Source: Actinomycetales bacterium
GTDB taxonomy: Bacteria > Actinomycetota > Actinomycetes > Actinomycetales > Microbacteriaceae
DNA length: 64,000 bases
Direction of reading: 5' to 3'
Assembly: GCA_017308515.1 (NCBI GenBank)
Contig: JAFKEN010000005.1
Location: 248,001 to 312,000, forward strand
The notes beneath the pieces are model-generated. The model saw nothing but the letters and a program-made list of their open reading frames with translations. It had not been told where the DNA came from and searched no databases. A program made the position numbers and the translations under genes. Shown in pieces: positions 1-64,000 of this stretch; the stretch's first letter is position 1; each line of letters starts with the position of its first letter.

Positions 1-1026
1 CTCCCGATCCTGCAGGCGATCAGCGACTCGGTCGCCGGGCTCGCGGACAACGTCGTCGACACCGTGACCGGTGCCGTCAACGACGCGACGGTGCGCATCA
101 GCGCCGACGTCGACTCCGACATCGCACAGGCTCCGGTCGTGCAGGAGGTGTGCCACACCGTCACCGAGGTGGTCCAGGTGCCGACCCAGGTGCTCGACGG
201 ACTGCTCGGGCCGGTGACGCAGCTGGTCGAGCAGACCGTGGACACCCTGGTCTGCGAGGACCAGTCGGTGCTGCAGGATCCGCTGCACACGACGCTGAAC
301 CTCGACATCGTGGCCCTGCTCGACGACCTCGTCGGCGGCACCGCGAGCTCGATCACCGCGAACGCGCAGGTGCTGAGCGTGCCGGTCTCGCTCGACACCG
401 GTCTGGTGCTCGACGACCTCGGGCAGATCCTCGGCGGTGCACTGTTCGGTGACGGCGGCTCCGTCTCCGAGCTCGCCGACACGCTGCAGTCGACCGTCGT
501 CACGCCCGCAGTGCAGACCCTGCTCGGCGACAGCGACTCGATGGGGGTCGCGCTGACCGATGCGCTGTCGATCCTCGTGAACGTCCAGGAGGTCGGGCCG
601 TACACCCCGCGCGGCGAGAGCCCCGAGCTCGGGCAGGCCGTCGGCGGCCTGGGCGGCCTGGGCACGATGCGGATGGCCGGCGAGTCGCTCAACGGATTCA
701 CCGAGACGGCGATGCGGATCGGCGTGCTGAACGGCGCGGCCGGCGGGCTCGCCACCGTGAACCTCGCCTCGGCGACGGTCGCAGCGGCGGGCGTCGGCGG
801 CGACGGTGGCGACTGCACCGGCGCGGGCTGCGACGGCGGCGGCGGCGACTGCGTCGTCGACTGCGGCACCGGGGGTGACGGCGGCGGCTACACGACCACC
901 GGATCCCTCGCCTACACGGGGGTCGGGATCTCCATCCTGATCGCCATTCTTCTCGCCCTGATGGCAGCGGGTGCCTACCTGGTGCGAGAGAGCTACCGGC
1001 GTCGTCGGGCCGAATCGCAGGCCTGA
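1..1026 (+). CDS. LAXTG-anchored cell-surface protein, 5' end outside window
   Basis: The frame is open from base 1 and no convincing start is seen, so this is the C-terminal 341 residues of a larger protein. The body is rich in Val, Asp, Gln and Thr with no recognised domain. A Gly/Asp/Cys-rich low-complexity linker follows (about 775-900), then LAYTG (907-921), a hydrophobic membrane segment and an Arg-rich tail. This is the layout of a sortase substrate, and LAXTG is the motif used by actinobacterial class E sortases. It is probably covalently attached to the cell wall. The linker contains several Cys residues, unusual for a wall protein. The adhesin or structural role is unknown. Confidence 0.75.
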   Translation, partial: LPILQAISDSVAGLADNVVDTVTGAVNDATVRISADVDSDIAQAPVVQEVCHTVTEVVQVPTQVLDGLLGPVTQLVEQTVDTLVCEDQSVLQDPLHTTLNLDIVALLDDLVGGTASSITANAQVLSVPVSLDTGLVLDDLGQILGGALFGDGGSVSELADTLQSTVVTPAVQTLLGDSDSMGVALTDALSILVNVQEVGPYTPRGESPELGQAVGGLGGLGTMRMAGESLNGFTETAMRIGVLNGAAGGLATVNLASATVAAAGVGGDGGDCTGAGCDGGGGDCVVDCGTGGDGGGYTTTGSLAYTGVGISILIAILLALMAAGAYLVRESYRRRRAESQA

Positions 1027-1208
1027 CCGGTAGCACCCGAGCGGCACCGGGGTCGCCCCCGTCCCCCTGAGGACGACGGCCCCGGTCCCGCCCGTGCCGC
1101 CGGGGCCGTCGAGCCCCCCAAGCTCTCGGCGGTCCCGGCCTGGTTCGCGACCGCGGTCGTGCTCCGGCCGGACCCGATCCGGCCGGATCGCGACCGCGGC
1201 GCCACGGT

Positions 1209-1214
1209 TAGGCT
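1209..1214 (+). promoter_or_regulatory. -10 box of a leaderless promoter for the aminotransferase
   Basis: TAGGCT lies 6 nt before the GTG start at 1221. This spacing puts the transcription start on or next to the start codon, so the mRNA is probably leaderless. No Shine-Dalgarno sequence precedes the GTG. The same arrangement recurs at four other genes in this window. Confidence 0.6.
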
Positions 1215-1220
1215 GGAGCC

Positions 1221-2411
1221 GTGGCTCGGATCTCCACCCGTATCGAATCGATCGCCGAGTCGGCCACCCTCAAGGTGGACGCGAAGGCGAAGCAGTTGAA
1301 GGCCGCCGGGCGCCCGGTGGTCAGCTTCGCCGCCGGCGAGCCCGACTTCCCGACGCCGCCGCACATCGTCGAGGCGGCGATCGAGGCGGCGCGTGATCCG
1401 CGCAACCACAAGTACACCCCCGCCGCCGGCCTGCCCGAGCTGCGCGAGGCGGTCGCGGAGGCGACCGCGCGCGACAGCGGCTGGAGCGTCGATCCGAGCC
1501 AGGTCATCGTGACCAACGGCGGCAAGCAGGCGGTCTACCAGTCCTTCGCGACGCTGCTCGATCCGGGCGACGAGGTGCTGCTGCCGACGCCGTACTGGAC
1601 CACCTACCCCGAGGCGATCCGTCTCGCGGGCGGCGTGCCGGTCGAGGTCTTCGCCGGCGCCGACCAGGGCTACCGGGTGAGCGTCGAGCAGCTCGAGGCG
1701 GCCCGCACCCCGCGCAGCAAGGTGCTGCTGTTCGTCTCCCCCAGCAACCCCACGGGTGCGGTGTACTCCCCCGAGGAGACCGCCGCGATCGGCGCGTGGG
1801 CGGCCGAGCACGGCCTCTGGGTCATCAGCGACGAGATCTACCAGCACCTCACCTACGACGGCGTGCCCTTCACGTCGCTCGCGCACGCGACCCCCGAGCT
1901 CACCGACCGCCTGATCCTCGTCAACGGCGTCGCGAAGACCTACGCGATGACCGGCTGGCGCGTCGGGTGGATGATCGGGTCGGCCGACGCGATCGCCGCG
2001 GCGGGCAACCTCCAGAGCCACCTCTCGAGCAACGTCAACAACATCGCCCAGCGCGCGGCCCTCGCCGCGCTCACGGGGCCGCAGGATGCGGTGGCGACGA
2101 TGCGCGAGGCCTTCGACCGGCGTCGGCGCGCGATCGTCGCGGGTCTGTCGGCGATCGACGGGATCGAGTGCCCGACCCCCGAGGGCGCGTTCTACGTCTA
2201 CCCCGATGTCTCGGGTCTGCTCGGGCGCGACTGGGGCGGCGTGACGCCGACGAGCTCCCTCGAACTGGCCGACCTCATCCTCGACCGCGCCGAGGTCGCC
2301 GCCGTGCCCGGCGAGGCCTTCGGGCCGAGCGGGTATCTCCGCTTCAGCTACGCGCTCGCCGACGACCAGCTCGCCGAGGGCGTGCAGCGCCTGCAGACGC
2401 TCTTCGGCTGA
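1221..2411 (+). CDS. aspC: PLP-dependent aspartate-type aminotransferase
   Basis: A 396-residue fold-type I aminotransferase, close to the usual class I length. It transfers the amino group between aspartate (or another amino acid) and 2-oxoglutarate in the cytoplasm. Visible family features are the N-terminal [15 protein letters not shown], the NPTGAVYS segment, the DEIYQHL cofactor-contact region, the PLP-lysine motif [14 protein letters not shown] and the C-terminal RFSYA arginine region that binds the substrate carboxylate. The GTG start is chosen because the conserved N-terminus begins there and a TAGGCT box sits 6 nt upstream. The exact amino-donor specificity cannot be read from sequence. 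Confidence 0.9.
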
Positions 2412-2426
2412 CCGGGCGCCGCCGCA

Positions 2427-2442
2427 TCCACCGATCGGTGGA
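2427..2442. promoter_or_regulatory. 16-bp perfect palindrome upstream of the ABC-2/two-component operon
   Basis: TCCACCGATCGGTGGA is fully self-complementary and lies 60 bp upstream of the ABC ATPase start, after the aminotransferase stop. Its position suits an operator for the exporter-kinase-regulator operon. A short terminator hairpin is less likely because no loop or T-run is present. Confidence 0.4.
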
Positions 2443-2501
2443 GGGGCGGACCCACCGCGCGGTCGTTCCCGCCGGGGCGGCCTCGGCGCGAGGGTGGGGG
2501 C

Positions 2502-3398
2502 ATGGCGAATCCCGACCCCCGCCGCGCCGACGACGCCCCCGTCGTCGAGGTGCGCGGCCTCCGCAAGCAGTACCGCGACGGCACCGTCGCGCTCGACGGC
2601 GTCGACTTCTCGGTCGCGCGGGGCGAGGTCTTCGCCCTGCTGGGCCCGAACGGCGCGGGCAAGTCGACGACGATCGAGATCCTCGAGGGCTACCGCGACC
2701 GCAGCGGCGGCGAGGCCCGCGTGCTCGGGGTCGACCCGCAGCACGGCGACCTCGCCTGGCGCGCGCGCCTGGGCATCGTGCTGCAGGGATCCGCCGAGGC
2801 CGACGTCGCGACCGTGCGGGAGCTCATCGCGCACGTCGCCCGCTTCTACCCGAACCCGCGCGACGTGGACGAGGTCATCGCGGCCGTCGGGCTGGAGGAG
2901 AAGGCCCGCACGCGCATCCGCAACCTCTCCGGAGGTCAGCAGCGCCGGGTCGACGTGGCCCTCGGCATCGTCGGCCGGCCGGAGCTGCTCTTCCTCGACG
3001 AGCCGACGACGGGCTTCGACCCGGAAGCGCGCCGTCAGTTCTGGGAGCTGATCCGCGGGCTGAAGGGCGAGGGCACGACGATCCTGCTGACCACCCACTA
3101 CCTCGACGAGGCGGCGCACCTCGGCGACCGGGCCGGCATCATCGCCGGCGGCCGGCTCGTCGCGATCGGCCCGATCGACGAGCTCGGCGGTCCGCAGGCC
3201 TGGGTGCCGATCGTGCGCTGGCGCGACGCCGCGGGGGTGCACGAGGAGCGCCACGAGGAACCCGGTCGGCGGGTCGCCGAGCTGGTGCGCGCCGCGGGCG
3301 CCGAGCCCGAGCGGCTCGAGATCGTGCGGCCGAGCCTCGAAGACGTCTACCTCGGACTCCTCGGGGAGTCCGCCGATCTCGAAGGAGTCCGCGCATGA
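2502..3398 (+). CDS. ABC-2 type exporter, ATP-binding subunit
   Basis: A 298-residue single ATPase with Walker A GPNGAGKST, signature LSGGQ, Walker B LLFLDEPTTG and switch His in TTHYLDEA. The C-terminal 80 residues resemble the accessory region of drug and antibiotic exporter ATPases (DrrA/CcmA type). It would energise export by the permease encoded next, whose ATG overlaps this stop codon by 4 nt. A two-component system follows directly, a common pairing for exporters induced by cell-envelope stress or antibiotics. The substrate is unknown. Confidence 0.9.
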   Translation: MANPDPRRADDAPVVEVRGLRKQYRDGTVALDGVDFSVARGEVFALLGPNGAGKSTTIEILEGYRDRSGGEARVLGVDPQHGDLAWRARLGIVLQGSAEADVATVRELIAHVARFYPNPRDVDEVIAAVGLEEKARTRIRNLSGGQQRRVDVALGIVGRPELLFLDEPTTGFDPEARRQFWELIRGLKGEGTTILLTTHYLDEAAHLGDRAGIIAGGRLVAIGPIDELGGPQAWVPIVRWRDAAGVHEERHEEPGRRVAELVRAAGAEPERLEIVRPSLEDVYLGLLGESADLEGVRA

Positions 3399-4258
3399 GC
3401 GCCGCCACCCCGTCCCTCGCCCCGGCCCCCTCGACGCCGCGCCTCCCGCGCGGGCGTACGGCGCGCCTCGGACTCGAGCGCGCCCGCTTCGAGGTGCGCA
3501 CCTACTTCCGCCACCCCGACCGGGTGTTCTTCACCTTCCTGTTCCCGGTGCTCATGCTCGCGATCTTCGCGACCGCGTTCAGCGCCTTCGACTTCGGCCG
3601 CGACGAGAACGGCGACCCGGTCTCGGCGGCGGCCTTCTACCTGCCGGGCATGCTCGCGGCGGGTGTGCTGCTGTCGGGCCTGCAGAACCTCGCGATCGAC
3701 ATGGCGATGGAGAAGAGCGACGGCACCCTGAAGCGCCTCGCCGGCACCCCGCTGCCCGTCGTCAGCTACTTCGCGGGCAAGATCGGGCAGGTGCTCGTCA
3801 CGGGGCTGCTGCAGGCGGCCCTGCTGCTCGCGGTCGCCGCCCTCGTGTTCCAGGTGCCGCTGCCGACCGAGCCGGAGCGCTGGGTGACCTTCGCCTGGGT
3901 GTTCCTGCTGGGCGTGACGACGTGCGCGATCCTGGGGATCGGGCTCTCGCAGCTGCCCCGCTCGGGCCGCAGCGCCTCGGCGGTCGTCATCCCGATCGTG
4001 CTGGTGTTGCAGTTCATCTCCGGGGTCTACCTGCGCTTCAGCGACCTGCCGGTGTGGCTGCAGAACGTCGCCGGCGTGTTCCCGCTCAAGTGGCTCGCGC
4101 AGGGGATGCGCGCGGTGTTCCTGCCCGAGGGCTACGCCTCGCTCGAAGCCGGCGGCGACTGGGATCTCGGCGGCATCGCCCTCGCAACCGGCGCCTGGCT
4201 CGTGGTCGGCCTGATCGTCGCCCGCCTGACGTTCCGGTGGATCCGCAAGGATGGCTGA
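3395..4258 (+). CDS. ABC-2 type exporter, membrane subunit
   Basis: 287 residues starting at the ATG that overlaps the ATPase stop. A cytoplasmic N-terminus with the FEVRTYFRHPDRVFFTFLFP entry helix precedes about six membrane segments: residues roughly 45-65, 85-105, 135-160, 165-185, 195-215 and 255-275. This is the ABC2_membrane architecture. It forms the channel with the preceding ATPase, and two copies of each would make one exporter. It is co-transcribed with the downstream histidine kinase and response regulator. Confidence 0.9.
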   Translation: MSAATPSLAPAPSTPRLPRGRTARLGLERARFEVRTYFRHPDRVFFTFLFPVLMLAIFATAFSAFDFGRDENGDPVSAAAFYLPGMLAAGVLLSGLQNLAIDMAMEKSDGTLKRLAGTPLPVVSYFAGKIGQVLVTGLLQAALLLAVAALVFQVPLPTEPERWVTFAWVFLLGVTTCAILGIGLSQLPRSGRSASAVVIPIVLVLQFISGVYLRFSDLPVWLQNVAGVFPLKWLAQGMRAVFLPEGYASLEAGGDWDLGGIALATGAWLVVGLIVARLTFRWIRKDG

Positions 4259-4280
4259 CATGCGCGGGGTGCGGTGAGCG

Positions 4281-5438
4281 ATGGCTGACGGGCGCGAGCT
4301 GCGCGGCTGGGATCTCGCGGTCGCCGGCACCGTCGTCGTGACCGCGGGGCTGCTCGGCCTGACCCTCGGACTCGCGCCGCGCGCGCTCGTCGGGTTCGGG
4401 CTGCTCGCCGCGCTCGGCGTCGCGTGGGTGGCTCTCGGCCGCGGCGCGTGCCGCGACGAGGGCGGGCCGCGCGCGATCGCGTTCCTCGCGATCCTCCCGG
4501 TGCTGTGCGGCGCGCTCGTCGCCGTCTCGCCGTTCCTCGCGATCGTGCAGGCGCTCGCCTATCCGCTCGCCTGGACGATCACGACACGCGTGCGACAGGC
4601 GGTGCTCGCGAACGCCGCGATCGCCCTCGCCGTCGGGGTCGGCTTCCTGGTGAGCGCCGGCACCCGCCCGAACGATCTGCTGCAGACCGCGGCGACCGTC
4701 GCGCTCTCGCTCGCCTTCAGCATCGCGCTCGGACTATGGATCACCCGGATCGCGGCGGCCGGCGCCGAGAAGGCGCGACTGCTCGCCGAGCTCACCGCCG
4801 CGCAGGACGAGCTCGCGGCCCTGCACCGGGACCGCGGCGCCGTCGCCGAGCGGGAGCGCCTCGCGCGCGAGCTGCACGACACCATCGCGCAGAGCCTCAC
4901 CGGGCTCGTGCTGCTGGGCCAGCGCGCCCGCCGGGAGCTGCGCGACGGCGCCCTCGACGACGAGACCCTCGCGCTGCTCGAGGACGCGGCGCGCGAGGCG
5001 CTCGGCGAGACCCGCGCGCTCGTCGCCGCGACCGCCGCCGTCGAGCTCGGCAGCGGCCTCGAGGCGGCGCTCGAGCGGCTCGCGGCGCGGTTCACGCGCG
5101 AGACCGGCATCGCCGTCGAGACCCGGCTGACCGTCGGCGAACTCGATCGCGACGCCGAGGTGGTCGTGCTGCGCTGCGCGCAGGAGGGCCTCGCGAACGT
5201 GCGCAAGCACTCCGGCGCGGCGACCGCGCGCGTCGAACTCGAGGCCGAGGCCGGCCAGGTCGTCGTGCGGGTGCGCGACGACGGCCGCGGCTTCGACCCC
5301 GTCGCACGGCGCGGCGACGGCTTCGGCCTCGACGGCCTCGCCGCGCGGCTCGAGCTCGTCGGGGGCCGGCTCGAGCTCGACGGCACCGCGGGCGCGACGG
5401 TGCTCACGGCGCGGATCCCGACGGGGGCGGGCGCGTGA
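4281..5438 (+). CDS. NarL-family sensor histidine kinase
   Basis: 385 residues. Five or six N-terminal membrane helices (about 10-155) have almost no extracellular loop, so the signal is probably sensed within the membrane. A short coiled coil leads to the HisKA_3 dimerisation helix with the phospho-acceptor in ERERLARELHDTIAQSLTGL. The HATPase_c domain shows the N-box (CAQEGLANVRKHS), G1 box (DDGRGFD) and G2 box (GFGLDGLAARL). It follows the exporter by 22 nt, and its stop overlaps the regulator start. This is the DesK/LiaS-like type found with ABC-2 exporters. Confidence 0.92.
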   Translation: MADGRELRGWDLAVAGTVVVTAGLLGLTLGLAPRALVGFGLLAALGVAWVALGRGACRDEGGPRAIAFLAILPVLCGALVAVSPFLAIVQALAYPLAWTITTRVRQAVLANAAIALAVGVGFLVSAGTRPNDLLQTAATVALSLAFSIALGLWITRIAAAGAEKARLLAELTAAQDELAALHRDRGAVAERERLARELHDTIAQSLTGLVLLGQRARRELRDGALDDETLALLEDAAREALGETRALVAATAAVELGSGLEAALERLAARFTRETGIAVETRLTVGELDRDAEVVVLRCAQEGLANVRKHSGAATARVELEAEAGQVVVRVRDDGRGFDPVARRGDGFGLDGLAARLELVGGRLELDGTAGATVLTARIPTGAGA

Positions 5439-6058
5439 TCCGCGTGCTGGTCGCCGACGACCACCCGATCGTGCGCGCCGGGCTCGTGGGACTGCTCGAG
5501 GCGGAGGCCGACCTCGAGGTCGTCGACGCCGTCGGCGACGGCGAGGCCGCCGTCGCACGCGCGCTCGCACTGCGCCCCGACGTGGTGCTCATGGACCTGC
5601 GCATGCCGCGGCTGGACGGCGCCGCGGCGACCGCGCGCATCCGCGCCGACGCTCCCGAGGTGCGGGTCGTCGTGCTCACCACCTACGAGAGCGACGACGC
5701 CATCCTCGAGGCGATCGAGGCAGGAGCGAGCGGATATCTGCTCAAGGCGGCGCCCGAGCGCGAGCTGCTCGCCGGGATCCGCTCGGTGGCCGGCGGTGAG
5801 GTCGCCCTCGCCCCGCGGGTCGCGGCGATGCTCGTGCAGCGGATGTCGGGCTCCGCCGAGCCGGCGGTCGCGCTGAGCCCGCGCGAACTCGAGGTGCTGC
5901 GGCTCGTCGCCGACGGGCTCAGCAACCGGGGCGTGGGCGAGCGGCTGCACCTGGCCGAGTCGACCGTGAAGACCCACCTGCTGCACGCCTTCGCGAAGCT
6001 CGGCGTCGACGATCGCACGCGCGCGGTGACGCGCGCGATGGAGCTCGGGCTGCTCTAG
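5435..6058 (+). CDS. NarL/LuxR-type response regulator
   Basis: 207 residues beginning at the GTG that overlaps the kinase stop (GTGA). The receiver domain (1-120) has the acidic pair in VADDHPIVRAGL, the phosphorylated Asp in DVVLMDLRMP, the conserved Thr in TTYES and the Lys in GYLLK. The C-terminal LuxR helix-turn-helix starts at LSPRELEVLRLVADGLSN. Phosphorylated by the upstream kinase, it probably regulates the exporter operon itself. The stop codon overlaps the convergent ribokinase stop by 3 bp. Confidence 0.93.
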   Translation: MIRVLVADDHPIVRAGLVGLLEAEADLEVVDAVGDGEAAVARALALRPDVVLMDLRMPRLDGAAATARIRADAPEVRVVVLTTYESDDAILEAIEAGASGYLLKAAPERELLAGIRSVAGGEVALAPRVAAMLVQRMSGSAEPAVALSPRELEVLRLVADGLSNRGVGERLHLAESTVKTHLLHAFAKLGVDDRTRAVTRAMELGLL

Positions 6059-6954
6059 CCCGTCGCGCGGGACGCCAGGAACGCGTCGACCTCCGCGCGC
6101 GTCGGCATCGAGCTCGAGGCTCCCGCGCGCGTGACCCCGATGGCCGCGGCGGCCTGCCCGAAGCGGATCGCCTCCGCCTCCCCCGCCTCGGCACGGGTGG
6201 CGACGTAACCCCCGACGAAGGTGTCGCCTGCGGCGGTGGTGTCCACGGGATCCGCCGCGAACGCCGGCGACGACGTGACGATCGCGCCGCCCTCCGCCAC
6301 GAGCACGCCCCGCGCACCCCGCGTGACGAGCACCCGCGGACCGCGCGCGCTGAGCACCCGCGCCGCCTCCTCCGGGTCGCCGACGCGGGCGAGCTGCACG
6401 GCCTCGTGCTCGTTGGGCACGAGCACGTCGACGAGCGCGAGCAGGTCGTCGGGCAGAGCCTGCACGGGCGCCGGGGTGAGCACGGTCGCGACGCCGGCCG
6501 CGCGCGCCTCGGCGAGCGCCGCCGCGACGAGCTCGAGCGGGCGCTCGAGCTGCAGAACGAGCGCGTCGGCCGCGCAGATCGCGGAGCGGTCGGCGTCGGT
6601 CAGGGTGACGTCGGCGTTCGCGCCGGGCACGACGACGATCGCGTTCTCGCCGTCGTCGAGCACCGCGATGTGCGCGGTGCCGGTGGCGACGTCGACCTCG
6701 CGCAGGCCCGCCGTGTCGATGCCGTCGGCCTCGAGCTGGGCGCGCAGGCGCGCGCCGACGTCGTCGGGCCCGATGGCCCCGAGGAACGCGACGTCGGCGC
6801 CCGCGCGCGCCGCGGCGACCGCCTGATTGAGCCCCTTGCCGCCGGGCACGGTCGTGAACTCGGAGCCGGCGATGGTCTCCCCCGGCGCGGGCAGGCGCGC
6901 CTGGCGCACGACGAGGTCGAGGTTGGCGCTGCCGAGCACCACGATGCGGGCCAT
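6055..6954 (-). CDS. rbsK: Ribokinase (PfkB family)
   Basis: 299 residues, the normal ribokinase length. It shows the N-terminal GSANLDLVV, the GGKGLNQAVAAARAGA substrate-binding motif and the C-terminal DTTAAGDTFVGGY signature with the catalytic Asp and anion hole. It phosphorylates D-ribose (or a related sugar) at O5 with ATP. It is the last gene of a three-gene minus-strand operon with a GNAT and a methyltransferase, all with overlapping ends. A sugar ABC importer lies 4 kb away and could supply its substrate, though the two are not linked in one operon. Confidence 0.88.
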   Translation of the reverse strand: MARIVVLGSANLDLVVRQARLPAPGETIAGSEFTTVPGGKGLNQAVAAARAGADVAFLGAIGPDDVGARLRAQLEADGIDTAGLREVDVATGTAHIAVLDDGENAIVVVPGANADVTLTDADRSAICAADALVLQLERPLELVAAALAEARAAGVATVLTPAPVQALPDDLLALVDVLVPNEHEAVQLARVGDPEEAARVLSARGPRVLVTRGARGVLVAEGGAIVTSSPAFAADPVDTTAAGDTFVGGYVATRAEAGEAEAIRFGQAAAAIGVTRAGASSSMPTRAEVDAFLASRATG

Positions 6955-7403
6955 CAGCGCTCCAGCCGCATCGGCAGGTGCGGGATGCCGTCCTCCGCGA
7001 ACGGCTCCCCCGAGACCCGGAACCCGAAGCGGCCGTACCAGCCCTCGAGCTGCGCCTGTGCGTCGAGCACCACGGGCCCGGTCGTCGCGTCGAGCGCCGC
7101 CCGCATGAGCGTCGCCGCATGGCCCGCTCCGCGCGCTGCCGCCGCCGTCGCGACCCGCCCGATGCGCACGACGCGGCCCGGCTCGTGCAGCACCCGCACG
7201 GTCGCGACCACGGTGCCGGCCTCCTCGACCCACATCAGCACGGCGTCGGGCTCGAGCTCGCGGCCGTCGATGTCGGGGTAGGCGGCCTCCTGCTCGACGA
7301 CGAAGACGTCCTGCCGCAGCCGCAGGATGGCGTAGAGCGTCTCGGGCGCGAGCTCGCGCAGCGGGGCCGACCGCACGACGGCGGAGCGCAGCTCGGCGGT
7401 CAT
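6954..7403 (-). CDS. GNAT N-acetyltransferase, ElaA-like
   Basis: 149 residues. The acetyl-CoA binding region is visible as IGRVATAAAARGAGHAATLM (motif A), followed by YGRFGFRVSGEPFAEDGIPHLPM near the C-terminus. That ending, with its GI.H..M pattern, and the N-terminal LRQDVFVVEQ are typical of the ElaA subgroup. The acceptor is unknown. The start overlaps the methyltransferase stop by 4 nt, and the stop shares one base with the ribokinase start. Confidence 0.82.
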   Translation of the reverse strand: MTAELRSAVVRSAPLRELAPETLYAILRLRQDVFVVEQEAAYPDIDGRELEPDAVLMWVEEAGTVVATVRVLHEPGRVVRIGRVATAAAARGAGHAATLMRAALDATTGPVVLDAQAQLEGWYGRFGFRVSGEPFAEDGIPHLPMRLER

Positions 7404-8044
7404 CGGGCCGTCACGCTCAGGTGCGGGGTGAGGGCCGCGTGCTCGGATCCGGTCGGGCGGCGACCGACGATCTCGAAGCCGGCTGCGGTGATCGCCGCCT
7501 CGGTGTCGCGGTCGAGGCGGCATCCGCCGGCACCCAGCGACCAGAGCGGGGTGACCCCGCGCTGCAGCGCGGCGGCCCAGCGCCGCGAGGAGCGCACGTG
7601 CTCGTAGGCGAGCAGCGCCCCCTCCGGTCGGAGCACGCGCCGGATCTCGGCGAGCGCGGCCGCCTGATCCGGCACCGAGCACAGCACGAGGCTCGCGAGC
7701 ACGACGTCGGCCGCGTCGTCGGCGACCGGGAGATGCTCGGCGACCCCCGGTTCGACGCGGATCCGCAGCCTCGGCGTCGCCGCCGTCGCCGCCGCCGCGG
7801 CGGCCCGCGCCGCCGCGCGAAGCCCCGGCTCCGGCTCGACCGCGGTGACGTCGGCGTCGGCCGGGTAGAACCGGAACATCGAGCCCACCCCGCAGCCGAT
7901 CTCGACGACCGCCCCGTGGGCCTCGGCGGCGAGCTCGGCCCGGATGCGCCGGGTCGCCGGGTCGCGGTCGAGCCTCCGCGCGACGCGGGGCCACAGCCGC
8001 GCGAAGCGCGGGAACCGGGGCTCCTCGTACGCCCCGCCGCTCAT
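7400..8044 (-). CDS. Class I SAM-dependent methyltransferase
   Basis: 214 residues with the SAM-binding motif VVEIGCGVGSMF, acidic ribose contact VTAVEPEPG and post-motif region DVVLASLVLCSVPD, followed by LRPEGALLAYEHV. This is the Methyltransf_11 type. The substrate cannot be inferred; small lipids or quinone-like molecules are possible for this type. It is the first gene of the GNAT-ribokinase operon. It appears leaderless, because TAGCCT stands 6 nt before the ATG and there is no ribosome-binding site. Confidence 0.85.
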   Translation of the reverse strand: MSGGAYEEPRFPRFARLWPRVARRLDRDPATRRIRAELAAEAHGAVVEIGCGVGSMFRFYPADADVTAVEPEPGLRAAARAAAAAATAATPRLRIRVEPGVAEHLPVADDAADVVLASLVLCSVPDQAAALAEIRRVLRPEGALLAYEHVRSSRRWAAALQRGVTPLWSLGAGGCRLDRDTEAAITAAGFEIVGRRPTGSEHAALTPHLSVTAR

Positions 8045-8050
8045 GGCCTC

Positions 8051-8056
8051 AGGCTA
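8051..8056 (-). promoter_or_regulatory. -10 box of a leaderless promoter for the methyltransferase operon
   Basis: TAGCCT on the minus strand, 6 nt upstream of the ATG at 8044. Spacing and sequence match the boxes before the aminotransferase and the ACT-domain gene. Confidence 0.6.
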
Positions 8057-8127
8057 CCGGCCGCACGGGCTGCCGCAGGAGGGTGCGCCTCCGCTCGCGC
8101 GGTGCGCCGCGGGCAGCGGCCGGCCCG

Positions 8128-9366
8128 CTAGAGCTCGACGCCGACGAGCACGGGCTCGGGCTGCAGCGCCACGCCGAACTCCGACAGCACGCGTGTGCGC
8201 ACGAAGCCCGCGAGCTGCACCACCTCGGCCGCGGTCGCCCCGCCGCGGTTGGTGATCGCGAGGGTGTGGCGGCTCGAGATCGCGGCGCGCGAGCCGGGCA
8301 GCGCGAAGCCGCGGGGGATGCCGGCGTGCTCGATGAGCCAGGCCGCCGAGAGCTTCACGAGGTACTCGCCCGAGGCCGGGCGCGCCAGCGGCGGCACCTC
8401 GGCGCCGAGCGGCAGCACGCGCGGGCGCTCCTCCGGCGCGGTCGGCCAGCGCGGGGCGTCGGCGGGGAGGCCGCGCGCGAAGTTCTCGGAGACGACGGGG
8501 TTGGTGAAGAAGGAGCCCGCGCTGGCCGAATCGGGGTCGGCCGGGTCCCACAGCATCCCCTTGGCGGCGCGCAGCTCGAGCACCGCGGCGCGCGCCTGCC
8601 GCACCGGCACCCGGTCGCCCAGGCGCACGCCGAGCGCGTCGGCGAGCTGGGGGTACGCGATCGGCTGGCCGAGCGCGCCGCCCGCCCCGGCGCCCGCGCC
8701 CACCGCGTCGCCCTCGAACAGCGCCAGCTCGAGGCCGACCACGAGCCCGAGCCGACCCTGCTTGAGCGCGCTCGTGCGGTAGCCGAGCCCGAGCTCGCCG
8801 TGCGGGATCCGCTCGAGCTCGCCGGTGGCGAAGTCGAGGAACTCGATCGCCACGAGGCTCGAGCCGAGCTCCTGCCCGTAGGCACCGATGTTCTGCACGG
8901 GCGCCGCCCCGGCCGACCCGGGGATGCCGGAGAGCGCCTCGATGCCCGCCCAGCCGTTCTCCACGGCGTGCTCGACGACCGCGTCCCACGGCTCCCCGGC
9001 GGCGACGCGCAGGCGCACGGTGCGCTCGCGGGGCCCGGGTCGGAGCGCGATCGGACTGGTCTCGGTTCCCGGCTCGGGCATCCGGATCGGCGCGTCGGGC
9101 AGGCGCTCGATGCCGCGCGTGGCGACCCGCACGACCGTGCCGTCGAAGCCCTCGTCGGCGACCACCATGTTCGAGCCGCCGCCCAGCAGCAGCCAGTCCT
9201 CGGGCGAGTTCCAGGCCTCGCGGGCGGCCGTGAGCAGCTCCTCGCGGGTCGCCGCCTCGACGAGCCGGGCCGCGGGGCCACCGACGCGCAGGGTCGTGTA
9301 CTCGGCGAGGGGGCGACCCGCCTCACCGCCCGATGCGGCTCCGGCGCCCGTCACCGAGGCGCTCAC
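8128..9366 (-). CDS. murB: UDP-N-acetylmuramate dehydrogenase
   Basis: 412 residues, longer than typical MurB (about 300-350), mainly through extra loops in the middle of the protein. It reduces UDP-GlcNAc-enolpyruvate to UDP-MurNAc with NADPH and FAD for peptidoglycan synthesis. Visible features are YTTLRVGGPA, the FAD-binding GGGSNMVVADEGFDG, GAYGQE, the proton-donor Ser region AGSFFTNPVVS and the C-terminal LAITNRGGATAAEV. The GTG start overlaps the HadB-like stop (GTGA). It is the third gene of an operon with two hot-dog dehydratases, an arrangement common in actinobacteria. Confidence 0.93.
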   Translation of the reverse strand: MSASVTGAGAASGGEAGRPLAEYTTLRVGGPAARLVEAATREELLTAAREAWNSPEDWLLLGGGSNMVVADEGFDGTVVRVATRGIERLPDAPIRMPEPGTETSPIALRPGPRERTVRLRVAAGEPWDAVVEHAVENGWAGIEALSGIPGSAGAAPVQNIGAYGQELGSSLVAIEFLDFATGELERIPHGELGLGYRTSALKQGRLGLVVGLELALFEGDAVGAGAGAGGALGQPIAYPQLADALGVRLGDRVPVRQARAAVLELRAAKGMLWDPADPDSASAGSFFTNPVVSENFARGLPADAPRWPTAPEERPRVLPLGAEVPPLARPASGEYLVKLSAAWLIEHAGIPRGFALPGSRAAISSRHTLAITNRGGATAAEVVQLAGFVRTRVLSEFGVALQPEPVLVGVEL

Positions 9367-9815
9367 GCCGGCAGGGCGACCCGCACCTGGGCCTTGCCCA
9401 GCACGGTCTCGCCGCCCGAGCGCACCGTCAGGTCGATGCGCGCGCCGTCGTCGTCGAGGGCGCCGACGACCGCGGTGACCTGCACGACCGCGCCGAGCTC
9501 GGCGTCCACGAGCACCGGACGCGTGAAGCGCACCTGGTAATCGACCACCCGCGCGGCGTCACCGCCGAGCCAGTCGACGACCGGCTGCACGGCGAGCCCC
9601 ATGGTGAGCATGCCGTGCGCGAGCACGCCCGGCAGCCCGACCGACCGGGCGACGTCGTCGCGGTAGTGGATCGGGTTGAAGTCGCCCGAGGCGCCGGCGT
9701 AGCGCACCAGCTTGTCGCGATCGAGCAGGAAGGTCGCCTCGGCGACCTCGTCGCCGACCGACAGCACGGAGCGGTCGGGCAGCGGGCCCAGCGCCGGGCG
9801 CGCGGCGGCGCTCAC
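9363..9815 (-). CDS. MaoC-like (R)-hydroxyacyl dehydratase, HadB-like subunit
   Basis: 150 residues, a hot-dog fold with the hydratase-2 motif in YAGASGDFNPIHYRDDVARSVGL (catalytic Asp and His) followed by GVLAHGMLTMGL. It would dehydrate 3-hydroxyacyl thioesters as a heterodimer with the next protein, as HadA/HadB do in the mycobacterial FAS-II system. The GTG start overlaps the partner's stop by 4 nt. The physiological substrate outside mycolate-producing bacteria is not established. Confidence 0.85.
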   Translation of the reverse strand: MSAAARPALGPLPDRSVLSVGDEVAEATFLLDRDKLVRYAGASGDFNPIHYRDDVARSVGLPGVLAHGMLTMGLAVQPVVDWLGGDAARVVDYQVRFTRPVLVDAELGAVVQVTAVVGALDDDGARIDLTVRSGGETVLGKAQVRVALPA

Positions 9816-10255
9816 GAGTCGCCCCGCACGACGAGGCTCGAGATCGAGGTGGCGACGTGCTCGCCGTCGGCGTCGGTGAGGGCCGACTCGGCGGTCACCA
9901 TGGCGTTGCCGCCCACGACGCGCACCGCGGTCACCGTCAGGCGCGCGGTGAGCTCGTCGCCGGCGACGATCGGGCGGGCGAGGACGAAGCGCTGGTCGCC
10001 GTGCACGACGCGACCGAAGTCGATGCCCGCCTCGGGATCCTCGATGAGGGTCTCGAGCGCGGCGCCGACCACGATCGGGAACGTCGGCGGGGCCACCAGG
10101 TCGGCGTAGCCCGCGGCGCGGGCGGCCTCCACGTCATGGTGGATCGGGCTGGTCGCGAAGACGGCGCGCGCGAACTCGCGCACCTTCTCGCGGCCGACCG
10201 CGTAGGGCGGGGCGGGCGGGTAGCGCTTGCCTTCGATTCCGGGGTTCACGGCCAT
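9812..10255 (-). CDS. FAS1-like dehydratase domain protein, HadA-like subunit
   Basis: 147 residues beginning MAVNPGIEGKRYPPAPPYAV, the typical N-terminus of actinobacterial HadA-like proteins. A MaoC_dehydrat_N hot-dog domain follows with FATSPIHHDVEAARAAGY and APPTFPIVVG. It lacks the full catalytic Asp/His motif and is expected to be the substrate-holding partner of the following HadB-like subunit. It heads the hadA-hadB-murB operon and appears leaderless, with TAGGCT 7 nt before the ATG. Confidence 0.82.
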   Translation of the reverse strand: MAVNPGIEGKRYPPAPPYAVGREKVREFARAVFATSPIHHDVEAARAAGYADLVAPPTFPIVVGAALETLIEDPEAGIDFGRVVHGDQRFVLARPIVAGDELTARLTVTAVRVVGGNAMVTAESALTDADGEHVATSISSLVVRGDS

Positions 10256-10262
10256 CCCGACG

Positions 10263-10268
10263 AGCCTA
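10263..10268 (-). promoter_or_regulatory. -10 box of a leaderless promoter for hadA-hadB-murB
   Basis: TAGGCT on the minus strand, 7 nt upstream of the ATG at 10255. It lies just past the terminator of the upstream peptide gene, so the operon must have its own promoter here. Confidence 0.55.
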
Positions 10269-10280
10269 GCGAGAACCGTC

Positions 10281-10310
10281 GAGGCCCCGGCGATCGCTCG
10301 CCGGGGCCTC
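10281..10310 (-). terminator. Stem-loop terminator after the small peptide gene
   Basis: A perfect 13-bp stem (10281-10293 with 10298-10310) closed by a 4-nt loop. On the minus strand it lies 73 nt beyond the peptide stop codon and before the hadA promoter. Only a few T residues follow, as is usual in high-GC actinobacteria. Confidence 0.7.
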
Positions 10311-10382
10311 GGAGTCTTCGGCTGACGTGGTCAGCGCGGGAGACGGATGAGTGCGGTGTCTCGCGGAGTCAGGCGACGCTGC

Positions 10383-10463
10383 CTACTGGCAGCTCTCGCA
10401 CTGGAGGTCGTCCATGGGGTCGACCGGGACCGCGTAGCCACCGACGGTGTCGACATCGTTCAT
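10383..10463 (-). CDS. 26-residue peptide with C-terminal CESCQ, function unknown
   Basis: A short gene with a strong ribosome-binding site (AAGGAGG, 6 nt before ATG). The peptide starts MNDVDTVGGYAVPVDPM and ends DDLQCESCQ. It is acidic and has two Cys as CxxC at the extreme C-terminus. It has its own sigma-70-like promoter, a palindromic operator and a strong terminator, so it is a monocistronic regulated unit and not a by-product of a neighbour. I do not recognise the family. Options are a RiPP or signalling-peptide precursor, a metal- or redox-binding small protein, or a leader peptide, although no gene in the same unit follows it. Confidence 0.65.
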   Translation of the reverse strand: MNDVDTVGGYAVPVDPMDDLQCESCQ

Positions 10464-10539
10464 GAGTGCCTCCTTCAGTCGGTTGCGCCCGATCCGAGCG
10501 ATCGGGCCGCGGTTCGGAAGCGATTCCCGCCCCGCGTGG

Positions 10540-10579
10540 GTCCTCACTATATAACGGGAATCACAGTCGTGTCATTCCC
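10540..10579 (-). promoter_or_regulatory. Promoter and palindromic operator of the small peptide gene
   Basis: On the minus strand an ATGACA -35 element is followed after 16-18 nt by TATATA/TATAGT, a notably AT-rich -10 for this genome. The inverted repeat GGGAATnACA-N4-TGTnATTCCC (10556-10579) covers the -35 box and the spacer, an ideal place for a repressor. The leader to the ATG is about 75 nt. Confidence 0.6.
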
Positions 10580-10667
10580 CTACATGTTGTGGTTCGGCGT
10601 GTCGCGCGCCGGATCCCATTCTCCCCCGAACCGCCGACATCCGCCGGCCGTCGACCACCCGCGTCCG

Positions 10668-10682
10668 GGGCCGTCCCGGCCC
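10668..10682 (-). terminator. Weak hairpin after the sugar permease
   Basis: GGGCCG-GGA-CGGCCC on the minus strand directly after the permease stop. The 6-bp GC stem lacks a T-run, so it is only a possible transcription end for the ABC operon. The region from here to the peptide promoter (about 90 bp) shows nothing else. Confidence 0.3.
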
Positions 10683-10683
10683 G

Positions 10684-12015
10684 TCAGGTGCGCATGAGCG
10701 AGCCGCCCGCGCGCAGCCGGGAGACCGCGTCGACCGTCGCGGCGAGGATCAGCACGCCGCCCGTGACGAGGTAGTTCACGCCGCCGGGCAGGTTGAGCAG
10801 GCCCAGTCCGTTGGTGATGACCGAGATCACCAGGGCGCCCACGGCGGCGTGCGCGAGCCGCCCGCGCCCGCCGAACAGGCTCACCCCGCCGACCACCGCG
10901 GCGGCGACGCCGCTCAGCACGATGTCGCGCCCGAAGGCCGCGTCGACCGAACCGACCTTGCTGGCCGAGAACAGCCCCGCCATGACCGCGAGCGTCGAGC
11001 AGATGACGAACGCGATCCAGCGGATGTTCACGACCTTGATGCCCGAGCGCCGGGCCGCCTCGGCGTTGCCGCCGATCGCGTAGAGCCAGCGTCCGTACTT
11101 CGTGCGGTCGAGCACGAAGGTGCCCAGGAACAGGATCGCCAGCACGAAGGGCACGACGATCGGCACGCCCTCGATCGCGGCGAAGGCTCCGCCGCGATTG
11201 ACGCTGAGGACGGCGACGATGATGCCGCCGACCACCGCGATCGCGGCCAGCCGGATCCACATCAGGGCGATCGTGCGGTTGGGTACCCCCGCCCGCGCGC
11301 GCCGGCGCCGGTCGAGCAGCGAGCTCAGCAGCGACACCACGAGCACCAGGCCGAGCAGCACCCAGCCCGCCCAGACCGGCATGGTGCCGTTCTGGATGGC
11401 GAGGATCTCGGGGATCTGGATGCGGTAGAGCCCGCCGTCGCCGATGATGATGAGCTGCAGACCCTGGAAGCCGAGGAAGAGGCCCAGCGTCACGACGAAG
11501 GACGGGATCCCCACCCTCGAGACGAAGAACCCGATGAAGGTTCCGATCGCCACCCCCGCGAGCAGGGCCGCGGCGAGCGCGAGCGGCCAGGGCAGCGCGA
11601 AGGTGCCGGGGTCGGCGAGCACCACGAAGATCGCCATCGTGACCCCCGCGGTGACACCGGCCGAGAGGTCGATCTCGCCGAGCAGGATCACGAAGGTCAG
11701 CGCCATGCCGAGGGTGACGAGGGTCGCGGCCTGGGTGAGCAGGTTCGCGAAGTTCCTCTCGGTGAGGAAGTACGGGCTCAGCAGCGAGAAGAGCACGAAC
11801 AGCACGACGAAGCCGGCGATGGCCGGCAGCGCGCCCATGTCGCCGTTGCGCACCCGCTGGAGGTAGCCGCGCGCCTGATCGCGCACGCTGCCCTCGACCC
11901 CGCTCGCGATGAGGTCGGTCGCGGTCGGCACGATGCCGGTGGACTCGGTGACCGAGCGCTCGACGCGCCCGCCGGGCTCGGCGGAGGTCGACTCGGGCGT
12001 GGGGGTGGCGCTCAT
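10684..12015 (-). CDS. Sugar ABC transporter permease (XylH/RbsC family)
   Basis: 443 residues with about ten to twelve hydrophobic segments. The BPD_transp_2 signature is visible as LGMALTFVILLGEIDLSAG, in which the Asp-Leu-Ser-Ala-Gly element is typical of ribose and xylose permeases. A 70-residue cytoplasmic N-terminus precedes the first helix, and a charged loop (DRRRRARAGVPN) lies in the middle as in XylH proteins. Its ATG overlaps the ATPase stop by 4 nt. With the single-domain ATPase and XylF-like binding protein it forms a CUT2-class pentose/hexose importer. Confidence 0.9.
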   Translation of the reverse strand: MSATPTPESTSAEPGGRVERSVTESTGIVPTATDLIASGVEGSVRDQARGYLQRVRNGDMGALPAIAGFVVLFVLFSLLSPYFLTERNFANLLTQAATLVTLGMALTFVILLGEIDLSAGVTAGVTMAIFVVLADPGTFALPWPLALAAALLAGVAIGTFIGFFVSRVGIPSFVVTLGLFLGFQGLQLIIIGDGGLYRIQIPEILAIQNGTMPVWAGWVLLGLVLVVSLLSSLLDRRRRARAGVPNRTIALMWIRLAAIAVVGGIIVAVLSVNRGGAFAAIEGVPIVVPFVLAILFLGTFVLDRTKYGRWLYAIGGNAEAARRSGIKVVNIRWIAFVICSTLAVMAGLFSASKVGSVDAAFGRDIVLSGVAAAVVGGVSLFGGRGRLAHAAVGALVISVITNGLGLLNLPGGVNYLVTGGVLILAATVDAVSRLRAGGSLMRT

Positions 12016-12779
12016 GCCGCCTCTCCTTCGGGGGACTTGCTGCCGGTGATGTAGGCGACCACGTCGTCGCGATCGGTGTCGGCCGCGGGGATCTGCGCGA
12101 CCATCTGGCCGAGGTAGAGCACGGCGATGTCGTCGGCCACGGCGAAGACGTCGGCGAGGTTGTGGCTGATGAGCAGCACCCCGACCCCCTGCTCGGCGAG
12201 TCGGCGCACGAGAGCGAGCACCTGCTCGGTCTGGGCGACGCCGAGCGCGGCGGTCGGCTCGTCGAGGATCACCAGGCGCGCCTTCTTGAGCACCGAGCGG
12301 GCGATCGCGACCGTCTGGCGCTGTCCCCCCGAGAGCGAGGAGACCTTCTGCCGCACCGACTTGACGGTGCGCACCGAGAGCGAGCGGAGCGTCTCGGAGG
12401 CCTCGCGCTCCATGCGGCCCTCGTCGAAGGTGCCCCAGGAGGTCTCCTCCCGGCCGAGGAACATGTTCTGGACGATGTCGAGGTTGTCGCACAGCGCGAG
12501 GTCCTGGTAGACGACCTCGATGCCGAGCGCGGCGGCCTCGCGCGGCCCGTGCAGATCGACGCGACGACCGTCGACGAGCACCTGGCCGGAGTCGTAGGGC
12601 TGCACACCGGCGAGACCCTTGATGAGGGTCGACTTGCCGGCGCCGTTGTCGCCGACGAGGGCGGTGACCTTGCCCGGATAGACCGTCAGACTCACCCCCT
12701 TCAGCACGCTGACGGGGCCGAACCCCTTGTGGACGTCGATCAGTTCGACCAGCGGAGTGCCGGGAGTCGGTTCGGCCAC
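12012..12779 (-). CDS. Sugar ABC transporter ATP-binding protein
   Basis: 255 residues with a single nucleotide-binding domain, whereas classical RbsA/XylG are tandem domains of about 500. Walker A is VGDNGAGKST, the signature is LSGGQRQ and Walker B is LVILDEPTAALG, with switch His in LISHNLAD. Such half-length ATPases are common in actinobacterial CUT2 systems and should act as homodimers. The GTG start has AGGAGG about 10 nt upstream. It is separated from the binding-protein gene by 162 bp holding two hairpins. Confidence 0.9.
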   Translation of the reverse strand: MAEPTPGTPLVELIDVHKGFGPVSVLKGVSLTVYPGKVTALVGDNGAGKSTLIKGLAGVQPYDSGQVLVDGRRVDLHGPREAAALGIEVVYQDLALCDNLDIVQNMFLGREETSWGTFDEGRMEREASETLRSLSVRTVKSVRQKVSSLSGGQRQTVAIARSVLKKARLVILDEPTAALGVAQTEQVLALVRRLAEQGVGVLLISHNLADVFAVADDIAVLYLGQMVAQIPAADTDRDDVVAYITGSKSPEGEAA

Positions 12780-12812
12780 GGGGCCTGCCTCCTTGAGGGT
12801 GGGGTGACGCGC

Positions 12813-12836
12813 TGCTCGCCGCCGCGACGGCGAGCA
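12813..12836 (-). other. Secondary stem-loop in the binding-protein/ATPase intercistronic region
   Basis: TGCTCGCC (12813-12820) pairs with GGCGAGCA (12829-12836) around an 8-nt loop. It lies between the strong hairpin and the ATPase ribosome-binding site and may help stabilise or limit the downstream message. Confidence 0.4.
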
Positions 12837-12894
12837 GGACGCCGTCGCGTGAGCGCGGCGGCGCGGAGGATCGTCGCCTCGGGCGACGAGGGGA

Positions 12895-12931
12895 GGGCCC
12901 CGCCCGCGGCTGATGGCCGCGGGCGGGGCCC
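12895..12931 (-). terminator. 16-bp perfect hairpin after the sugar-binding protein gene
   Basis: A perfect 16-bp G/C stem (12895-12910 with 12916-12931) with a 5-nt loop begins 10 nt after the binding-protein stop. Because ATPase and permease genes follow on the same strand, it probably acts as a partial terminator or RNA-stability element that makes the binding protein more abundant than the membrane complex. Confidence 0.7.
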
Positions 12932-12941
12932 GGTGGGACGG

Positions 12942-14021
12942 CTACTTGATGCCGTACTTCTCGCACGCGGCGGCGACGTCGCCGGTGCAGATGTCGGACG
13001 CCTTGGCGTCGCCGTTGTCGATCACCATCTGGACCTTGTCGGGGCCGACGGAGACCGGGGTCACCGCGATGAACGGCTTGCCGTAGAGGTCCTTGCCGGC
13101 CGACGGGGTCTCGCCGTTCAGCAGCTGGATCGCGAGGTCCGACGCGGCCTTCGCCTCGAGGCTGACCTGCTTGTAGACCGTGCCGGTCTGGTAGCCCAGC
13201 AGCACGTTCTGCAGACCGGCGACCGACGCGTCCTGGCCGCTCACCGGCACCTGCCCGGCGAGGCCGTTCTTCTGCAGGATGGTGATGACGCCCGCGGCGT
13301 TGGTGTCGTTGGCGACCCAGACCGCGTCGACCTTGCCGCCGAGCGAGGTCAGCGCCTGCTCGAAGTTGGTCGCGCTCTTGTCGCCGTCCCAGACGCCGAC
13401 CGGCTCGGCCGCCGGCGTGATGCCGGCGTCGCCCATGACCTTCGCGGCACCGTCGTGGAAGAGCTTGGCGTTGCCGTCGGAGGGGTCACCGCCCATGTAG
13501 ACGACGACCGCGGTCTTCGGGTCCTTGCCGAGGGCGTTGAGGCCGTCGACGATCATCTGGCCCTCGAGCGCACCGACCTGCTCGTTGTCGAACGAGACGT
13601 AGTAGTCGGCGATCATCGTCGGGTCGGAGGCGCCGTCGGTGATCGGGCGGTCGTAGGCGATGACCGGGATGCCCTGGTCCTGCGCCTTCTGGGTCACGGC
13701 CAGCGCCGCGCCGTTGTAGTCGACGAGCACCATGACGCCGCAGCCCTTGGTGAGCTCCTGGTCGGCGATGGTCGCGTACTTGTTGGTGTCGCCCTGCGCG
13801 TTCTGGATGTCGGCCTCGAAGCCGGCGTCGGTGAACGCCTTCTCCAGCGCGGGGCGGTCGAGGCTCTCCCAGCGCGGCGAGGACGCCGCGTCCGGCAGGA
13901 TCACGCAGGCGCGGGCCGCGGCGTCACCGCCACCACCACCGCCCCCCGTGGAACAGCCGACGAGGGCGAGAGCCGTCACACCGACGACAGCCGCGACCGA
14001 GATGAACGATGAGCGCTTCAC
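12942..14021 (-). CDS. Sugar-binding lipoprotein of ABC transporter (XylF-like)
   Basis: 359 residues. A signal peptide ends in the lipobox LVGC (residues about 20-23) followed by a Gly-rich linker. The Peripla_BP_4 fold has the D-xylose-type elements VLVDYNGAALAV, VIAYDRPI and VSFDNEQVGALEGQ, and the late VSGQDASVAGLQNVLLGYQTG. It captures a sugar outside the membrane for the permease and ATPase downstream. It resembles xylose/multiple-sugar binders more than ribose binders. The GTG start is followed by a Lys-Arg n-region; the ribosome-binding site is weak. Confidence 0.9.
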   Translation of the reverse strand: MKRSSFISVAAVVGVTALALVGCSTGGGGGGGDAAARACVILPDAASSPRWESLDRPALEKAFTDAGFEADIQNAQGDTNKYATIADQELTKGCGVMVLVDYNGAALAVTQKAQDQGIPVIAYDRPITDGASDPTMIADYYVSFDNEQVGALEGQMIVDGLNALGKDPKTAVVVYMGGDPSDGNAKLFHDGAAKVMGDAGITPAAEPVGVWDGDKSATNFEQALTSLGGKVDAVWVANDTNAAGVITILQKNGLAGQVPVSGQDASVAGLQNVLLGYQTGTVYKQVSLEAKAASDLAIQLLNGETPSAGKDLYGKPFIAVTPVSVGPDKVQMVIDNGDAKASDICTGDVAAACEKYGIK

Positions 14022-14046
14022 GAGTTCTCATTTCCCATGGTGGCGT

Positions 14047-14064
14047 ACGGGAGCCAGCTCCCGT
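14047..14064. promoter_or_regulatory. Palindrome in the leader of the sugar-binding protein gene
   Basis: ACGGGAGC-CA-GCTCCCGT lies 26 bp upstream of the GTG start on the minus strand. It could be a repressor site or an RNA hairpin near the ribosome-binding site. A further 9-bp palindrome, GCGTAACGC (about 14144-14152), lies deeper in the divergent region and faintly resembles LacI-family half-sites. Confidence 0.35.
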
Positions 14065-14215
14065 GCCGCGTCGTCACTGGCGCGGCCCGTGAAGCGTATG
14101 CCCGTGTTTCTGTGTGAGGGAAGGGAATATGTGACCGTTTCGCGTAACGCTTCCATAACGCCCGCGACGCGACGAATTCGTGGAATGGGAGCGGTACCAC
14201 GTCGGGAGGGTGCGG

Positions 14216-14221
14216 CAGGCT
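14216..14221 (+). promoter_or_regulatory. -10-like box of a leaderless promoter for glycerate kinase
   Basis: CAGGCT stands 6 nt before the ATG at 14228. It is one base off the TAGGCT boxes seen before other leaderless genes here. No Shine-Dalgarno is correctly spaced for this ATG. Confidence 0.4.
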
Positions 14222-14227
14222 GGCGGG

Positions 14228-15214
14228 ATGCGCGTCGTCATCGCCCCCGACAGCTTCAAGGGGTCGCTGCGCGCGCCCGCGGTCGCCGCGGCCCTCGCGC
14301 GCGGCTGGCGCTCGGTGCGCCCCGACGACGAGCTCGTGCCGCTTCCCCAGGCGGACGGCGGGGAGGGCACCCTGCAGGTGCTCGAGGCGGCGCTGCCCGG
14401 AGCCCGGCGGCGCGACGCCGGGACGGTCACCGGGCCGGACGGGCGACCGGTCACGGGATCCTGGCTCGAGCTCGCCGACGGCACTGCCGTGGTCGAGCTC
14501 GCCGAGGTCGCGGGACTCGAGCTGATGGCCGAGCTCGACCCCCTCGGCGCGAGCTCGCGCGGCCTCGGCGAGACGATCGCGGCGGCCCTCGACGCGGGCG
14601 CCTCGCGACTGGTCGTCGCGCTCGGAGGGTCGGCCTCCACCGACGGCGGCGAGCCGATGCTCGCCGCGCTCGGCGCGCGCACGCCCCCGCCCGGCGGCGC
14701 GGTCGCGCTCACCGACGTGACGGCCCCGCTGCTGGGCGAGCGCGGAGCCGCGGCGGTGTTCGGGCCGCAGAAGGGCGCGAGCCCGGCTCAGGTGGCCGAG
14801 CTCGACGCGAGGCTCGCGGCGATCGCGGCGGCGCATCCCGAGGTCGACGCCGAGACCCCGGGCGCGGGGGCCGCGGGCGGCGTGGGCTACGGGTTGCTGC
14901 GCTGGGGCGCCGCCCTCGCCTCGGGCGCCGACGAGGTCGCCCGGCTGACCGGGCTGGTCGCCGCCGAGCGCGAGGCCGACGTCGTGCTCACGGGCGAGGG
15001 CCGGTTCGACGCTCAGTCGCTCACCGGCAAGGTCGTGGGGGCGATGATCGCGCGGGGTGTCACCCCGTGGATCGTCGCGGGCGCGATCGAGACCGCGACG
15101 CCGGGGCCGGCGTTCGAACTGCGGGAGCTCGCCGGATCCTCCACCGCCGCGCTCGCCGAGCCCGAGCGCTGGCTCGAGGCCGCGGGGGCCGAGGCGGCGC
15201 GCGCCGCCGGGTGA
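14228..15214 (+). CDS. glxK: Glycerate kinase (GlxK/GarK family)
   Basis: 328 residues. The N-terminal MRVVIAPDSFKGSL is the hallmark of glycerate 2-kinase type 1, and the GASRLVVALGGSASTDGG and DVVLTGEGRFDAQSLTGKV segments complete the family pattern. It phosphorylates D-glycerate to 2-phosphoglycerate (some members make 3-phosphoglycerate), linking glyoxylate or glucarate breakdown to glycolysis. The ATG at 14228 is chosen over an upstream in-frame ATG because the family begins at MRVVIAPD. Divergent from the sugar importer. Confidence 0.9.
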   Translation: MRVVIAPDSFKGSLRAPAVAAALARGWRSVRPDDELVPLPQADGGEGTLQVLEAALPGARRRDAGTVTGPDGRPVTGSWLELADGTAVVELAEVAGLELMAELDPLGASSRGLGETIAAALDAGASRLVVALGGSASTDGGEPMLAALGARTPPPGGAVALTDVTAPLLGERGAAAVFGPQKGASPAQVAELDARLAAIAAAHPEVDAETPGAGAAGGVGYGLLRWGAALASGADEVARLTGLVAAEREADVVLTGEGRFDAQSLTGKVVGAMIARGVTPWIVAGAIETATPGPAFELRELAGSSTAALAEPERWLEAAGAEAARAAG

Positions 15215-15288
15215 GGAGGGCCGCGGGAGGCGGCTCTCGAACCCGAGCGGCCCACGGAACCCCGGCGGTCCGCGCGCTCGCGGGAACG

Positions 15289-15597
15289 TCAGGCGGCGGA
15301 GAAGTCCGTCGGCGTCAGGCGGGTCGCCGTGATCGACTCCACGATCGGGCCGTCGGCCTCGGAGGCATCGCGCGCCGCGATCCACCGCCCATCGGCGCGG
15401 AACGAGCTCCAGTTGGCGTCGGGGTCGCCCTCGTGCCGCAGGAGGTAGTGGAGGACCCCTCCCGCATCCAGCCAGTACCCCTGCGACGTCATGCCGTGCT
15501 CGCGGAACAGCGCGTCGGTGTGGTCGCGGAAGCGGGCGAGCAGGTCGTCGAGGCGACCGGGCACGGGCACGTACACCCGCAGTTCATAGGTGGGCAT
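15289..15597 (-). CDS. NIPSNAP-family protein
   Basis: 102 residues starting MPTYELRVYVPVPGRLDDLLARF, the ferredoxin-like alpha/beta barrel opening of NIPSNAP domains. A further Y-L-L-R-H core strand and the FRADGRWIAAR helix follow. Bacterial members are often found in catabolic operons, but their biochemical role is not established. The ATG lies within the end of the IclR gene (14-nt overlap), so it is the last gene of the long P450/CoA-transferase block. Confidence 0.8.
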   Translation of the reverse strand: MPTYELRVYVPVPGRLDDLLARFRDHTDALFREHGMTSQGYWLDAGGVLHYLLRHEGDPDANWSSFRADGRWIAARDASEADGPIVESITATRLTPTDFSAA

Positions 15598-16387
15598 CGG
15601 CGGGGATCCTCTCCAGCTGACCGTCGGCGGCGAACTCGTCCTGATGGTCGCGGAGGAACTCGCCCAAGTGGCCCGACACGATCGGCAGCAGCTCGAGGAG
15701 GTCGCCGATCTGCACCTCGGGGGTCGAGCGGGAGAGCACCAGCGCGGTGCGGTTGCGGCTGTGGATGCCCGTGAACGGCAACGCGACCGAGACGACCGTC
15801 GCCTCCGACTCCTCGTTCGCCATCGCGTACCCGGCCGAGCGGACGACGTTGAGTTCCGCGTCGAGCATCGCGCGGGTCCTCACGCGGGCCGACCGCCACT
15901 CGGGCAGCGCATCGTCGGGGAAGAGCGCGTGCACCTGCGCCGCATCGAGCTGGCTGAGCAGGAGCTTGCCCGCGGCCATGACGTGGGCGGGCGCGCTCAT
16001 GCCGACCCGCCCCCCGAGGTGGAGATCCACCCGCGAGCGGTAGCCGTCGAGCGCGAAGGCCGACGCGCCGACGAGGGTGGAGCAGTGCACCGACGCCTCC
16101 GTCAGATCGCGCATCCGGTACAGGAAGGATCGGATCAGCGGCCGCAGCGGCGACGCCAGGATCGTCGCATCGAAGGCGTTGAGGAGGGTCGGACCGGCGA
16201 CATAGCCCGCCCGCCCGCGGGCCCGCAGCAGGTACCCGCCGTCGACGAGGGTCGCGACCATCCGGTAAGCGCTCGGCCGACTGCAGTCGAGGAGCTCGCG
16301 GACCTCGCCGATCGTCACGAGGTCGACGTGTCGCATGTGCTCGACGACGGTGAGCCCCGACTGCATCGTCTTCAGCTGCTGCGTCAT
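15584..16387 (-). CDS. IclR-family transcriptional regulator
   Basis: 267 residues. A winged HTH (about 10-65, with DLVTIGEVRELLDCSRPSAYRMVATLVDGGYL) precedes the IclR effector domain (about 85-250, including APAHVMAAGKLLLSQL and YAMANEESEATVVSVALPF). It starts 25 nt after the ferredoxin stop on the same strand, so it is encoded at the distal end of the catabolic block it probably controls. Candidate targets are the shared 16-bp elements at 30090 and 32346. Confidence 0.88.
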   Translation of the reverse strand: MTQQLKTMQSGLTVVEHMRHVDLVTIGEVRELLDCSRPSAYRMVATLVDGGYLLRARGRAGYVAGPTLLNAFDATILASPLRPLIRSFLYRMRDLTEASVHCSTLVGASAFALDGYRSRVDLHLGGRVGMSAPAHVMAAGKLLLSQLDAAQVHALFPDDALPEWRSARVRTRAMLDAELNVVRSAGYAMANEESEATVVSVALPFTGIHSRNRTALVLSRSTPEVQIGDLLELLPIVSGHLGEFLRDHQDEFAADGQLERIPADAHL

Positions 16388-16412
16388 CGCACTCCGGCCC
16401 TCGAGCGTGCGG

Positions 16413-16631
16413 TCACCGCGCCGGCGTCACCCGCAGGGCGAGCATAGGACAGGCGTTCTCGGCGGCACGGGCGTCGTCGAGCACCTCGGGCGGAAGCGGC
16501 GTGACGGGCGGCAGATCGAGGAAGCCGTCGGCGTCCTGCACGAAGAACTCCGGGTTGATCATCGCGCAGCGCCCGTGCGCGGCGCAGGTGTCGCGCGCGA
16601 AGTGCAGTTCGTACTGCGGCTCGTGGGACAT
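16413..16631 (-). CDS. 3Fe-4S type ferredoxin
   Basis: 72 residues with CAAHGRC near the N-terminus (Cys-x2-His-x2-Cys) and ENACPM near the C-terminus. This is the three-cysteine pattern of P450-associated [3Fe-4S] ferredoxins. It most likely passes electrons from a reductase to the P450 encoded 3 kb upstream in the same block. The ATG overlaps the preceding ferredoxin stop by one base. Confidence 0.88.
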   Translation of the reverse strand: MSHEPQYELHFARDTCAAHGRCAMINPEFFVQDADGFLDLPPVTPLPPEVLDDARAAENACPMLALRVTPAR

Positions 16632-16978
16632 CAGCTCGCCCCGCCCTCGGCCAGCCGGCGGACGAGCTCGGTGTCGACGCCGATCCGGCCGACCGCCACC
16701 GAATCCCCCGGGTCGCCCAGCGGTTCGTCGCGGCCGGGAAGCGGCTCGGCGAAGAACCGGGCGTTGTCCTCGGCGTGGAGGCGCTCCTCCTCCGGGAGGC
16801 GAGTGCTCAGATAGATCGCCGTCACGGGGCAGACTGCTTCGCACGCGCCGCAGTCGATGCACTCGTTCGGATTGACGTACAGCTTCCTGTCGCCCTCGTA
16901 GATGCAGTCGACAGGGCACACCGAGACGCACGACTGGTCGGTCACATCGATGCACGCGCTCGAGATCACGTAGGCCAT
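16631..16978 (-). CDS. 7Fe (3Fe-4S/4Fe-4S) ferredoxin, FdxA-like
   Basis: 115 residues. The first cluster region has C-x7-C-x3-CPVDCIYEGD and the second has the full CIDCGACEAVCP motif for a [4Fe-4S] cluster. A 40-residue C-terminal extension follows, as in actinobacterial FdxA. It is probably paired with the FNR-like reductase just upstream, whose stop lies 12 nt inside this gene. Its presence beside a 3Fe-4S ferredoxin gives the P450 two possible electron donors. Confidence 0.9.
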   Translation of the reverse strand: MAYVISSACIDVTDQSCVSVCPVDCIYEGDRKLYVNPNECIDCGACEAVCPVTAIYLSTRLPEEERLHAEDNARFFAEPLPGRDEPLGDPGDSVAVGRIGVDTELVRRLAEGGAS

Positions 16979-18222
16979 GGCAGGCTCTCCTTCCTTTCCG
17001 TTCCGAACTGGAGCCCGTCCGCGCCGGGCTGGAGGCGGATGCGTTCGACACCCCGGCCCGTGCGCGTCGCCTCGAGGATCTCGGCGTCGACCGTCGCGCG
17101 CCACTCCTCGATGCCGACGGGGTCGTCGGCGAGCGATCGCACGGCCGCGACCGCGGCCGCCGGGTCGAGCCGACGGGAGTCGCCGGGGGCGAGCCCTTCT
17201 CGGATCTGCTCCACGATCCGGAGCGCGTCCGCCTTGTTCGTGCCGAGCACGCCCTTCGCCCCGTTGCCCGCCCAGCCGCAGACGTAGGCGTTCTCGGGCC
17301 ACGACGGCGCCGCACGCAGATCCGTCATGAGCGCGCCGGGGCCGTAGCCGATCGCGGTGATCACCGTCGCCTCCGCGAGGCGGACGAGAGAGCCGCCGTC
17401 GACGGTGCTCGAGATCTCGATCGCGCCGTCCGCCGCGCGCGCCGCCTGCGCGCCCAGGTGGATCACGACATCGACGTCGAGGTCGTCGCCCGACACCGCC
17501 AGCTCGAGACTCGAGCGCCGCTCGTCGGACGGCGAGTCCGACGAGCCACCCCAGTACGACTCGTGCCGACGGACACGCACACGCAGTCCGAGCTCGTGCA
17601 CGAGTTCGGTGATCATCGGCGCGCTGAACTTCAGCTCGGATGCGGCCGAGCGCACGACGAGATGGACGGGGCGCCGCGGGCGCGCCACCAGCACGTCGAC
17701 GACCCGCTCCGGCAGATCGGTCGCGCGCAGCCGGTCCTCGCCGACGGCGAGAAGGCGGACGATGTCGATCGAGACGTTGCCCCCGCCCACGACGACCACC
17801 TCGCGGTCGGCACCGAGCGCCTCCTCCACGCGCGCGGTGTCGACGCCGTGGTCGGCGTTGTACCAGCCGAAGACCTCGCGCGAGGCGAGCGTGTCGCCGA
17901 GGTCGGTCGGGTGGTCGGCTCCGGCCCCGGAGGCGATCACGACGGCGTCGAAGCCCGGAGCGAGCTCGGCGAGGCGGGCGGCCGACACCTCGACCCCGCC
18001 GATGAAGGTGACGCGGTCGTCCTCGACGATGCGCTCGAGAGGCGTGACGACGCGGCGCATCTTCGGATGGTCGGGGGCGATCCCGAACCGGCCGAGCCCG
18101 AACGGCACGCGTCGCCGATCGGCGAGCACGACGTGCACGTCCTCGAGGGAGCGGAGGATGGCCTGGGTCGCGTACATGCCGGCGGGCCCGGCGCCGACGA
18201 CCCAGCAGACGCGCGGGGTCAT
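16966..18222 (-). CDS. Ferredoxin-NADP+ reductase (FprA type)
   Basis: 418 residues. The FAD-binding VVGAGPAGMYATQ at the N-terminus, the FGLGRFGIAPDHPKM segment, the NAD(P)-binding VVVGGGNVSIDIVRLL and the C-terminal GWAGNGAKGVLGTNK identify the adrenodoxin-reductase/FprA family. It transfers electrons from NADPH to ferredoxin in the cytoplasm. It overlaps the next gene in the block by 13 nt and the preceding one by 4 nt. A second, unrelated reductase (18219-19418) is encoded immediately upstream. Confidence 0.9.
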   Translation of the reverse strand: MTPRVCWVVGAGPAGMYATQAILRSLEDVHVVLADRRRVPFGLGRFGIAPDHPKMRRVVTPLERIVEDDRVTFIGGVEVSAARLAELAPGFDAVVIASGAGADHPTDLGDTLASREVFGWYNADHGVDTARVEEALGADREVVVVGGGNVSIDIVRLLAVGEDRLRATDLPERVVDVLVARPRRPVHLVVRSAASELKFSAPMITELVHELGLRVRVRRHESYWGGSSDSPSDERRSSLELAVSGDDLDVDVVIHLGAQAARAADGAIEISSTVDGGSLVRLAEATVITAIGYGPGALMTDLRAAPSWPENAYVCGWAGNGAKGVLGTNKADALRIVEQIREGLAPGDSRRLDPAAAVAAVRSLADDPVGIEEWRATVDAEILEATRTGRGVERIRLQPGADGLQFGTERKESLPWPT

Positions 18223-19418
18223 CGTGGCGCCCCCTGCAGCCCGAGGTGCTCCCCCAGGCTGTCGACGGCGATCCTGTCGCGCACCGCCCGGCTCGCCACC
18301 GCGAGGGCGCGCGGCCGGTTGAGCAGCACGATCGCGGAGACCGTGCCGGCGTCGGAGGCGACGGCGACGAGCTCGGGTCGCGACCCGGCCCCGTCCTCGC
18401 GGTGCTCGAGGATCTCGATGTGGTGAACCGAGGGGTCGAGATGCCCCACGACCTGGATCCGCCCGGCGAACTGCTCCGACCAGAAGTACGGCACGTGGTC
18501 GCCGAGCGCGCGCGACGGGCTGCCGCTCAACTGCGCCGCGCAGACGTCGGCCGTGATGCGCGCGTCGTCCCAGTGCGCGGCGGGGTGCCATCTGCCGCTC
18601 CCGGCGATCCGCCAGGTCGCGGCGTCTCCGATCGCGTAGACGTTCTCGGCGCTCGTGCGGCCGAGCTCGTCGAGTTCGATGCGGCCGTCGCGCTGAGCCA
18701 CCGCCGACGCCCCCCAGAGCCGGGAGTCCGGCCGCGCGCCCAGGGCCGTATACACCGCCTCGGCCTCGACCTGTTCCCCGTCCGAGAGGAGGTAGACCGT
18801 CTCGGAAACGCGCGACTCGATCGTCGTCCCGCCGCGCCAGACCCGCTCCGGCCAGGACGTCGCAAGGGCTCCGGCGACCGCCGAGCCCAGCCGCGCCTCC
18901 AGCGGGAGCGCCGCGAGATCGAGCACCGTGACCGCGCGGTCGTTCGCGGCGATGCTCACTGCGACCTCCGAGCCGATGAAGCCGCCGCCGACGACGAGCG
19001 CCGAGCGACCGGCGTCGGCGTGGACGCCCAGGGCGCTGTCGGCGCCGTACAGGGCCGGGGCGAAATCCCAGCCGGGGATCTCGATCGGCCGGGAACCCGT
19101 CGCGACGACGATCGCGTCGAAGCGATGCTCTCCCGACGTGCTGGCGATCGTGCGCCGAACCGGGTCGAGGGCCTCGGCGGCCTCGTGCACGAATCGAGCG
19201 CCCGAGCCGGGCGCGAGCGGCCGGAGCCCCGCGTGTCCCGACCGCGCGATCGACTTCGAGACCTCGGTGCGGTCGTAGGGCTCATGCTGCTCGGCCGCGA
19301 AGACGACGACCTCGCCCTCGAAGCCGCGCTGAGCGAGAGCCCGCAGGAGGAAGCCGGTCGCGACGCCGCCGCCGACGATCCCGACGCGATCGGGCCGGGT
19401 CCCGGTCTCGGTGCTCAT
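18219..19418 (-). CDS. Ferredoxin reductase, rhodocoxin/putidaredoxin-reductase type
   Basis: 399 residues, a Pyr_redox_2 protein with C-terminal reductase_C domain. Motifs are VGIVGGGVATGFLLRAL (FAD), the PYDRTEVSKSI active-site region, VVGGGFIGSEVAVSIA (NAD(P)H), VYAIGDAATW (FAD) and YFWSEQFAGRIQVVGHL (reductase_C). It is the family used by oxygenase systems to reduce ferredoxins with NADH. It overlaps the P450 stop by 4 nt, so it is probably the dedicated P450 reductase. Confidence 0.9.
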   Translation of the reverse strand: MSTETGTRPDRVGIVGGGVATGFLLRALAQRGFEGEVVVFAAEQHEPYDRTEVSKSIARSGHAGLRPLAPGSGARFVHEAAEALDPVRRTIASTSGEHRFDAIVVATGSRPIEIPGWDFAPALYGADSALGVHADAGRSALVVGGGFIGSEVAVSIAANDRAVTVLDLAALPLEARLGSAVAGALATSWPERVWRGGTTIESRVSETVYLLSDGEQVEAEAVYTALGARPDSRLWGASAVAQRDGRIELDELGRTSAENVYAIGDAATWRIAGSGRWHPAAHWDDARITADVCAAQLSGSPSRALGDHVPYFWSEQFAGRIQVVGHLDPSVHHIEILEHREDGAGSRPELVAVASDAGTVSAIVLLNRPRALAVASRAVRDRIAVDSLGEHLGLQGAPR

Positions 19419-20689
19419 CCGCTCAACCTCACGGGCATCCGCTCCATCCCGCGGTTCGTCGTGGATTCCGACCAGGTGACGTCCTCCTCGAGCACCTCGA
19501 TCGCGGCAAAGCGCGCGAACAGGTCCTCGAGCCCGATCGTCGCCTCGAGCTTCGCGAGGATCGAACCGAGGCAGAAGTGCGACCCCAGCCCGAATCCCAG
19601 ATGCGTCAGCTCGCCGGATTCGAACCGGTGCAGATCGAGACGATCCGGATCGGTGAAGATCCGCGGATCGTGATGCGTGGATCCGATGGCCAGCCGAACT
19701 GTCGTGCCCTTCGCGATCGGCACCCCGCCGATCTCGGTGTCGACGGTCGCGACGCGATGCGCCGCCTGCACGGAGGAGTCGTAGCGCAGCAGCTCCTCGA
19801 GCGCGATCTGGATCGAGACGCCGCCGTCGCGCAGCAGCTGGAACTGCTCGGGATTGCGCACCAGCGAACGGACGGCGTTCGCGATGAGGTTGGTCGTGGT
19901 CTCGTGGCCGGCGAACACGAGCAGGCCGAAGTTCGACACCACCTCGGCGGTCGTCAGGCGCTCGCCGTCGGCTTCGGCCTCGATGAGCGCGTCGAGGAGG
20001 TTGTCGGTCACCCCGGCCACGTGCCGGGTCCGCACGTAGTCGTCGACGTAGGCGGCGAAGCCCTCCACCGCCGCGTGAGCGGCATCGACGCTGGACGGCT
20101 GGAACTCCGTCCCCTGGAACACCGCGATGGCGCGCGACCATTCGCGCAGGGTCGGAAACTCCTCCGGTCGCAGTCCGAGCATGCGACCGATCACGATGAT
20201 CGGGAGCTGATAGGCGAAGCAATCGATGAGGTCGACGGTCTGGGAGGGGTCCATCTGATCGAGGAGCTGCCGCGAGACCACCCGGATCTCGTCGGCGAGC
20301 GCATTCACCCGCGCCGGGGTGAAGGCGCGCTGCACGATCTTCCGCAGCCGCGCGTGGTTGGGGTCGTCCTGGCCGAGCATCCACCCGTCGACGAAGTCGA
20401 GTACGTGCTGAGCCCGGATCGCGAGCTCGGGCGTCATCTGGGCGAGCGCGTGGTCGTTGCGCGACCCGGCCCGACGCCGCGAGGAGAAGGTCCTCGGGTC
20501 GCGGAGCACCGCGCGGCTGTGCTCGAAACCGAACACGAGTGCGATCGCCGGGGTGCGCAAGACGGGCTGGCTCTCCCGGTACTTCGCGTAGAACCCGTAG
20601 GGCGAGGCGAGGTAGTCGGGACGGCGACCCAGGAGGTAGTCCTCGACGTCCTGCAGGATCTCCGCGGTCGCGGTGGTGGTGTCGTTCAC
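19415..20689 (-). CDS. Cytochrome P450
   Basis: 424 residues, a soluble bacterial P450. The I-helix oxygen-activation motif AGHETTT is at 260-266, the ExxR pair at E299/R302 and the heme ligand Cys373 in FGLGSHFCLG. It hydroxylates a small carbon substrate using electrons from the ferredoxins and reductases encoded directly after it. Placement after CoA-transferase, retro-aldolase-like and TRAP genes suggests it oxidises an imported carboxylate or its degradation intermediate. GTG start, overlapping the CoA-transferase stop. Confidence 0.93.
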   Translation of the reverse strand: MNDTTTATAEILQDVEDYLLGRRPDYLASPYGFYAKYRESQPVLRTPAIALVFGFEHSRAVLRDPRTFSSRRRAGSRNDHALAQMTPELAIRAQHVLDFVDGWMLGQDDPNHARLRKIVQRAFTPARVNALADEIRVVSRQLLDQMDPSQTVDLIDCFAYQLPIIVIGRMLGLRPEEFPTLREWSRAIAVFQGTEFQPSSVDAAHAAVEGFAAYVDDYVRTRHVAGVTDNLLDALIEAEADGERLTTAEVVSNFGLLVFAGHETTTNLIANAVRSLVRNPEQFQLLRDGGVSIQIALEELLRYDSSVQAAHRVATVDTEIGGVPIAKGTTVRLAIGSTHHDPRIFTDPDRLDLHRFESGELTHLGFGLGSHFCLGSILAKLEATIGLEDLFARFAAIEVLEEDVTWSESTTNRGMERMPVRLSG

Positions 20690-23136
20690 TCGACGATGCC
20701 CTTCGTTCTCAGGTCTTCGATCTCGGCCCGGCCGAAGCCGTGCTCAGCGAGGACCGCGTCCGTGTCCTCCCCGTAGGTCGGAGCTCCCCGCTGGAGCGGG
20801 CCCCCGATCCCGGAGCGCGCGCGCTCGAATCGGAACGGCAGAGCCCGGATCGGCCACGATCCGATCTCCGTATTCGGCAGATCGACGGTCCAGCCCAGGT
20901 GGCGCAGCTGCGGGTCCGATTCGAAGCGCTGCGGCGCGTCCTGACAGACGCCGGCCGCGACCCCCGCGGCCTGCAGGGCGTCCATGAGCGCGTAGCCGTC
21001 GGCGGAGGCCGCCGCGGTCGCGAGCGCGTCGTCGTCGCTCGCCTCCGCGCCGAGAGTACGGCGCAGCCGTTCGATGTCGTCGGCGTGGCGGCAGCTCACC
21101 GCCACCCACTGGTCCTCCCCGGAGACCCGCAGCACGTACTCCTTCGCGAAGCCGTTCCCGGGGATGCTCGGACCCTCCGGGCGCCTCCACCGCTCGCCGT
21201 TGAGGCTCCAGTCGAGGATCGCCGTCCCGGTGAGGAAGATGCCCGCCTCCACCTGCGAGCAGTCGATCTCGAAGCCGGCTCCATCGACGGAACGCCGGTA
21301 GAGCGCGGTGACGGTCGCGAGCGCCATGTTGTAGGCGCCGTACCAGTCGAGGTACGAGTAGCCGATCCCCGCGGGAGCGTAGGGCTCGGGGCGGCCCGAC
21401 ATCTCCGTCAGCCCCGAGAAGGCCTGCGCCGTGGGGCCGTAGCTGCGCAGCTGTCCGTACTCACCGCGCTCGCCGAGCCCGGACTGCTTGACGCTGATGA
21501 TCCTCGGGTTGGCGGCCCGCAGCACGTCGAACGAGAGGCCCATCCGGTCGAGAGCGCCGGGCGAGAAGCCGCTGAGGACCACGTCGGCCTCCGCGACGAG
21601 CGCGAGCAGCACCTCACGACCCTCGGGAGTCTTCAGATCCAGGCCGATGCTGCGCTTGCCCGCGTGGATCTCGTTGAAGACGCCCGATCGGTTGGGTGAG
21701 GTCGGCGCGGGGGTCGCGAGTGGCCCCTGGGCGGCTTCGCGTTCGGCACGACCGCCGAGTGGGGAACCGCCGACGCCCCAGCGCATCGCATCGGGACGCG
21801 ACGAGTGCTCGACCTTGATGACGTCCGCGCCGTGCGCCGCGAGGTAGCGCCCCGCGCCACCGCTGGCCAGCAGCCACGCGAGGTCGATCACCTTGACCCC
21901 GGCGAGCGGCCACGCGTGCGCGTCGGGCTCCACCTCGGCGGGTGCGCGGAAGGCGCTCACCGGGTCGGGCTCCGCGTCGTGCTGTCCGAGCCGGGCCGCG
22001 AGTTCGGGAGTGCGCCACGGGTGCGCGTCGCAGACCCACTTGCCGCGGATCTGCGTGCCCCGGCGACCGCCGCCGAGGTCGAGCGGCGCGAAGGTGTCGC
22101 GGGCCCACCAGTGCGGGTCCTCGGCGTTCTCCTCGGGACGCCGCACCGGCGCCCACGGCAACCCGAGATCCTGGGCCCGGCGCCAGAGGTCGCTGTCGTA
22201 GTGCTCGCGCGAGATCGCGAAATCGAGCAGCTGGGCGAGCGCGAGCTTCGCCGCGAGGTCGTCCTCGCGCAGCTCCAGCGCCGGGTCGACGAGACCCGAC
22301 CGGGCGACGAGGTCGACGCTGGCCGCGAAGGTATTGCTGAATCCGGGCAGATAGGTGCGGTAGGGCAGCCAGTACCGGCCGTCCTTGGTGCGCGAGAGCG
22401 TCGGGTAGTCGATGTACGGGCGCGAGTGCCGACCGGTCTGGCGTCGGTGGACCTGTGCGAGGTAGACCCAGTTCGGGACGTCGGTCTCGGTGTTCGTCGC
22501 GACCGCCTGATGGACGTTCACCTGGACGCGATCCCCGCTGCCGCTGCGACCGCGCGCGAGGAGCGCGAGCACGGCCGCGATCACGGCGTGCTCCCCGGCG
22601 ATGTGGTATGACTGCCACATCTGCGGGGCCACCGGAGCCTCCGGATAGGAGCCCGACACGTCCGGGTCGTAGCCGCAGTTCTTCATGACGCCGCCGAGCG
22701 CGAGGTGGACGAGGTCGGATGCGGCGTACGAGCCCCAGGGGCCGTCGTCACCGAAGGCGCTGATCTCGACGACGACGAGCGCCGGACGCTCCGCGCGGAT
22801 CTCGGCGACGACGTCGCGGACCGGCGCCCACACCTCGGACGAGGTGTCGAGCACCACGAGGTCGGCCGCGGCGAGGAGCGCGCGCAGCCGCGCGTCCTCC
22901 ACCGAGGAGACCGTCACCGAACGCTTGCTCGCGTTGTAGTGCAGGTGGTGAAGACCGAGCGGGCTCCCGTCGACGTCGTCGACGAAGGGGCCCAGCGCGC
23001 GCGTCGGGCTTCCGTCGCGCTCTTCGACGCGCGTCACGGTGGCGCCCAGGGAGGCGAGCAGGCGCCCCGCGTATTCCACACGGGCCTCGCCGAGCTCGAC
23101 GACGACGAGGCCCTCCAGGAGTGCCGCCTCAGCCAT
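20686..23136 (-). CDS. Tandem (double-domain) family III CoA-transferase
   Basis: 816 residues made of two CaiB/BaiF domains, roughly 5-380 and 425-816, each with the LLASLGATVTRVE or YLAAHGADVIKVEH nucleotide/CoA-fold motif. Normal family members are about 400 residues. The catalytic Asp is visible only in the second half (D597, in SYLDWYGAYNMA). The aligned spot in the first half reads SYHIAGEH, so that half may be structural. It would move CoA between acids, activating the pathway substrate. The start is the ATG at 23136, overlapping the DUF35 stop by 8 nt; the longer open frame upstream has no family similarity. Confidence 0.88.
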   Translation of the reverse strand: MAEAALLEGLVVVELGEARVEYAGRLLASLGATVTRVEERDGSPTRALGPFVDDVDGSPLGLHHLHYNASKRSVTVSSVEDARLRALLAAADLVVLDTSSEVWAPVRDVVAEIRAERPALVVVEISAFGDDGPWGSYAASDLVHLALGGVMKNCGYDPDVSGSYPEAPVAPQMWQSYHIAGEHAVIAAVLALLARGRSGSGDRVQVNVHQAVATNTETDVPNWVYLAQVHRRQTGRHSRPYIDYPTLSRTKDGRYWLPYRTYLPGFSNTFAASVDLVARSGLVDPALELREDDLAAKLALAQLLDFAISREHYDSDLWRRAQDLGLPWAPVRRPEENAEDPHWWARDTFAPLDLGGGRRGTQIRGKWVCDAHPWRTPELAARLGQHDAEPDPVSAFRAPAEVEPDAHAWPLAGVKVIDLAWLLASGGAGRYLAAHGADVIKVEHSSRPDAMRWGVGGSPLGGRAEREAAQGPLATPAPTSPNRSGVFNEIHAGKRSIGLDLKTPEGREVLLALVAEADVVLSGFSPGALDRMGLSFDVLRAANPRIISVKQSGLGERGEYGQLRSYGPTAQAFSGLTEMSGRPEPYAPAGIGYSYLDWYGAYNMALATVTALYRRSVDGAGFEIDCSQVEAGIFLTGTAILDWSLNGERWRRPEGPSIPGNGFAKEYVLRVSGEDQWVAVSCRHADDIERLRRTLGAEASDDDALATAAASADGYALMDALQAAGVAAGVCQDAPQRFESDPQLRHLGWTVDLPNTEIGSWPIRALPFRFERARSGIGGPLQRGAPTYGEDTDAVLAEHGFGRAEIEDLRTKGIVE

Positions 23137-23557
23137 CGCCGTCTCCTCGCGGGACGAAGTACGGCACCCGGTACCCGTCGGACGCGTCCGCGAAGCGGAC
23201 GTCGACCCGCGCGCCGACACGGAGTTCCGTGGAGTCGCACCCGGCGACGCACGCGAGCATCTGGAATCCCTCGTCGAGTTCGACGATGGCGGGGGCGTAC
23301 GGGGTCGGGCTGTCGGGATTGGCCGGGCGGTGCACGACGGTCCACGAGACGACGGTTCCCCGACCGGCGCTGACCGCCCACCGGAAGTCCTCGTCGGCGT
23401 TCCCGCGCAGACGCGGCATCGGCGGGAACTGCGCGGCCCCCGAGGCGGGGAAGACCTGGAACCGGATCTCGCCGACCCGGTACCCCTCCCAGACATGCCG
23501 TTCGAGGCCGGATAGGGCGACCCCCGCCATCACCACCACGGGCAGCTGCAGCTTCAC
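23129..23557 (-). CDS. DUF35-type OB-fold protein lacking the zinc-ribbon cysteines
   Basis: 142 residues. The N-terminal helix (VWEGYRVGEIRFQ), the PP(M/R)P turn and the OB-fold core (SGRGTVVSWTVVHRP-like, then APAIVELDEG) match DUF35/ACAC proteins. The four zinc-binding Cys usually found between them are all absent here. DUF35 proteins form complexes with thiolase-like lipid-transfer proteins or hydratases in steroid and acyl-CoA degradation. Its neighbour, overlapping by 4 nt, is exactly such a thiolase-like protein. Confidence 0.82.
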   Translation of the reverse strand: MKLQLPVVVMAGVALSGLERHVWEGYRVGEIRFQVFPASGAAQFPPMPRLRGNADEDFRWAVSAGRGTVVSWTVVHRPANPDSPTPYAPAIVELDEGFQMLACVAGCDSTELRVGARVDVRFADASDGYRVPYFVPRGDGDG

Positions 23558-24714
23558 CGTCCACCCCCGAGCACGATGGCGTCGCAGAACAGCGCGCCGG
23601 CGCCGCCGTTGCTGGCGAACGCGATGCCCGCATCCGCCACCTGGCCAGGTCCGGCCCGACCCTGGATCTGCTGTGCGGCTCGCATGACGCGCTGCAGCAG
23701 CTGCGGCGTCTTCGCGTGGCTGTACGACATCGTCCCGCCGTCGGTCACGATGGCCATCGTCGACGGATCGTCGAGCCAGCCGGAGCGGATGGCGTCCTTG
23801 GCCTCCCCGTCGGCGAAGAACTCGAAGGCCTCGAGCTGTCGGAGCACCTCGAAGCTGAACGGGTCGTACCCCTCATAGACGTCGACGTCCGAGGGCGAGA
23901 GGCCGGCCATCCGGAACGCCGCCCGCGCGGCGGAGCGCCCGATGTTCCCGTTCGTCGAATCGGCGGTGGCCGAGTGGGGCAGTTCCCACGAGGGCGGGAA
24001 CTTGTACATCGGGCCGTTCGTATTGATGCCGATCCCGAGGATCTCGACGAGGTCCGACTCCGGGAAGTGGTCGCGGGCGACGTCGCGGCGCATCAGCAGC
24101 ATCGCGGCACCCCCCTCGGACGTGGTCGCGCAGTCGAGAAGGCGGAACGGCTCGGCGATCATGCGCGACGCGAGGATGTCGGAGGCGGTGAACGGACCCT
24201 GACCCTCGTACACCGCCCCGGGGGTGCGGCTCCCGTTGGTGCGGATGCGGGCCGCGATCGCCGCGAAGTCGTTCTCGTCGCTGCCGTAACGGCTCATGTG
24301 CTGACGCGCGACGAGGGCGAACTCCGCCGCGGTGTAGAGACCGACGGCGTTGACCCAGACGTGCGTCGGCCGGGTCCAGGTGGCCGTCGCGCGGGCATCA
24401 CCGCGATGGCCGGCGCCGCCCTCGACCACGAGCGCCGACCGCACCATCCCCGATTCGATCGCCGAAGCCGCATCGAACACGCTGCGGATGCCGGGGGCCG
24501 AGTTGAGGGCGACGCCGTTGACGATGCCGAGGTCGTAGACGAGGTCGGCCGCCATCGACCCGAAGACGGACTCGACAGCGTCGACGCCGATCCCGCTCTG
24601 GGCGAGCAGCCCGTGGCAGGCCTCGAGGGCGATCGAGCGCGAATCGTGCCCGGGCAGCGACCGCGCCTGCGTCGTGTTGTGGGTCGCCACGATGACGACG
24701 TCGTCGAAACTCAT
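23554..24714 (-). CDS. SCP-x thiolase-like protein, possible retro-aldolase
   Basis: 386 residues of thiolase fold. Motifs are VIVATHNTTQA (N-terminus), FRLLDCATTSEGGAAMLL, VDVYEGYDPFSFEVLRQLE and the C-terminal GGTMSYSHAKTP and FASNGGAGALF. No Cys lies at the nucleophile position near residue 90 (LNSAPGIRSVFDA instead), so normal thiolysis is unlikely. Tyr residues are present in the YEGYDPFS region used by Ltp2-type steroid side-chain aldolases. Together with the DUF35 partner it may cleave a beta-hydroxyacyl-CoA by retro-aldol reaction. That activity is inference. Confidence 0.82.
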   Translation of the reverse strand: MSFDDVVIVATHNTTQARSLPGHDSRSIALEACHGLLAQSGIGVDAVESVFGSMAADLVYDLGIVNGVALNSAPGIRSVFDAASAIESGMVRSALVVEGGAGHRGDARATATWTRPTHVWVNAVGLYTAAEFALVARQHMSRYGSDENDFAAIAARIRTNGSRTPGAVYEGQGPFTASDILASRMIAEPFRLLDCATTSEGGAAMLLMRRDVARDHFPESDLVEILGIGINTNGPMYKFPPSWELPHSATADSTNGNIGRSAARAAFRMAGLSPSDVDVYEGYDPFSFEVLRQLEAFEFFADGEAKDAIRSGWLDDPSTMAIVTDGGTMSYSHAKTPQLLQRVMRAAQQIQGRAGPGQVADAGIAFASNGGAGALFCDAIVLGGGR

Positions 24715-24718
24715 GCGA

Positions 24719-26137
24719 TCACCGCGCGAAGCCCATCTGATCCGGCAGGAACGTGACGATGTCGGGGAACGCGATCATGACGATGACGACCACGAGATCC
24801 GCGAGCAGGAGCGGGAGCACGCGCGCGAAGACCGCACCGATGTCGAGCCCCTTGGCGACACCCGCGACGACGAACACGTTGAGCCCGAAGGGCGGCGTCA
24901 CCAGGCCGAGCTCGATGATCTTCACGAACACGATCGCGATCCAGATCTCGTGGTAGCCCAGGCCCACCAGAACCGGGAAGAACACCGGCACCGTCAGGAT
25001 GAGGATCGAGTACGAGTCCAGGAACGCCCCGAGCACCAGCAGGATCGCGAGCGCCGCGAGCAGGATCGCGAGCGGCGGGATGCCGGAGGAGACGATGGCA
25101 TCGCCCAGCCGGCCGGGCGCACCGCTGCGCGCGACCATGTACGCGAAGATCGATCCGCCGGCGATCAGGCTGAGCACCATCGTCGAGAGCGACCCGGTGT
25201 CGTGCACTGCCGCCCAGGTCGCCCGCAGCGCGCCGCGCACGTCGGACCGGCGCCGGATCCACAGGATCACGAGGGACGCCGCGGCCGCGACCGCCGCCGA
25301 CTCGGTGACGGTGAAGATGCCGCTGTAGATGCCGACGAAGACGATCGCGAACACGACGGCGAGGTAGACGGTGCCGATCAGGTTCTTGCCCGTTACGCGC
25401 GTGTGCGAGAGTCCGGGAGCGCCCGGATCGGGGGTGTCGTGCCGGGTCGTCAGGGTCGACGCGGTCACCGGGGCCCCGCCGCCGACCGTCGCATCGACGA
25501 GGGCGTCGCGCTCGACGCGCGCAGTGAAGAAGCGCGTGCGGCTGAGCACCACGACCGCGATCGCGTAGGCCAGGACCGTCAGCACGCCGGGCACGACCCC
25601 GGCGACGAGCAGCTGGCCGATCGAGACCTGGGCGACGATGCCGAACACGACGAGCAGCACGGACGGCGGGATGAGCACGCCCACGGTGCCGGCGACCGAG
25701 ACCAGGGCGGCGGCGCTCTCGCGCCGATAGCCGTGCTTGGTCATCTCGCCGATGGCCAGCTTGCCGACCGAGGCGACGACGGCCGCGCTCGCGCCGGTCA
25801 CGGCGGCGAACATCCCGCACGCGAGGATCGTGGCGACGCCCACCCCGCCGGGGATGCGCCGCGTCAGGCGCGCGACAGTGACGAAGACGTCCTCGGCGAC
25901 GCCGGCGCGTTCGATGAACATGCCCATGAACACGAACATCGGGATCACGATGAACGTGAACTGCGAGATGGCGGTGAACGCGAGGCTGCCGAGCGACCCG
26001 ACGGCGTTGCCGAATCCGGCCAGCAGGACGATCCCGACGAAGCCCGAGGAGGCGAGCGAGATCCAGACCGGCTGCTTGAGGAAGACCAGGACCAGCAGCA
26101 GCAGGACCGAGAGCAGGACGATCGCGTCGTTAGACAA
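24719..26137 (-). CDS. dctM: TRAP transporter large membrane subunit (DctM)
   Basis: 472 residues with about twelve hydrophobic segments and the DctM signatures FVFMGMFIERAGVAEDVF, CGMFAAVTGASAAVVASVG and GTVGVLIPPSVLL. A hydrophilic insert of about 60 residues in the central loop (about 220-290) is longer than usual. It is the Na+-coupled carboxylate channel of the TRAP importer. The TTG start is preferred because it follows the DctQ stop with an 8-nt overlap, and the upstream open frame encodes DctQ in another frame. Confidence 0.88.
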   Translation of the reverse strand: MSNDAIVLLSVLLLLVLVFLKQPVWISLASSGFVGIVLLAGFGNAVGSLGSLAFTAISQFTFIVIPMFVFMGMFIERAGVAEDVFVTVARLTRRIPGGVGVATILACGMFAAVTGASAAVVASVGKLAIGEMTKHGYRRESAAALVSVAGTVGVLIPPSVLLVVFGIVAQVSIGQLLVAGVVPGVLTVLAYAIAVVVLSRTRFFTARVERDALVDATVGGGAPVTASTLTTRHDTPDPGAPGLSHTRVTGKNLIGTVYLAVVFAIVFVGIYSGIFTVTESAAVAAAASLVILWIRRRSDVRGALRATWAAVHDTGSLSTMVLSLIAGGSIFAYMVARSGAPGRLGDAIVSSGIPPLAILLAALAILLVLGAFLDSYSILILTVPVFFPVLVGLGYHEIWIAIVFVKIIELGLVTPPFGLNVFVVAGVAKGLDIGAVFARVLPLLLADLVVVIVMIAFPDIVTFLPDQMGFAR

Positions 26138-26630
26138 GGACGGCCTCCCGTCGCTCGGGGCGGAGGAGAGAGGACCGTGCGTACTCGATGAAGAAGATCG
26201 CCGCACCGAAGCAGAGCGCGATCTTCGCGGGGTAGACCGGGATCGGCACGATCCCGGGCTTGACCTCGGCGGCGAGAGTCGATTGGAGAGCCTGGTCGAA
26301 GAGGGCGTAGACGAGGATCGCCGCGACGGCGAGCGGCAGGATCGCGCCGACCCGGCGCGTCCAGACCGCGATCCGCTCGCTCGGCAGCCGGTCGAGCACG
26401 AGACCCGTGCGCACGTGGGACCCGTCCGACTCGGCCGGGCCGAGCGCGAGGCCGACGGCGACCACCATGACGACCTCCGACGCCTCGAGCAGCCCCGGGA
26501 CGCTCCTGCCCGTCACGACGCGCGACAGGAGGTCGACGCAGAGCGTGACGATGAGGGCCGCGTAGAGCAGACCCGACAGGCTGCCGAGCCCCGCCATCGC
26601 CGCGCCCCAGATCCGCGAGGCCCTAGCCAC
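26130..26630 (-). CDS. dctQ: TRAP transporter small membrane subunit (DctQ)
   Basis: 166 residues from the GTG at 26630, with four predicted membrane helices (about 10-35, 50-75, 90-110, 130-150) and the DctQ-type LLEASEVVMVVAVGLALG and DGSHVRTGLVLDRLP motifs. An in-frame ATG at 26684 would add 18 Pro/Ser-rich residues and overlap the aldehyde dehydrogenase by 62 nt, so the GTG with an 8-nt overlap is favoured. It bridges the binding protein and DctM. Confidence 0.82.
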   Translation of the reverse strand: MARASRIWGAAMAGLGSLSGLLYAALIVTLCVDLLSRVVTGRSVPGLLEASEVVMVVAVGLALGPAESDGSHVRTGLVLDRLPSERIAVWTRRVGAILPLAVAAILVYALFDQALQSTLAAEVKPGIVPIPVYPAKIALCFGAAIFFIEYARSSLLRPERREAVLV

Positions 26631-28074
26631 GGAACGCCATCCAGGTGGTCTTGGTCCGGGTGAAGGAGAGGATGTGCTCGACACCCGACTCGCGCCCGAC
26701 CCCCGAGTCCTTGACGCCGCCGAACGGAGCGGCGACGTCGAGGTTCTGCCAGCAGTTGACCCAGACTGTCCCCGCTTCGAGAGCCCGCGAGACGCGGAGC
26801 GCGCGATCGACGTCCGAGGTCCAGAGGCCGGCGGCGAGGCCGAAGTCGCCCGCGTTGGAGCGCTCGATGACCTCCTCCTCGGAGGAGAAGGGCAGGACCG
26901 AGACCACCGGCCCGAAGATCTCGCGCCGATTCACCGCCATGTCGTCCGTCGTCTCGACGAGCGCGACGGGGAGGCGGAAGTTGCCCATCTCCCGATGCAG
27001 CCGCTCGTCGACGCGCACGTCGAACCGGTGGATCCGCGCGCCCTGGGCGACTGCGCCCTCGAGCAGGGTGTCGACGGTCGCGGCCTGCGCCGCGGTCGCG
27101 AGCGGGCCGAAGTCGGTGGTCTCGTCGAGGCTGAAACCCACCCGCATCCCGGCGATCTGCCGGTTCATCCGCTCGAGGAACTCGTCGACGATCGACTCGT
27201 GCACGAACAGGCGCGATCCGGCGCTGCAGATCTGGCCGCTGTTCTGGAAGGCGGCGGCCACGGACCCCCTCGCTGCGGCGCCGAGGTCGGCGTCCGCGAA
27301 GACGATGTTCGCGGACTTGCCGCCGAGCTCGAGAGTGTACGTCTTGAGCTGCGCGCCCGCCGTCGCCGCGATCGCCTTGCCGGCGTTCGAGGATCCGGTG
27401 AACGCGATGTGATCGACACCCTCGTGCCCGACGAGGATCCGCCCCGTCTCGGCGGCTCCCGTCACCACGTTGAACACGCCGTCGGGAGCGCCCGCCTCGG
27501 TGACGTACTCCGCCACCCGCAGGGCGGACAGCGAGGAGTACTCCGAGGGCTTGGCGACGACGGTGCAGCCCGCCGCGAGCGCCGGGGCGACCTTCCAGAT
27601 GAGCGATCCGATCGGGCCGTTCCACGGCACGATCGCCGCCACGACGCCGGCCGGCTGCCGCGTCGTGAAGACGTGGTGGTCACCGGGAGTCGAGACGTTG
27701 ACGGTGTGCCCCTCGAGCTGGAGCGCGAGTCCCGCGTAGTACCGCAGCAGACCGACTACACGGGCGCGGTTCGCGCGGGTCCGCGTGATGGGGCCGCCGT
27801 ACTCCTGCGAGTCGAGCCGCGCGAGCTCGTCGTAGCGCTCGTCCACGAGATCCGCCACGCGGGTCAACAGGGCGTTGCGCTGCATCGGGGTCCACCGGCC
27901 CCACTCGCCCCGGAGGGCTCGGCGCGCCGCTCCGACCGCCGCGTCGACGTCCGCTTCGCGGGAGTCGACGAGGGTCGCGAGGGGGTCGCCGCTGTCCGGT
28001 GCGGAGCTCGTCAGCGACAGCGTGCCGAGTCCGGCGGCGTGCGCCCCGCCGATGTAGTTCCCGACCTCGATCAC
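26623..28074 (-). CDS. NAD(P)+-dependent aldehyde dehydrogenase
   Basis: 483 residues, a full-length ALDH. The motifs are PWNGPIGSLIWKVAPALAAGC, VAKPSEYS, FTGSSNAGK, the general base E249 in LELGGKSANIVF, and the nucleophile C283 in NSGQICSAGSR. It oxidises an aldehyde to the acid, using NAD(P)+. It lies between the SDR and the TRAP membrane genes in an overlapping series, so its substrate is probably an intermediate made by the SDR or the retro-aldolase. Confidence 0.9.
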   Translation of the reverse strand: MIEVGNYIGGAHAAGLGTLSLTSSAPDSGDPLATLVDSREADVDAAVGAARRALRGEWGRWTPMQRNALLTRVADLVDERYDELARLDSQEYGGPITRTRANRARVVGLLRYYAGLALQLEGHTVNVSTPGDHHVFTTRQPAGVVAAIVPWNGPIGSLIWKVAPALAAGCTVVAKPSEYSSLSALRVAEYVTEAGAPDGVFNVVTGAAETGRILVGHEGVDHIAFTGSSNAGKAIAATAGAQLKTYTLELGGKSANIVFADADLGAAARGSVAAAFQNSGQICSAGSRLFVHESIVDEFLERMNRQIAGMRVGFSLDETTDFGPLATAAQAATVDTLLEGAVAQGARIHRFDVRVDERLHREMGNFRLPVALVETTDDMAVNRREIFGPVVSVLPFSSEEEVIERSNAGDFGLAAGLWTSDVDRALRVSRALEAGTVWVNCWQNLDVAAPFGGVKDSGVGRESGVEHILSFTRTKTTWMAFRG

Positions 28075-28883
28075 GGCAGCGGCTTCCGTCCGGGGATGCC
28101 CGCCGTGTAGCCGCCATCGATCGGGATGTGCGCCCCGCTGATGTACGACGAGCGGCTCGACGCGAGGAAGAGCGCCAGCTCGGCGATCTCGCTCGGCGCC
28201 GCCGCCCGCGCCAGGGCGGTGTGGTCCATGAGTCGCTGCCGCCCGGCATCGATGAGCCCCTTGTCGGCCCCGGCGGGGTCGAAGAAGTGGTTCGCCATCG
28301 GGGTCTCGACCAGGCCCGGGCAGATCGCATTGACGCGGATGCCGTACTGCCCGTATCGCAGGGCGAGCGACTTGGTCAGACCCACGACCGCGAACTTCGC
28401 CGTGCTGTACAGCGGGCTCCCGGTGGCCCCCATCATCCCCGAGGTGGACGAGGTGAAGATCACCGAGGGGGCGTCCGACTGGCGCAGCCAGGCGAACGCC
28501 TCAGCGGTCGCGAAGACCCCCGACTGCACGTTGAGGTTCATGCAGAGCGCGTACGCCTCCGGCGTGATCTGCTCGAAGTCGTTGTCTCCGAAGATGCCGG
28601 CGTGGTTCCAGAGGATGTCGAGGCCGCCGAGGGTCGTCGCGGCCTCCGCGACGACCCGGCGAGCCTCGAGGGGGTCGGTGAGGTCGGCGCGCAACCCGAC
28701 GACCGTGCGGTCGGGGTGCTGGGCGCCGATCTCCGTCGCGACCCGGGTGACCCCGTCCTGGTCGATGTCGACCAGGACGAGGTCCGCCCCTGCGGCGGCG
28801 AACGCCTCAGCGCCCGCCCGCCCCATTCCCGACGCGGCGGCCGTGATCACGGCCCTGCGTCCCTCGAGCTCGAGCGTGCTCAC
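28071..28883 (-). CDS. Short-chain dehydrogenase/reductase
   Basis: 270 residues. The cofactor motif is TAAASGMGRAGAEA (TxxxSGxG) with Asp in VLVDID giving NAD(H) preference, then NHAG, and the catalytic Ser-Tyr-Lys as TSSTSGMMG and YSTAKFAVVG. The classical SDR ending PIDGGYTAG is present. It oxidises an alcohol or reduces a ketone within the pathway. The GTG start overlaps the DctP stop (GTGA). Confidence 0.9.
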   Translation of the reverse strand: MSTLELEGRRAVITAAASGMGRAGAEAFAAAGADLVLVDIDQDGVTRVATEIGAQHPDRTVVGLRADLTDPLEARRVVAEAATTLGGLDILWNHAGIFGDNDFEQITPEAYALCMNLNVQSGVFATAEAFAWLRQSDAPSVIFTSSTSGMMGATGSPLYSTAKFAVVGLTKSLALRYGQYGIRVNAICPGLVETPMANHFFDPAGADKGLIDAGRQRLMDHTALARAAAPSEIAELALFLASSRSSYISGAHIPIDGGYTAGIPGRKPLP

Positions 28884-29983
28884 GCGGCGGCGCACCTCTC
28901 GACACCGTTGAGCCCGGCGTCGTCGGGGTTCATCCCGGCCTTCGCCTCGTCGACCACGGCGAGGAAGCCGTCGGCGTCGAGACCGGCGTCCTCGACGCGC
29001 TGCTTCCAGTTCGCGATCGCGGGCGCCGAGGCGATGGCCGCCCACTGCTCACGGTCGGCGTCCGACCAGGCGTCGAAGGTGACGCCCGCCGCGGTCAGGT
29101 CGGCGCACACCTCGTCTTCGATCGCCGAGTTGTTGCCGAGGTAGGTGGCGACGGCGTCCTGGAAGGCTCCCCGCACGATCTCCTGCTGGTGCTCGGTCAG
29201 CGAGTCCCACTTGGCCGAGTTCGCGATCACGACCGAGGTGGAGTAGGTCCCGATGCCCGCGTCGTAGATGTGCGACGAGACCTCGTTGAGGCTGAACGTC
29301 GGGACGTTCGCCATCGGGAGCCCGACGTACCCGTCGAGCAGGTTGGTGTCGAGGGCCTGGTAGACCTCCTGGATCGGGAGGTTGACCGAGTTGCCGCCGG
29401 CCGCTCCGATCGCGATCGCCATGTCGCCCAGCGCGCGCATCGACTTGCCCTGGATCGCGTCGAGGCCGTCCATCGGCTCCCGCGAGCTCAGGATCGACGG
29501 CGGGTTCGGGTAGAACGCGACGGCCTCGACTCCGGCACCGCGGAACTCGTCGCCGAGAGCGTCCGAATTCGCGGTGACCGCGTCGATCACGACCGCCATC
29601 TCCTCCGCAGAGGCCAGCGAGAACGGCAGCGAGAAGTAGTTCGAGAGGGGCAGCTCGGCCGGGAAGTAGTTCGGCACGCTCCACCCGAGGTCGGCGCGTC
29701 CCGACTTGATGGCCGTCAGGCTGTCCTGGTTGGTGACGAGGCTGCCGTCGTAGCTGACGTCGATCGTGATCGACCCGCCGCTCTCCTCCTCGATCTGGTC
29801 GAAGGCCTGCTGGAGGGCGCGGCTGCTGGGGTCGCTCTCGCTGTGGACGTGACCGAAGACGAGGGTGACGGGCGGATCGTCCGTGCCCTCACCTCCGCTC
29901 GTGCCGGTCGTGCATCCTGCGACGAGCGCGGTGACGCCGGCGAGGCCGACGATCGCGATGGTCCGGCGGGACGTAGAGAACAT
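28880..29983 (-). CDS. dctP: TRAP transporter substrate-binding lipoprotein (DctP)
   Basis: 367 residues. A signal peptide with lipobox LVAGC (about 20-24) tethers it to the membrane, as expected in a Gram-positive. The DctP fold shows FGHVHSESDPSSRALQQAF, SLTAIKSGRADLGW, the substrate-carboxylate region ALGDMAIAIGAAGGNSVNLP and EVYQALDTNLLDGYVG. The Arg that normally binds the carboxylate is not obvious in the ALGDMA segment. It captures a small organic acid for DctQ/DctM, which are encoded further along. Preceded by AAAGGAG and a promoter at about 30044-30073. Confidence 0.88.
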   Translation of the reverse strand: MFSTSRRTIAIVGLAGVTALVAGCTTGTSGGEGTDDPPVTLVFGHVHSESDPSSRALQQAFDQIEEESGGSITIDVSYDGSLVTNQDSLTAIKSGRADLGWSVPNYFPAELPLSNYFSLPFSLASAEEMAVVIDAVTANSDALGDEFRGAGVEAVAFYPNPPSILSSREPMDGLDAIQGKSMRALGDMAIAIGAAGGNSVNLPIQEVYQALDTNLLDGYVGLPMANVPTFSLNEVSSHIYDAGIGTYSTSVVIANSAKWDSLTEHQQEIVRGAFQDAVATYLGNNSAIEDEVCADLTAAGVTFDAWSDADREQWAAIASAPAIANWKQRVEDAGLDADGFLAVVDEAKAGMNPDDAGLNGVERCAAA

Positions 29984-30012
29984 GACAAGTCTCCTTTGAC
30001 TCTGGTGCGGAT

Positions 30013-30030
30013 CCGAGCCGAGCGGCTCGG
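30013..30030 (-). other. Hairpin in the dctP leader
   Basis: CCGAGCC-GAGC-GGCTCGG, a 7-bp stem in the untranslated leader between the dctP promoter and its ribosome-binding site. It may affect message stability. Confidence 0.35.
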
Positions 30031-30043
30031 GTCGATGGAGGGG

Positions 30044-30073
30044 ACGTTAGGACCGGGCGTATCGATGCATCAA
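30044..30073 (-). promoter_or_regulatory. Promoter of the TRAP/catabolic operon with overlapping palindrome
   Basis: On the minus strand TTGATG (30068-30073) and TAACGT (30044-30049) are separated by 18 nt. The near-palindrome ATTGATGCATCGAT (30061-30074, one mismatch) covers the -35 box, so a regulator bound there would control transcription. Confidence 0.5.
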
Positions 30074-30089
30074 TGACCTCGAGTTCGGT

Positions 30090-30105
30090 TCTCGATTACT
30101 GAGAC
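30090..30105 (+). promoter_or_regulatory. Candidate operator, copy A of TCTCG-N5-TGAGAC
   Basis: TCTCGATTACTGAGAC overlaps the last codons of the preceding gene and lies about 20 bp upstream of the dctP -35 box. The same 16-bp pattern with the same 5-nt gap occurs at 32346-32361. The ends are self-complementary (TCTC/GAGA), as expected for a dimeric regulator. Confidence 0.5.
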
Positions 30106-30992
30106 ATCGGGGGGTCGGCGGGGGCCGGCCGCGCCGACTCGCCGCGCAGCATGAGCTCCGCGGCCTCGGGAACCGACATCCCGACACGGACGCCGAGGGC
30201 CGATGCCGCCCGGTTCACGGTCGAGAGGACGCCGTCGTCCCAGGTGCTCAGCGGGTCGCCGATCCGGGCCGAATCCGTCGAGACCGCGGCGGCCGCGATG
30301 CCGTGCTCGTCGAGCGTCTCGAGCCCCTCGACCCCGGATCTGTCGAGACCGAAGCCCGCGTCGTTGCAGATGAGACCGCGGGGTTTCGTGCGCAAGGCGT
30401 AGGTCGCCATCACCTTCGCGCCGTGCGAGGCGACGACGAGCACGTCGCGGGAGAGGTCGCCCGAGATGCGCGACGACGACCAGACCGCCAGGATCCGGCC
30501 GCGATCGGACTCGTGCTGCACGTGGATCGATTCGTCGACGACGCCCTCGACGTCGTGCGGGGTGCCCGCAGGAGCGTCGAGCATGTGCTTCGCGGCCTCC
30601 TCGCCCGACATCCCGAGGCGTACGCCCACGTCGCGCGCGGCGTCGTTGACGGCCGCGACGTGGCCGGTCAGCAGCGTCTCCCCTCCGGAGAGCCGCGCCT
30701 CGGCGGTGGCGATCGCCGCCGCGGGCACACCGTATTCGTCGGCGAGGGGGAGCCCCGCGGTTCCGGCAGCGTCCTTGCCGGGGCCGCCCTCATGGGCGAT
30801 CCAGCCCCGTGCCCCCTGTCGGATGGGCAGGATGCCGGTGGGCCGGCCCGCGAACGAGGCGCCGAGAACCACGGCGTCGGCGAGGTCGTCGTCGTCCTCG
30901 AAGGAGGTCAGCGAGTCGCCGACGAGGATCCGGCCGCGCTCATCCCGGAAGTGGACGCGGTATCCCACGCCCCAGCGATTGCCCTGCGTCAT
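30096..30992 (-). CDS. Unknown protein with an internal duplication
   Basis: 298 residues, no family recognised. It consists of two related halves, about 20-138 and 164-283. Each opens with GRIL and a short acidic stretch and contains (V/I)xAAA(I/V)(A/S)T plus a Glu/Asp-Ser-Ala-Arg type strand. Each ends with the helix pair VGVRLGMSGEEAAKHML or LGVRVGMSVPEAAELML. It has no signal peptide or membrane segment, so it is probably cytoplasmic. It sits between a cupin and the TRAP binding protein. The repeated core suggests a two-lobed ligand-binding protein or a subunit of an unrecognised enzyme. Confidence 0.75.
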   Translation of the reverse strand: MTQGNRWGVGYRVHFRDERGRILVGDSLTSFEDDDDLADAVVLGASFAGRPTGILPIRQGARGWIAHEGGPGKDAAGTAGLPLADEYGVPAAAIATAEARLSGGETLLTGHVAAVNDAARDVGVRLGMSGEEAAKHMLDAPAGTPHDVEGVVDESIHVQHESDRGRILAVWSSSRISGDLSRDVLVVASHGAKVMATYALRTKPRGLICNDAGFGLDRSGVEGLETLDEHGIAAAAVSTDSARIGDPLSTWDDGVLSTVNRAASALGVRVGMSVPEAAELMLRGESARPAPADPPMSQ

Positions 30993-31003
30993 GCGTCCAC
31001 CGC

Positions 31004-31435
31004 TCAGTCGACCCAGGCGATATCGATGTCGGCGATGTCCTGGTCGTCGAGGTTGACCACGATGTTGTCGGGGGTCCTGGTCGTCATCCAGACGAGCTCC
31101 TCGGTGTGGCTGAGGTTGCCCTCGATGTGCGGCACGAACGGCGGCACGTAGACGAAGTCGCCTTCGGACATGTAGAGGATCTCCTCGTAGCGCTCTCCGA
31201 ACCGGATGAACGCGTTGCCCTTCAGAACGTACCCGCCCGTCTCCGCCTCGCCGTGGTGATGCGCGCCGGACGCCTCGCCCGGGCCGGTGTACACCTTGCC
31301 GAACCAGAGTCCGACCACCTCGGTGTTCTCGACCGAGACACCGGAGTATCGACGGGCGTTGGCGGTCTGCCCCTGCGCCATGGGGATCTCCCCCGCGCGT
31401 TGCACACTGAGCGCCTTGAGTGGGCTATCGGTCAT
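31004..31435 (-). CDS. Small cupin-domain protein
   Basis: 143 residues from the ATG of MTDSPLKALS. The cupin motif 1 is seen as SGAHHHGEAETGGYVLKG (His, His and Glu metal ligands) and motif 2 as GDFVYVPPFVPHIEGN. It may be a metal-dependent isomerase, dioxygenase or ligand sensor; cupin folds do not specify which. It overlaps the FAH gene by 11 nt and is followed closely by the duplicated unknown protein. Confidence 0.85.
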   Translation of the reverse strand: MTDSPLKALSVQRAGEIPMAQGQTANARRYSGVSVENTEVVGLWFGKVYTGPGEASGAHHHGEAETGGYVLKGNAFIRFGERYEEILYMSEGDFVYVPPFVPHIEGNLSHTEELVWMTTRTPDNIVVNLDDQDIADIDIAWVD

Positions 31436-32261
31436 GGTCGTCTTCTCCTGGTCGGAATTCGGCGGCGATCGGATTGGTGAGAGGTTCGAGATTGTCGAGG
31501 CTGATCGACACGACATCGCCGGGCACCAGCCACCGCGGAGGTGTCGCCGCCGCGCCGACACCCCCCGGCGTGCCCGTCGCGATCACGTCGCCGGGCCGCA
31601 GGGTCGTCCACTGCGAGCAGTAGGCGATGAGCTCCGGGATGTCGAAGAGAAGGTCGGCGACCGACGACTCCTGGACCACCTCTCCGTTCAGCGTGGTCCT
31701 GAGCATCGCGTCGAAGGGCTCGCGCGGGTCGTCGGGGACCGTGATCGAGGGGCCGAGGGCACCGCTGCGAGGGAAGTTCTTGCCGGGGGTGAACTGCGGG
31801 GAGTGGCGCTGGAAATCCCGCACGCTCCCGTCGTTCAGGAGCGTGTACCCCAGGACATGATCGAGCGCGGCGTCCCGGCCGATGTCGCGGCCGGGGGTCC
31901 CGATGACGACGGCGAGTTCGCCCTCGTAGTCGAACTGCGAACTCGCCCGCGGGGCGATCATCGGCTCGCCGTCCGCGACGAGGCTGTCGGGGAAGCGAGG
32001 GAAGATCACGGGGTGGGTCGGCTCCTCGCGACCCAGCTCGCGGATGTGCGCGCGGTAGTTGTGACCGACGCAGAGCACCTTCGATGTCGGGTCGAGCGGC
32101 GGCAACAGCCGCACCGCTTCGCGCTCGCCCTCGGAGAGGATCGCCCCCCGGCTGCCCGCGGCGTCGCGCCGATCGGGGAGACCGTCGGTCACGCGGATCG
32201 CCGCGCCGTCGTCGATCCCCCAGCGCTCGTGTCCGCCGAGCAGGAAACGCCGGATCCTCAT
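31425..32261 (-). CDS. Fumarylacetoacetate hydrolase-family protein
   Basis: 278 residues. The FAH core is clear: LCVGHNYRAHIRELGRE, the metal-binding FDYEGELAVVIG (Glu-x-Glu pattern with the later Asp), GYTLLNDGSVRDFQ and TGTPGGVGAAATPPRWL. Such enzymes hydrolyse or decarboxylate/isomerise 2-oxo acids from aromatic ring cleavage with Mg2+ or Mn2+. It is the first gene of the long minus-strand block. The ATG at 32261 has AAGGAG 8-10 nt upstream and the family N-terminus MRIRRF, so the longer reading is rejected. Confidence 0.88.
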   Translation of the reverse strand: MRIRRFLLGGHERWGIDDGAAIRVTDGLPDRRDAAGSRGAILSEGEREAVRLLPPLDPTSKVLCVGHNYRAHIRELGREEPTHPVIFPRFPDSLVADGEPMIAPRASSQFDYEGELAVVIGTPGRDIGRDAALDHVLGYTLLNDGSVRDFQRHSPQFTPGKNFPRSGALGPSITVPDDPREPFDAMLRTTLNGEVVQESSVADLLFDIPELIAYCSQWTTLRPGDVIATGTPGGVGAAATPPRWLVPGDVVSISLDNLEPLTNPIAAEFRPGEDDHDR

Positions 32262-32345
32262 CCGCTCATCTCCTTCGATGCTCGAGGGTGCCGTCGGGGA
32301 CACACTCGGCTCCCGGACACGGGGAATCAACCTGCCCGCACCCTC

Positions 32346-32361
32346 GTCTCACATAACGAGA
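32346..32361 (-). promoter_or_regulatory. Candidate operator, copy B of TCTCG-N5-TGAGAC
   Basis: TCTCGTTATGTGAGAC on the minus strand, in the 241-bp divergent region between the FAH gene and the EthD-cupin gene. It overlaps a possible -10 (TTATGT). It matches the element at 30090 in all 11 non-spacer positions. A regulator bound here could control both divergent operons. The rest of the region shows only GC-rich sequence. Confidence 0.5.
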
Positions 32362-32502
32362 TTTCGCCGGGGTTTGGTCAGGAAACGGGGCCGTGCCGCG
32401 CGGGACGCCCCAAGCTCGGAACCGGTGACACCGAGGTCCACCGACGGCTCGGGGTCGACCGATGCGGACGCTCCGGCGCCCGCTCCCGTGGAGAGAGGCC
32501 CG

Positions 32503-33132
32503 ATGACGATCCGAGCGCTGACCGTTCTGACCCGGCGACCCGAGCTCAGCGTGCCCGAGTTCCGGGCGTACTGGCGGGATCACCATGCGCCCTTCGGCGC
32601 CGCGTTCCCGCACCTCCGGTCGTACACCCAGCACCACGTTGTCGACTCCATCGCCCGCGGGATTCCGGCTCCCGACGCGACGGTCGACGGATTCTCCGAC
32701 CTGATCTTCGCCAGTCGCGAGCACTTCGACGAGTCCCTTGCGAGCGACGCGGCTCGGGAGGCGTCGACCGACGCGGCACGATTCATCGCGCGCATGCGCA
32801 TGTACGTCACCGAGGATCACGCCGTCGTCTCCGGCGACGCCGCGAACGAGGTGACCAGCGGCGCGGGCTTCGCCGCCGCCAACCGGTTCGGCCCGGGCGA
32901 GGCGTTCCCGCGACACCACCACGCCCGCGCGACGGAGATCATCGTGTGCACCTCGGGCTCCCTCACGATCGAGATCGAGGGGACGAGCGTCGAGCTCGGC
33001 GTCGGGCAGCAGGCGGTGATCCTCCCCGGCCAGCGGCACCAGACCTCGAACCGTTCGGGGCTGCCGGCCGAGCTGATCTACGTCAAGACCCCCTACGACC
33101 CGGACGACGTGGTGTGGACGAACGACAAGTAG
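32503..33132 (+). CDS. EthD-domain/cupin fusion protein
   Basis: 209 residues. The N-terminal half (about 1-100) is an EthD-type ferredoxin-like barrel: TVLTRRPELSVPEFRAYWRDHHAPFG, then LRSYTQHHV and GFSDLIFASREHF. The C-terminal half is a cupin with AFPRHHHARATEIIVCTSGSLTIEIEG and VILPGQRHQTSNRSG. EthD proteins accompany oxidative catabolic operons and some relatives are dehydratases or decarboxylases. The fusion suggests sequential or ligand-gated steps. The ATG at 32503 begins the EthD domain; the longer open frame upstream is low-complexity. Confidence 0.82.
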   Translation: MTIRALTVLTRRPELSVPEFRAYWRDHHAPFGAAFPHLRSYTQHHVVDSIARGIPAPDATVDGFSDLIFASREHFDESLASDAAREASTDAARFIARMRMYVTEDHAVVSGDAANEVTSGAGFAAANRFGPGEAFPRHHHARATEIIVCTSGSLTIEIEGTSVELGVGQQAVILPGQRHQTSNRSGLPAELIYVKTPYDPDDVVWTNDK

Positions 33133-34289
33133 CGACTCAGCCCCGCGCCGCCGTCGTCGGCGTTCTCGCCTTCGTGGTGTCGGCGACCGTGATCGTCTCG
33201 ATCCCGACGCTCCTGCTCGCCGCGGTCTACCCGGCCCTCGACGATGAGCTCGGCTTCGGCGGTACGACACTCGGATCGGCGGTCGGCGCCTACTGGGCGA
33301 CCGCGGCGGTCGGATCCGCGGTCGTCGCACGCGTCGGCTCCCGCGCCGGGGCGTCGCTGCTGCTCGTGGCGGCGTTCGCCCTCGCGGCGGTCAGCACGGC
33401 GGGTGTCGCGGTGTGGACCCCGACACCCTCCGCGCTGGTGGCATGGATCGCCCTCGGCGGCGTCGCCTCCGCCTGCGCGCACCCGGCGGCCAACCACGTG
33501 CTCGCCGGCGTGATCTCGGGCCGCCGCGCCTCCGCCGCGTTCGGCCTCAAGCAGGCCTCCGTGCCGATCGCGGGGCTGCTGGCGGGGGTCTCCGTGCCGC
33601 TGATCGTCGCCGTCTTCGGATGGCGGGCCGCGTTCGCGTCGGCCGCGTTCGTCGCCGCGGGCCTTCTGCTGGTGACGCTCCTCGCCCGACGCTCCGGCGG
33701 GCGCGCCGAATCGCGACCCATCCGCCGTGATCGGAATCCGCACCGACGCCTGATCGCTCTCTCGGCGGTCGGCGGACTCGCATCCGGCGCCGCCACCGCG
33801 AGCGCGACGTTCTTCGTCGTCGCCGCGGTCGATCGCGGGGTCGCCGCAGCGGACGCCGCGCTCCTGCTCGCGACCGCCGGCGCGCTCTCGGCGGGGACCC
33901 GGATCGCGGTCGGGTGGCTGGCGGCCGGACGTGCGGGAGCCGCGCTGCGGTGGCTGTCACTGCTGGTCGCCCTGGCGACGATCGGCGCGACCCTGCTCGC
34001 GACGGGGACGGGCGGCTGGTTCGTCGTCGGGTTCCTCGCGGTGGTCGGCGTGGGGTGGGGCTGGCCGGGACTGCTGCACTACGTCGCGCGCCTGGCACCG
34101 GACCCTCGCTCGGCGACGGGTCTCGTGCTGCTGGGAACGTATTCGGGCAATGCGGCGGGCCCGCTGCTGTTCGGTGTCGTGAGCACCACGGTGGGGATCG
34201 CGACAGCATGGTGGGTGAACGCCGCCGCCCTCGGCGTCTCGTCCGTGATCGCGGGAGCGACGGCGTGGGCGAACCGGAGGACGGGATGA
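33114..34289 (+). CDS. MFS transporter
   Basis: 391 residues with twelve predicted helices and the cytoplasmic loop GRRASAAFGLKQASVPIAGLLAG typical of the nitrate/CynX-like and general MFS groups. The GTG at 33114 overlaps the EthD-cupin end by 19 nt and gives a short cytoplasmic N-terminus before VVGVLAFVVSATVIVSIPT; no better start is present. It may import a pathway substrate or export an intermediate. A much longer open frame runs upstream but is not coding. Confidence 0.82.
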   Translation: MDERQVATQPRAAVVGVLAFVVSATVIVSIPTLLLAAVYPALDDELGFGGTTLGSAVGAYWATAAVGSAVVARVGSRAGASLLLVAAFALAAVSTAGVAVWTPTPSALVAWIALGGVASACAHPAANHVLAGVISGRRASAAFGLKQASVPIAGLLAGVSVPLIVAVFGWRAAFASAAFVAAGLLLVTLLARRSGGRAESRPIRRDRNPHRRLIALSAVGGLASGAATASATFFVVAAVDRGVAAADAALLLATAGALSAGTRIAVGWLAAGRAGAALRWLSLLVALATIGATLLATGTGGWFVVGFLAVVGVGWGWPGLLHYVARLAPDPRSATGLVLLGTYSGNAAGPLLFGVVSTTVGIATAWWVNAAALGVSSVIAGATAWANRRTG

Positions 34290-34750
34290 CGACAGGGACC
34301 GGGCGGATCACGTGGGCGATCAAGGAGTCGCTCCTCGACTACCTCCACGCCGACCCCGAGCTCGGTGTCGAGCTCGCCGACGGGGCGACGTTCGACAGTG
34401 TCCGCGGTGCGTCGCTCCCGTGCGTCGTTCGTGGCGACGGCACCGTCGAGGCGACGGGGTCCGTCGTCCTGACCGCCCTGGGCGGCTCCCTCACCGTCGC
34501 CCTCCGCGGGGTGGTGATCAGCCGGGGTCGTCTCGTCACCGCGGACCCGCTCGGGGGCCCGGGCGACCGTCGCGCCCTCGTCGACCTTCGCCGAACGAGC
34601 CCACCCGACCCCGACCCGAGAGTCACCAGGTACGAGGCGCGGCTGTCGCCGGAAGCCGCGGTGCTGTTCGCGTTCCGCTACCCGCCGTCGACCCGGTTCG
34701 CCGACCTCGCTCTCGTCCCCGACGACGCGGCGACGGTTCGGATCCCGTGA
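34286..34750 (+). CDS. HtaA-domain protein without signal peptide
   Basis: 154 residues overlapping the MFS stop by 4 nt. The pattern RITWAIKESLLDYL, DGATF, GTVEATGSVVLTALGGSLTVAL and LSPEAAVLFAFRYPPSTRFADL matches the HtaA domain. HtaA proteins in corynebacteria are secreted, cell-wall-associated heme binders. This copy has no signal peptide or anchor and is encoded with an EthD-cupin and a transporter, so a cytoplasmic role in the catabolic pathway is more likely. The family call rests on visible pattern only. Confidence 0.6.
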   Translation: MTTGTGRITWAIKESLLDYLHADPELGVELADGATFDSVRGASLPCVVRGDGTVEATGSVVLTALGGSLTVALRGVVISRGRLVTADPLGGPGDRRALVDLRRTSPPDPDPRVTRYEARLSPEAAVLFAFRYPPSTRFADLALVPDDAATVRIP

Positions 34751-34806
34751 CGCCGTGACACCGGGCGCCGCGGCCCTGGTCGCCGGAGTGCCCGGAGACG
34801 CGCCCC

Positions 34807-36042
34807 TCAGGCCTCGACCGGCACCAGCCGGCGCAGCTGCGTCACGTGGCGCGGTTCGAGCTCCGCGACGCTGCGCACCTGCAGCAGCTTCATGGTGCGC
34901 ACCACCTGCTCGGAGAGGATCTGGATGGTGCGGTCCACCCCGGCGCGGCCGCCCGCCATGAGCCCGTAGAGGTACGCCCGCCCGACGAGCGTGAATCGCG
35001 CCCCCATCGCGATCGACGCGACGATGTGGGCGCCGTCCATGATCCCGGTGTCGACGGCGACCTCGGTGTCGCGCCCGACCTCGCGCACGACCCGCGGCAG
35101 CAGGTGGAAGGGGATCGGCGCGCGATCGAGCTGGCGCCCGCCGTGGTTGCTGAGGATGATGCCGTCGACCCCGAGGTCGGTCAGCTTCGTGGCGTCCTCG
35201 AGGGTCTGCACGCCCTTCACCACGAGCTTGCCGGGCCACATCCCGCGGATCACGTCGAGGTCGGCGAAGGAGATCGAGGGGTCCATCGCGCTGTCGAGCA
35301 GCTCCCCCACGGTGCCGCCGGTCGAGCTGAGGGAGGCGAACTCGAGCTTCGGGGTCGTCAGGAAGTCCCACCACCACCAGGGCCGCGGGATCGCGTTCGC
35401 GATCGTCCTCGCGCTGAGCGCCGGAGGGATCGAGAAGCCGTTGCGCTTGTCGCGCAGCCGCGCCCCGGCGACCGGCGTATCGACGGTGAACATGAGGGTG
35501 TCGAAGCCGGCCGCGGCGGCGCGCTCCACGAGTCCGTAGGAGATCTCGCGCTGCCGCATCACGTAGAGCTGGAACCAGTTGCGGCCCTCGGGGTTCGCCG
35601 CCGTGACGGCCTCGATCGAAGTGGTGCCGAGGGTCGAGAGGGTGAAGGGGATCCCCGCCGCCCCCGCCGCGGCGGCACCCGCCTCCTCGCCCTCGGTCTG
35701 CATGAGCCGGGTGAAGCCGGTCGGCGCGATTCCGAAGGGCATCGCCGAGGGCCCGCCCCAGATCGTCGTCGACGTGTCGACGGTCGACACGTCGGTGAGG
35801 ATCGCCGGGTGGAACTCGATGTCGTCGAAGGCCTGGCGGGCGCGCGCGAGCGAGATCTCGCCCTCCGCCGCGCCGTCGGTGTAGTCGAAGGCGGCGGCCG
35901 GGGTGCGGCGCTGCGCGATCGCGCGCAGGTCGTGGATCGTGAGGGCGCGCGACAAGCGGCGCTTCTTCGCGCTCAGCACGGGCTTCGGGAACCGCAGCAG
36001 CTCGAAGATCTCGCGCGGGCGGGGGAACTGGCGCGTCACCAT
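34807..36042 (-). CDS. lldD: FMN-dependent L-lactate/alpha-hydroxy-acid dehydrogenase
   Basis: 411 residues. The TIM-barrel FMN enzyme has [28 protein letters not shown], the [20 protein letters not shown] strand and the active-site [15 protein letters not shown] with catalytic His and substrate Arg. It oxidises L-lactate or another 2-hydroxy acid to the 2-oxo acid, passing electrons to quinone or oxygen. It overlaps the GntR regulator stop by 7 nt and forms a two-gene operon with it under two adjacent operators. Confidence 0.9.
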
Positions 36043-36704
36043 GGGGTGCCTTCCGTCTCGGCGGGGGTCTCGAGGTGCACGAGCAGCAGCTCGCGCGCGT
36101 GGAGCACGTGAGAGCGGGCCGCGGCCTCGGCCGCCCGCGGGTCGCTCGCGACGATCGCGTCGAGGATCGCCTGGTGCTCGCGGGCGATCTCGCGCGGCGC
36201 GAGCAGTCGTTCCGCTTGCACCTGCGCGATGCCCAACTCGATCTCGCCGAGCAGCAGGCCGTGCAGCCGCGTCAGCCGCGGCCCGCGTTGGCCCGCGACG
36301 AGCGCACGGTGGAAGGCGAGGTCCGCGTCACCGGCGGGGGCGTCCGCGGCGGCCGCGTCGAGCACCGAGCGGTGCGCCGCGACCGCCTCGGGGGGCACCG
36401 CACCGTCCCGCGCGAGCCGCGCGACGGCGGCGGCCTCGAGCACGGCACGGGTGTCGAAGAGGTCGGCGACGTCGTCGGGGGTGAGCCGCGGGACGCGCGC
36501 GCTGCGGTGGGCCTCGCGCGCGAGGAGTCCCTCGGTGACGAGCCTCTCGATCGCGAGGCGCGCGGTCGGACGGGCCACGCCGAAACGGCCGGCGAGGACC
36601 GCTTCGGTCACCGCGGCACCGGCGGGCAGCCGCTGGGCGAGGATGTCGGTCCGCACCGCGCGCACGATCGCCTCGGGCAGCACCCGGCTGTCGTCGTCGG
36701 TCAT
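36036..36704 (-). CDS. GntR-family regulator, FadR/FCD subgroup
   Basis: 222 residues. The N-terminal winged HTH (about 5-75: [19 protein letters not shown], then [19 protein letters not shown]) is followed by an all-helical FCD domain (about 80-205) with the metal-ligand pattern DLAFHRALV and H near ARSHVLHA. Such proteins sense lactate or related acids (LldR type). It is co-transcribed with lldD, and two GATTGTnnnACAATC sites lie upstream, so autoregulation is likely. Confidence 0.9.
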
Positions 36705-36738
36705 CGTCGCTCCACGGCCCGAGTCGGCGGGCTGGAAC

Positions 36739-36773
36739 GATTGTCACACAATCCGGCGGATTGTCGAACAATC
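36739..36773. promoter_or_regulatory. Two tandem GntR/FadR-type operators
   Basis: GATTGTCACACAATC (36739-36753) and GATTGTCGAACAATC (36759-36773) are each perfect in their 6-bp arms and are 20 bp centre to centre, two helix turns. They fit the FadR-subfamily consensus TNGTNNNACNA. They overlap a plausible minus-strand promoter (TTCGAC, 17 nt, GACAAT) of the gntR-lldD operon. They occupy most of the 104-bp gap before the esterase gene. Confidence 0.8.
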
Positions 36774-36808
36774 TCGAGACGGCGGCCGGAGCGCCGCGGG
36801 TCCGGCGG

Positions 36809-37735
36809 TCACGAGCCGCGCCGCCCCGCCTCCCGCAGCCAGCGCACCAGGCGCGCGGTCGAGACGACGGCCTCGGGCACGTCCTGATTGAGGTGCCCGT
36901 GCTCCGTGCCCGGCTCGGTCACCATCTCGACGTCGACGCCCGCCGCAGCGAGCTCGGCGCCGAAGGCCTCCCCCGAGGCGCGCAGGGTGTCGGCCTCCGC
37001 GTTGAGGATGCGCACGGGCGGCAGGCCGGCCAGGTCGTGGCCGCCGGGGAAGGCGTAGGGCGAGTCGGCGGGGCCGGGGTGGCCGAGGTAGTTCGCGTTC
37101 ATCCGCCGGACGCCGTCGGCATCGAACCGGTGCGGGCGGGGCAGGCTCGCGACGGCCGCCTCGAGCTCGGCGCTCGCGGGAGGCAGCTCGAGGTGCACGA
37201 TCGGGTAGACGAGCAGCAGCATCCGCGGGGTCGGACCGCCCTCGTCCCTCAGCCGCAGGGCCGCGCCGGCGGCCAGGTCGGCGCCCGCGCTCGCGCCGCC
37301 GAGCGCCCAGCCCCGCGCACGCGGAGCGACCCCGCGGCGCCTACGCCCGCGACCCGGCGCCGACCCGCTCCGCGCCGCGAACCAGAATGCCGCCGTTACC
37401 TCCTCCGACGCGACCGGGAAGTGCACGCTCGTCGGTCGCGGTGAGGGATCGGCGTTCCGGAACGGCGGCGCGAGCCGGTAGCCGACTGAGACCACGGGGA
37501 TGCCCCGCGCGGCCAGATCGCGCGCGACCCGGTCGGCCTCGGGCATGTCGAGGTCGCCGTAGGCGAAGCCGCCGCCGTGCGCCCAGACCAGTCCGATCGG
37601 GGAGGTGCCGCGCGCGCCGCGCCGTCGGTAGATCCGCACCGGCAGCTCGCCGTGCGGACCCGCGAGCGTGCGCCGCTCGACGGCGACGAGGGCCCGGCGC
37701 AGTCGCGCGGTCGGGGAGTTCGGGTGTCGCGGCAT
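36809..37735 (-). CDS. Alpha/beta-hydrolase (HSL-type esterase)
   Basis: 308 residues. The oxyanion motif is WAHGGGFAYGD, the nucleophile elbow GGASAGADLAAG, the acid in LNAEADTLRASGEAF and the His in GTEHGHLNQD. This is the hormone-sensitive-lipase type. An unusual Gly/Arg-rich insert (SGSAPGRGRRRRGVAPRARG) stands just before the nucleophile strand. It hydrolyses small esters or lactones. It lies in the same orientation as gntR-lldD, upstream of them, but a 104-bp operator region separates it from that operon. Confidence 0.85.
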   Translation of the reverse strand: MPRHPNSPTARLRRALVAVERRTLAGPHGELPVRIYRRRGARGTSPIGLVWAHGGGFAYGDLDMPEADRVARDLAARGIPVVSVGYRLAPPFRNADPSPRPTSVHFPVASEEVTAAFWFAARSGSAPGRGRRRRGVAPRARGWALGGASAGADLAAGAALRLRDEGGPTPRMLLLVYPIVHLELPPASAELEAAVASLPRPHRFDADGVRRMNANYLGHPGPADSPYAFPGGHDLAGLPPVRILNAEADTLRASGEAFGAELAAAGVDVEMVTEPGTEHGHLNQDVPEAVVSTARLVRWLREAGRRGS

Positions 37736-37782
37736 CTCTCGATCCTGCCCGCTGATCTGCCGGGCGTGCGCACCGCTCGAGC

Positions 37783-38571
37783 TCAGCGCCCCGCCGCGAT
37801 CCGCCGCGTCAGCGCGTGCGCCTGCTCGAGCAGCACGCGCCCGATCTCGCGCTGCCGTTCGGGGCGGAACCGCGACTCGACCCCGGTCGCCGAGAGCGCC
37901 CAGGCCGGGCGGCCGTCGGGGGCGAAGACGACGGCGCCCATCCCCCAGCTGCCCTCGACGAGCAGGCCGGGGTTGACCGCGTAGCCGGTCTCGCGGGTGA
38001 GGGCGAGCCGCTGCCGCAGCGGGCCGGCGGCGTGCGCCGGGCCCCACTCGGGCACCAGGTCGACGCGGGAGAGGTACTCCTCGCGCTCGGGCTCGGGCAG
38101 CAGGGCCAGGATCGCGAGCCCGGCCGAGGCGACCCCGAGCGGGAAGCGGATGCCCTCGTAGAGCACGTGCGAGCGCAGCGGGAAGCTGCCCTCCTCGCGC
38201 ACGAGGCAGACCGTCTCGTCGCCGCGCCGGGCGGAGAGGAACGCGCTCTCGCCGGTCAGCCGGGCGACGGCGCGCACCGTCTCGGCGGCGAGCGCCGCGA
38301 CGTCGTAGCGCGCGGCGGCGACCGAGCCCATGACGTAGAGCTCGGGGCCGAGCAGCCAGCCGCCCCGGAGGGGATCGCGGTCGACGAAGCCCTCGGCCGC
38401 GAGCGCGGTGAGGAGCCGATGCGCGGTGGGGCGGGTGATCCCGACGAGCTCGGCGACCCGGCGCGTCGGCAGCGACTCGGGCGCGTGCGAGCTGACCGCG
38501 CGCAGCACGGCGGCGACCCGGCCCACGACCTGGGTGCCGGAACCCCCGGCCGGACCGCGCTCCGACGTCAT
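37783..38571 (-). CDS. IclR-family regulator next to pcaIJF
   Basis: 262 residues from the ATG of [10 protein letters not shown]. The winged HTH (about 20-80: [31 protein letters not shown]) precedes the IclR ligand-binding domain (about 100-250). It is divergent from pcaI, as PcaR/PobR-type activators usually are. An in-frame ATG at 38607 would place the palindromic operator inside the coding region, so the start directly next to the operator is preferred; no ribosome-binding site supports either one. Confidence 0.82.
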
Positions 38572-38586
38572 GTCCATATTGTGGAC
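38572..38586. promoter_or_regulatory. Candidate IclR operator in the pcaI divergent region
   Basis: GTCCA-TATTG-TGGAC, a perfect 5-bp inverted repeat abutting the IclR start codon. A related sequence, ATGTCCACGTTGGCC, follows 4 bp later. A TAACCT box at 38645-38650 is a likely -10 for pcaI, with a 66-nt leader. Confidence 0.55.
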
Positions 38587-38716
38587 CCGGATGTCCACGT
38601 TGGCCACATCGCGTGCGGAAGTCGACGGCGCGCGCGCGCCGACCTAACCTGCCCACGAGCGGCCGACCCGGCGCGGAGACGGCCGCGGTGGCAGCGACGA
38701 CGGAGTCGGGAGCGGA

Positions 38717-39436
38717 ATGAGCAAGCACTACTCGAGCGCCGCGGAGGCGCTCGCCGACGTGGTCGCCGACGGGCAGACCATCGCGGTCGGCGGATTCGGG
38801 CTCTCGGGCAACCCGAGCGACCTCATCGAGGCGCTGCGCGACACCGGCGTGCGCGACCTCACGATCGTGAGCAACAACATGGGCGTCGACGGCAAGGGCC
38901 TCGGGCTGCTGATCGAGGCGAAGCAGGTGCGCAAGGTCGTCGCGTCCTACGTGGGCGAGAACAGGCTGTTCGCCGAGCAGTTCCTCTCCGGGCAGCTCGA
39001 GGTCGAGTTCGCCCCGCAGGGCACGCTCGCCGAGCGGATGCGCGCGGGCGGCGCCGGCATCCCCGGCTTCTACACGAAGACGGGCGTCGGCACTCCCATC
39101 GCCGAGGGCAAGCCGACGATGACCTTCGACGGGCAGGAGTACCTGCTCGAGCGCGGCATCGTCGCCGACGTCGCGCTCGTCAAGGCGCACCGGGCCGACA
39201 CCGAGGGCAACCTGATCTACCGGATGACCGCCCGCAACTTCAACCCGCTCGCCGCCACCTGCGGCCGGGTCACGATCGCGGAGGCCGAGATCGTCGAGGA
39301 CGACTTCCTCGACCCCGACCTGATCCAGACCCCGGGGATCTTCGTGCAGCGCGTCGTCACCGCGGCCCCGCGCGAGAAGGACATCGAGCAGCGCACCGTG
39401 CGCCCGCGGCCGGGCGTCGAGCAGGAGGTGGCGTGA
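38717..39436 (+). CDS. pcaI: 3-oxoadipate/3-oxoacid CoA-transferase subunit A
   Basis: 239 residues. Family I CoA-transferase alpha subunit with [17 protein letters not shown] (glycine-rich CoA loop), [13 protein letters not shown] and [16 protein letters not shown]. It transfers CoA from succinyl-CoA to 3-oxoadipate (or acetoacetate, if ScoA) as a heteromer with subunit B. The neighbouring thiolase and divergent IclR regulator favour the beta-ketoadipate assignment. The GGAGCGGA sequence just before the ATG supplies a ribosome-binding site. Confidence 0.85.
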
Positions 39437-39438
39437 CC

Positions 39439-40086
39439 ATGGCATGGACCCGTGAGCAGATGGCGGCGATCGCGGCGCGCGAGCTCCGCGACGGCCAATA
39501 CGTCAACCTCGGCATCGGCATCCCGACCCTCGTGGCCAACCACCTGCCGCCCGGCGTGCACGTCACCCTGCAGAGCGAGAACGGCATGCTCGGCATGGGT
39601 CCGTTCCCGGTCGAGGGCGAGGAGGACGCCGACCTCATCAACGCCGGCAAGCAGACCGTCACGATCCTGCCCGGCGGCAGCTTCTTCGACTCGGCGACCT
39701 CGTTCGCGATGATCCGCGGCGGCCACGTGCAGGCCGCGATCCTGGGCGCGCTGCAGGTGTCGGGGCACGGCGACCTGGCGAACTGGCAGATCCCCGGCAA
39801 GCTGGTCAAGGGGATGGGCGGCGCGATGGATCTGGTCGCCGGCACCCCGCGGGTCGTGGTCATCACCGAGCACGTCGCGAAGGACGGCTCGCCGAAGATC
39901 GTCGAGGAGTGCGACCTGCCGCTGACCGGGCGCCGGGTCGTCCACCGCATCATCACCGACCTCGCGGTGTTCGATGTGAGCGAGGATGGTCTCGTGCTGC
40001 GCGAACTCGCGCCCGACGTCACCGAAGACGAGGTGCGCGACAAGACCGGCACCGGATTCCGCACCGAACTGGAGGTCGCCGCATGA
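39439..40086 (+). CDS. pcaJ: 3-oxoadipate/3-oxoacid CoA-transferase subunit B
   Basis: 215 residues with the beta-subunit motifs [18 protein letters not shown], the catalytic Glu in [30 protein letters not shown] and [15 protein letters not shown]. The ATG at 39439 follows the subunit A stop by 2 nt; a GTG six bases earlier is an alternative. Its stop overlaps the thiolase start. Confidence 0.87.
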
Positions 40087-41249
40087 GCGCCGTGATCGCG
40101 GGCTACGCCCGCACCCCCTTCGTCAAGTTCTGCGGCGTGTTCGCGCGCATCCCCGCCCACGAGCTCGGAGCGCACGCGGCCCGCGCCGCCCTGTCGCGCG
40201 CCGGCGTCGCCCCCGAGCGCGTCGACCAGGTCGTCGCCGGGCAGGTGCTGCTCGCCGGCGCCGGCCAGAACCCGGCGCGGCAGATGGCGGTCGCCGCCGG
40301 GATCCCGCTGACGACCCCGTCGTGGATCGTCAACATGGTGTGCCTCTCGGGCGCCGAGGCCATCGCGCACGGCGCGCGGCTGATCGAGACCGGCGACGCC
40401 GAGGTCGTGCTCGCGGTCGGGATGGAGTCGATGTCGCAGGCCCCGCACCTCGTGCCGGGCGCGCGGCTGGGCAAGAAGTACGGCGCGATGGAGCTGCTCG
40501 ACGCGATCGAGGTCGACGGCCTGCTCGACTCGTTCGAGCACCGTCTGATGGGCGCCTCGACGGAGGCCTTCAACGAGGGCAAGGACCTCTCCCGCGAGCG
40601 CCAGGACGCGTTCGCCGCGGCGTCGCACCAGCGCCTCGTGGCGGGCCGCGACTTCCTCGCCGGCGAGATCGAACCGTACGTCGTGAAGGAGGGCCAGGAG
40701 CCGGTCGCGCACGACGACGGCGTGCGCCCCGACACGACCGTCGAGAGCCTCGCGAAGCTGCGCCCCGCGTTCGCGAGCGAGGGCACCATCACGGCCGGCA
40801 ACTCCTCGCAGATCTCCGACGGCGCGGCCGCCGTCGTGCTCGTGAAGGAGGAGCTCGCCGCGTCGCTGGGCGCCACCCCGATCGCGCGCGTCGTCGCCCA
40901 CGGCCTCGTCGCCGGCCCCGACGTGTCGCTGCACGCGCAGCCCGCGGCGGCGATCGAGGCCGCGATGGCGAAGCTGGGGCGCCCCGTGTCCGACCTCGCG
41001 GCGATCGAGATCAACGAGGCCTTCGCCGCGGTCGGGGTGCACTCGACCGACCGGCTGGGCGTGGATCCCGCAATCGTCAACCGCCACGGCGGCGCGATCG
41101 CGCTCGGCCACCCCGTCGGCGCCTCGGGCACCCGCATCGTCGGCACCCTCGCGCGCCAGCTGCAGGCGCTCGGCGCCGGATCGCTCGGGGCCGCCGCGCT
41201 GTGCGGCGGCGGCGGGCAGGGCTCGGCGATCGTGCTCGAAGCGGTCTGA
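40083..41249 (+). CDS. pcaF: Thiolase, probable 3-oxoadipyl-CoA/acetyl-CoA acyltransferase
   Basis: 388 residues. The acyl-accepting Cys lies in [12 protein letters not shown], followed by [20 protein letters not shown] (catalytic His) and [11 protein letters not shown] (second Cys). It cleaves 3-oxoadipyl-CoA to succinyl-CoA and acetyl-CoA if it acts with PcaIJ, to which it is joined by a 4-nt overlap. It is also close to acetyl-CoA acetyltransferases, so acetoacetyl-CoA cannot be excluded as substrate. Confidence 0.85.
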
Positions 41250-41305
41250 GGCCGACGGTGGCGGCGGGCCGGCCCACCGTGCCCGCCCCCAGGTGACGGC
41301 GCCGC

Positions 41306-41311
41306 TAGCCT
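41306..41311 (+). promoter_or_regulatory. -10 box of a leaderless promoter for the ACT-domain gene
   Basis: TAGCCT with a 6-nt gap to the GTG at 41318, the same spacing as at the aminotransferase and methyltransferase genes. Confidence 0.6.
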
Positions 41312-41317
41312 GACGCC

Positions 41318-41710
41318 GTGTCCGGCATCACCGATCTCGCGACCCTGCTCGCCTCGCTCGACCCCGTGCGCCGTGACGGCGAGTGGGTCTACGTCGACAC
41401 TCTGCCGGCCGGAGTGGTCGCCGAAGCGAGCGTGCGCGAGGCGGAGGGCGGGTCGTTCGTCGTCGCGCGCGCCGACGCCGACGCGCGCGGGCTGCGCTAC
41501 GACTTCGTCGCGGCGTGGATCGAGCTGCGGGTGCATTCCGCGCTCGAGGCGGTGGGGATGACGGCGGCCTTCGCGACCGCGCTCGGCCGGGCGGGCATCC
41601 CGGCCAACGTGATCGCCGGCCTGCGGCACGACCACGTGCTCGTTCCGGCGGACCGCGCCGACGACGCGCTCGCCGCGCTGCGCGGCCTCGCGGGCGAGCA
41701 GGACGGCTAG
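41318..41710 (+). CDS. ACT-domain protein
   Basis: 130 residues. The N-terminal portion (VYVDTLPAGVV ... SFVVARADADARGLRYDFVAAWIELRVHSALEAVGMTAAFATALGRAGI split across two lobes) and PANVIAGLRHDHVLVPADRADDALAAL match the small ACT_7 proteins thought to bind amino acids. No enzyme domain is attached. It appears leaderless and monocistronic; its stop overlaps the convergent GMC oxidase stop. Confidence 0.75.
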   Translation: MSGITDLATLLASLDPVRRDGEWVYVDTLPAGVVAEASVREAEGGSFVVARADADARGLRYDFVAAWIELRVHSALEAVGMTAAFATALGRAGIPANVIAGLRHDHVLVPADRADDALAALRGLAGEQDG

Positions 41711-43266
41711 CCCAGCCGCGCCGCGATCGCCCGCGCGCCCTTGACGGCGATCGCGACGCTCATGAGCGTCGGGTTCACGGTCGTCGCGGTCGGGATCAGC
41801 GCGTTGCCGCCGACGACGAGGTTCTCGAAGCCCCACACCCGCGACTCGGGGTCGGCGACGGAGGTGCCGTCGTCGGCCGGGCCCATCCGCATGGTGCCCT
41901 GGTAGTGCAGGCTCGATCCGGGCGGCAGCAGGCGCGGCTCCGCGACGAACTCGCCGAGCGCCGCACCGGCGCGCCGCAGGCGCGCGGTCGCGTCGGCGAT
42001 CTCCGCCTCCTCCGCCTCGGTGAGCGCGTACTCGATCGTCATGTTCGGGAGGCCGAGGTAGTCGAGTTCGGCGTCGTCGAAGCGCACGCCGTCCTCGACG
42101 CGGGGCTGCTTGCGCATCCCGTAGCCCATGTTGACGTAGCCCCAGCGGTTCGCGGGGGCGTCGCCGAGCAGCCGGAACGGGGGCGTCTCGGCGTACATCA
42201 CCTGCAGCGAGAACGGGTGCTCGGGCTCGGAGAAGGGGATGCGGTTGACCGCCGCGACGGGATCCACCGGGTTCGCCGACCGCCGTTCGAGTTCGGCGTC
42301 GAGCTGCGCCGAGGTGGCGTGGCGCTCCATCTTCTCGGCGGCGAGCGCGACCGTCGAGATCACCATCGGGTGCTCGGTGAGGTAGCGCCCGAGCGCAGCC
42401 GGGCGGATGCCGCTGGCCCACAGCAGCTGCGGCGAGCGGAACGCGTCGGCGGCCACCACGACGACGTCGGCGGGGACGGTCCGGGTCTCTCGCGAGCGCA
42501 GGTCCTCGACGACGACGCCGGTGACGACGCCCGCGTCGTGTTCGATCCGGCGCACGAGGTGCAGATCGTGCAGCGCGAAGCGCTCGGCGAGCGCACTGCC
42601 GGGCTCGACGAGCGGGCCGAGAACGGTGTCGGCCCCGGTCCAGCGCATCGATCCGTCGGGCTGGGGGTCCCCCGCGACGGGCAGGGTGCTCGGGCCGCGG
42701 CCCTCGGGCAGCTCGGCGCCGAACTCCTCCTCGAGGAGGGCACGGATCGCCCGGCCGACGGCCGAGTCGGCGAAGGCCGCGCTCTGGCCGTGCAGCAGGC
42801 CCTCGGCCGCCTCGACGAGCTCGTCCCACTCGCTCTCGAGGAACGGGATCCGCTCGCTGAAGGCGGGACGCGGGATCGCGCAGGTCCAGTGCGCGCCCTG
42901 ACCCCCGACGTTGGTCGCGGCGGCCGCGGCGGGGAAGCTCGCCGCGTGCGCGGAGCCTTCGCCCCCGAAGTCGAGCAGGAAGGTGCCCTGCCGCGCGGTG
43001 AACATCCCCTCGACGACCGCGGAGTCGGGGATGCCGAGCGAGGACCGGTAGCTGCCCGACTGCGGACCCTGCGAGGCCTCGCGGGCCGCCTCCTTCGCCG
43101 CCGGGTCGGCGATGTTCCGCACGCTCTCGCCGGGGCGCTCGGTCAGCTGCGGACCGGCCTCGAACATCGTGACGCGGGCCGTCGGGTGCGCCTCGAGGAT
43201 TACGCGGGCGTAGGCGGACCCGATCGGTCCGCTCCCGACGATGACGACGGTGGGCTGGCGGGTCAT
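41707..43266 (-). CDS. GMC oxidoreductase, pyranose oxidase/C-glycoside 3-oxidase-like
   Basis: 519 residues. The FAD motif VVIVGSGPIGSAYARVI is followed by VGGQGAHWTCAIP, which matches the THWTC segment of pyranose oxidases, where the His carries FAD covalently (H126 here). The C-terminal GMC domain has catalytic His454 in SLHYQGTMRMG and Asn498 in VNPTLMSVAIAV. The family oxidises sugars at C2 or C3, and related soil enzymes (CarA) oxidise the glucose C3 of C-glycosides. It is co-transcribed with an MFS exporter (4-nt overlap). Three deglycosidase-like pairs lie 11-21 kb away. The exact regioselectivity is inference. Confidence 0.82.
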   Translation of the reverse strand: MTRQPTVVIVGSGPIGSAYARVILEAHPTARVTMFEAGPQLTERPGESVRNIADPAAKEAAREASQGPQSGSYRSSLGIPDSAVVEGMFTARQGTFLLDFGGEGSAHAASFPAAAAATNVGGQGAHWTCAIPRPAFSERIPFLESEWDELVEAAEGLLHGQSAAFADSAVGRAIRALLEEEFGAELPEGRGPSTLPVAGDPQPDGSMRWTGADTVLGPLVEPGSALAERFALHDLHLVRRIEHDAGVVTGVVVEDLRSRETRTVPADVVVVAADAFRSPQLLWASGIRPAALGRYLTEHPMVISTVALAAEKMERHATSAQLDAELERRSANPVDPVAAVNRIPFSEPEHPFSLQVMYAETPPFRLLGDAPANRWGYVNMGYGMRKQPRVEDGVRFDDAELDYLGLPNMTIEYALTEAEEAEIADATARLRRAGAALGEFVAEPRLLPPGSSLHYQGTMRMGPADDGTSVADPESRVWGFENLVVGGNALIPTATTVNPTLMSVAIAVKGARAIAARLG

Positions 43267-44930
43267 GCGCGCTCCTCGAGGGCGGGGTCGGCCGTGGCGG
43301 GGTCGGCGGGGGTGAGATCGGCCGAGAGGGGCTCGACCGAGGCAGTGGCGGGATCGGTGGACGGATCGTGCGGCGCCTCGTCGGAGAGCCGCCCCGCGGG
43401 CAGCAGCACGGCGACGACCACCCCGAGCGCGTACACCCCCGCGAGAGAGCCGTAGACCGGCGCGAAGACCTCGCGGTAGATCGCGGCGACCCGGGTCTGC
43501 AGCTCGGGATCGGAGGCGTGCACGAGCGCGGGCGTGAGGGTCGAGGCGTCGAGCCCGCCGGGCAGCAGCGCGGCGACGCCGATGCCGATCATCCCGCCGA
43601 TGATCGCGGTGCCGACGGTCGCCCCCACCTGCCGCACGAGGTTGATGGTCGCCGTGACCGAGCCCGTCTCCCGCGCGGGCGCCGCGGACTGCACGACGGC
43701 GACCACGAGGGTCTGGAAGGCGCCGGTGCCGACCCCGACGAGCCCCATGACGACCATGGGCACGGCGAGCGGAAGGCCCACCGGCAGCTGCGACATGACG
43801 AGCAGGCCGGCCGCGGCGAGCGCGGTGCCGGCGATCGGGAACACCCGGTAGCGACCGGTGCGACTCGCGAGCCAGCCGGTCAGCAGGTTGCTGACGAGCA
43901 TGCCGAAGACGGTCGCGATCGGCACGAGGCCCGAGACGGTCGCCGTCGTGCGGTAGGCCATCTGGAAGTACGTGGGCAGGTAGGCCGTGACGGCGAACAG
44001 CCCGATGCCGATGATCGCCGAGAGGGCCATGCCCGCCGCGATCGTGCGGTTCGCGAACAGCCGCAGCGGCACGATCGGCTCGGGCCGGCGCAGCTCGATC
44101 GCGAAGAACGCGACGAAGGCGGGCGCGGAGAGGGCGAAGGTGACGAGGGCGGCGACGCGCTGGGCCGGGTCGGTGATCCAGGTGACCCCGAGCACGAGCG
44201 CCGTCATCGCGAGCGTGAAGCTGACGGCGCCGCCGAGGTCGAGCGGGCGACGCCCGACCGGCTCGACGTGCGGGATCGCGACGAGCGCGAGCAGGAACGC
44301 GATCGACCCGACGGGCAGGTTGATCCAGAACACCCAGGGCCAGCCCCAGTAGTCGGTGATCGCACCGCCGAGCACCGGCCCGACGAGGATCGCGATGGGG
44401 AACGCCGCCCCGACGACCGCGAGGTAGCGCGGGCGCTGCCGCGGCGTGGTCACCCGCGCGAGGATCGTCTGCGACATGAGCTGCAGACCCGCGGAGCTCA
44501 TCCCCTGCACTACGCGCGCGATCACGAGCTGCGTCAGGTCGGTGGCGAAGCCGCACGCGAGCGACGCGACGAGGAACGCGAGCAGCGCGACCCGGAACAC
44601 GGCGCGCGGGCCGAGCCGGTCGCCCAGCCGCCCGATGACCGGCATCAGCACGGTGCTGGCGAGGGTGTAGCCGACGACGACCCAGCTCATGTGCTCGAGG
44701 GCGCCGAGCTCGCCGGCGATCGTGGCGAGCGAGGTCGAGACGACCGTGTGGTCGAGGGCGCCGAGGAAGGAGACGGTCAGCAGCGCGGCGACGAGCAGCC
44801 GCAGGCGGACGGGAGACAGTGGCATGCGCGGGATGCCCGGTCGACCGGGCCGTCGACGCGACGGTGTGTGCCCCGGAGCCGCGATCGCGGCCGGGATCGG
44901 GCCCGCGAGGACCCCGACGTCGTCTGTCAT
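43263..44930 (-). CDS. MFS transporter, DHA2 (14-TMS, EmrB/QacA) family
   Basis: 555 residues. Fourteen predicted helices begin near residue 45, with the DHA2 motifs LDHTVVSTSLATIAGELG, GRLGDRLGPRAVFR and GPVLGGAITDYWGWPWVFWINLPVG. The tail is acidic and Ala/Pro-rich. The ATG at 44930 gives a 36-residue N-terminal extension; an internal ATG at 44825 (MPLSPVRLRLL) is a possible shorter start. It probably exports drugs or phenolic compounds; paired with the GMC oxidase it might instead move glycosides. Confidence 0.88.
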   Translation of the reverse strand: MTDDVGVLAGPIPAAIAAPGHTPSRRRPGRPGIPRMPLSPVRLRLLVAALLTVSFLGALDHTVVSTSLATIAGELGALEHMSWVVVGYTLASTVLMPVIGRLGDRLGPRAVFRVALLAFLVASLACGFATDLTQLVIARVVQGMSSAGLQLMSQTILARVTTPRQRPRYLAVVGAAFPIAILVGPVLGGAITDYWGWPWVFWINLPVGSIAFLLALVAIPHVEPVGRRPLDLGGAVSFTLAMTALVLGVTWITDPAQRVAALVTFALSAPAFVAFFAIELRRPEPIVPLRLFANRTIAAGMALSAIIGIGLFAVTAYLPTYFQMAYRTTATVSGLVPIATVFGMLVSNLLTGWLASRTGRYRVFPIAGTALAAAGLLVMSQLPVGLPLAVPMVVMGLVGVGTGAFQTLVVAVVQSAAPARETGSVTATINLVRQVGATVGTAIIGGMIGIGVAALLPGGLDASTLTPALVHASDPELQTRVAAIYREVFAPVYGSLAGVYALGVVVAVLLPAGRLSDEAPHDPSTDPATASVEPLSADLTPADPATADPALEERA

Positions 44931-44959
44931 GCTATCCGACTTCCGTCGAAATGCAACTG
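44931..44959 (-). promoter_or_regulatory. Likely promoter of the MFS-GMC operon
   Basis: TTGCAT and TAGCAT separated by 16 nt on the minus strand, with the element CGGAAGTCG (plus-strand complement 44937-44945) between them. The -10 almost touches the annotated ATG, which slightly favours the shorter MFS start. Confidence 0.35.
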
Positions 44960-44974
44960 AAGTGGCGGCGCCAG

Positions 44975-45013
44975 CCTCCTCGGCGCCGGCCTCGTCGGCG
45001 CCGGCCTCCGCGG
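44975..45013. repeat. 15-bp tandem repeat, 2.6 copies
   Basis: CCTCSTCGGCGCCGG is repeated twice with one mismatch, then partly a third time, in the spacer after the FAH gene. It is probably replication slippage in GC-rich DNA, with no evident function. Confidence 0.5.
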
Positions 45014-45015
45014 CA

Positions 45016-45984
45016 TCAGGCCCCGCGGCGCCGGGCGCGCGAGCGCGGCCGGGCCGGCGGAAGCTCCGGCGCCGGCACCGGCGCGCCGACCGTGCCGACC
45101 AGCTCGCCGATCCCCTCGACCGTCATCGTGACGACGTCGCCCTCGCGCAGCGGCGGCGGGGAGAGCTCGCCGCGGCGACCCCACAGCTCCCCCAGGCACC
45201 CGCCGTTGCCGACCGTGCCCGAGCCGAGCACGTCGCCCGCCACGACCCGCGAGTTGCGCGAGGCGTAGGCCACGAGCTCGGGGAAGGGCCATCCCATGTT
45301 CGCCACGAGGTCCTCGCCGATGAGCTCGTCGCCGACGCGCACCTCGGCGCGGATCGCGAGGAAGCCCTCGTCGTCGAGGTAGCGCTCCAGCTCGTCGGCG
45401 GTCACGATCCACGGCCCCAGGCTCGTGCCGAAGTCCTTGCCCTTCGCGGGGCCGAGGCGCACCTTCATCTCGCGGGACTGGATGTCGCGCGCCGACCAGT
45501 CGTTCATGATCGTGTAGCCGAAGATCGTCGCCGCGGCGCCCGCGGCGTCGAGGTTCTCGCCGCCCGCGCCCCCGATGACGACCGCGATCTCGAGCTCGAA
45601 GTCGAGCCGCTCCGTCACCGGCGGGCGCAGCGTCGCGCCGGGCCCGAGCACCGTGTGCGGGTTGGTGAAGTAGAAGGTCGGCGCCTGGTACCACTCCGGC
45701 ACGACCTCGCTCTTGCCGTCGACGGAGGCGCTCACGCCCTCGACGTGCTCCTCGAACGCCACGAAGTCGCGGATGCTCGCCGGCACGAGCGGCGCGAGCA
45801 GCTCCACCTCGTGCAGCGGCACTCCCGCGGCGCCCTCGAGCCGCGCGGCGAGCGCGGGCACCGCGGGCAGTCCCGCGGCGAGCACCTCGGCGACGGTGAT
45901 CCCGTCGGGGAACGGCACCACGCGATCGCCGACGACCGCGCCCTCGGCGAGCGCTCCGTCGTGACGCCAGCGGGCGATCCTCAC
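45016..45984 (-). CDS. Fumarylacetoacetate hydrolase-family protein
   Basis: 322 residues. The motifs are VAFEEHVEGV, the metal-binding FELEIAVVIGGAG with the following Asp, YTIMNDWSARDIQSREMKV, GKDFGTSLGPWIVT and GSGTVGNGGCLGELWG. This resembles true fumarylacetoacetases more than the short FAH-like hydrolases. It would cleave a C-C bond in a 3,5-dioxo acid from ring cleavage. The GTG start overlaps the amidohydrolase stop. It is the last gene of the aromatic operon. Confidence 0.87.
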   Translation of the reverse strand: MRIARWRHDGALAEGAVVGDRVVPFPDGITVAEVLAAGLPAVPALAARLEGAAGVPLHEVELLAPLVPASIRDFVAFEEHVEGVSASVDGKSEVVPEWYQAPTFYFTNPHTVLGPGATLRPPVTERLDFELEIAVVIGGAGGENLDAAGAAATIFGYTIMNDWSARDIQSREMKVRLGPAKGKDFGTSLGPWIVTADELERYLDDEGFLAIRAEVRVGDELIGEDLVANMGWPFPELVAYASRNSRVVAGDVLGSGTVGNGGCLGELWGRRGELSPPPLREGDVVTMTVEGIGELVGTVGAPVPAPELPPARPRSRARRRGA

Positions 45985-46985
45985 GCGCGCACCCGGTTCT
46001 CGAGCAGGGCCGCCGCATTGCCGTCGAGGATCGCCGCGACCGCCTCCGCGTCGAGGCCGGCCCCGCGCACGAAGCCTGCCGGATCGTCGAGGCCCATGTC
46101 GAACGGGAAGTCGCTGCCGAGCACGACGCGCTCCGCCCCCACGGTCTCCACGAGGCGCCGAAGCTGCTGCGGGTCGTGCACGACGGTGTCGAACCAGAGC
46201 TTGCGGAGGTAGCTCGAGGGCTCGTGCGCGCAGGCCTGCGCGTCGGGGCGCACCCGCCAGGCGTGATCCGAGCGGCCGATCGCGAACGGCAGGTAGCCGC
46301 CGCCGTGCGCCGCGACGAGCCGGAGGCCGGGATGCCGGTCGAGCACCCCCGAGAAGATCAGGTGCGAGAGCGCGACGGCGTTCTCGACCGGCTGCCCCAC
46401 CGTGTTGGCGAGGTAGAAGCGGTCGAGGCGCTCGTCGAGGCTGCAGCCGAACGGATGCAGGAACACGACGGCGCGCAGCTCCTCCAGCCGCGCCCACATC
46501 GGCTCGAGCCGCTCGTCGGAGAGCTCGACGTCGCCCGCGAAGCTCGAGATCTCGATGCCCGCGAGGCCGCGGCCGAGCACCGCGTCGTCGATGCACTCGA
46601 GGATCCGCGCGGGGTGCTGCAGCGGCACGAGGCCGAGGCCGGTGAGCCGTTCGGGCGCGCCGGCGACGTGCTCGGCGATCAGCCGGTTCGCCTCCTGGGC
46701 GATGAAGACGGCCAGCTGCTCCTCCGCCCACGGGTAGAAGTGGTTCGGCGAGGCGGAGACCCACTGGCGGTCGACGCCCTGCTCGTCCATCGCCGCGAGC
46801 CGCACCGCGCGGTCGGTGAGTTTCGGGATGCGCGATCCCACCATGGGGCCCGAGACGGCCTGGCTCGCGGCGCCGTTGCGGCGCAGCTCGAGCGCCGCGG
46901 CCTCGGCGACCTGCTCGGGCGCCCGGCGCTCGACCTCCGCGTGGAGGCCGGGCATCAGCAGGTGCGCGTGGACGTCGGTGGTCAT
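45981..46985 (-). CDS. Amidohydrolase-2/ACMSD-like metal-dependent hydrolase
   Basis: 334 residues. The metal-binding VHAHLLMPG at the N-terminus, GVDRQWVSASPNHFYPW, VFLHPFG, VAAHGGGYLPF and the Asp in VLGSDFPFDMG follow the pattern of ACMSD and resorcylate-type decarboxylases. It may decarboxylate an aromatic or ring-cleavage acid. ATG at 46985, overlapping the monooxygenase stop by 4 nt. Confidence 0.87.
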   Translation of the reverse strand: MTTDVHAHLLMPGLHAEVERRAPEQVAEAAALELRRNGAASQAVSGPMVGSRIPKLTDRAVRLAAMDEQGVDRQWVSASPNHFYPWAEEQLAVFIAQEANRLIAEHVAGAPERLTGLGLVPLQHPARILECIDDAVLGRGLAGIEISSFAGDVELSDERLEPMWARLEELRAVVFLHPFGCSLDERLDRFYLANTVGQPVENAVALSHLIFSGVLDRHPGLRLVAAHGGGYLPFAIGRSDHAWRVRPDAQACAHEPSSYLRKLWFDTVVHDPQQLRRLVETVGAERVVLGSDFPFDMGLDDPAGFVRGAGLDAEAVAAILDGNAAALLENRVRA

Positions 46986-48118
46986 GCCGGCTCCGCCATC
47001 CGGTGCGCGATGCCGAAGATGAGGCCGGGCGCGTCGGCGTCGCGGTCGCCGTCGATCTGCCACTGACCGAGCTGCACGCTCGCCTCGACGACCGCGGTCG
47101 CGCGGGGGATGCGGCGCCCGTGGAACTCGCCCCAGAGATCGTCGCTCAGGCTGTCGTCGCGGACGAGCAGCTCGGTCAGCACGAGGGCGTCCTCGAGCGC
47201 CTGCGCGGCGCCCTGGGCGATCGTGGGCGGGCAGGTGTGGGCGGCGTCGCCGATCACGACGACGCGTCCGCGGTTCCAGGCGCCGGGCACGAGGTGCTTC
47301 GTGAACCAGGTGTAGTTGACGCGGGCGCCGCCCTTCTCGAGGTCGGCGCGGATCGCGTCCCAGGGCCCGGAGTAGGCGCGCGACTGCTCGATCATGATGC
47401 GCGCGGCCTCCTCGTCCGAGACCCCGGCGCGATCCTGCGCCTTCTCGACGAGGAACGCGTACATCGTGTCCGGGCCGGTCGGGGTGTAGCCGGCGATGTA
47501 GACCGGGCCGCCGTAGTACAGCTCGCTGCGCTCGACCTCGGCGGGGCGCGAGACGAAGGCGCGCCAGATGCCCATGCCGGTCGGCTCGGGCCGGGTGTCG
47601 ATCCCGATCAGCTCGCGCACCACCGAGTTGAGCCCGTCCGCGCCGATCAGCAGGTCGTAGCGCCCGGCGCTCTCGCCGCCGACCTCGACGTCGACGCCCG
47701 CCTCGTCCTGGTGCAGGCCGGTCACGCTCGCGCCGAAGTGCACGGTGACGCCGAGCTCCTGCGCGCGGGCGACCAGGATCTGCGCGAGGTCGGGGCGGTA
47801 CATGCCCCCCGTCGCCGGGTAGTCGGGGCCACCGGTCTTCACGTCGGGCAGTTCGGCGACGACGGGCGCGCCGGGGCCGGGGGCGCGCAGCGTGAGCCCC
47901 TCGAAGAAGGCGCCCTTGCCCTGCACGGCCGGCCAGACGCCGAGCTCGCCGAAGGCGCGCAGCGCGTTGCCCTGCAGCGTGATCCCCGAGCCCAGGGCGG
48001 TGAGCTCCGGCTTGGCCTCGAACAGGTCGACGGCGACGCCGGCCTCGGCCAGGCGGATCGCGGCGGCGACGCCGGCGACGCCGCTTCCGGCGATCGCGAC
48101 TTTCGAGACTGCGGTCAT
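46982..48118 (-). CDS. FAD-dependent aromatic monooxygenase
   Basis: 378 residues. The single-component flavoprotein hydroxylase motifs are VAIAGSGVAGVAAAIRLAEAGV (FAD), the GADGLNSVVREL Asp-Gly motif and VVIGDAAHTCPPTIAQGAAQALEDA. This group includes salicylate and 3-hydroxybenzoate hydroxylases. It hydroxylates the ring with NAD(P)H and O2, preparing it for cleavage by the dioxygenase encoded earlier in the operon. It starts 73 nt after the cyclase stop. Confidence 0.9.
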   Translation of the reverse strand: MTAVSKVAIAGSGVAGVAAAIRLAEAGVAVDLFEAKPELTALGSGITLQGNALRAFGELGVWPAVQGKGAFFEGLTLRAPGPGAPVVAELPDVKTGGPDYPATGGMYRPDLAQILVARAQELGVTVHFGASVTGLHQDEAGVDVEVGGESAGRYDLLIGADGLNSVVRELIGIDTRPEPTGMGIWRAFVSRPAEVERSELYYGGPVYIAGYTPTGPDTMYAFLVEKAQDRAGVSDEEAARIMIEQSRAYSGPWDAIRADLEKGGARVNYTWFTKHLVPGAWNRGRVVVIGDAAHTCPPTIAQGAAQALEDALVLTELLVRDDSLSDDLWGEFHGRRIPRATAVVEASVQLGQWQIDGDRDADAPGLIFGIAHRMAEPA

Positions 48119-48191
48119 GGTCAGAACCTCTCTGTTCTCCGGTGGCGGTGGTTCGCGGGTGGCGGGCCGGGTGGGGGCGGTGGGACGCGGG

Positions 48192-49190
48192 TCAGAGGAT
48201 CGCGACCGGGTTGATCGGCGATCCGACGGCTCCGGTGATCGGCAGCGGCGCCGCGGAGAGCAGGAACTCGTAGCGGCCCAGGCCCGCGCACACGTCGCCG
48301 AGCTCCTCGAGGTTCCACATCTCGCCGATCGTGAGGCCCATGTTGGGGATCACGACCTGGTGCAGGGGCTGGAACGAGGGCACGTCGAACTCGTTCGGGC
48401 GCACCTCGAAGCCCCAGGTGTCGGTCGCGATCGCGGCGATCGCGGTACGGTGCAGCCATCCCGCCGTGGTCAGCGAGAGACCGGGCGCGGGGCCGCCGGC
48501 GTACTCGCCCCAGCCCTCGCGCCGCGCGCGCCCGTACTGCCCGGTGCGCACGAGCACGATGTCGCCGGGGCCCACGCGGCTCGAGTCGCCCTGCGCGGCG
48601 ATGCACGACTCGAGGTCGGCGGTCGTGATCGCGTAGCCGTCGTCGAGCTCGCCCGTCGTGGGGGCCAGGTGACGACCCACGTCGAGCAGCACGCCGCGCG
48701 CGACGATCGCGGCGGCCGCGTGCTCGATCCCCGTCACGAGGTCGCCGTCGCTCGTCACGACGTCACCCGCCCGGCGGCCGTTCCAGGCGAACCCGTGGTC
48801 GAAGATGTGGCCGAGGCCGTCCCACTGGGTCGAGCACTGCAGCGGCATCGCGATCACGTCGTCGGCGCCGCCGATGCCGTGCGGGAATCCCTGGTTGCCG
48901 CGTTCGGCGTCGGTGCCGGTATCGGTCATGGTGTGCACCGGATTCGTGCGCCGCCGCCAGCCCTTCTGCGGCCCGTCGGTGTCGAAGCGCTGGGCGAGCG
49001 AGACGACATGCCCCTCGCGGACGAGCCCCGCAGCGGCGACCCGGTGAGCCGCGGTGACGAGGTTCAGGGTGCCGAGCCGGTCGTCCTCGCCCCAGCGGCC
49101 CCAGTTGCGGTAGGCCTCGGCGCGCGCGCCGATCTCGCGCTCGGGGTCGGTGCGGTCGAGATCCGCCGGGTTCTCGGACGGGGTCGTCAT
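48192..49190 (-). CDS. Cyclase-family (kynurenine formamidase-like) hydrolase
   Basis: 332 residues. The cyclase motif is seen in QCSTQWDGLGHIFDHGFAWNG (the HxxxD-type metal site is represented by the H and D residues here) and in VLLDVGRHL, VLVRTGQYGRA and TDTWGFEVRP. The family hydrolyses amides, lactones or isatin. In this operon it may open a lactone or cyclic intermediate. Overlaps the FAH gene by 4 nt. Confidence 0.85.
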   Translation of the reverse strand: MTTPSENPADLDRTDPEREIGARAEAYRNWGRWGEDDRLGTLNLVTAAHRVAAAGLVREGHVVSLAQRFDTDGPQKGWRRRTNPVHTMTDTGTDAERGNQGFPHGIGGADDVIAMPLQCSTQWDGLGHIFDHGFAWNGRRAGDVVTSDGDLVTGIEHAAAAIVARGVLLDVGRHLAPTTGELDDGYAITTADLESCIAAQGDSSRVGPGDIVLVRTGQYGRARREGWGEYAGGPAPGLSLTTAGWLHRTAIAAIATDTWGFEVRPNEFDVPSFQPLHQVVIPNMGLTIGEMWNLEELGDVCAGLGRYEFLLSAAPLPITGAVGSPINPVAIL

Positions 49191-50275
49191 CGCACGGCCT
49201 CGGGCGCGCCGTTGGCCCCGGGCTCCGCGACGCAGCGCACCACCTGGGTGCCGAGCCCCTCGATCGTGCCGGTCATGACGTCGCCGTGGCGCAGGAAGCG
49301 CTTCCAGTGCTGGCCGTTGCCGGGAGGGCTCCCAGTCAGCAGCAGGTCCCCCGGCAGCAGCGGCAGCGTGCGCGAGGCGGCCGCCACGAGCGCGGGGATG
49401 TCGAAGAGCAGGTCGGAGGTGCGCGAGTCCTGCTTGACCTCGCCGTTGAGCTGCAGCGCGATCCCCAGATCCCCGGGGTGCGCGACCGCGGGGGCGGGAA
49501 CCAGGAACGGCCCGGTCGGCAGGAAGCCGGGCGAGTTCTTGGCCCGGAACCAGTCGGTGCCGATCTCCTTCATGTCTTTGCGGAACACGAGGTCGCGCGT
49601 CGTGACGTCGTTGACGATCGTGTAGCCCGCGACGTGCTCGAGGGCGTGCTCGCGGTCGACCCGGAACGCCTCGCGACCGATCACGACGCCCAGCTCGAGC
49701 TCCCAGTCGTGCACCTCGCTCATGGCGGGCAGCACGAGCTCGGCGTCGTCGCCGACGACGACCTGCGGCAGTCCGAGGAAGAAGTAGGGCTCCCCCTCGG
49801 CGGCGCGACGGTCCATGATGCCGGCCGCGAAGGCGCGGGCCTGCTCGGGGGTGCGGGTCTCGTCGGGGGTGAGGCCCGCGACCACGAGCTGGATGACGTG
49901 CTCGCGGTAGTTGGCCCCCGCCTGGATCACCTGCCGCGGCTGCACGGGCGCGCCCAGCACGACCTCGTCGAGGGCCCGCCACCCGCCCGCGGACCCGGAC
50001 GCCGATTCCGCGAGCGCCGCGAGCGGGCTCCAGTCGCCCGCCGCGAGGAACCCGTTGAGGCCGCCCTCGCCGAGCTCCTGGGCGCCGAGCGGGCGGATGC
50101 GGTCGCCGACGACGAGGCCGACCGTCACCTCGGCGCCGGGCGCGGCGTCACGCTCGCGGTAGCGCGCCAGTGCGAAGGGCGCGGCGAGCCCGTCGGTCGC
50201 GCGCGCGCCGGATCCGCTCGCGCTCCCCGCGGCGTCCCGGCCCTCGGCGTGGCCCTCGGCGTTCTGGCCCGTCAT
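49187..50275 (-). CDS. Fumarylacetoacetate hydrolase-family protein
   Basis: 362 residues with a 35-residue low-complexity N-terminus. FAH motifs are IQAGANYREHV, the metal-binding DWELELGVVIGREAF, YTIVNDVTTRDLVFRKDM, RAKNSPGFLPTGPFLV and LLTGSPPGNGQHW. It is similar to 2-oxo-acid hydratases/hydrolases acting after extradiol cleavage. GAGGAGG lies 5 nt before the ATG. This is the second gene of the aromatic operon, after a hairpin. Confidence 0.86.
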   Translation of the reverse strand: MTGQNAEGHAEGRDAAGSASGSGARATDGLAAPFALARYRERDAAPGAEVTVGLVVGDRIRPLGAQELGEGGLNGFLAAGDWSPLAALAESASGSAGGWRALDEVVLGAPVQPRQVIQAGANYREHVIQLVVAGLTPDETRTPEQARAFAAGIMDRRAAEGEPYFFLGLPQVVVGDDAELVLPAMSEVHDWELELGVVIGREAFRVDREHALEHVAGYTIVNDVTTRDLVFRKDMKEIGTDWFRAKNSPGFLPTGPFLVPAPAVAHPGDLGIALQLNGEVKQDSRTSDLLFDIPALVAAASRTLPLLPGDLLLTGSPPGNGQHWKRFLRHGDVMTGTIEGLGTQVVRCVAEPGANGAPEAVR

Positions 50276-50309
50276 CGGTCCTCCTCGACCTTCCCCATGG
50301 TGCGGTGCG

Positions 50310-50342
50310 GCCGGGGGGCGGCGCCACCCTCCGCCCCCCGGC
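50310..50342 (-). other. Intercistronic hairpin after the dioxygenase gene
   Basis: A perfect 12-bp stem (50310-50321 with 50331-50342) and 9-nt loop directly follow the dioxygenase stop on the minus strand. Like the hairpin at 12895, it may raise the level of the first gene relative to the rest of the operon. Confidence 0.55.
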
Positions 50343-50347
50343 ACTCC

Positions 50348-51364
50348 TCAGCCGCGCCCGTGCTCCGCGTACGGGTTGAGCAGCGCGTCGCGGATCTCGT
50401 CGGGCACGCCCTCCTCGGTCGCGCTCGGCCCGTCGGCGGGCGGGAACGACTCCGTCATCGACATCGGCATCGCGCCGTTGCGGTAGAAGTTGTTCGAGCC
50501 CTGCGACGGCCGCCAGGTCTGCGCGTCCCAGTCGGGCACGTAGTTGCGGTAGCCGCCGGTGTTGAGCTCGATCCGGAGAGTCGAGGGCTCGCGGTAGTAG
50601 AGGAAGTTCTGCTCGCCGATGCCGTGGATCGACGGGCCGTACTCGATCGGGATCCCGTTCTCCATGAGGGTGTCGGCCGCGATCAGCAGTTCCTCGCGGG
50701 TGTCGACCCAGAACGCGTAGTGGTTGATGCGGCCCGCGACCGAGGAGCCGTCGAGGACGACGCCGAGGTCGTGCGACTTCTCGTTCGTGGTGAGCACCGA
50801 GAACACCGAGATCGGCGCCTCGTCGAGCACGGTGCGGGCCATGAAGCGGAAGCCGAGCACGTCGACGTACCACTTCACGAAGGCGTCGACGTCGCTCGTC
50901 GCGACCGTCACGTGGTCGAGCTGGCGCGGGGCGCCGGCGAAACGGCTGCGGCGCGAGGGGCGGTCGGGGTAGATCGAGGCGGCCTCGCCCTCCCCGTGGA
51001 AGCGCTCGACGTTCCAGTGCAGCGTCATGCTGTGGCCGAACGGGCCGGTGAAGCGGTAGGCGCGGTCGATGCCGGGAGCCTCCACCCACTCGCCCTGGAT
51101 GCCGGCGGCCTCGATGCGCGTCGCCGCCTCCTCGAGCGCCTCCGCGCTCGAGGTGCGCCAGGCCATCGTCGAGAGCGAGGGCTGCTCGCCGGGCACGATG
51201 ACGAGGCTGTAGCGGTAGTAGTCGCCCCAGCAGCGCAGGTAGACGGCGCCGTCGATCCGGTCGACGACGGTGAGGCCCACGTGGTCCTCGTAGAACTTGA
51301 CGCTCGCCTCGACGTCGGGCGACGTGACGGCGACGTACGAGAGGTGAGACAGCAGCTTGATCAT
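50348..51364 (-). CDS. Two-domain extradiol dioxygenase (VOC family)
   Basis: 338 residues with two VOC modules, about 1-135 and 145-310. The three metal ligands of type I extradiol enzymes are visible in the second module: His in RQLDHVTVAT, His in RINHYAFWV and Glu in STLRIELNTGG. It should cleave a catechol-type ring next to the diol using Fe(II) and O2. It is the first gene of the operon that continues to 45016. The upstream 102 bp lacks an obvious operator. Confidence 0.88.
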   Translation of the reverse strand: MIKLLSHLSYVAVTSPDVEASVKFYEDHVGLTVVDRIDGAVYLRCWGDYYRYSLVIVPGEQPSLSTMAWRTSSAEALEEAATRIEAAGIQGEWVEAPGIDRAYRFTGPFGHSMTLHWNVERFHGEGEAASIYPDRPSRRSRFAGAPRQLDHVTVATSDVDAFVKWYVDVLGFRFMARTVLDEAPISVFSVLTTNEKSHDLGVVLDGSSVAGRINHYAFWVDTREELLIAADTLMENGIPIEYGPSIHGIGEQNFLYYREPSTLRIELNTGGYRNYVPDWDAQTWRPSQGSNNFYRNGAMPMSMTESFPPADGPSATEEGVPDEIRDALLNPYAEHGRG

Positions 51365-51466
51365 CGTCGATCTATTCCTTCCGGGCTCGATCGGCCCGCG
51401 TCTACTTTCGCCGGAACCCGACAGATCGGGGAACCGGATATCGCCTATCTCCCGGATCAGACCTGT

Positions 51467-52249
51467 TTATCCGTGAAGGACGGCGTGGGCGAGCTCGGTG
51501 TCGCGCCGCAGCGCCGCGAGCCCGTGGTCGCCCTCGGCCGCCGCGGCGCCTCGCGCGCCGGGCTCGCCGAGCGTCGCGAGCGCGAGCCGCAGCACGCGCC
51601 GGGCCGGGTCCTCGAGGTCGCGCGGCGCGTGACTCGCTCCGGCCTCGGTCGCGACGAGCACCCGCGTGGTGGCCGCCGCGTCGTCGAGCTCGAGCTCGAG
51701 ACGCGCGGAGCGACCCAGCACGGTCGCGCGCAGCAGGGCGGGGGCGGATCCCGTGATCCGGTCCGCCACGACGCTCGCCGAGCCGGTCGGCCCCGCGACC
51801 GCCGCGAACACCGAGCGGGCGCCGGCGAGGCGCCGCTCGAGCTCCCGCGCGCTGCCGAGCTCGCGCGCGAGGCCGAGAGCGTCGCGGAGCGCCGCCGGCA
51901 GCGCGGCCTCACCGGCCGCGCACTCGAGCACGATCGCGACGGGCGCGCGCAGGTCGTCGCGGTCGCCGTGCGCGTGCAGGAGGGCCGCCGCGCGGCGATG
52001 GACGAGCACCGCGACCCCGGCCGCGTCGGCGGCGGCGGCGAGCGCATCGAGTCGGTCGAGGCCGGCGCCGCCGGGGTCGGCGACGGCGACCGCGCGCGCC
52101 CCGGCGTCGATCGCGGCGCAGGCGCGCTCGGGCCACCCGTCGCCTCCGGACAGCAGCGCCAGGGCGCCCTCCGGCCCGGCGCTCGGGCGGGCCGAGAGCG
52201 GCAGCTCGGCGATCGCACCCGGCGCGTCGGGGCTCCAGACGGCGATCAT
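51467..52249 (-). CDS. Unknown protein encoded with a Gfo/Idh dehydrogenase
   Basis: 260 residues, very Ala/Arg/Leu-rich, starting MIAVWSPDAPGAI. An alpha/beta first half has strands such as RAVAVADPGG, GVAVLVHRRAA and APVAIVLECAAG, which resembles a degenerate dinucleotide-binding domain. The second half looks like the beta-sheet domain of Gfo/Idh enzymes (RSARLELELDDAAATTRVLVA). It overlaps the true Gfo/Idh gene by 4 nt, so it may be a non-catalytic partner subunit. No family recognised. Confidence 0.65.
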   Translation of the reverse strand: MIAVWSPDAPGAIAELPLSARPSAGPEGALALLSGGDGWPERACAAIDAGARAVAVADPGGAGLDRLDALAAAADAAGVAVLVHRRAAALLHAHGDRDDLRAPVAIVLECAAGEAALPAALRDALGLARELGSARELERRLAGARSVFAAVAGPTGSASVVADRITGSAPALLRATVLGRSARLELELDDAAATTRVLVATEAGASHAPRDLEDPARRVLRLALATLGEPGARGAAAAEGDHGLAALRRDTELAHAVLHG

Positions 52250-53304
52250 GCCGCGCTCCGAGCCCGCGCGGCGACCGCGTCGGCGAGGTCGATCGCGAAG
52301 AGGGCGTCGGCCAGCAGGGCGTCGTACTCGACCGGCGCGCCGGAGTCGAGCAGCTGCGCGAGCGCGTTCCACTCGGCGAGGTAGCCGTCGCCCTCCCCCC
52401 GCGGGTAGCGGGTGACGGCGCCGCCGACGCCGCGCACCCGCACGGTGGCCGGGCCGGCGTGCACGAAGGGGGGCGGGAAGTCGACCTCGAGGCGGTCGGC
52501 CGCGGTGGCGATCGTCATCCGCCAGAGCGTGTCCGGCCCCGCGGAGCCGGGCGCCGGCGGGCGCATCGCCGCGACGAGACGCACGATCGCGTCGCCGACC
52601 CGCAGCCCGAGCTCGTAGCCGATCGGCGGCACGAAGCGGGCGTGCGCCACCTCGATCGGCCCCGTCGTCAGGTCGCGCACGATCGGCAGGTCGTGCACCG
52701 CCAGCCCGATCACGAGCTGACGCAGCACCGCCGCGACGACCTCCGGGTCGTCGCGGTCGGGCGGGTCGCGCGGCGGCGGGCTGCCGGCGGGGGCGTACTC
52801 GGTGACCAGACGGTGGTAGCGGTCGTTCGGCGCGAGCGAGGCCAGGATCGTGAGCGACTGCACGCGCCCTCCCGAGGCGGTCAGGTGGTGCTGAGCGCGG
52901 GCCCACGCGGGGTCGAAGAGGTGGTTCGTGCCGACGACGAGCGCGACACCGGCCGCCCGGCAGGCGGTGATCGCGGCCTCGGCGTCGTCGGCGCGGGTGG
53001 CGAGCGGCTTCTCGCAGAGGATGCCGCGCACGCCTGCCTCGGCGGCGGCGATCACGTGCTCGGCGTGCCGATCGGGCGGGCCCGCGACGAGCACGACCTC
53101 GACCTCGGGATCCGCGAGCAGGCCGGCGACGTCGGGCGAGGTGCGCGCCCCGACCCGTTCGGCGACCCGGCCGGCCCGGCCGCTGCCGCCGTCGACGACG
53201 TGCACCACTCGGAATCTCGGCAGCCGGGCGAGGGTCGGCTGATGCAGGGCCGAGACGCCGGGCCCGGCCCCGATGATGCCGACGGCGGTCACGCGGCTCC
53301 TCAT
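52246..53304 (-). CDS. Gfo/Idh/MocA-family dehydrogenase
   Basis: 352 residues. The NAD(P)-binding N-terminus is VGIIGAGPGVSALHQPTLARL, then the substrate motif CEKPLATRADDAE and the C-terminal alpha/beta sheet domain. The catalytic Asp/His appears in VIGLAVHDLPIVRDL. It oxidises or reduces a sugar hydroxyl/carbonyl. It is divergent from the ROK regulator with a 92-bp shared promoter region. The ATG at 53304 is used; GTG at 53292 is an alternative. Confidence 0.83.
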   Translation of the reverse strand: MRSRVTAVGIIGAGPGVSALHQPTLARLPRFRVVHVVDGGSGRAGRVAERVGARTSPDVAGLLADPEVEVVLVAGPPDRHAEHVIAAAEAGVRGILCEKPLATRADDAEAAITACRAAGVALVVGTNHLFDPAWARAQHHLTASGGRVQSLTILASLAPNDRYHRLVTEYAPAGSPPPRDPPDRDDPEVVAAVLRQLVIGLAVHDLPIVRDLTTGPIEVAHARFVPPIGYELGLRVGDAIVRLVAAMRPPAPGSAGPDTLWRMTIATAADRLEVDFPPPFVHAGPATVRVRGVGGAVTRYPRGEGDGYLAEWNALAQLLDSGAPVEYDALLADALFAIDLADAVAARARSAA

Positions 53305-53320
53305 GTTGTGTCGGAAATAT
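53305..53320 (+). promoter_or_regulatory. Candidate ROK operator, upstream copy
   Basis: GTTGTGTCGGAAATAT lies immediately upstream of the minus-strand dehydrogenase start. It shares TTGTGTC and the following A/G-rich half with the copies at 53379 and 63048. TAGGTT at 53336-53341 (minus strand) is a possible -10 for the dehydrogenase. Confidence 0.5.
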
Positions 53321-53378
53321 GCGGAAGTCGGGGTGAACCTAACACTGGGATGGTGGTTCTGCACAGATGGCGGCGGCA

Positions 53379-53393
53379 CTTGTGTCAGAATCC
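53379..53393 (+). promoter_or_regulatory. Candidate ROK operator, copy next to the ROK start codon
   Basis: CTTGTGTCAGAATCC ends 3 bp before the ATG at 53397. It matches CTTGTGTCGAAATCC (63062-63048, minus strand) at 13 of 15 positions. A protein bound here would block transcription or translation start of the ROK gene, suggesting autoregulation. Confidence 0.55.
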
Positions 53394-53396
53394 AGC

Positions 53397-54647
53397 ATGG
53401 CCACGGGATCGACCCTGCGCTTCGGCGCGCAGACGGACGAGGTGACGAGCCTGCTGCGCATCGTCAACATGGTGCGCACCGGGGAGGCCACCACCCGACC
53501 CGAGATCGGCCGCCTGACCGGCCTCGGGCGCGGGGTCGTGACCCAGCGGGTCGACCAGGCGATCGCGATGGGTTACCTCGAGGACGGCGACTTCGGCCCC
53601 TCCTCGGGCGGGCGCGCGCCGCGCACCCTGCGGTTCCGCTCGGACGCGGGGCGCATCCTGGTGTGCGCCCTCGGGGGCCTGCACATCCACGTCGGGATCG
53701 CCGCCCTCGACGGCGACGTACTCGACCAGACCCACCGGGACTGGGACATCGCCCGCGGCCCCGCCGAGACCCTCGACACGGTCATGCAGATGATCGACGA
53801 GCTCCTCGAGCGCGGCGACGGGGTGCCGATCTGGGCCGTCGCCGTCGGCCTGCCCGGGCCCGTGGACTTCGCGACCGGGCGGCCCGTCGCGCCCCCGATC
53901 ATGCCCGGCTGGAACGGCTTCGACGTGCGCCGCCGCTTCGAGCAGCGCTTCGGCGTGCCGGTCTGGGTCGACAACGACGTCAACCTGCTCGCGCTCGGCG
54001 TGCGGGCGCGGCACGGCGGCGAGCCCGCCGACCTCGTCTACTGCAAGATCGGCACCGGCATCGGCGCGGGCCTGCTCTCCGGCGGTCACCTGCACCGCGG
54101 CAACAACGGGGCCGCGGGCGACATCGGGCACGTGCGGGTCGCCGGCTCCGAGGAGCCGTGCCGCTGCGGCAAGACCGGCTGCCTCGAAGCGGTCGCGGGC
54201 GGCTGGGCCCTCGTGCGCGACGCGACCGCGGCGATCGCGGACGGCGCGACCGGGGCTCTCGCCGCCCCGGGCGACCTCACCCCGGAGCGCATCTCGCGCG
54301 CCGCGGAGGACGGCGACGCGCTCGCCATCACGCTCATCCAGCGCTCCGCGCGCGTCGTCGGCGAGTCGATCGCGGGCATCGTCAACCTCTTCAACCCCGG
54401 CGAGATCGTCGTCGGCGGGGCCGTCGCGGCCGCGGGCGAGCTGTTCCTGGCCGAGGTGCGCCAGCGCGTCTACGAGCTCTCGCTGCCGCTCGCGACCCGC
54501 GACCTGGCGATCGTGCAGTCGGTCGACGACGTCAGCGAGCCGCTGCGCGGCGGCCTCGAGCTCGCACGCGAGCAGCTGTTCGAGGTGACCTTCCCGCGCT
54601 GGTTCGCGGAGGGGCACCCCACCCTCGCCGGCACGACGGCCGCCTGA
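53397..54647 (+). CDS. ROK-family transcriptional regulator/kinase
   Basis: 416 residues. An N-terminal winged HTH (about 10-75: TTRPEIGRLTGLGRGVVTQRVDQAIAMGYL) is joined to a ROK sugar-kinase-like domain with AVGLPGPVDF, VDNDVNLLALG, KIGTGIGAGLLSGG and the zinc site GHVRVAGSEEPCRCGKTGCLEA. NagC/XylR-type regulators of this class respond to sugars. It is the first gene of a plus-strand operon with a beta/alpha deglycosidase-like pair, so the effector is probably a sugar derived from glycosides. ATG at 53397; an in-frame ATG at 53367 is less likely. Confidence 0.9.
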   Translation: MATGSTLRFGAQTDEVTSLLRIVNMVRTGEATTRPEIGRLTGLGRGVVTQRVDQAIAMGYLEDGDFGPSSGGRAPRTLRFRSDAGRILVCALGGLHIHVGIAALDGDVLDQTHRDWDIARGPAETLDTVMQMIDELLERGDGVPIWAVAVGLPGPVDFATGRPVAPPIMPGWNGFDVRRRFEQRFGVPVWVDNDVNLLALGVRARHGGEPADLVYCKIGTGIGAGLLSGGHLHRGNNGAAGDIGHVRVAGSEEPCRCGKTGCLEAVAGGWALVRDATAAIADGATGALAAPGDLTPERISRAAEDGDALAITLIQRSARVVGESIAGIVNLFNPGEIVVGGAVAAAGELFLAEVRQRVYELSLPLATRDLAIVQSVDDVSEPLRGGLELAREQLFEVTFPRWFAEGHPTLAGTTAA

Positions 54648-54649
54648 AC

Positions 54650-55108
54650 ATGCTCGCCGCCCTGCACGACGACGCGCTGCGCCGCCGCGATGACGGCAGC
54701 CTCGAGCTGCGTCTCGCGCTGCCGTGGATCCGGGCGCTCCCGCTCTCGGCCCTGCGCGGCCTCGAGGTGACGATGGGGCCGGATGCCGACCTCGCCGTCG
54801 TCGCGGAGCTCGCGGGGCGCACCCTCCCCCTCGACCGCCTCGCCGAGGCCGAGCTCTGGTGGCACCTGCCCGACAGGCTGGTGCTCGTCCAGCCGCCGGG
54901 CGCCGGAGCGAACGCCGCGCCCGCCGTGGGCGACACGGTGCGCGTGACGGTGCGGTTCGTCCTCGCGGTCGCCTACCTCGCCGCCGGCCCCGACGGGCCG
55001 CTCACCCTGCCCTTCGTCGAGAGCCGCGAGCTCGTCGTGGCCCCCGCCTCGGCTCCCGGCCCCGCCGCCGAGGGACGCGTCGGCGCGGCCGGGGAGGCGG
55101 CGGCATGA
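54650..55108 (+). CDS. C-glycoside deglycosidase beta-subunit-like protein (set 3)
   Basis: 152 residues starting 2 nt after the ROK stop. It shares a pattern with the proteins at 59244 and 62599: a short N-terminus with RRDDGS, LRLALPWIRALPLSALRGLEV, a W-W/L segment (ELWWHLPDRLVL), then VGDTVRVTVRFVLAVAYL. That is the DUF6379 fold found as the small subunit of C-glycoside deglycosidases. The alpha partner overlaps it by 4 nt. A 25-residue Ala/Gly-rich tail is peculiar to this copy. The assignment is by pattern. Confidence 0.75.
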   Translation: MLAALHDDALRRRDDGSLELRLALPWIRALPLSALRGLEVTMGPDADLAVVAELAGRTLPLDRLAEAELWWHLPDRLVLVQPPGAGANAAPAVGDTVRVTVRFVLAVAYLAAGPDGPLTLPFVESRELVVAPASAPGPAAEGRVGAAGEAAA

Positions 55109-56085
55109 GCGCGCTGCCGCAGGGCTGGAGCCTCGCCGCCTCGGCGTTCAACTGGACGCCCGAGGTGATCCGCGCCGAGCGCAGCCCCGAGCGGATCGCG
55201 GTCGACATCGTCGCCGAGGGCATCGCGCGGGTCATCGAGATCGAGCCGGGCCAGACCTGGCGCGGCTTCCCCGAGCCGAGCGCCGCGGAGGCGCGCGCGC
55301 TGCGGGAGCGGCTCGAGGCGGTCGGCGGCCGGGTCTCGATCCTCGGCGGCAGCATCGACGAGTTCCGGCCCGACGACTCCCGCCGCGACGACGCCGCGCG
55401 GCTCGCGTTCCTGCTGCCCCAGCTGCGCGCCGCGGCCCAGGTCGGCGCCCAGGGGCTGCGGCTTCCGATCGGGCAGGCCGGCGAGCCGCTGCTGCGTGCG
55501 CTGATCCCGCACCTCGAGGAGCTCGACCTCGTGCTGTTCGAGGAGGCGCAGGGCCACCAGACGCCCGACGCCGCGGCCGCCGACTTCGAGCGGATCGCCA
55601 CGATCGACCACCCGCGCGTGCGACTGCTGGTCGACATCAGCATGCTCATGCCGGCCCTCCCGGTCAGCTACCTCGAGACCCTCGAGCGCGGGGGCCTCGA
55701 CGCGGCGCTCGTGACGCGGTTGCGCGACGAGTGGGCGGATCCCGCGACGCAGGGCGCGGTGTTCGAGGCGCTGCGGTCGGGGGCGGTGCCCGGCCCGATC
55801 CACACCCTCTTCATGGATCTCGTCGTGCGCTTCGGCCGCTCGCCCGCGGCCGTGCTGCGCCCCGTGCTGCCGCTCGTCGGCGCCTTCCACCTCAAGTTCT
55901 GGGATCTCGACGACGCCGACGGCCGCGTCAGCGCGCCGATCCGCGAGCTCGCGGCCGAGCTGCGCGACAGCGCGTTCACCGGGACCCTGTGCAGCGAGTG
56001 GGGCGGCCACGAGTGGCTCGACGACGACCCCGCCGCGATGACGCGCGCGCACCTCGAACTCGCCCGGAACGCGCTGGCCTCCTGA
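55105..56085 (+). CDS. TIM-barrel deglycosidase alpha-subunit-like protein (set 3)
   Basis: 326 residues of sugar-phosphate isomerase/epimerase (xylose isomerase-like) fold. The four metal-ligand positions are visible: Glu147 in LFEEAQGH, Asp177 in LLVDISML, His262 in FHLKFWDLDD and Glu298 in LCSEWGGHEW. The HxKF and SEWxGH elements match the two alpha proteins at 60459 and 61490. With the preceding beta subunit it may cleave the 3-keto sugar from an aglycone by elimination, using a divalent metal. It is the last gene of the ROK operon. Confidence 0.77.
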   Translation: MSALPQGWSLAASAFNWTPEVIRAERSPERIAVDIVAEGIARVIEIEPGQTWRGFPEPSAAEARALRERLEAVGGRVSILGGSIDEFRPDDSRRDDAARLAFLLPQLRAAAQVGAQGLRLPIGQAGEPLLRALIPHLEELDLVLFEEAQGHQTPDAAAADFERIATIDHPRVRLLVDISMLMPALPVSYLETLERGGLDAALVTRLRDEWADPATQGAVFEALRSGAVPGPIHTLFMDLVVRFGRSPAAVLRPVLPLVGAFHLKFWDLDDADGRVSAPIRELAAELRDSAFTGTLCSEWGGHEWLDDDPAAMTRAHLELARNALAS

Positions 56086-56150
56086 CCCGCGCCCGCGACG
56101 ACGGAGGGGCCGGTCGATCGACCGGCCCCGTCCACGTCAGCGCGCGGGTG

Positions 56151-57032
56151 TCAGCCCTCGTGGTGGTAGTAGGGCCAGGGCAGGAAGCGCCGCTCGCCGC
56201 GACGGTCGGGCCCCTGCAGGGTTACCTCGCCGGTCGCCGCCCACTGCACGCCGCGCGGGAACATCCGGATGAACTCGATCCGCCGGAAGGTGTCGATGTC
56301 GTGGCCGATCGTGATGCAGAAGCTGCGGCCGGCGCCGTACTCGTTGATCCAGGCGACGGGCTGGTGGGTGTTGACGCCGAACATCCCCGACAACCCCTCC
56401 TCGGGGATGTTCACCGGGTAGTGCGACATCGGCCACACCGGCGCGTTCTCGTACGACTCGAGGTCGTCGAAGACCGTGAGCAGCACCTGCGTGCCCTCGT
56501 ACACCTCGACGCCCATGAGGATGTCGTCGCCGGTGACCGTCCACGTCGCGCTGATGCCCTCGGTGATCGCGTGCCGCGGCTCGGTGGTGTGGATGAGCGC
56601 CTCGCCCCACGGGCGGGGCCGCAGCGAAGTTCCCTGGTGGAGCTTCGCACCGCGCATGACGTTGTACTCCTCGGGGTAGCCCCAGTCGTCCTCCTGCGCG
56701 GCGGAGCCGTGGAACCAGACGATGCCCTTGCCGTCCTCGTGCACGAACTTCATCAGCGCGGCGTCGGTCTCGGGGCCGAAGCCGACCGCCTTGTCGAAGA
56801 AGCCGTCGCGCCCCTCGAAGACGACGATCACGACGTCGTAGCGGTCGATGATCGCCGAGCCGAGCCCGCGGGGATCCTCGATCACCCGCACCCGGAACCG
56901 CCCGGTGTCCTCGAGCAGCGTCGTGAGCCACTGGTTGTGGGCGCGGAAGCTGCGGTATTCGTTGTCGTGCTCGCGGGTCATGTGCCCCGAGAGGATGAGG
57001 ACGTTCAGCACGCCCGCTTCGTCGGCGCTCAT
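56151..57032 (-). CDS. ThuA-like protein
   Basis: 293 residues with the class I glutamine-amidotransferase-like fold of Thu[47 protein letters not shown] and the late [17 protein letters not shown]. ThuA is involved in using trehalose and similar sugars through 3-keto intermediates with the Gfo/Idh protein ThuB. Here it is the last gene of the operon that contains such a dehydrogenase. Overlaps the isomerase by 4 nt. Confidence 0.85.
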
Positions 57033-58033
57033 GCCTTCGTGGAGAACGCCGCGTCGAAGGAGGCGTGGGGTGGGGTGATGGCGTTGAGCTTGCGCACGAA
57101 GGCGAGGGCTTCGGGGGCGCCGTGGAGGCGGTCCATGCCGGCGTCCTCCCACTCGACGCTGGTGGGGCCCTGGTAGCCGATCGCGTTGAGGGCGCGGAAC
57201 ATCGGCTCCCACGGCACCGCGCCGTGCCCGGTGGACACGAACGTCCACCCGCGGCGGGGGTTGGCCCAGGGCAGGTGGGAGCCGAGCACGCCGTTGCGGC
57301 CGTCGAGGTTGGTGATCGATTCCTTGCAGTGCACGTGGTAGATCCGGTCGGCGAAATCGAGCACGAACGCGACACTGTCCAGCTGCTGCCAGACGAAGTG
57401 GGACGGGTCGAAGTTGAACCCGAAGCTCTTCCGGTGCCCGATCGCCTCCAGGGTGGCTTTCGCGGTCCAGTAGTCGTAGGCGATCTCGCTGGGGTGCACC
57501 TCGAGGGCGAAGCGGACGCCGACCTCCTCGAACACGTCGAGGATCGGGTTCCACCGCTTCGCGAAGTCGGCGTAGCCGGCGTCGATCATCTCGTCGGACG
57601 CGGGCGGGAACATCGCCACGTACTTCCAGATGCTGGAGCCGGAGAACCCGTTCACGGTCGAGACGCCGAGCTTCGCCGCGAACCGGGCGGTGTTCTTCAT
57701 GTCCTCCGCCGCCCGCTGACGCACCCCCTCGGGTTCGCCGTCGCCCCAGACCCGGTCGGAGAGGATGTCGCGGTGACGCTGATCGATCGGATCGTCACAC
57801 ACCGCCTGCCCGGTGAGGTGGTTCGAGATCGCGAACACCTGCAGACCGTTCTTCGCGAGGATGTCCTTCCTGCTCTGCACGTACTCGTCGTCGTCCCACC
57901 GGGACACGTCCAGGTGGTCGCCCCAGCAGGCGATCTCGAGACCGTCGTAGCCCCACTCGCCCGCGAGGCGAGCGACCTCCTCGAACGGCAGATCGGCCCA
58001 CTGGCCGGTGAACAGGGTGATCGGACGCGCCAT
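57029..58033 (-). CDS. Sugar phosphate isomerase/epimerase (TIM barrel)
   Basis: 334 residues. It shows [28 protein letters not shown], then metal-site residues in [32 protein letters not shown] and SVEWEDAGM. This is the IolE/IolI-like superfamily and is commonly paired with ThuA and Gfo/Idh enzymes. It would isomerise or dehydrate a keto-sugar. GAGGAGAGG precedes the ATG. A 44-nt gap follows the upstream dehydrogenase stop. Confidence 0.88.
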
Positions 58034-58077
58034 CGCTACCTCTCCTCGAACGATCGTTCTTGCTGACTTCTTGCTGA

Positions 58078-59247
58078 CTATCGACCGGTCGCGGTCCAGG
58101 CCGAGCCGTTGTCGGAGCTGCGCTCGACCGCGTCGAGCACCCGCTGCACCGCGAGGCCCTCGTCGAAGCTCGGGTGCGGGTCGGTGCCCGCCACGATCGC
58201 CTCGACCAGATCCTTCGCCTGATGCACGAACCCGTGCTCGTAGCCGAGCATGTGACCCGCCGGCCACCACGCCCCCACATACGGGTGCGCCGCCTCGGTC
58301 ACCAGGATCTTCCGGAACCCCTGCCGATCCGCGGGAGCCGTGCGATCGTAGAACTGGAGACTGTTGAGGTCCTCCAGATCGAACGCCAACGCTCCCTTGT
58401 CGCCCGACACCTCGATCGCCAGAGCGTTCTTCCGCCCCGTCGCGAACCGCGTCGCCTCGAACGACCCCAGGGCCCCGTTGCTGAACCGGCCCGTGAAGAT
58501 CGCCAGATCGTCGACCGTGACGGCGCCCGTCCCCTCCATGGCCGTCCCGGACAGACCCGACCCGGACCCCTGCAGCGGGCGCTCCTTCACGATGGTCTCC
58601 ATCGTCCCGGAGACCGACTCGAGCGACAGCCCGGTCACGAACTGCGCCAGATCGATCGCGTGGGCGCCGATGTCGCCCAACGCCCCTGACCCGGCGTGCT
58701 CCTTCTGCAGCCGCCACGCCAGCGGCATCTGCGGATCGACCAGCCAGTCCTGGCGGTAGCTCGCCCGCACCTGCTGCACCGTGCCGACGACCCCCTCGGC
58801 GACCAGATCCCGCAAGAACGTCACCGCCGGAACGCGGCGGTAGGTGAAGCCCACCATCGCCCGCACGCCTTGCGCGTGCGCGCGACGCGCCGCATCCGCC
58901 ATGGCCTCCGCCTCGGCGACCGAGTTCGCCAGCGGCTTCTCGCACAGCACGTGCTTGCCCGCCTCGAGCGCCGCGATCGCGATCTCGGCGTGCGAATCGC
59001 CCGGCGTCACGACATCCACGATGTCGATGTCGTCGCGCGCGATCACCTCGCGCCAGTCGGTCGCCGACCCCGCCCAACCCCACTTCTCGGCCGCCGCCGC
59101 CACCGCCGCACCATCACGCCCCACGACGACCGCCATCTCCGGCCGCGCGGGCAGGTCGAACATCGCCGGCGCCTGACGCCACCCCACCGAATGCGCCGAG
59201 CCCATGAAGCCGTAGCCGATCATCGCGACGCGCAGCCGCTCGGTCAT
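58078..59247 (-). CDS. Gfo/Idh/MocA-family dehydrogenase
   Basis: 389 residues. The motifs are [50 protein letters not shown] and [17 protein letters not shown] (catalytic Asp and His). Family members in gut bacteria (DgpA type) and ThuB oxidise glucosides at C3. It overlaps a beta-subunit-like gene by 4 nt and lies downstream of two alpha-like genes. It is therefore the best candidate in this operon for making the 3-keto glycoside, or for the reverse reduction of 3-ketoglucose. Confidence 0.9.
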
Positions 59248-59660
59248 GCGAGCACCAGCTCCCGCTCGACCGGCACCCGGTTGGTGACGTACCGGCCCGG
59301 ACCGCCGTCGACGCCCGGCATGATCTGCATGTAGAGCAGGCGCATGGTGAGCACGATCTCGACCGTCACCTTCTCGCCGGCGGCGGGCACCGGATCCAGC
59401 GGGATCACGACCTCCGGCTTGTCGGCCACGAACCAGAGCGTCTCCCACTGCTCGGGCAGCTCCTCGATGCGGTAGCTGCGGCCCTGCAGTTCGAAGCGCA
59501 GCTGCTCCTTCGGGATCGCGACGCCGTTGACGCTCGCCGCGACGTCGTCGACGGCCGAGAGCCAGAGGCTCCGGTACCACGGCAGCTGGATCGACACCGA
59601 GATGCCGTCGTCGCGGCGGTGGACGTCGGAGTCCTGGAAGAGCGTGTTGTGGGTGGCCAT
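59244..59660 (-). CDS. C-glycoside deglycosidase beta-subunit-like protein (set 2)
   Basis: 138 residues. HRRDDGISVSIQLPWYRSLWLSAV, the strand ASVNGVAIPKEQLRFELQGR, ETLWFVADKPEVVIPLD and VTVEIVLTMRLLYMQI give the DUF6379-type pattern shared with 62599 and 54650. The conserved LPWYRSL core is the clearest shared element. Its closest alpha candidate is 60459, separated by the SnoaL-like gene. It should form part of the heteromeric enzyme; on its own it has no obvious catalytic site. Confidence 0.82.
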   Translation of the reverse strand: MATHNTLFQDSDVHRRDDGISVSIQLPWYRSLWLSAVDDVAASVNGVAIPKEQLRFELQGRSYRIEELPEQWETLWFVADKPEVVIPLDPVPAAGEKVTVEIVLTMRLLYMQIMPGVDGGPGRYVTNRVPVERELVLA

Positions 59661-59670
59661 GGCCCGCCTC

Positions 59671-60444
59671 CTACTCGAAGGTCTCGACGAAGCTGTCGTA
59701 CGGGGTCGGCGGGGCCGGCTCGAGCTTCTGCACCGTCGTCGGGTGGTAGGGGAAGTTCTTCGTCTTCACCGGCTCGTCGGCCGGCGGCATGAACACCGGC
59801 TTGCCGTCGTCGCCGAAGTACATCAGGTCGAGGTCGAACGCGGCGTCGTTCTTCATGCCGAAGCTGATCCAGTTCTCCTCGAAGGGGGCGCGCGCCAGCT
59901 CGTAGCAGCGGAACTTCCAGAACCTCCACTCGCCGTCCTGCTTGAGGAAGTCGACGGCGTACTTGCACCAGACCCAGTGCGCCCAGACCTTCTTGCCGAG
60001 CACCTCGCCGGGCGAGTACATGTCGGGGAAGGCCTTCGCGACCTCGGGGTCGGTGAGCCCGGACTCGAGGCCGGCCATGAGCCAGACGCCCTTGGCGGTC
60101 TCGCCGTCACCGGCGACCTCGATCACCGGCGTCGTCGTGTAGTGGGTGATGAGCTTGCCCTCGGGGTGCGGCCGGTCGCGGTGGTAGCGGGTGACGCTCT
60201 CCCACGTCGTGTAGCGTCCGGCGTTCGTGTACTGCGCGCGGATGCCGGGCGTGCCGGGCTTCACCCACAGCGGGATGATCTGCTCGTCCTCGAAGGCGTT
60301 GTGCAGGTGCATGTAGCGGTTGAAGAGGTTCTCGACCCGGCCGCGGTCCTCGGCGCGCTGCGCGAGTGCGCGGGCCTCGGCGAGCTCGGCGCGGAGCGCG
60401 GCGACCTGCGCGGCGAGGTCGGTGTCGGTGCTGGTGTCGGTCAT
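59671..60444 (-). CDS. SnoaL-like/NTF2-fold protein with N-terminal coiled coil
   Basis: 257 residues. An N-terminal coiled coil (about 8-38, LAAQVAALRAELAEARALAQ) leads into a SnoaL_4-type domain: RVENLFNRYMHLHNAF, then WESVTRYH, LITHYTTTPVIEV and a WCKYAVDFLKQDGEWRFWKF strand pair. The last 70 residues are Pro-rich. NTF2-fold proteins may be isomerases, hydrolases or binding proteins. It sits between deglycosidase-like subunits in the same operon. The reaction is unknown. Confidence 0.78.
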   Translation of the reverse strand: MTDTSTDTDLAAQVAALRAELAEARALAQRAEDRGRVENLFNRYMHLHNAFEDEQIIPLWVKPGTPGIRAQYTNAGRYTTWESVTRYHRDRPHPEGKLITHYTTTPVIEVAGDGETAKGVWLMAGLESGLTDPEVAKAFPDMYSPGEVLGKKVWAHWVWCKYAVDFLKQDGEWRFWKFRCYELARAPFEENWISFGMKNDAAFDLDLMYFGDDGKPVFMPPADEPVKTKNFPYHPTTVQKLEPAPPTPYDSFVETFE

Positions 60445-60458
60445 GGAGTTCTCCTGGG

Positions 60459-61493
60459 TCAGGCCGAGGCGGCCACGGTGTCGTCGATGGCGCGCCGCAT
60501 GAGCGCGTGCTGCTTCTTGACGAGGTCGATGGGGTCGGCCTCCCCGAGGTCGGAGAAGGCGTGACCCTCCCATTCGCTCGAGAGGTAGCCGGTGTAGCCG
60601 CCCTTGACGAACTGGGCGACGATGCGCGGGATGTCCATCGCGGGCTCCTGCCCGTCCGGCCCGATGTCGTAGAACTTCGCGTGCACGTGGAAGATCTGCG
60701 GCATGATGTCGAGCCACTCCTCCGGCGGCACGAGCCCGTGCATGTTGAACGCGAGGCGGGTGAACGGCCCGAACGCGAGGAAGTCGACGCCGTCGGCGGT
60801 CAGCACGTCCTCGAACTCCTGGTTGCGCACGTGCATCGGCAGGGGCTTGCGCCAGATCTCGTCCATGATCGGGAAGTACTTCTCGGCCATCCCCATCTGA
60901 CGCAGGGTGCGCAGCAGGGTCGGCGAGAGGCTGTGCATCGTCGAACTGAAGTCGGCGGTGAATCCGAGCCGGTCGGAGCCGAGCTCGTCGTAGACCTCGC
61001 GGATCTCGAGCACCTTCGGGTCGTTCGGTCCCGAGGGGGCGTGGATCTCGTAGCCGAGCCGCTGGTCGTACTTCTCGGCGAGCGGCAGCAGCCGGCGCAG
61101 CAGCTTCTTGCCCGCCGAGCGGATCACGATGCGGGAGAACCCGAGCTCGTGGGCCGTCTTCAGCTGCCGGGCGAGGAACTCGTACTCCTCGTCGGGGGTC
61201 ATGTCGCGGTCCTTGCGGCGCCCCATGTCGAGATTGGTGCCGATCGCGCTCGGCTCGAGGCCGTAGCGGTCCATCGCGTCCTTCCAGAACCGCACGAAGT
61301 CGGGCTCGACGTCGGGGTAGCTGCGCAGCATCTGGGCGATGTTGAACTCGACCCCCGGGCCGAGGCCCTCTTCGGCCGTCGCCTGCACGAGCGTCTCCGG
61401 GGTGTACAGCCCCGCGGCGAACTCGGAGGTGAGGGAGTAGAGGGTGATGCCCAGCTCGATGCCGGTGCCGGCGATCCCGTTCTGCTCGGTCAT
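60459..61493 (-). CDS. TIM-barrel deglycosidase alpha-subunit-like protein (set 2)
   Basis: 344 residues. GITLYSLTSEF begins the barrel, and the metal ligands are placed at Glu149 (GYEIHAPSG), Asp181 (GFTADFSSTM), His271 (FHVHAKFYDI) and Glu307 (SSEWEGH). It is similar along its length to the next-door protein 61490 (GFTADxxxTx, H-x-KF, SSE-x-EG), so the two arose by duplication. These are features of the C-deglycosidase alpha subunit (CarB/DgpC-type names). Overlaps 61490 by 4 nt. Confidence 0.83.
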   Translation of the reverse strand: MTEQNGIAGTGIELGITLYSLTSEFAAGLYTPETLVQATAEEGLGPGVEFNIAQMLRSYPDVEPDFVRFWKDAMDRYGLEPSAIGTNLDMGRRKDRDMTPDEEYEFLARQLKTAHELGFSRIVIRSAGKKLLRRLLPLAEKYDQRLGYEIHAPSGPNDPKVLEIREVYDELGSDRLGFTADFSSTMHSLSPTLLRTLRQMGMAEKYFPIMDEIWRKPLPMHVRNQEFEDVLTADGVDFLAFGPFTRLAFNMHGLVPPEEWLDIMPQIFHVHAKFYDIGPDGQEPAMDIPRIVAQFVKGGYTGYLSSEWEGHAFSDLGEADPIDLVKKQHALMRRAIDDTVAASA

Positions 61494-62602
61494 CGGGCCA
61501 CCTCCGCCGCGCCGTGCCCGAGGTGGGCGGTGAGCACCGCGCGCGCCTCGGCGGGGTCGGTGATCATGCGCGAGCCGGCGTCGATCGCGGCCGACCGCTG
61601 CACGACGTGCTCACCCCGGATGATGTCGAAGGGGTCCTCCCAGTAGTTCCAGTGCCACCCCTCGTACTCGCTCGAGATCGCGCCGTTGTACCCGTGCTGC
61701 ACGAGGAACTCGATGAGCCCGCGCACCGGCACGGACGGCTCTTCGCCGTTCTCGTCGATGCCGAAGAACTTGCCGTGGCAGTGCCGGATCCAGGGGGCGA
61801 TGCCCTCCCAGGTGTCGATCGGCGCCGGTCCGAACAGGCCGGTGCCGTTGATGCCGAAGTCGACGCCGAGGTCGGGGCGGCCGTGCTTGTGGGCGAGGCC
61901 GATGAACGCGCCGAAGCGCTCGCCGTGCTGCTCCTCGGTGACGGGGGGCCCCTCCTGGTAGGTGCGGTCCCAGAGGGCCGCGACCTCCTCGAGCAGCTCG
62001 GGGGTCGCGCCGCGACGGCGGTACGCCTCGAGCAGCGAGGGCGCGAAGCCGACGACCGTCGCGCCCCAGTCGGCGGTGAAGCCGAGCATCGGCGAGCCGA
62101 TGCGCTCGAACGCGTCGCGCATCGCGAGGATGCCCTCGTGCTTGCCGTGGTGGTGAGCGTGCACCTCGAGCGCGAGCGTGACGTTGCAGCGCTCGGCCAC
62201 CGGCAGGATCTTCTCCATGAACTCCGGCGGCAGCGACGTCGGCGTGATGCGCGCGATCGGGAACCCGAGCCGCGCGGCGGCCTCGACCTGCGGGGTCATG
62301 TAGTCGACGACCTCGTCGACGCTCATGATGCGCCGCGGATCGACGGCCCAGTCGCCGTTGAGTGCGAGCGAGGTGGGCACGAGGTCGAGCTCGGCCATGA
62401 GGTCGCGGAACCAGCCGACGAATCGGTCGTCGAGCGCCGGGAAGTCGCGGATGCTGGAGAACCCGATGACCTCGACACCCGGCCCGAAGCCCTCGGCGGC
62501 GACCTTGCGCAGCAGCCCTTCGAGGTCGTACTCGCGCCCGTGGAACGCGCGGGTGAAGCTGTAGAGGGTGACTCCCTGGACGGGGGTTCCGAGGTCGCTC
62601 AT
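61490..62602 (-). CDS. TIM-barrel deglycosidase alpha-subunit-like protein (set 1)
   Basis: 370 residues starting GVTLYSFTRAFHGREYDLEG. Metal ligands are Glu146 in LALEVHAHHHG, Asp178 in GFTADWGATV, His276 in HCHGKFFGI and Glu312 in SSEYEGWHW. A His-rich loop (AHHHGKH) next to the first ligand is specific to this copy and could act in base catalysis. It overlaps the beta-subunit-like gene 62599 by 4 nt, the usual alpha/beta coupling. Expected role: metal-dependent C-C or C-O cleavage of 3-keto glycosides. Confidence 0.84.
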   Translation of the reverse strand: MSDLGTPVQGVTLYSFTRAFHGREYDLEGLLRKVAAEGFGPGVEVIGFSSIRDFPALDDRFVGWFRDLMAELDLVPTSLALNGDWAVDPRRIMSVDEVVDYMTPQVEAAARLGFPIARITPTSLPPEFMEKILPVAERCNVTLALEVHAHHHGKHEGILAMRDAFERIGSPMLGFTADWGATVVGFAPSLLEAYRRRGATPELLEEVAALWDRTYQEGPPVTEEQHGERFGAFIGLAHKHGRPDLGVDFGINGTGLFGPAPIDTWEGIAPWIRHCHGKFFGIDENGEEPSVPVRGLIEFLVQHGYNGAISSEYEGWHWNYWEDPFDIIRGEHVVQRSAAIDAGSRMITDPAEARAVLTAHLGHGAAEVAR

Positions 62603-62991
62603 CGCTGGGCCGCCTTCATGGTCTTGGTGTCGTGCTCCTCGATCCGCAGCACGCCGTGGTCGGTGACGATGTAGGGGATGTAGAGCTTGAGCTCGACGTC
62701 GACGACGTGCTCGGCGTCGGGGGTGACGGGCAGGTCGGCCGTCAGCACCGCCGAGTCGGTCGGGAACCACCAGTCGTCGGTGTCGCCGACCATCTCGTCG
62801 AGGGTGCGGGTGCGCCCGTTCATCGTCCAGGTCAGCGACTCGGCGGGCGCCGCCACACCGTCGACCGACAGCCCCACCTCGGAGATGCACGAGGCGGGCA
62901 GCGAGCGGTACCAGGGCAGACGCACTTCGACCGACACCGCCGATCCGGTCGTGGCGAGCGTGCCCTGCTCGATGATCCGATCGGGAATCAT
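62599..62991 (-). CDS. C-glycoside deglycosidase beta-subunit-like protein (set 1)
   Basis: 130 residues, first gene of the main deglycosidase operon. It has VEVRLPWYRSLPASCISEVGLSV, DDWWFPTDSAVLTADLP and VVDVELKLYIPYI, matching 59244 in the LPWYRSL core and the following beta strands. A strong AAGGAGG lies 6 nt before the ATG, and a promoter and repeated CTTGTGTC-type sites lie just upstream. Confidence 0.83.
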   Translation of the reverse strand: MIPDRIIEQGTLATTGSAVSVEVRLPWYRSLPASCISEVGLSVDGVAAPAESLTWTMNGRTRTLDEMVGDTDDWWFPTDSAVLTADLPVTPDAEHVVDVELKLYIPYIVTDHGVLRIEEHDTKTMKAAQR

Positions 62992-63026
62992 CGTGACCTC
63001 CTTGTCCGCGCCGGACGTCTTATTCC

Positions 63027-63062
63027 GGACTTCGACATATTATTGTTGGATTTCGACACAAG
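63027..63062 (-). promoter_or_regulatory. Two direct copies of the candidate ROK operator
   Basis: On the minus strand CTTGTGTCGAAATCC (63062-63048) and ATATGTCGAAGTCC (63040-63027) are spaced 21 bp, two helix turns, on the same face. The first matches the site before the ROK start codon at 13 of 15 bases. They overlap the promoter described next. Confidence 0.6.
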
Positions 63063-63066
63063 TCAA
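63037..63066 (-). promoter_or_regulatory. Promoter of the main deglycosidase operon
   Basis: TTGACT (63061-63066) and TAATAT (63037-63042) on the minus strand with 18 nt between them; AATAAT at 16 nt is an alternative. The -35 begins inside the stop codon of the upstream gene. It is one of the most consensus-like and AT-rich promoters in the window. Confidence 0.6.
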
Positions 63067-64000
63067 TCGGAGCCGAGGGCACCCGCCACGATCGGGGCGA
63101 GCACGTGCTGCACCTCCCAGCCGTTGAGCATCGTGCTCGTCGGCGGGTGCGGCGAGAGGTCGCTCTCGACGACGATCCAGCCCGCGTAGTCGACCGCCGC
63201 GAGCTCGCGCACGACCGCCGCCGCATCGACGTGGCCCGGTGCGCCGAGCTCCACGAACCAGCGCGGGATCTGGCGCGAGCCCCCGGCACGCAGCACCGTG
63301 TACTCGGCCGCCGGCTGCAGGAACTCGTCGAGGTCGTCGACCGCCGCGGCGTTCTTCAGGTGCACGTGCCCGATGCGCGCGGCGTGCTCGCGCACCGCCT
63401 GCACCGGATCCCGCCCCGCCGCCGCGAACTCCGCGGTGTCGAGGGCGAGGCTCACGAGCGCGGTGTCGGTGGCCGCGAGCAGGCGCTCGAGCCCCTCGTC
63501 CCGGCGCAGCACGGAGAGGAAGTCGAGGTGCAGTGCGAGCCGCACGCCGTCCTCGGCGACCGCCGCACCGACCTCGTTCCAGCTCGCGGCGAGCGTCGCG
63601 ATCTCGGCGTCGCTGAGCGCGTCGCGACCGCCCGCCGCGGGTGCGGGGCGCGCCACGAGCACGTCGCCGCCGAGTTCCGCCAGCGCGCCGGAGAACCAGC
63701 GCGCGTGCGCCACGAGACCCGCACGCGCCGCGGGATCGAGGGGATCGTCGCCGTGGCTGAGGTCCTCGCCGAAGCGCGTCGCGGGATCCCAGAACCAGCT
63801 GCTCACCCCGTCGAGCGCGGCCTCGCGCACGAACTCGCCGAAGCCGGCGACCGAGCCGAAGTTGCGCTCGATCTGGGTCGGGTTGCCCAGCGGCTCCCAG
63901 CGCCCCGAACCGCTCGACAGCTCGACGGCGGAGAAGCCCGAGATCGACATGACCTGCAGCGCCCGCCGGTGCTGCCGACGCCGCACGAAGTCGTCGAACT
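63063..64000 (-). CDS. Sugar isomerase/epimerase-like TIM barrel protein, 5' end outside window
   Basis: The frame continues past base 64000; at least 311 residues are encoded here. Visible pieces are FDDFVRRRQHRRALQVMSISGFSAVELSSG (given as two adjoining elements), then metal-site-like LALHLDFLSV, LALDTAEFAAAG, GHVHLKNA and VVESDLSPHP. This is the AP_endonuc_2/xylose-isomerase-like superfamily. It precedes the deglycosidase operon but that operon has its own promoter. A keto-sugar epimerase or dehydratase role is possible. Confidence 0.75.
   Translation of the reverse strand, partial: FDDFVRRRQHRRALQVMSISGFSAVELSSGSGRWEPLGNPTQIERNFGSVAGFGEFVREAALDGVSSWFWDPATRFGEDLSHGDDPLDPAARAGLVAHARWFSGALAELGGDVLVARPAPAAGGRDALSDAEIATLAASWNEVGAAVAEDGVRLALHLDFLSVLRRDEGLERLLAATDTALVSLALDTAEFAAAGRDPVQAVREHAARIGHVHLKNAAAVDDLDEFLQPAAEYTVLRAGGSRQIPRWFVELGAPGHVDAAAVVRELAAVDYAGWIVVESDLSPHPPTSTMLNGWEVQHVLAPIVAGALGSD

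Follow-up and report, generated by a model that had tools for sequence, protein, structure and literature searches.

In class I ribonucleotide reductase (RNR), the active-site disulfide that forms with each turnover is reduced again by a flexible tail carrying a cysteine pair; thioredoxin, glutaredoxin or NrdH then restores the tail. RNR is essential, and how the tail recycles its active site is difficult to investigate in an arm that is both disordered and joined to the enzyme.

The nearest precedent for the peptide described here is the separate nrdJb of class II RNR. In the split NrdJa+NrdJb of Pseudomonas aeruginosa, as in our case, the reducing cysteine part sits on a gene of its own (PMC5704485). 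The two systems differ in that NrdJa+NrdJb is class II and our peptide class I, and NrdJb is described as a separately folded Cys-rich domain whereas our tail is a short linear peptide; the available part of that source tells of no stand-alone paralogues or phage copies of nrdJb (PMC5704485). We rejected an NrdJb-type split class II system, with its folded Cys-rich domain and B12-dependent partner, as an identity for the locus: the product has 26 aa and two Cys, and its partner is NrdA-type and lies beside nrdB. The split nrdA of phages such as Aeh1 likewise encodes a class I alpha in two pieces, but the available text attributes those splits mostly to introns, inteins or homing endonucleases, not to a detached tail (PMC3653736). 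A full-text literature search, with most subscription journals outside it, listed no paper that, judged by its title or the opening of its abstract, deals with a separate class I RNR tail peptide.

Here we analyze a 64,000-nucleotide stretch of a Microbacteriaceae genome, called the window throughout (GCA_017308515.1, contig JAFKEN010000005.1, positions 248,001 to 312,000). We propose, at a probability of about 0.86, that a small gene in it codes for a free peptide equivalent to the C-terminal redox tail of class I NrdA, and that this peptide acts in trans on NrdA.

Results

The window encodes a 26-aa peptide with a promoter-like site of its own. Translation of the minus-strand ORF at 10463–10383 (stop included) gives MNDVDTVGGYAVPVDPMDDLQCESCQ, and translation, homologues and conservation together mark it as a putative stand-alone RNR redox-tail gene. 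We assigned its start to the ATG that follows the ribosome-binding site AAGGAGG (10469–10475, minus strand) by 5 nt, rather than to the upstream GTG that opens a 54-aa frame in the ORF list. A preliminary description of this DNA had pointed to AAGGAGG, present at 10475–10469, and to a near-consensus promoter; the latter, ATGACA-18-TATAGT at 10575–10546, is the only promoter-like site between 9400 and 11600 (mean 0.0, sd 0.1 in shuffles). A 24-bp imperfect inverted repeat, GGGAATCACAGTCGTGTCATTCCC, at 10556–10579 (no strand assigned) contains the −35-like ATGACA (10570–10575). A second repeat, in the 5′ UTR at 10487–10507, is by eye not preserved in the upstream sequences of relatives and for that reason was not taken as an operator. 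A terminator-like hairpin lies 3′ of the gene at 10311–10280 on the minus strand (−34.5 kcal/mol, z −5.7; 0 of 200 shuffles equally good). It had been described as a 13-bp terminator; the hairpin is there, with a 14-bp stem, a 4-nt loop and no T run or U tract, and a terminator scan did not include it in its output.

The neighbors are two MaoC-like dehydratase genes, and another adjoining ORF we take to be an ABC-transporter permease. A leader peptide, which the preliminary description had considered not obvious, is rejected in view of the hairpin and 127 nt that precede the next gene and of homologues that stand alone. The peptide had no family match in NCBIfam and Pfam even at E 10, and an Rfam scan of the window gave nothing at gathering score.

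Conservation marks the ORF as a true gene. Across 65 distinct stand-alone homologues, pN/pS for the final 19 codons is 0.114, and in that stretch the copy in the one same-genus genome carries 7 nucleotide and 0 amino-acid differences. The frame is conserved in close relatives, whereas the preliminary description had named lack of such conservation as grounds for refutation. Its view of a genuine stand-alone small gene is borne out; the gene is probably regulated. Conservation and the ribosome-binding sites suggest that the peptide is translated. Its C-terminal block is the most conserved part: an alignment of 28 tails shows no variation at P13, D15, P16, M17, C22, S24, C25 and Q26, placing a CxxC beside the C-terminus as in the redox tail of RNR alpha. 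Tail copies outside this alignment carry CDGC or CEAC. The window's genome holds a second copy, 83% identical over residues 4–26. At E up to 1 the peptide matches 38 of 99 genomes, its own included. With the limit set at 1e-3, half of the same-family genomes (30/60) still match, each at 1 to 6 places; two further family genomes have chance-level matches (E 0.5 and 0.9) and were left out of the counts. Four genomes of other families match at E 0.06–0.8, and one of these (G081) turned out to carry a fused tail.

Sequence comparison shows homology between the peptide and the CxxC redox tail that, in its fused form, ends class I RNR alpha (NrdA). Two genomes from another family of the order have the peptide block as the C-terminus of NrdA, directly before nrdB. 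Profile searches at E up to 0.01, own genome included, matched 25 of 394 genomes class-wide and 26 of 297 order-wide, and at 41 of the 46 loci read from them the block ends a frame carrying the NrdA YY motif. L304 is fused judging by the tree, and L326 and L327 are weak partial profile matches. The block is the in-frame NrdA C-terminus in Demequina, Actinotalea, Cellulomonas, Nocardioides and further lineages outside Microbacteriaceae. Free and fused forms share the terminal block V-x-G-x-x-C/V-P-x-D-P-M-E/D-x-L-Q-C-E/D-S-C-Q and the same end. Unlike the fused tails of Demequina and Cellulomonas, the product of the window gene is a free short peptide; host peptides have V or some other residue where the fused block (ACPVDP) has its first Cys, and the linker is mostly gone. 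Two of the 46 loci stand somewhat apart. In L313 (G310, another family) a tail frame of 64 residues immediately precedes an nrdB-like one and may come from a broken fused NrdA, and L317 (G423, a family genome) has a short tail-like match in a prophage-like region.

This homology also bears on earlier guesses at function. A RiPP or signaling-peptide precursor would account for a short product with its own promoter and cysteines near the C-terminus. Against it, the C-terminus is invariant and the C-terminal block the most conserved part, unlike a variable RiPP core; the adjacent genes (MaoC-like and, by our reading, an ABC permease) have no role in modification or export; and the peptide is clearly homologous to the NrdA tail, with fused homologues that contradict a precursor. 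We rejected that guess, whose likelihood is negligible. The companion guess of a metal- or redox-active protein holds in its second half: a redox-active product probably fits, with a CxxC homologous to that of the NrdA redox tail.

Genomes that carry the peptide encode an NrdA that lacks the tail. The window's genome (G000) has one PF02867 protein, in a search that would miss class III RNR. This NrdA, of 829 aa, ends in ARRGFGGL with no cysteine, and the second tail copy starts 7 nt past its stop codon, ahead of nrdB. The absence of a tail is easily overlooked, since the match to the NCBI alpha model NF005101 spans almost this entire protein (residues 1–816 of 829). The protein is alignable to solved RNRs across the active-site cysteines. 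C248, C462 and C477, which we take to be those cysteines, are invariant in 16 fused and detached NrdAs.

Peptide and tail-less NrdA occur together across the family. Among 60 same-family genomes, own included, all 30 peptide-positive ones have an NrdA without a cysteine tail, and all 30 peptide-negative ones have an alpha ending in CVSC-M/A/T-L, which we read as class Ib NrdE (NrdE-like). Fisher's test on this split gives 1.7e-17, a value that overstates independence because the 30-versus-30 division follows phylogeny; genome counts are non-independent samples throughout. No Cys follows the YY motif in 65 of 66 distinct tail-less NrdA ends. The exception is the peptide-positive G010, in which the nrdA stop is lost and the frame continues without a CxxC end. 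All 66 ends contain a K/R-G-F-G/A motif, 65 of them within the last 35 residues (for example L035, from G000), and a similar motif occurs in 51 of 51 fused NrdAs. This motif is a candidate docking site for the free tail; a structure prediction of fused NrdA had a mean pLDDT of 45, was not used and gives docking no support. The partner alpha has the cysteines that we take to be the active-site ones and no tail of its own. The peptide is not covalently part of alpha: the genes are separate, and the only detected copy is unlinked in G016 and G053. For that reason we say that it works like the redox tail, as a detached form.

A single change accounts for the detached state. On a tree of 85 NrdA rows (51 detached and 34 fused, one long-branched phage row possibly misplaced), fused versus detached is a single change (support 99/93; 98% of bootstraps), giving the detached state a single origin in the Microbacteriaceae lineage. 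The direction, from fused to detached, we infer from the wider spread of the fused form. A named-organism survey, by degenerate-pattern scan of species genomes, found at least 119 loci. Among those listed, 51 are stand-alone with NrdR boxes, 40 lie between nrdA and nrdB, 13 are alone without boxes (one, L354, cut by a contig end), 13 are fused and 2 are accompanied by nrdB only; of this last pair, L408 (Demequina) is probably a fused gene that has been cut. Detached tails among the listed Microbacteriaceae loci occur in Leifsonia, Clavibacter, Cryobacterium, Salinibacterium, Aurantimicrobium and Schumannella. Some labels look doubtful: L374, a metagenome bin labeled Cellulomonadaceae, has an NrdA that groups among family rows, and the labels of L379 and L400, bins assigned to Acidobacteria, do not fit.

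One tail gene usually sits inside the reductase operon. It lies between nrdA and nrdB in 28 of 30 positive genomes; in G016 and G053, judged from one assembly each and with one short peptide as query, the nrdA–nrdB intergenic stretch read has no tail and the only detected tail is elsewhere. A tail lies within 250 bp of the nrdA end in 61 of 66 ends read, overlapping the nrdA stop in 44, beginning 0–16 nt past it in 16 and at 18 nt in one. The other five are G010, with its lost stop; G046, whose tail falls outside the search pattern; G053 and G016; and one phage, in which the tail lies upstream. This layout bears on a rival account in which programmed frameshifting or readthrough fuses the tail to NrdA in nrdA-tail-nrdB operons, leaving stand-alone copies accessory. 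Relative to nrdA the tail is indeed in the −1 frame in 52 of 61 operons, and in 47 that frame stays open as far back as the last GFG codon, but the bias arises because tail start codons overlap the nrdA stop, which accounts for 44 of 61. In 14 of 61 the tail frame is closed by a stop that falls after the last GFG codon and ahead of the tail, which excludes a frameshift fusion there; G016 and G053 lack any linked tail that a shift could reach. We rejected such fusion as very unlikely.

Tail copies are often multiple, with up to 6 peptide matches in one genome; in G013 (82% complete) a stand-alone copy was not found. Dosage alone is an insufficient explanation for keeping several copies. Extra copies in L032, L036, L040, L065 and L474 (a Leifsonia plasmid) lie in apparent plasmids or integrated elements. 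Genes for single-strand-binding protein lie near the tail in L032 and L474, and L032, L036 and L040 have a similar upstream stretch in common, by eye.

The promoter of the window gene carries a pair of NrdR-type boxes. Box 2 (TCCCGTTATATAGTGA, 10544–10559, minus strand) overlaps the −10 TATAGT (10546–10551) and scores 11 of 16; box 1 (CCACAACATGTAGGGG, 10577–10592, minus strand) lies 17 bp from it and scores 10 of 16, against a 16-position consensus and with a threshold of our choice. Their total of 21 compares with at most 14 in 20 shuffles of the region. The 2.85-Mb genome, which encodes NrdR, has exactly two such double boxes, before nrdA and before the window gene, and 0 in the reversed control. 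The 24-bp inverted repeat had been proposed as the operator. The repeat stands, and the operator is likely wider than proposed, with the two boxes flanking and overlapping it. Published NrdR sites, as far as the available parts of the sources go, are two 16-bp boxes overlapping RNR gene promoters (PMC12051234, PMC9110341), and Streptomyces NrdR binds best at 15–17 bp spacing (PMC12051234). The window gene has the same arrangement over its promoter, with a 17-bp spacer; it differs from the NrdR regulon of those accounts in that targets here include a micro-gene with no RNR gene adjoining (PMC12051234, PMC9110341).

The box pair recurs in relatives. Two NrdR-type boxes with a 16–17 bp spacer lie upstream of 29 of 42 unlinked copies, one in each of 29 of 30 genomes, at a pair cut-off of 20 out of 32. 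Since single-base shuffles, 20 per copy, score up to 19, the weakest pairs lie close to the limit. The remaining 13 unlinked copies have no NrdR boxes, and nrdA promoters carry the same pair. The inverted repeat occupies the spacer between the boxes, where TGACA recurs in 60 of 65 stand-alone promoters and the right half is less strict. This AATGACA...TGTCATT palindrome may serve as a second operator or may simply reflect the −35 region. It is generally not seen in the nrdA spacers examined; L083 has TGACA.

Further upstream lies a degenerate PafBC-type promoter. The site, TGTCGGCG-N8-GAGAAT at 10618–10639 on the minus strand, begins 47 nt before box 1 and has one mismatch per element. The mycobacterial DNA-damage consensus is given, in the part of the source available, as tTGTCRgtg-8-TannnT (PMC5656591). 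Degenerate in the window, the mycobacterial PafBC consensus TGTCRGTG-N8-TANNNT is intact in 27 of 75 stand-alone promoters and falls 42–49 nt before box 1 in 24 of 75 (chance fraction 0.0 in shuffled copies). It also occurs in 7 of 23 nrdA promoters, mostly across the NrdR spacer. The window's genome has 3 exact matches versus 0 reversed, one of them just ahead of uvrA. Loci with an intact PafBC-type promoter ahead of box 1 include L004, L009-L014, L019, L022, L025, L028 and L052.

Plasmids and phages carry the tail as well. By tblastn the peptide is found in 19 plasmid records (15 Clavibacter, 3 Leifsonia, 1 Gryllotalpicola), and three matches viewed in context have no annotated RNR gene within 0.8 kb. 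It is also found in 6 phage records of 4 phages, CMP1, CN1A, phiPsal1 and Pan2, at E-values (0.01–0.3) that are weak because the query is short. Read out, the matches in all four phages are short frames with the CxxC tail at the end, and in 5 of 6 records no annotated feature lies under the match. The Pan2 tail is the most divergent of the four and, unlike host peptides, retains ACP. In the Pan2 record (L076, ON968453.1, Pseudanabaena phage) the tail-like peptide MDDFDTIDGFACPNDPADLVSCESCQ is annotated as hypothetical; the host is given as a cyanobacterium, a label that may be wrong. Searches with NrdA against plasmids and phages (tblastn) were uninformative, each best place lying below 60% identity.

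Viral contigs widen this picture. A viral scan found tail-only genes in at least 120 contigs; among the matches listed, the frame that holds the tail is unjoined to NrdA in 120 of 120 and never exceeds 209 residues, one such frame being cut by a contig end. The stretch examined around the tail contains an nrdA match in 1 and an nrdB match in 4 of the contigs listed. PF02867 was found in 1 of 31 records searched whole (the 4 phages and 27 contigs of at least 120, mostly longer ones), and contigs may be fragments. A script picked, as upstream neighbor, the longest same-strand ORF ending just upstream for 111 of the 120 contigs listed: among these matches, 35 neighbors match a terminase large-subunit family and smaller numbers match holin or endolysin families. 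Among the matches listed, 56 of 114 downstream ORFs were scanned, giving 12 portal, 4 RNR small-subunit and 2 thioredoxin-domain family hits. Individual contigs vary. L230 has a tail gene just before a tail-less nrdA, plus nrdB, and its NrdA, at 1120 aa longer than the host's, perhaps contains an intein. L242 and L268 have the tail directly ahead of nrdB and no PF02867 on the contig. L260 and L274 have a tail gene followed directly by a PF00462 glutaredoxin-family gene.

Discussion

We infer peptide binding, electron transfer, control by NrdR and PafBC, and benefit to phages from these comparative data. On this reading, NrdA lost its tail in one lineage, Microbacteriaceae, and the tail persists as a peptide of roughly 20–35 residues. 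Like the attached tail of other lineages, this peptide would pass electrons received from a redoxin on to the disulfide in the NrdA active site. One copy is usually coupled between nrdA and nrdB. The window copy is a second, unlinked gene whose promoter, with NrdR-type boxes like those before nrdA, would raise tail supply when dNTPs run low; at high dATP, NrdR would repress nrdA-tail-nrdB and the stand-alone tail together. In many relatives tail supply is probably raised after DNA damage too. A stand-alone copy would let the tail exceed NrdA, as a diffusible arm probably requires.

A free peptide could instead bind the old tail site of NrdA as an inhibitor or competitor, with a redoxin or small thiol reducing NrdA directly. 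Such a regulator would suit the number of free copies, which can exceed that of RNR genes (up to 6 peptide matches per genome), and a stand-alone copy under its own promoter. It sits poorly with the fact that the two cysteines, S24 and Q26 never vary across the 28-tail alignment and with the overlap of tail gene and nrdA stop in 44 of 61 operons. Phages, moreover, carry the tail although they need dNTPs, and an inhibitor would be unexpected next to a phage nrdB or redoxin. We consider a regulatory role improbable and favor the redox tail acting in trans.

With less confidence than in that function, we think it fairly likely that the recycling arm of this class I RNR has become a diffusible micro-peptide, shared and separately regulated, and that phages and plasmids carry the tail alone to speed host dNTP synthesis. 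With a length of only some 80 bp, such a gene would cost a phage little and boost host RNR, the simplest explanation for the phage and plasmid copies. The tail would then be a very small putative auxiliary metabolic gene, of a kind that tends to go unannotated.

The detached tail also offers an experimental opening. Arm and enzyme are naturally apart here and can therefore be mixed, titrated and labeled, making the tail-recycling question directly testable. If our reading is right, what was an intramolecular arm has become, in one lineage, a reagent that is shared and regulated on its own, and phages and plasmids that have the tail alone, without a reductase, would carry a minimal gene that speeds host dNTP synthesis.
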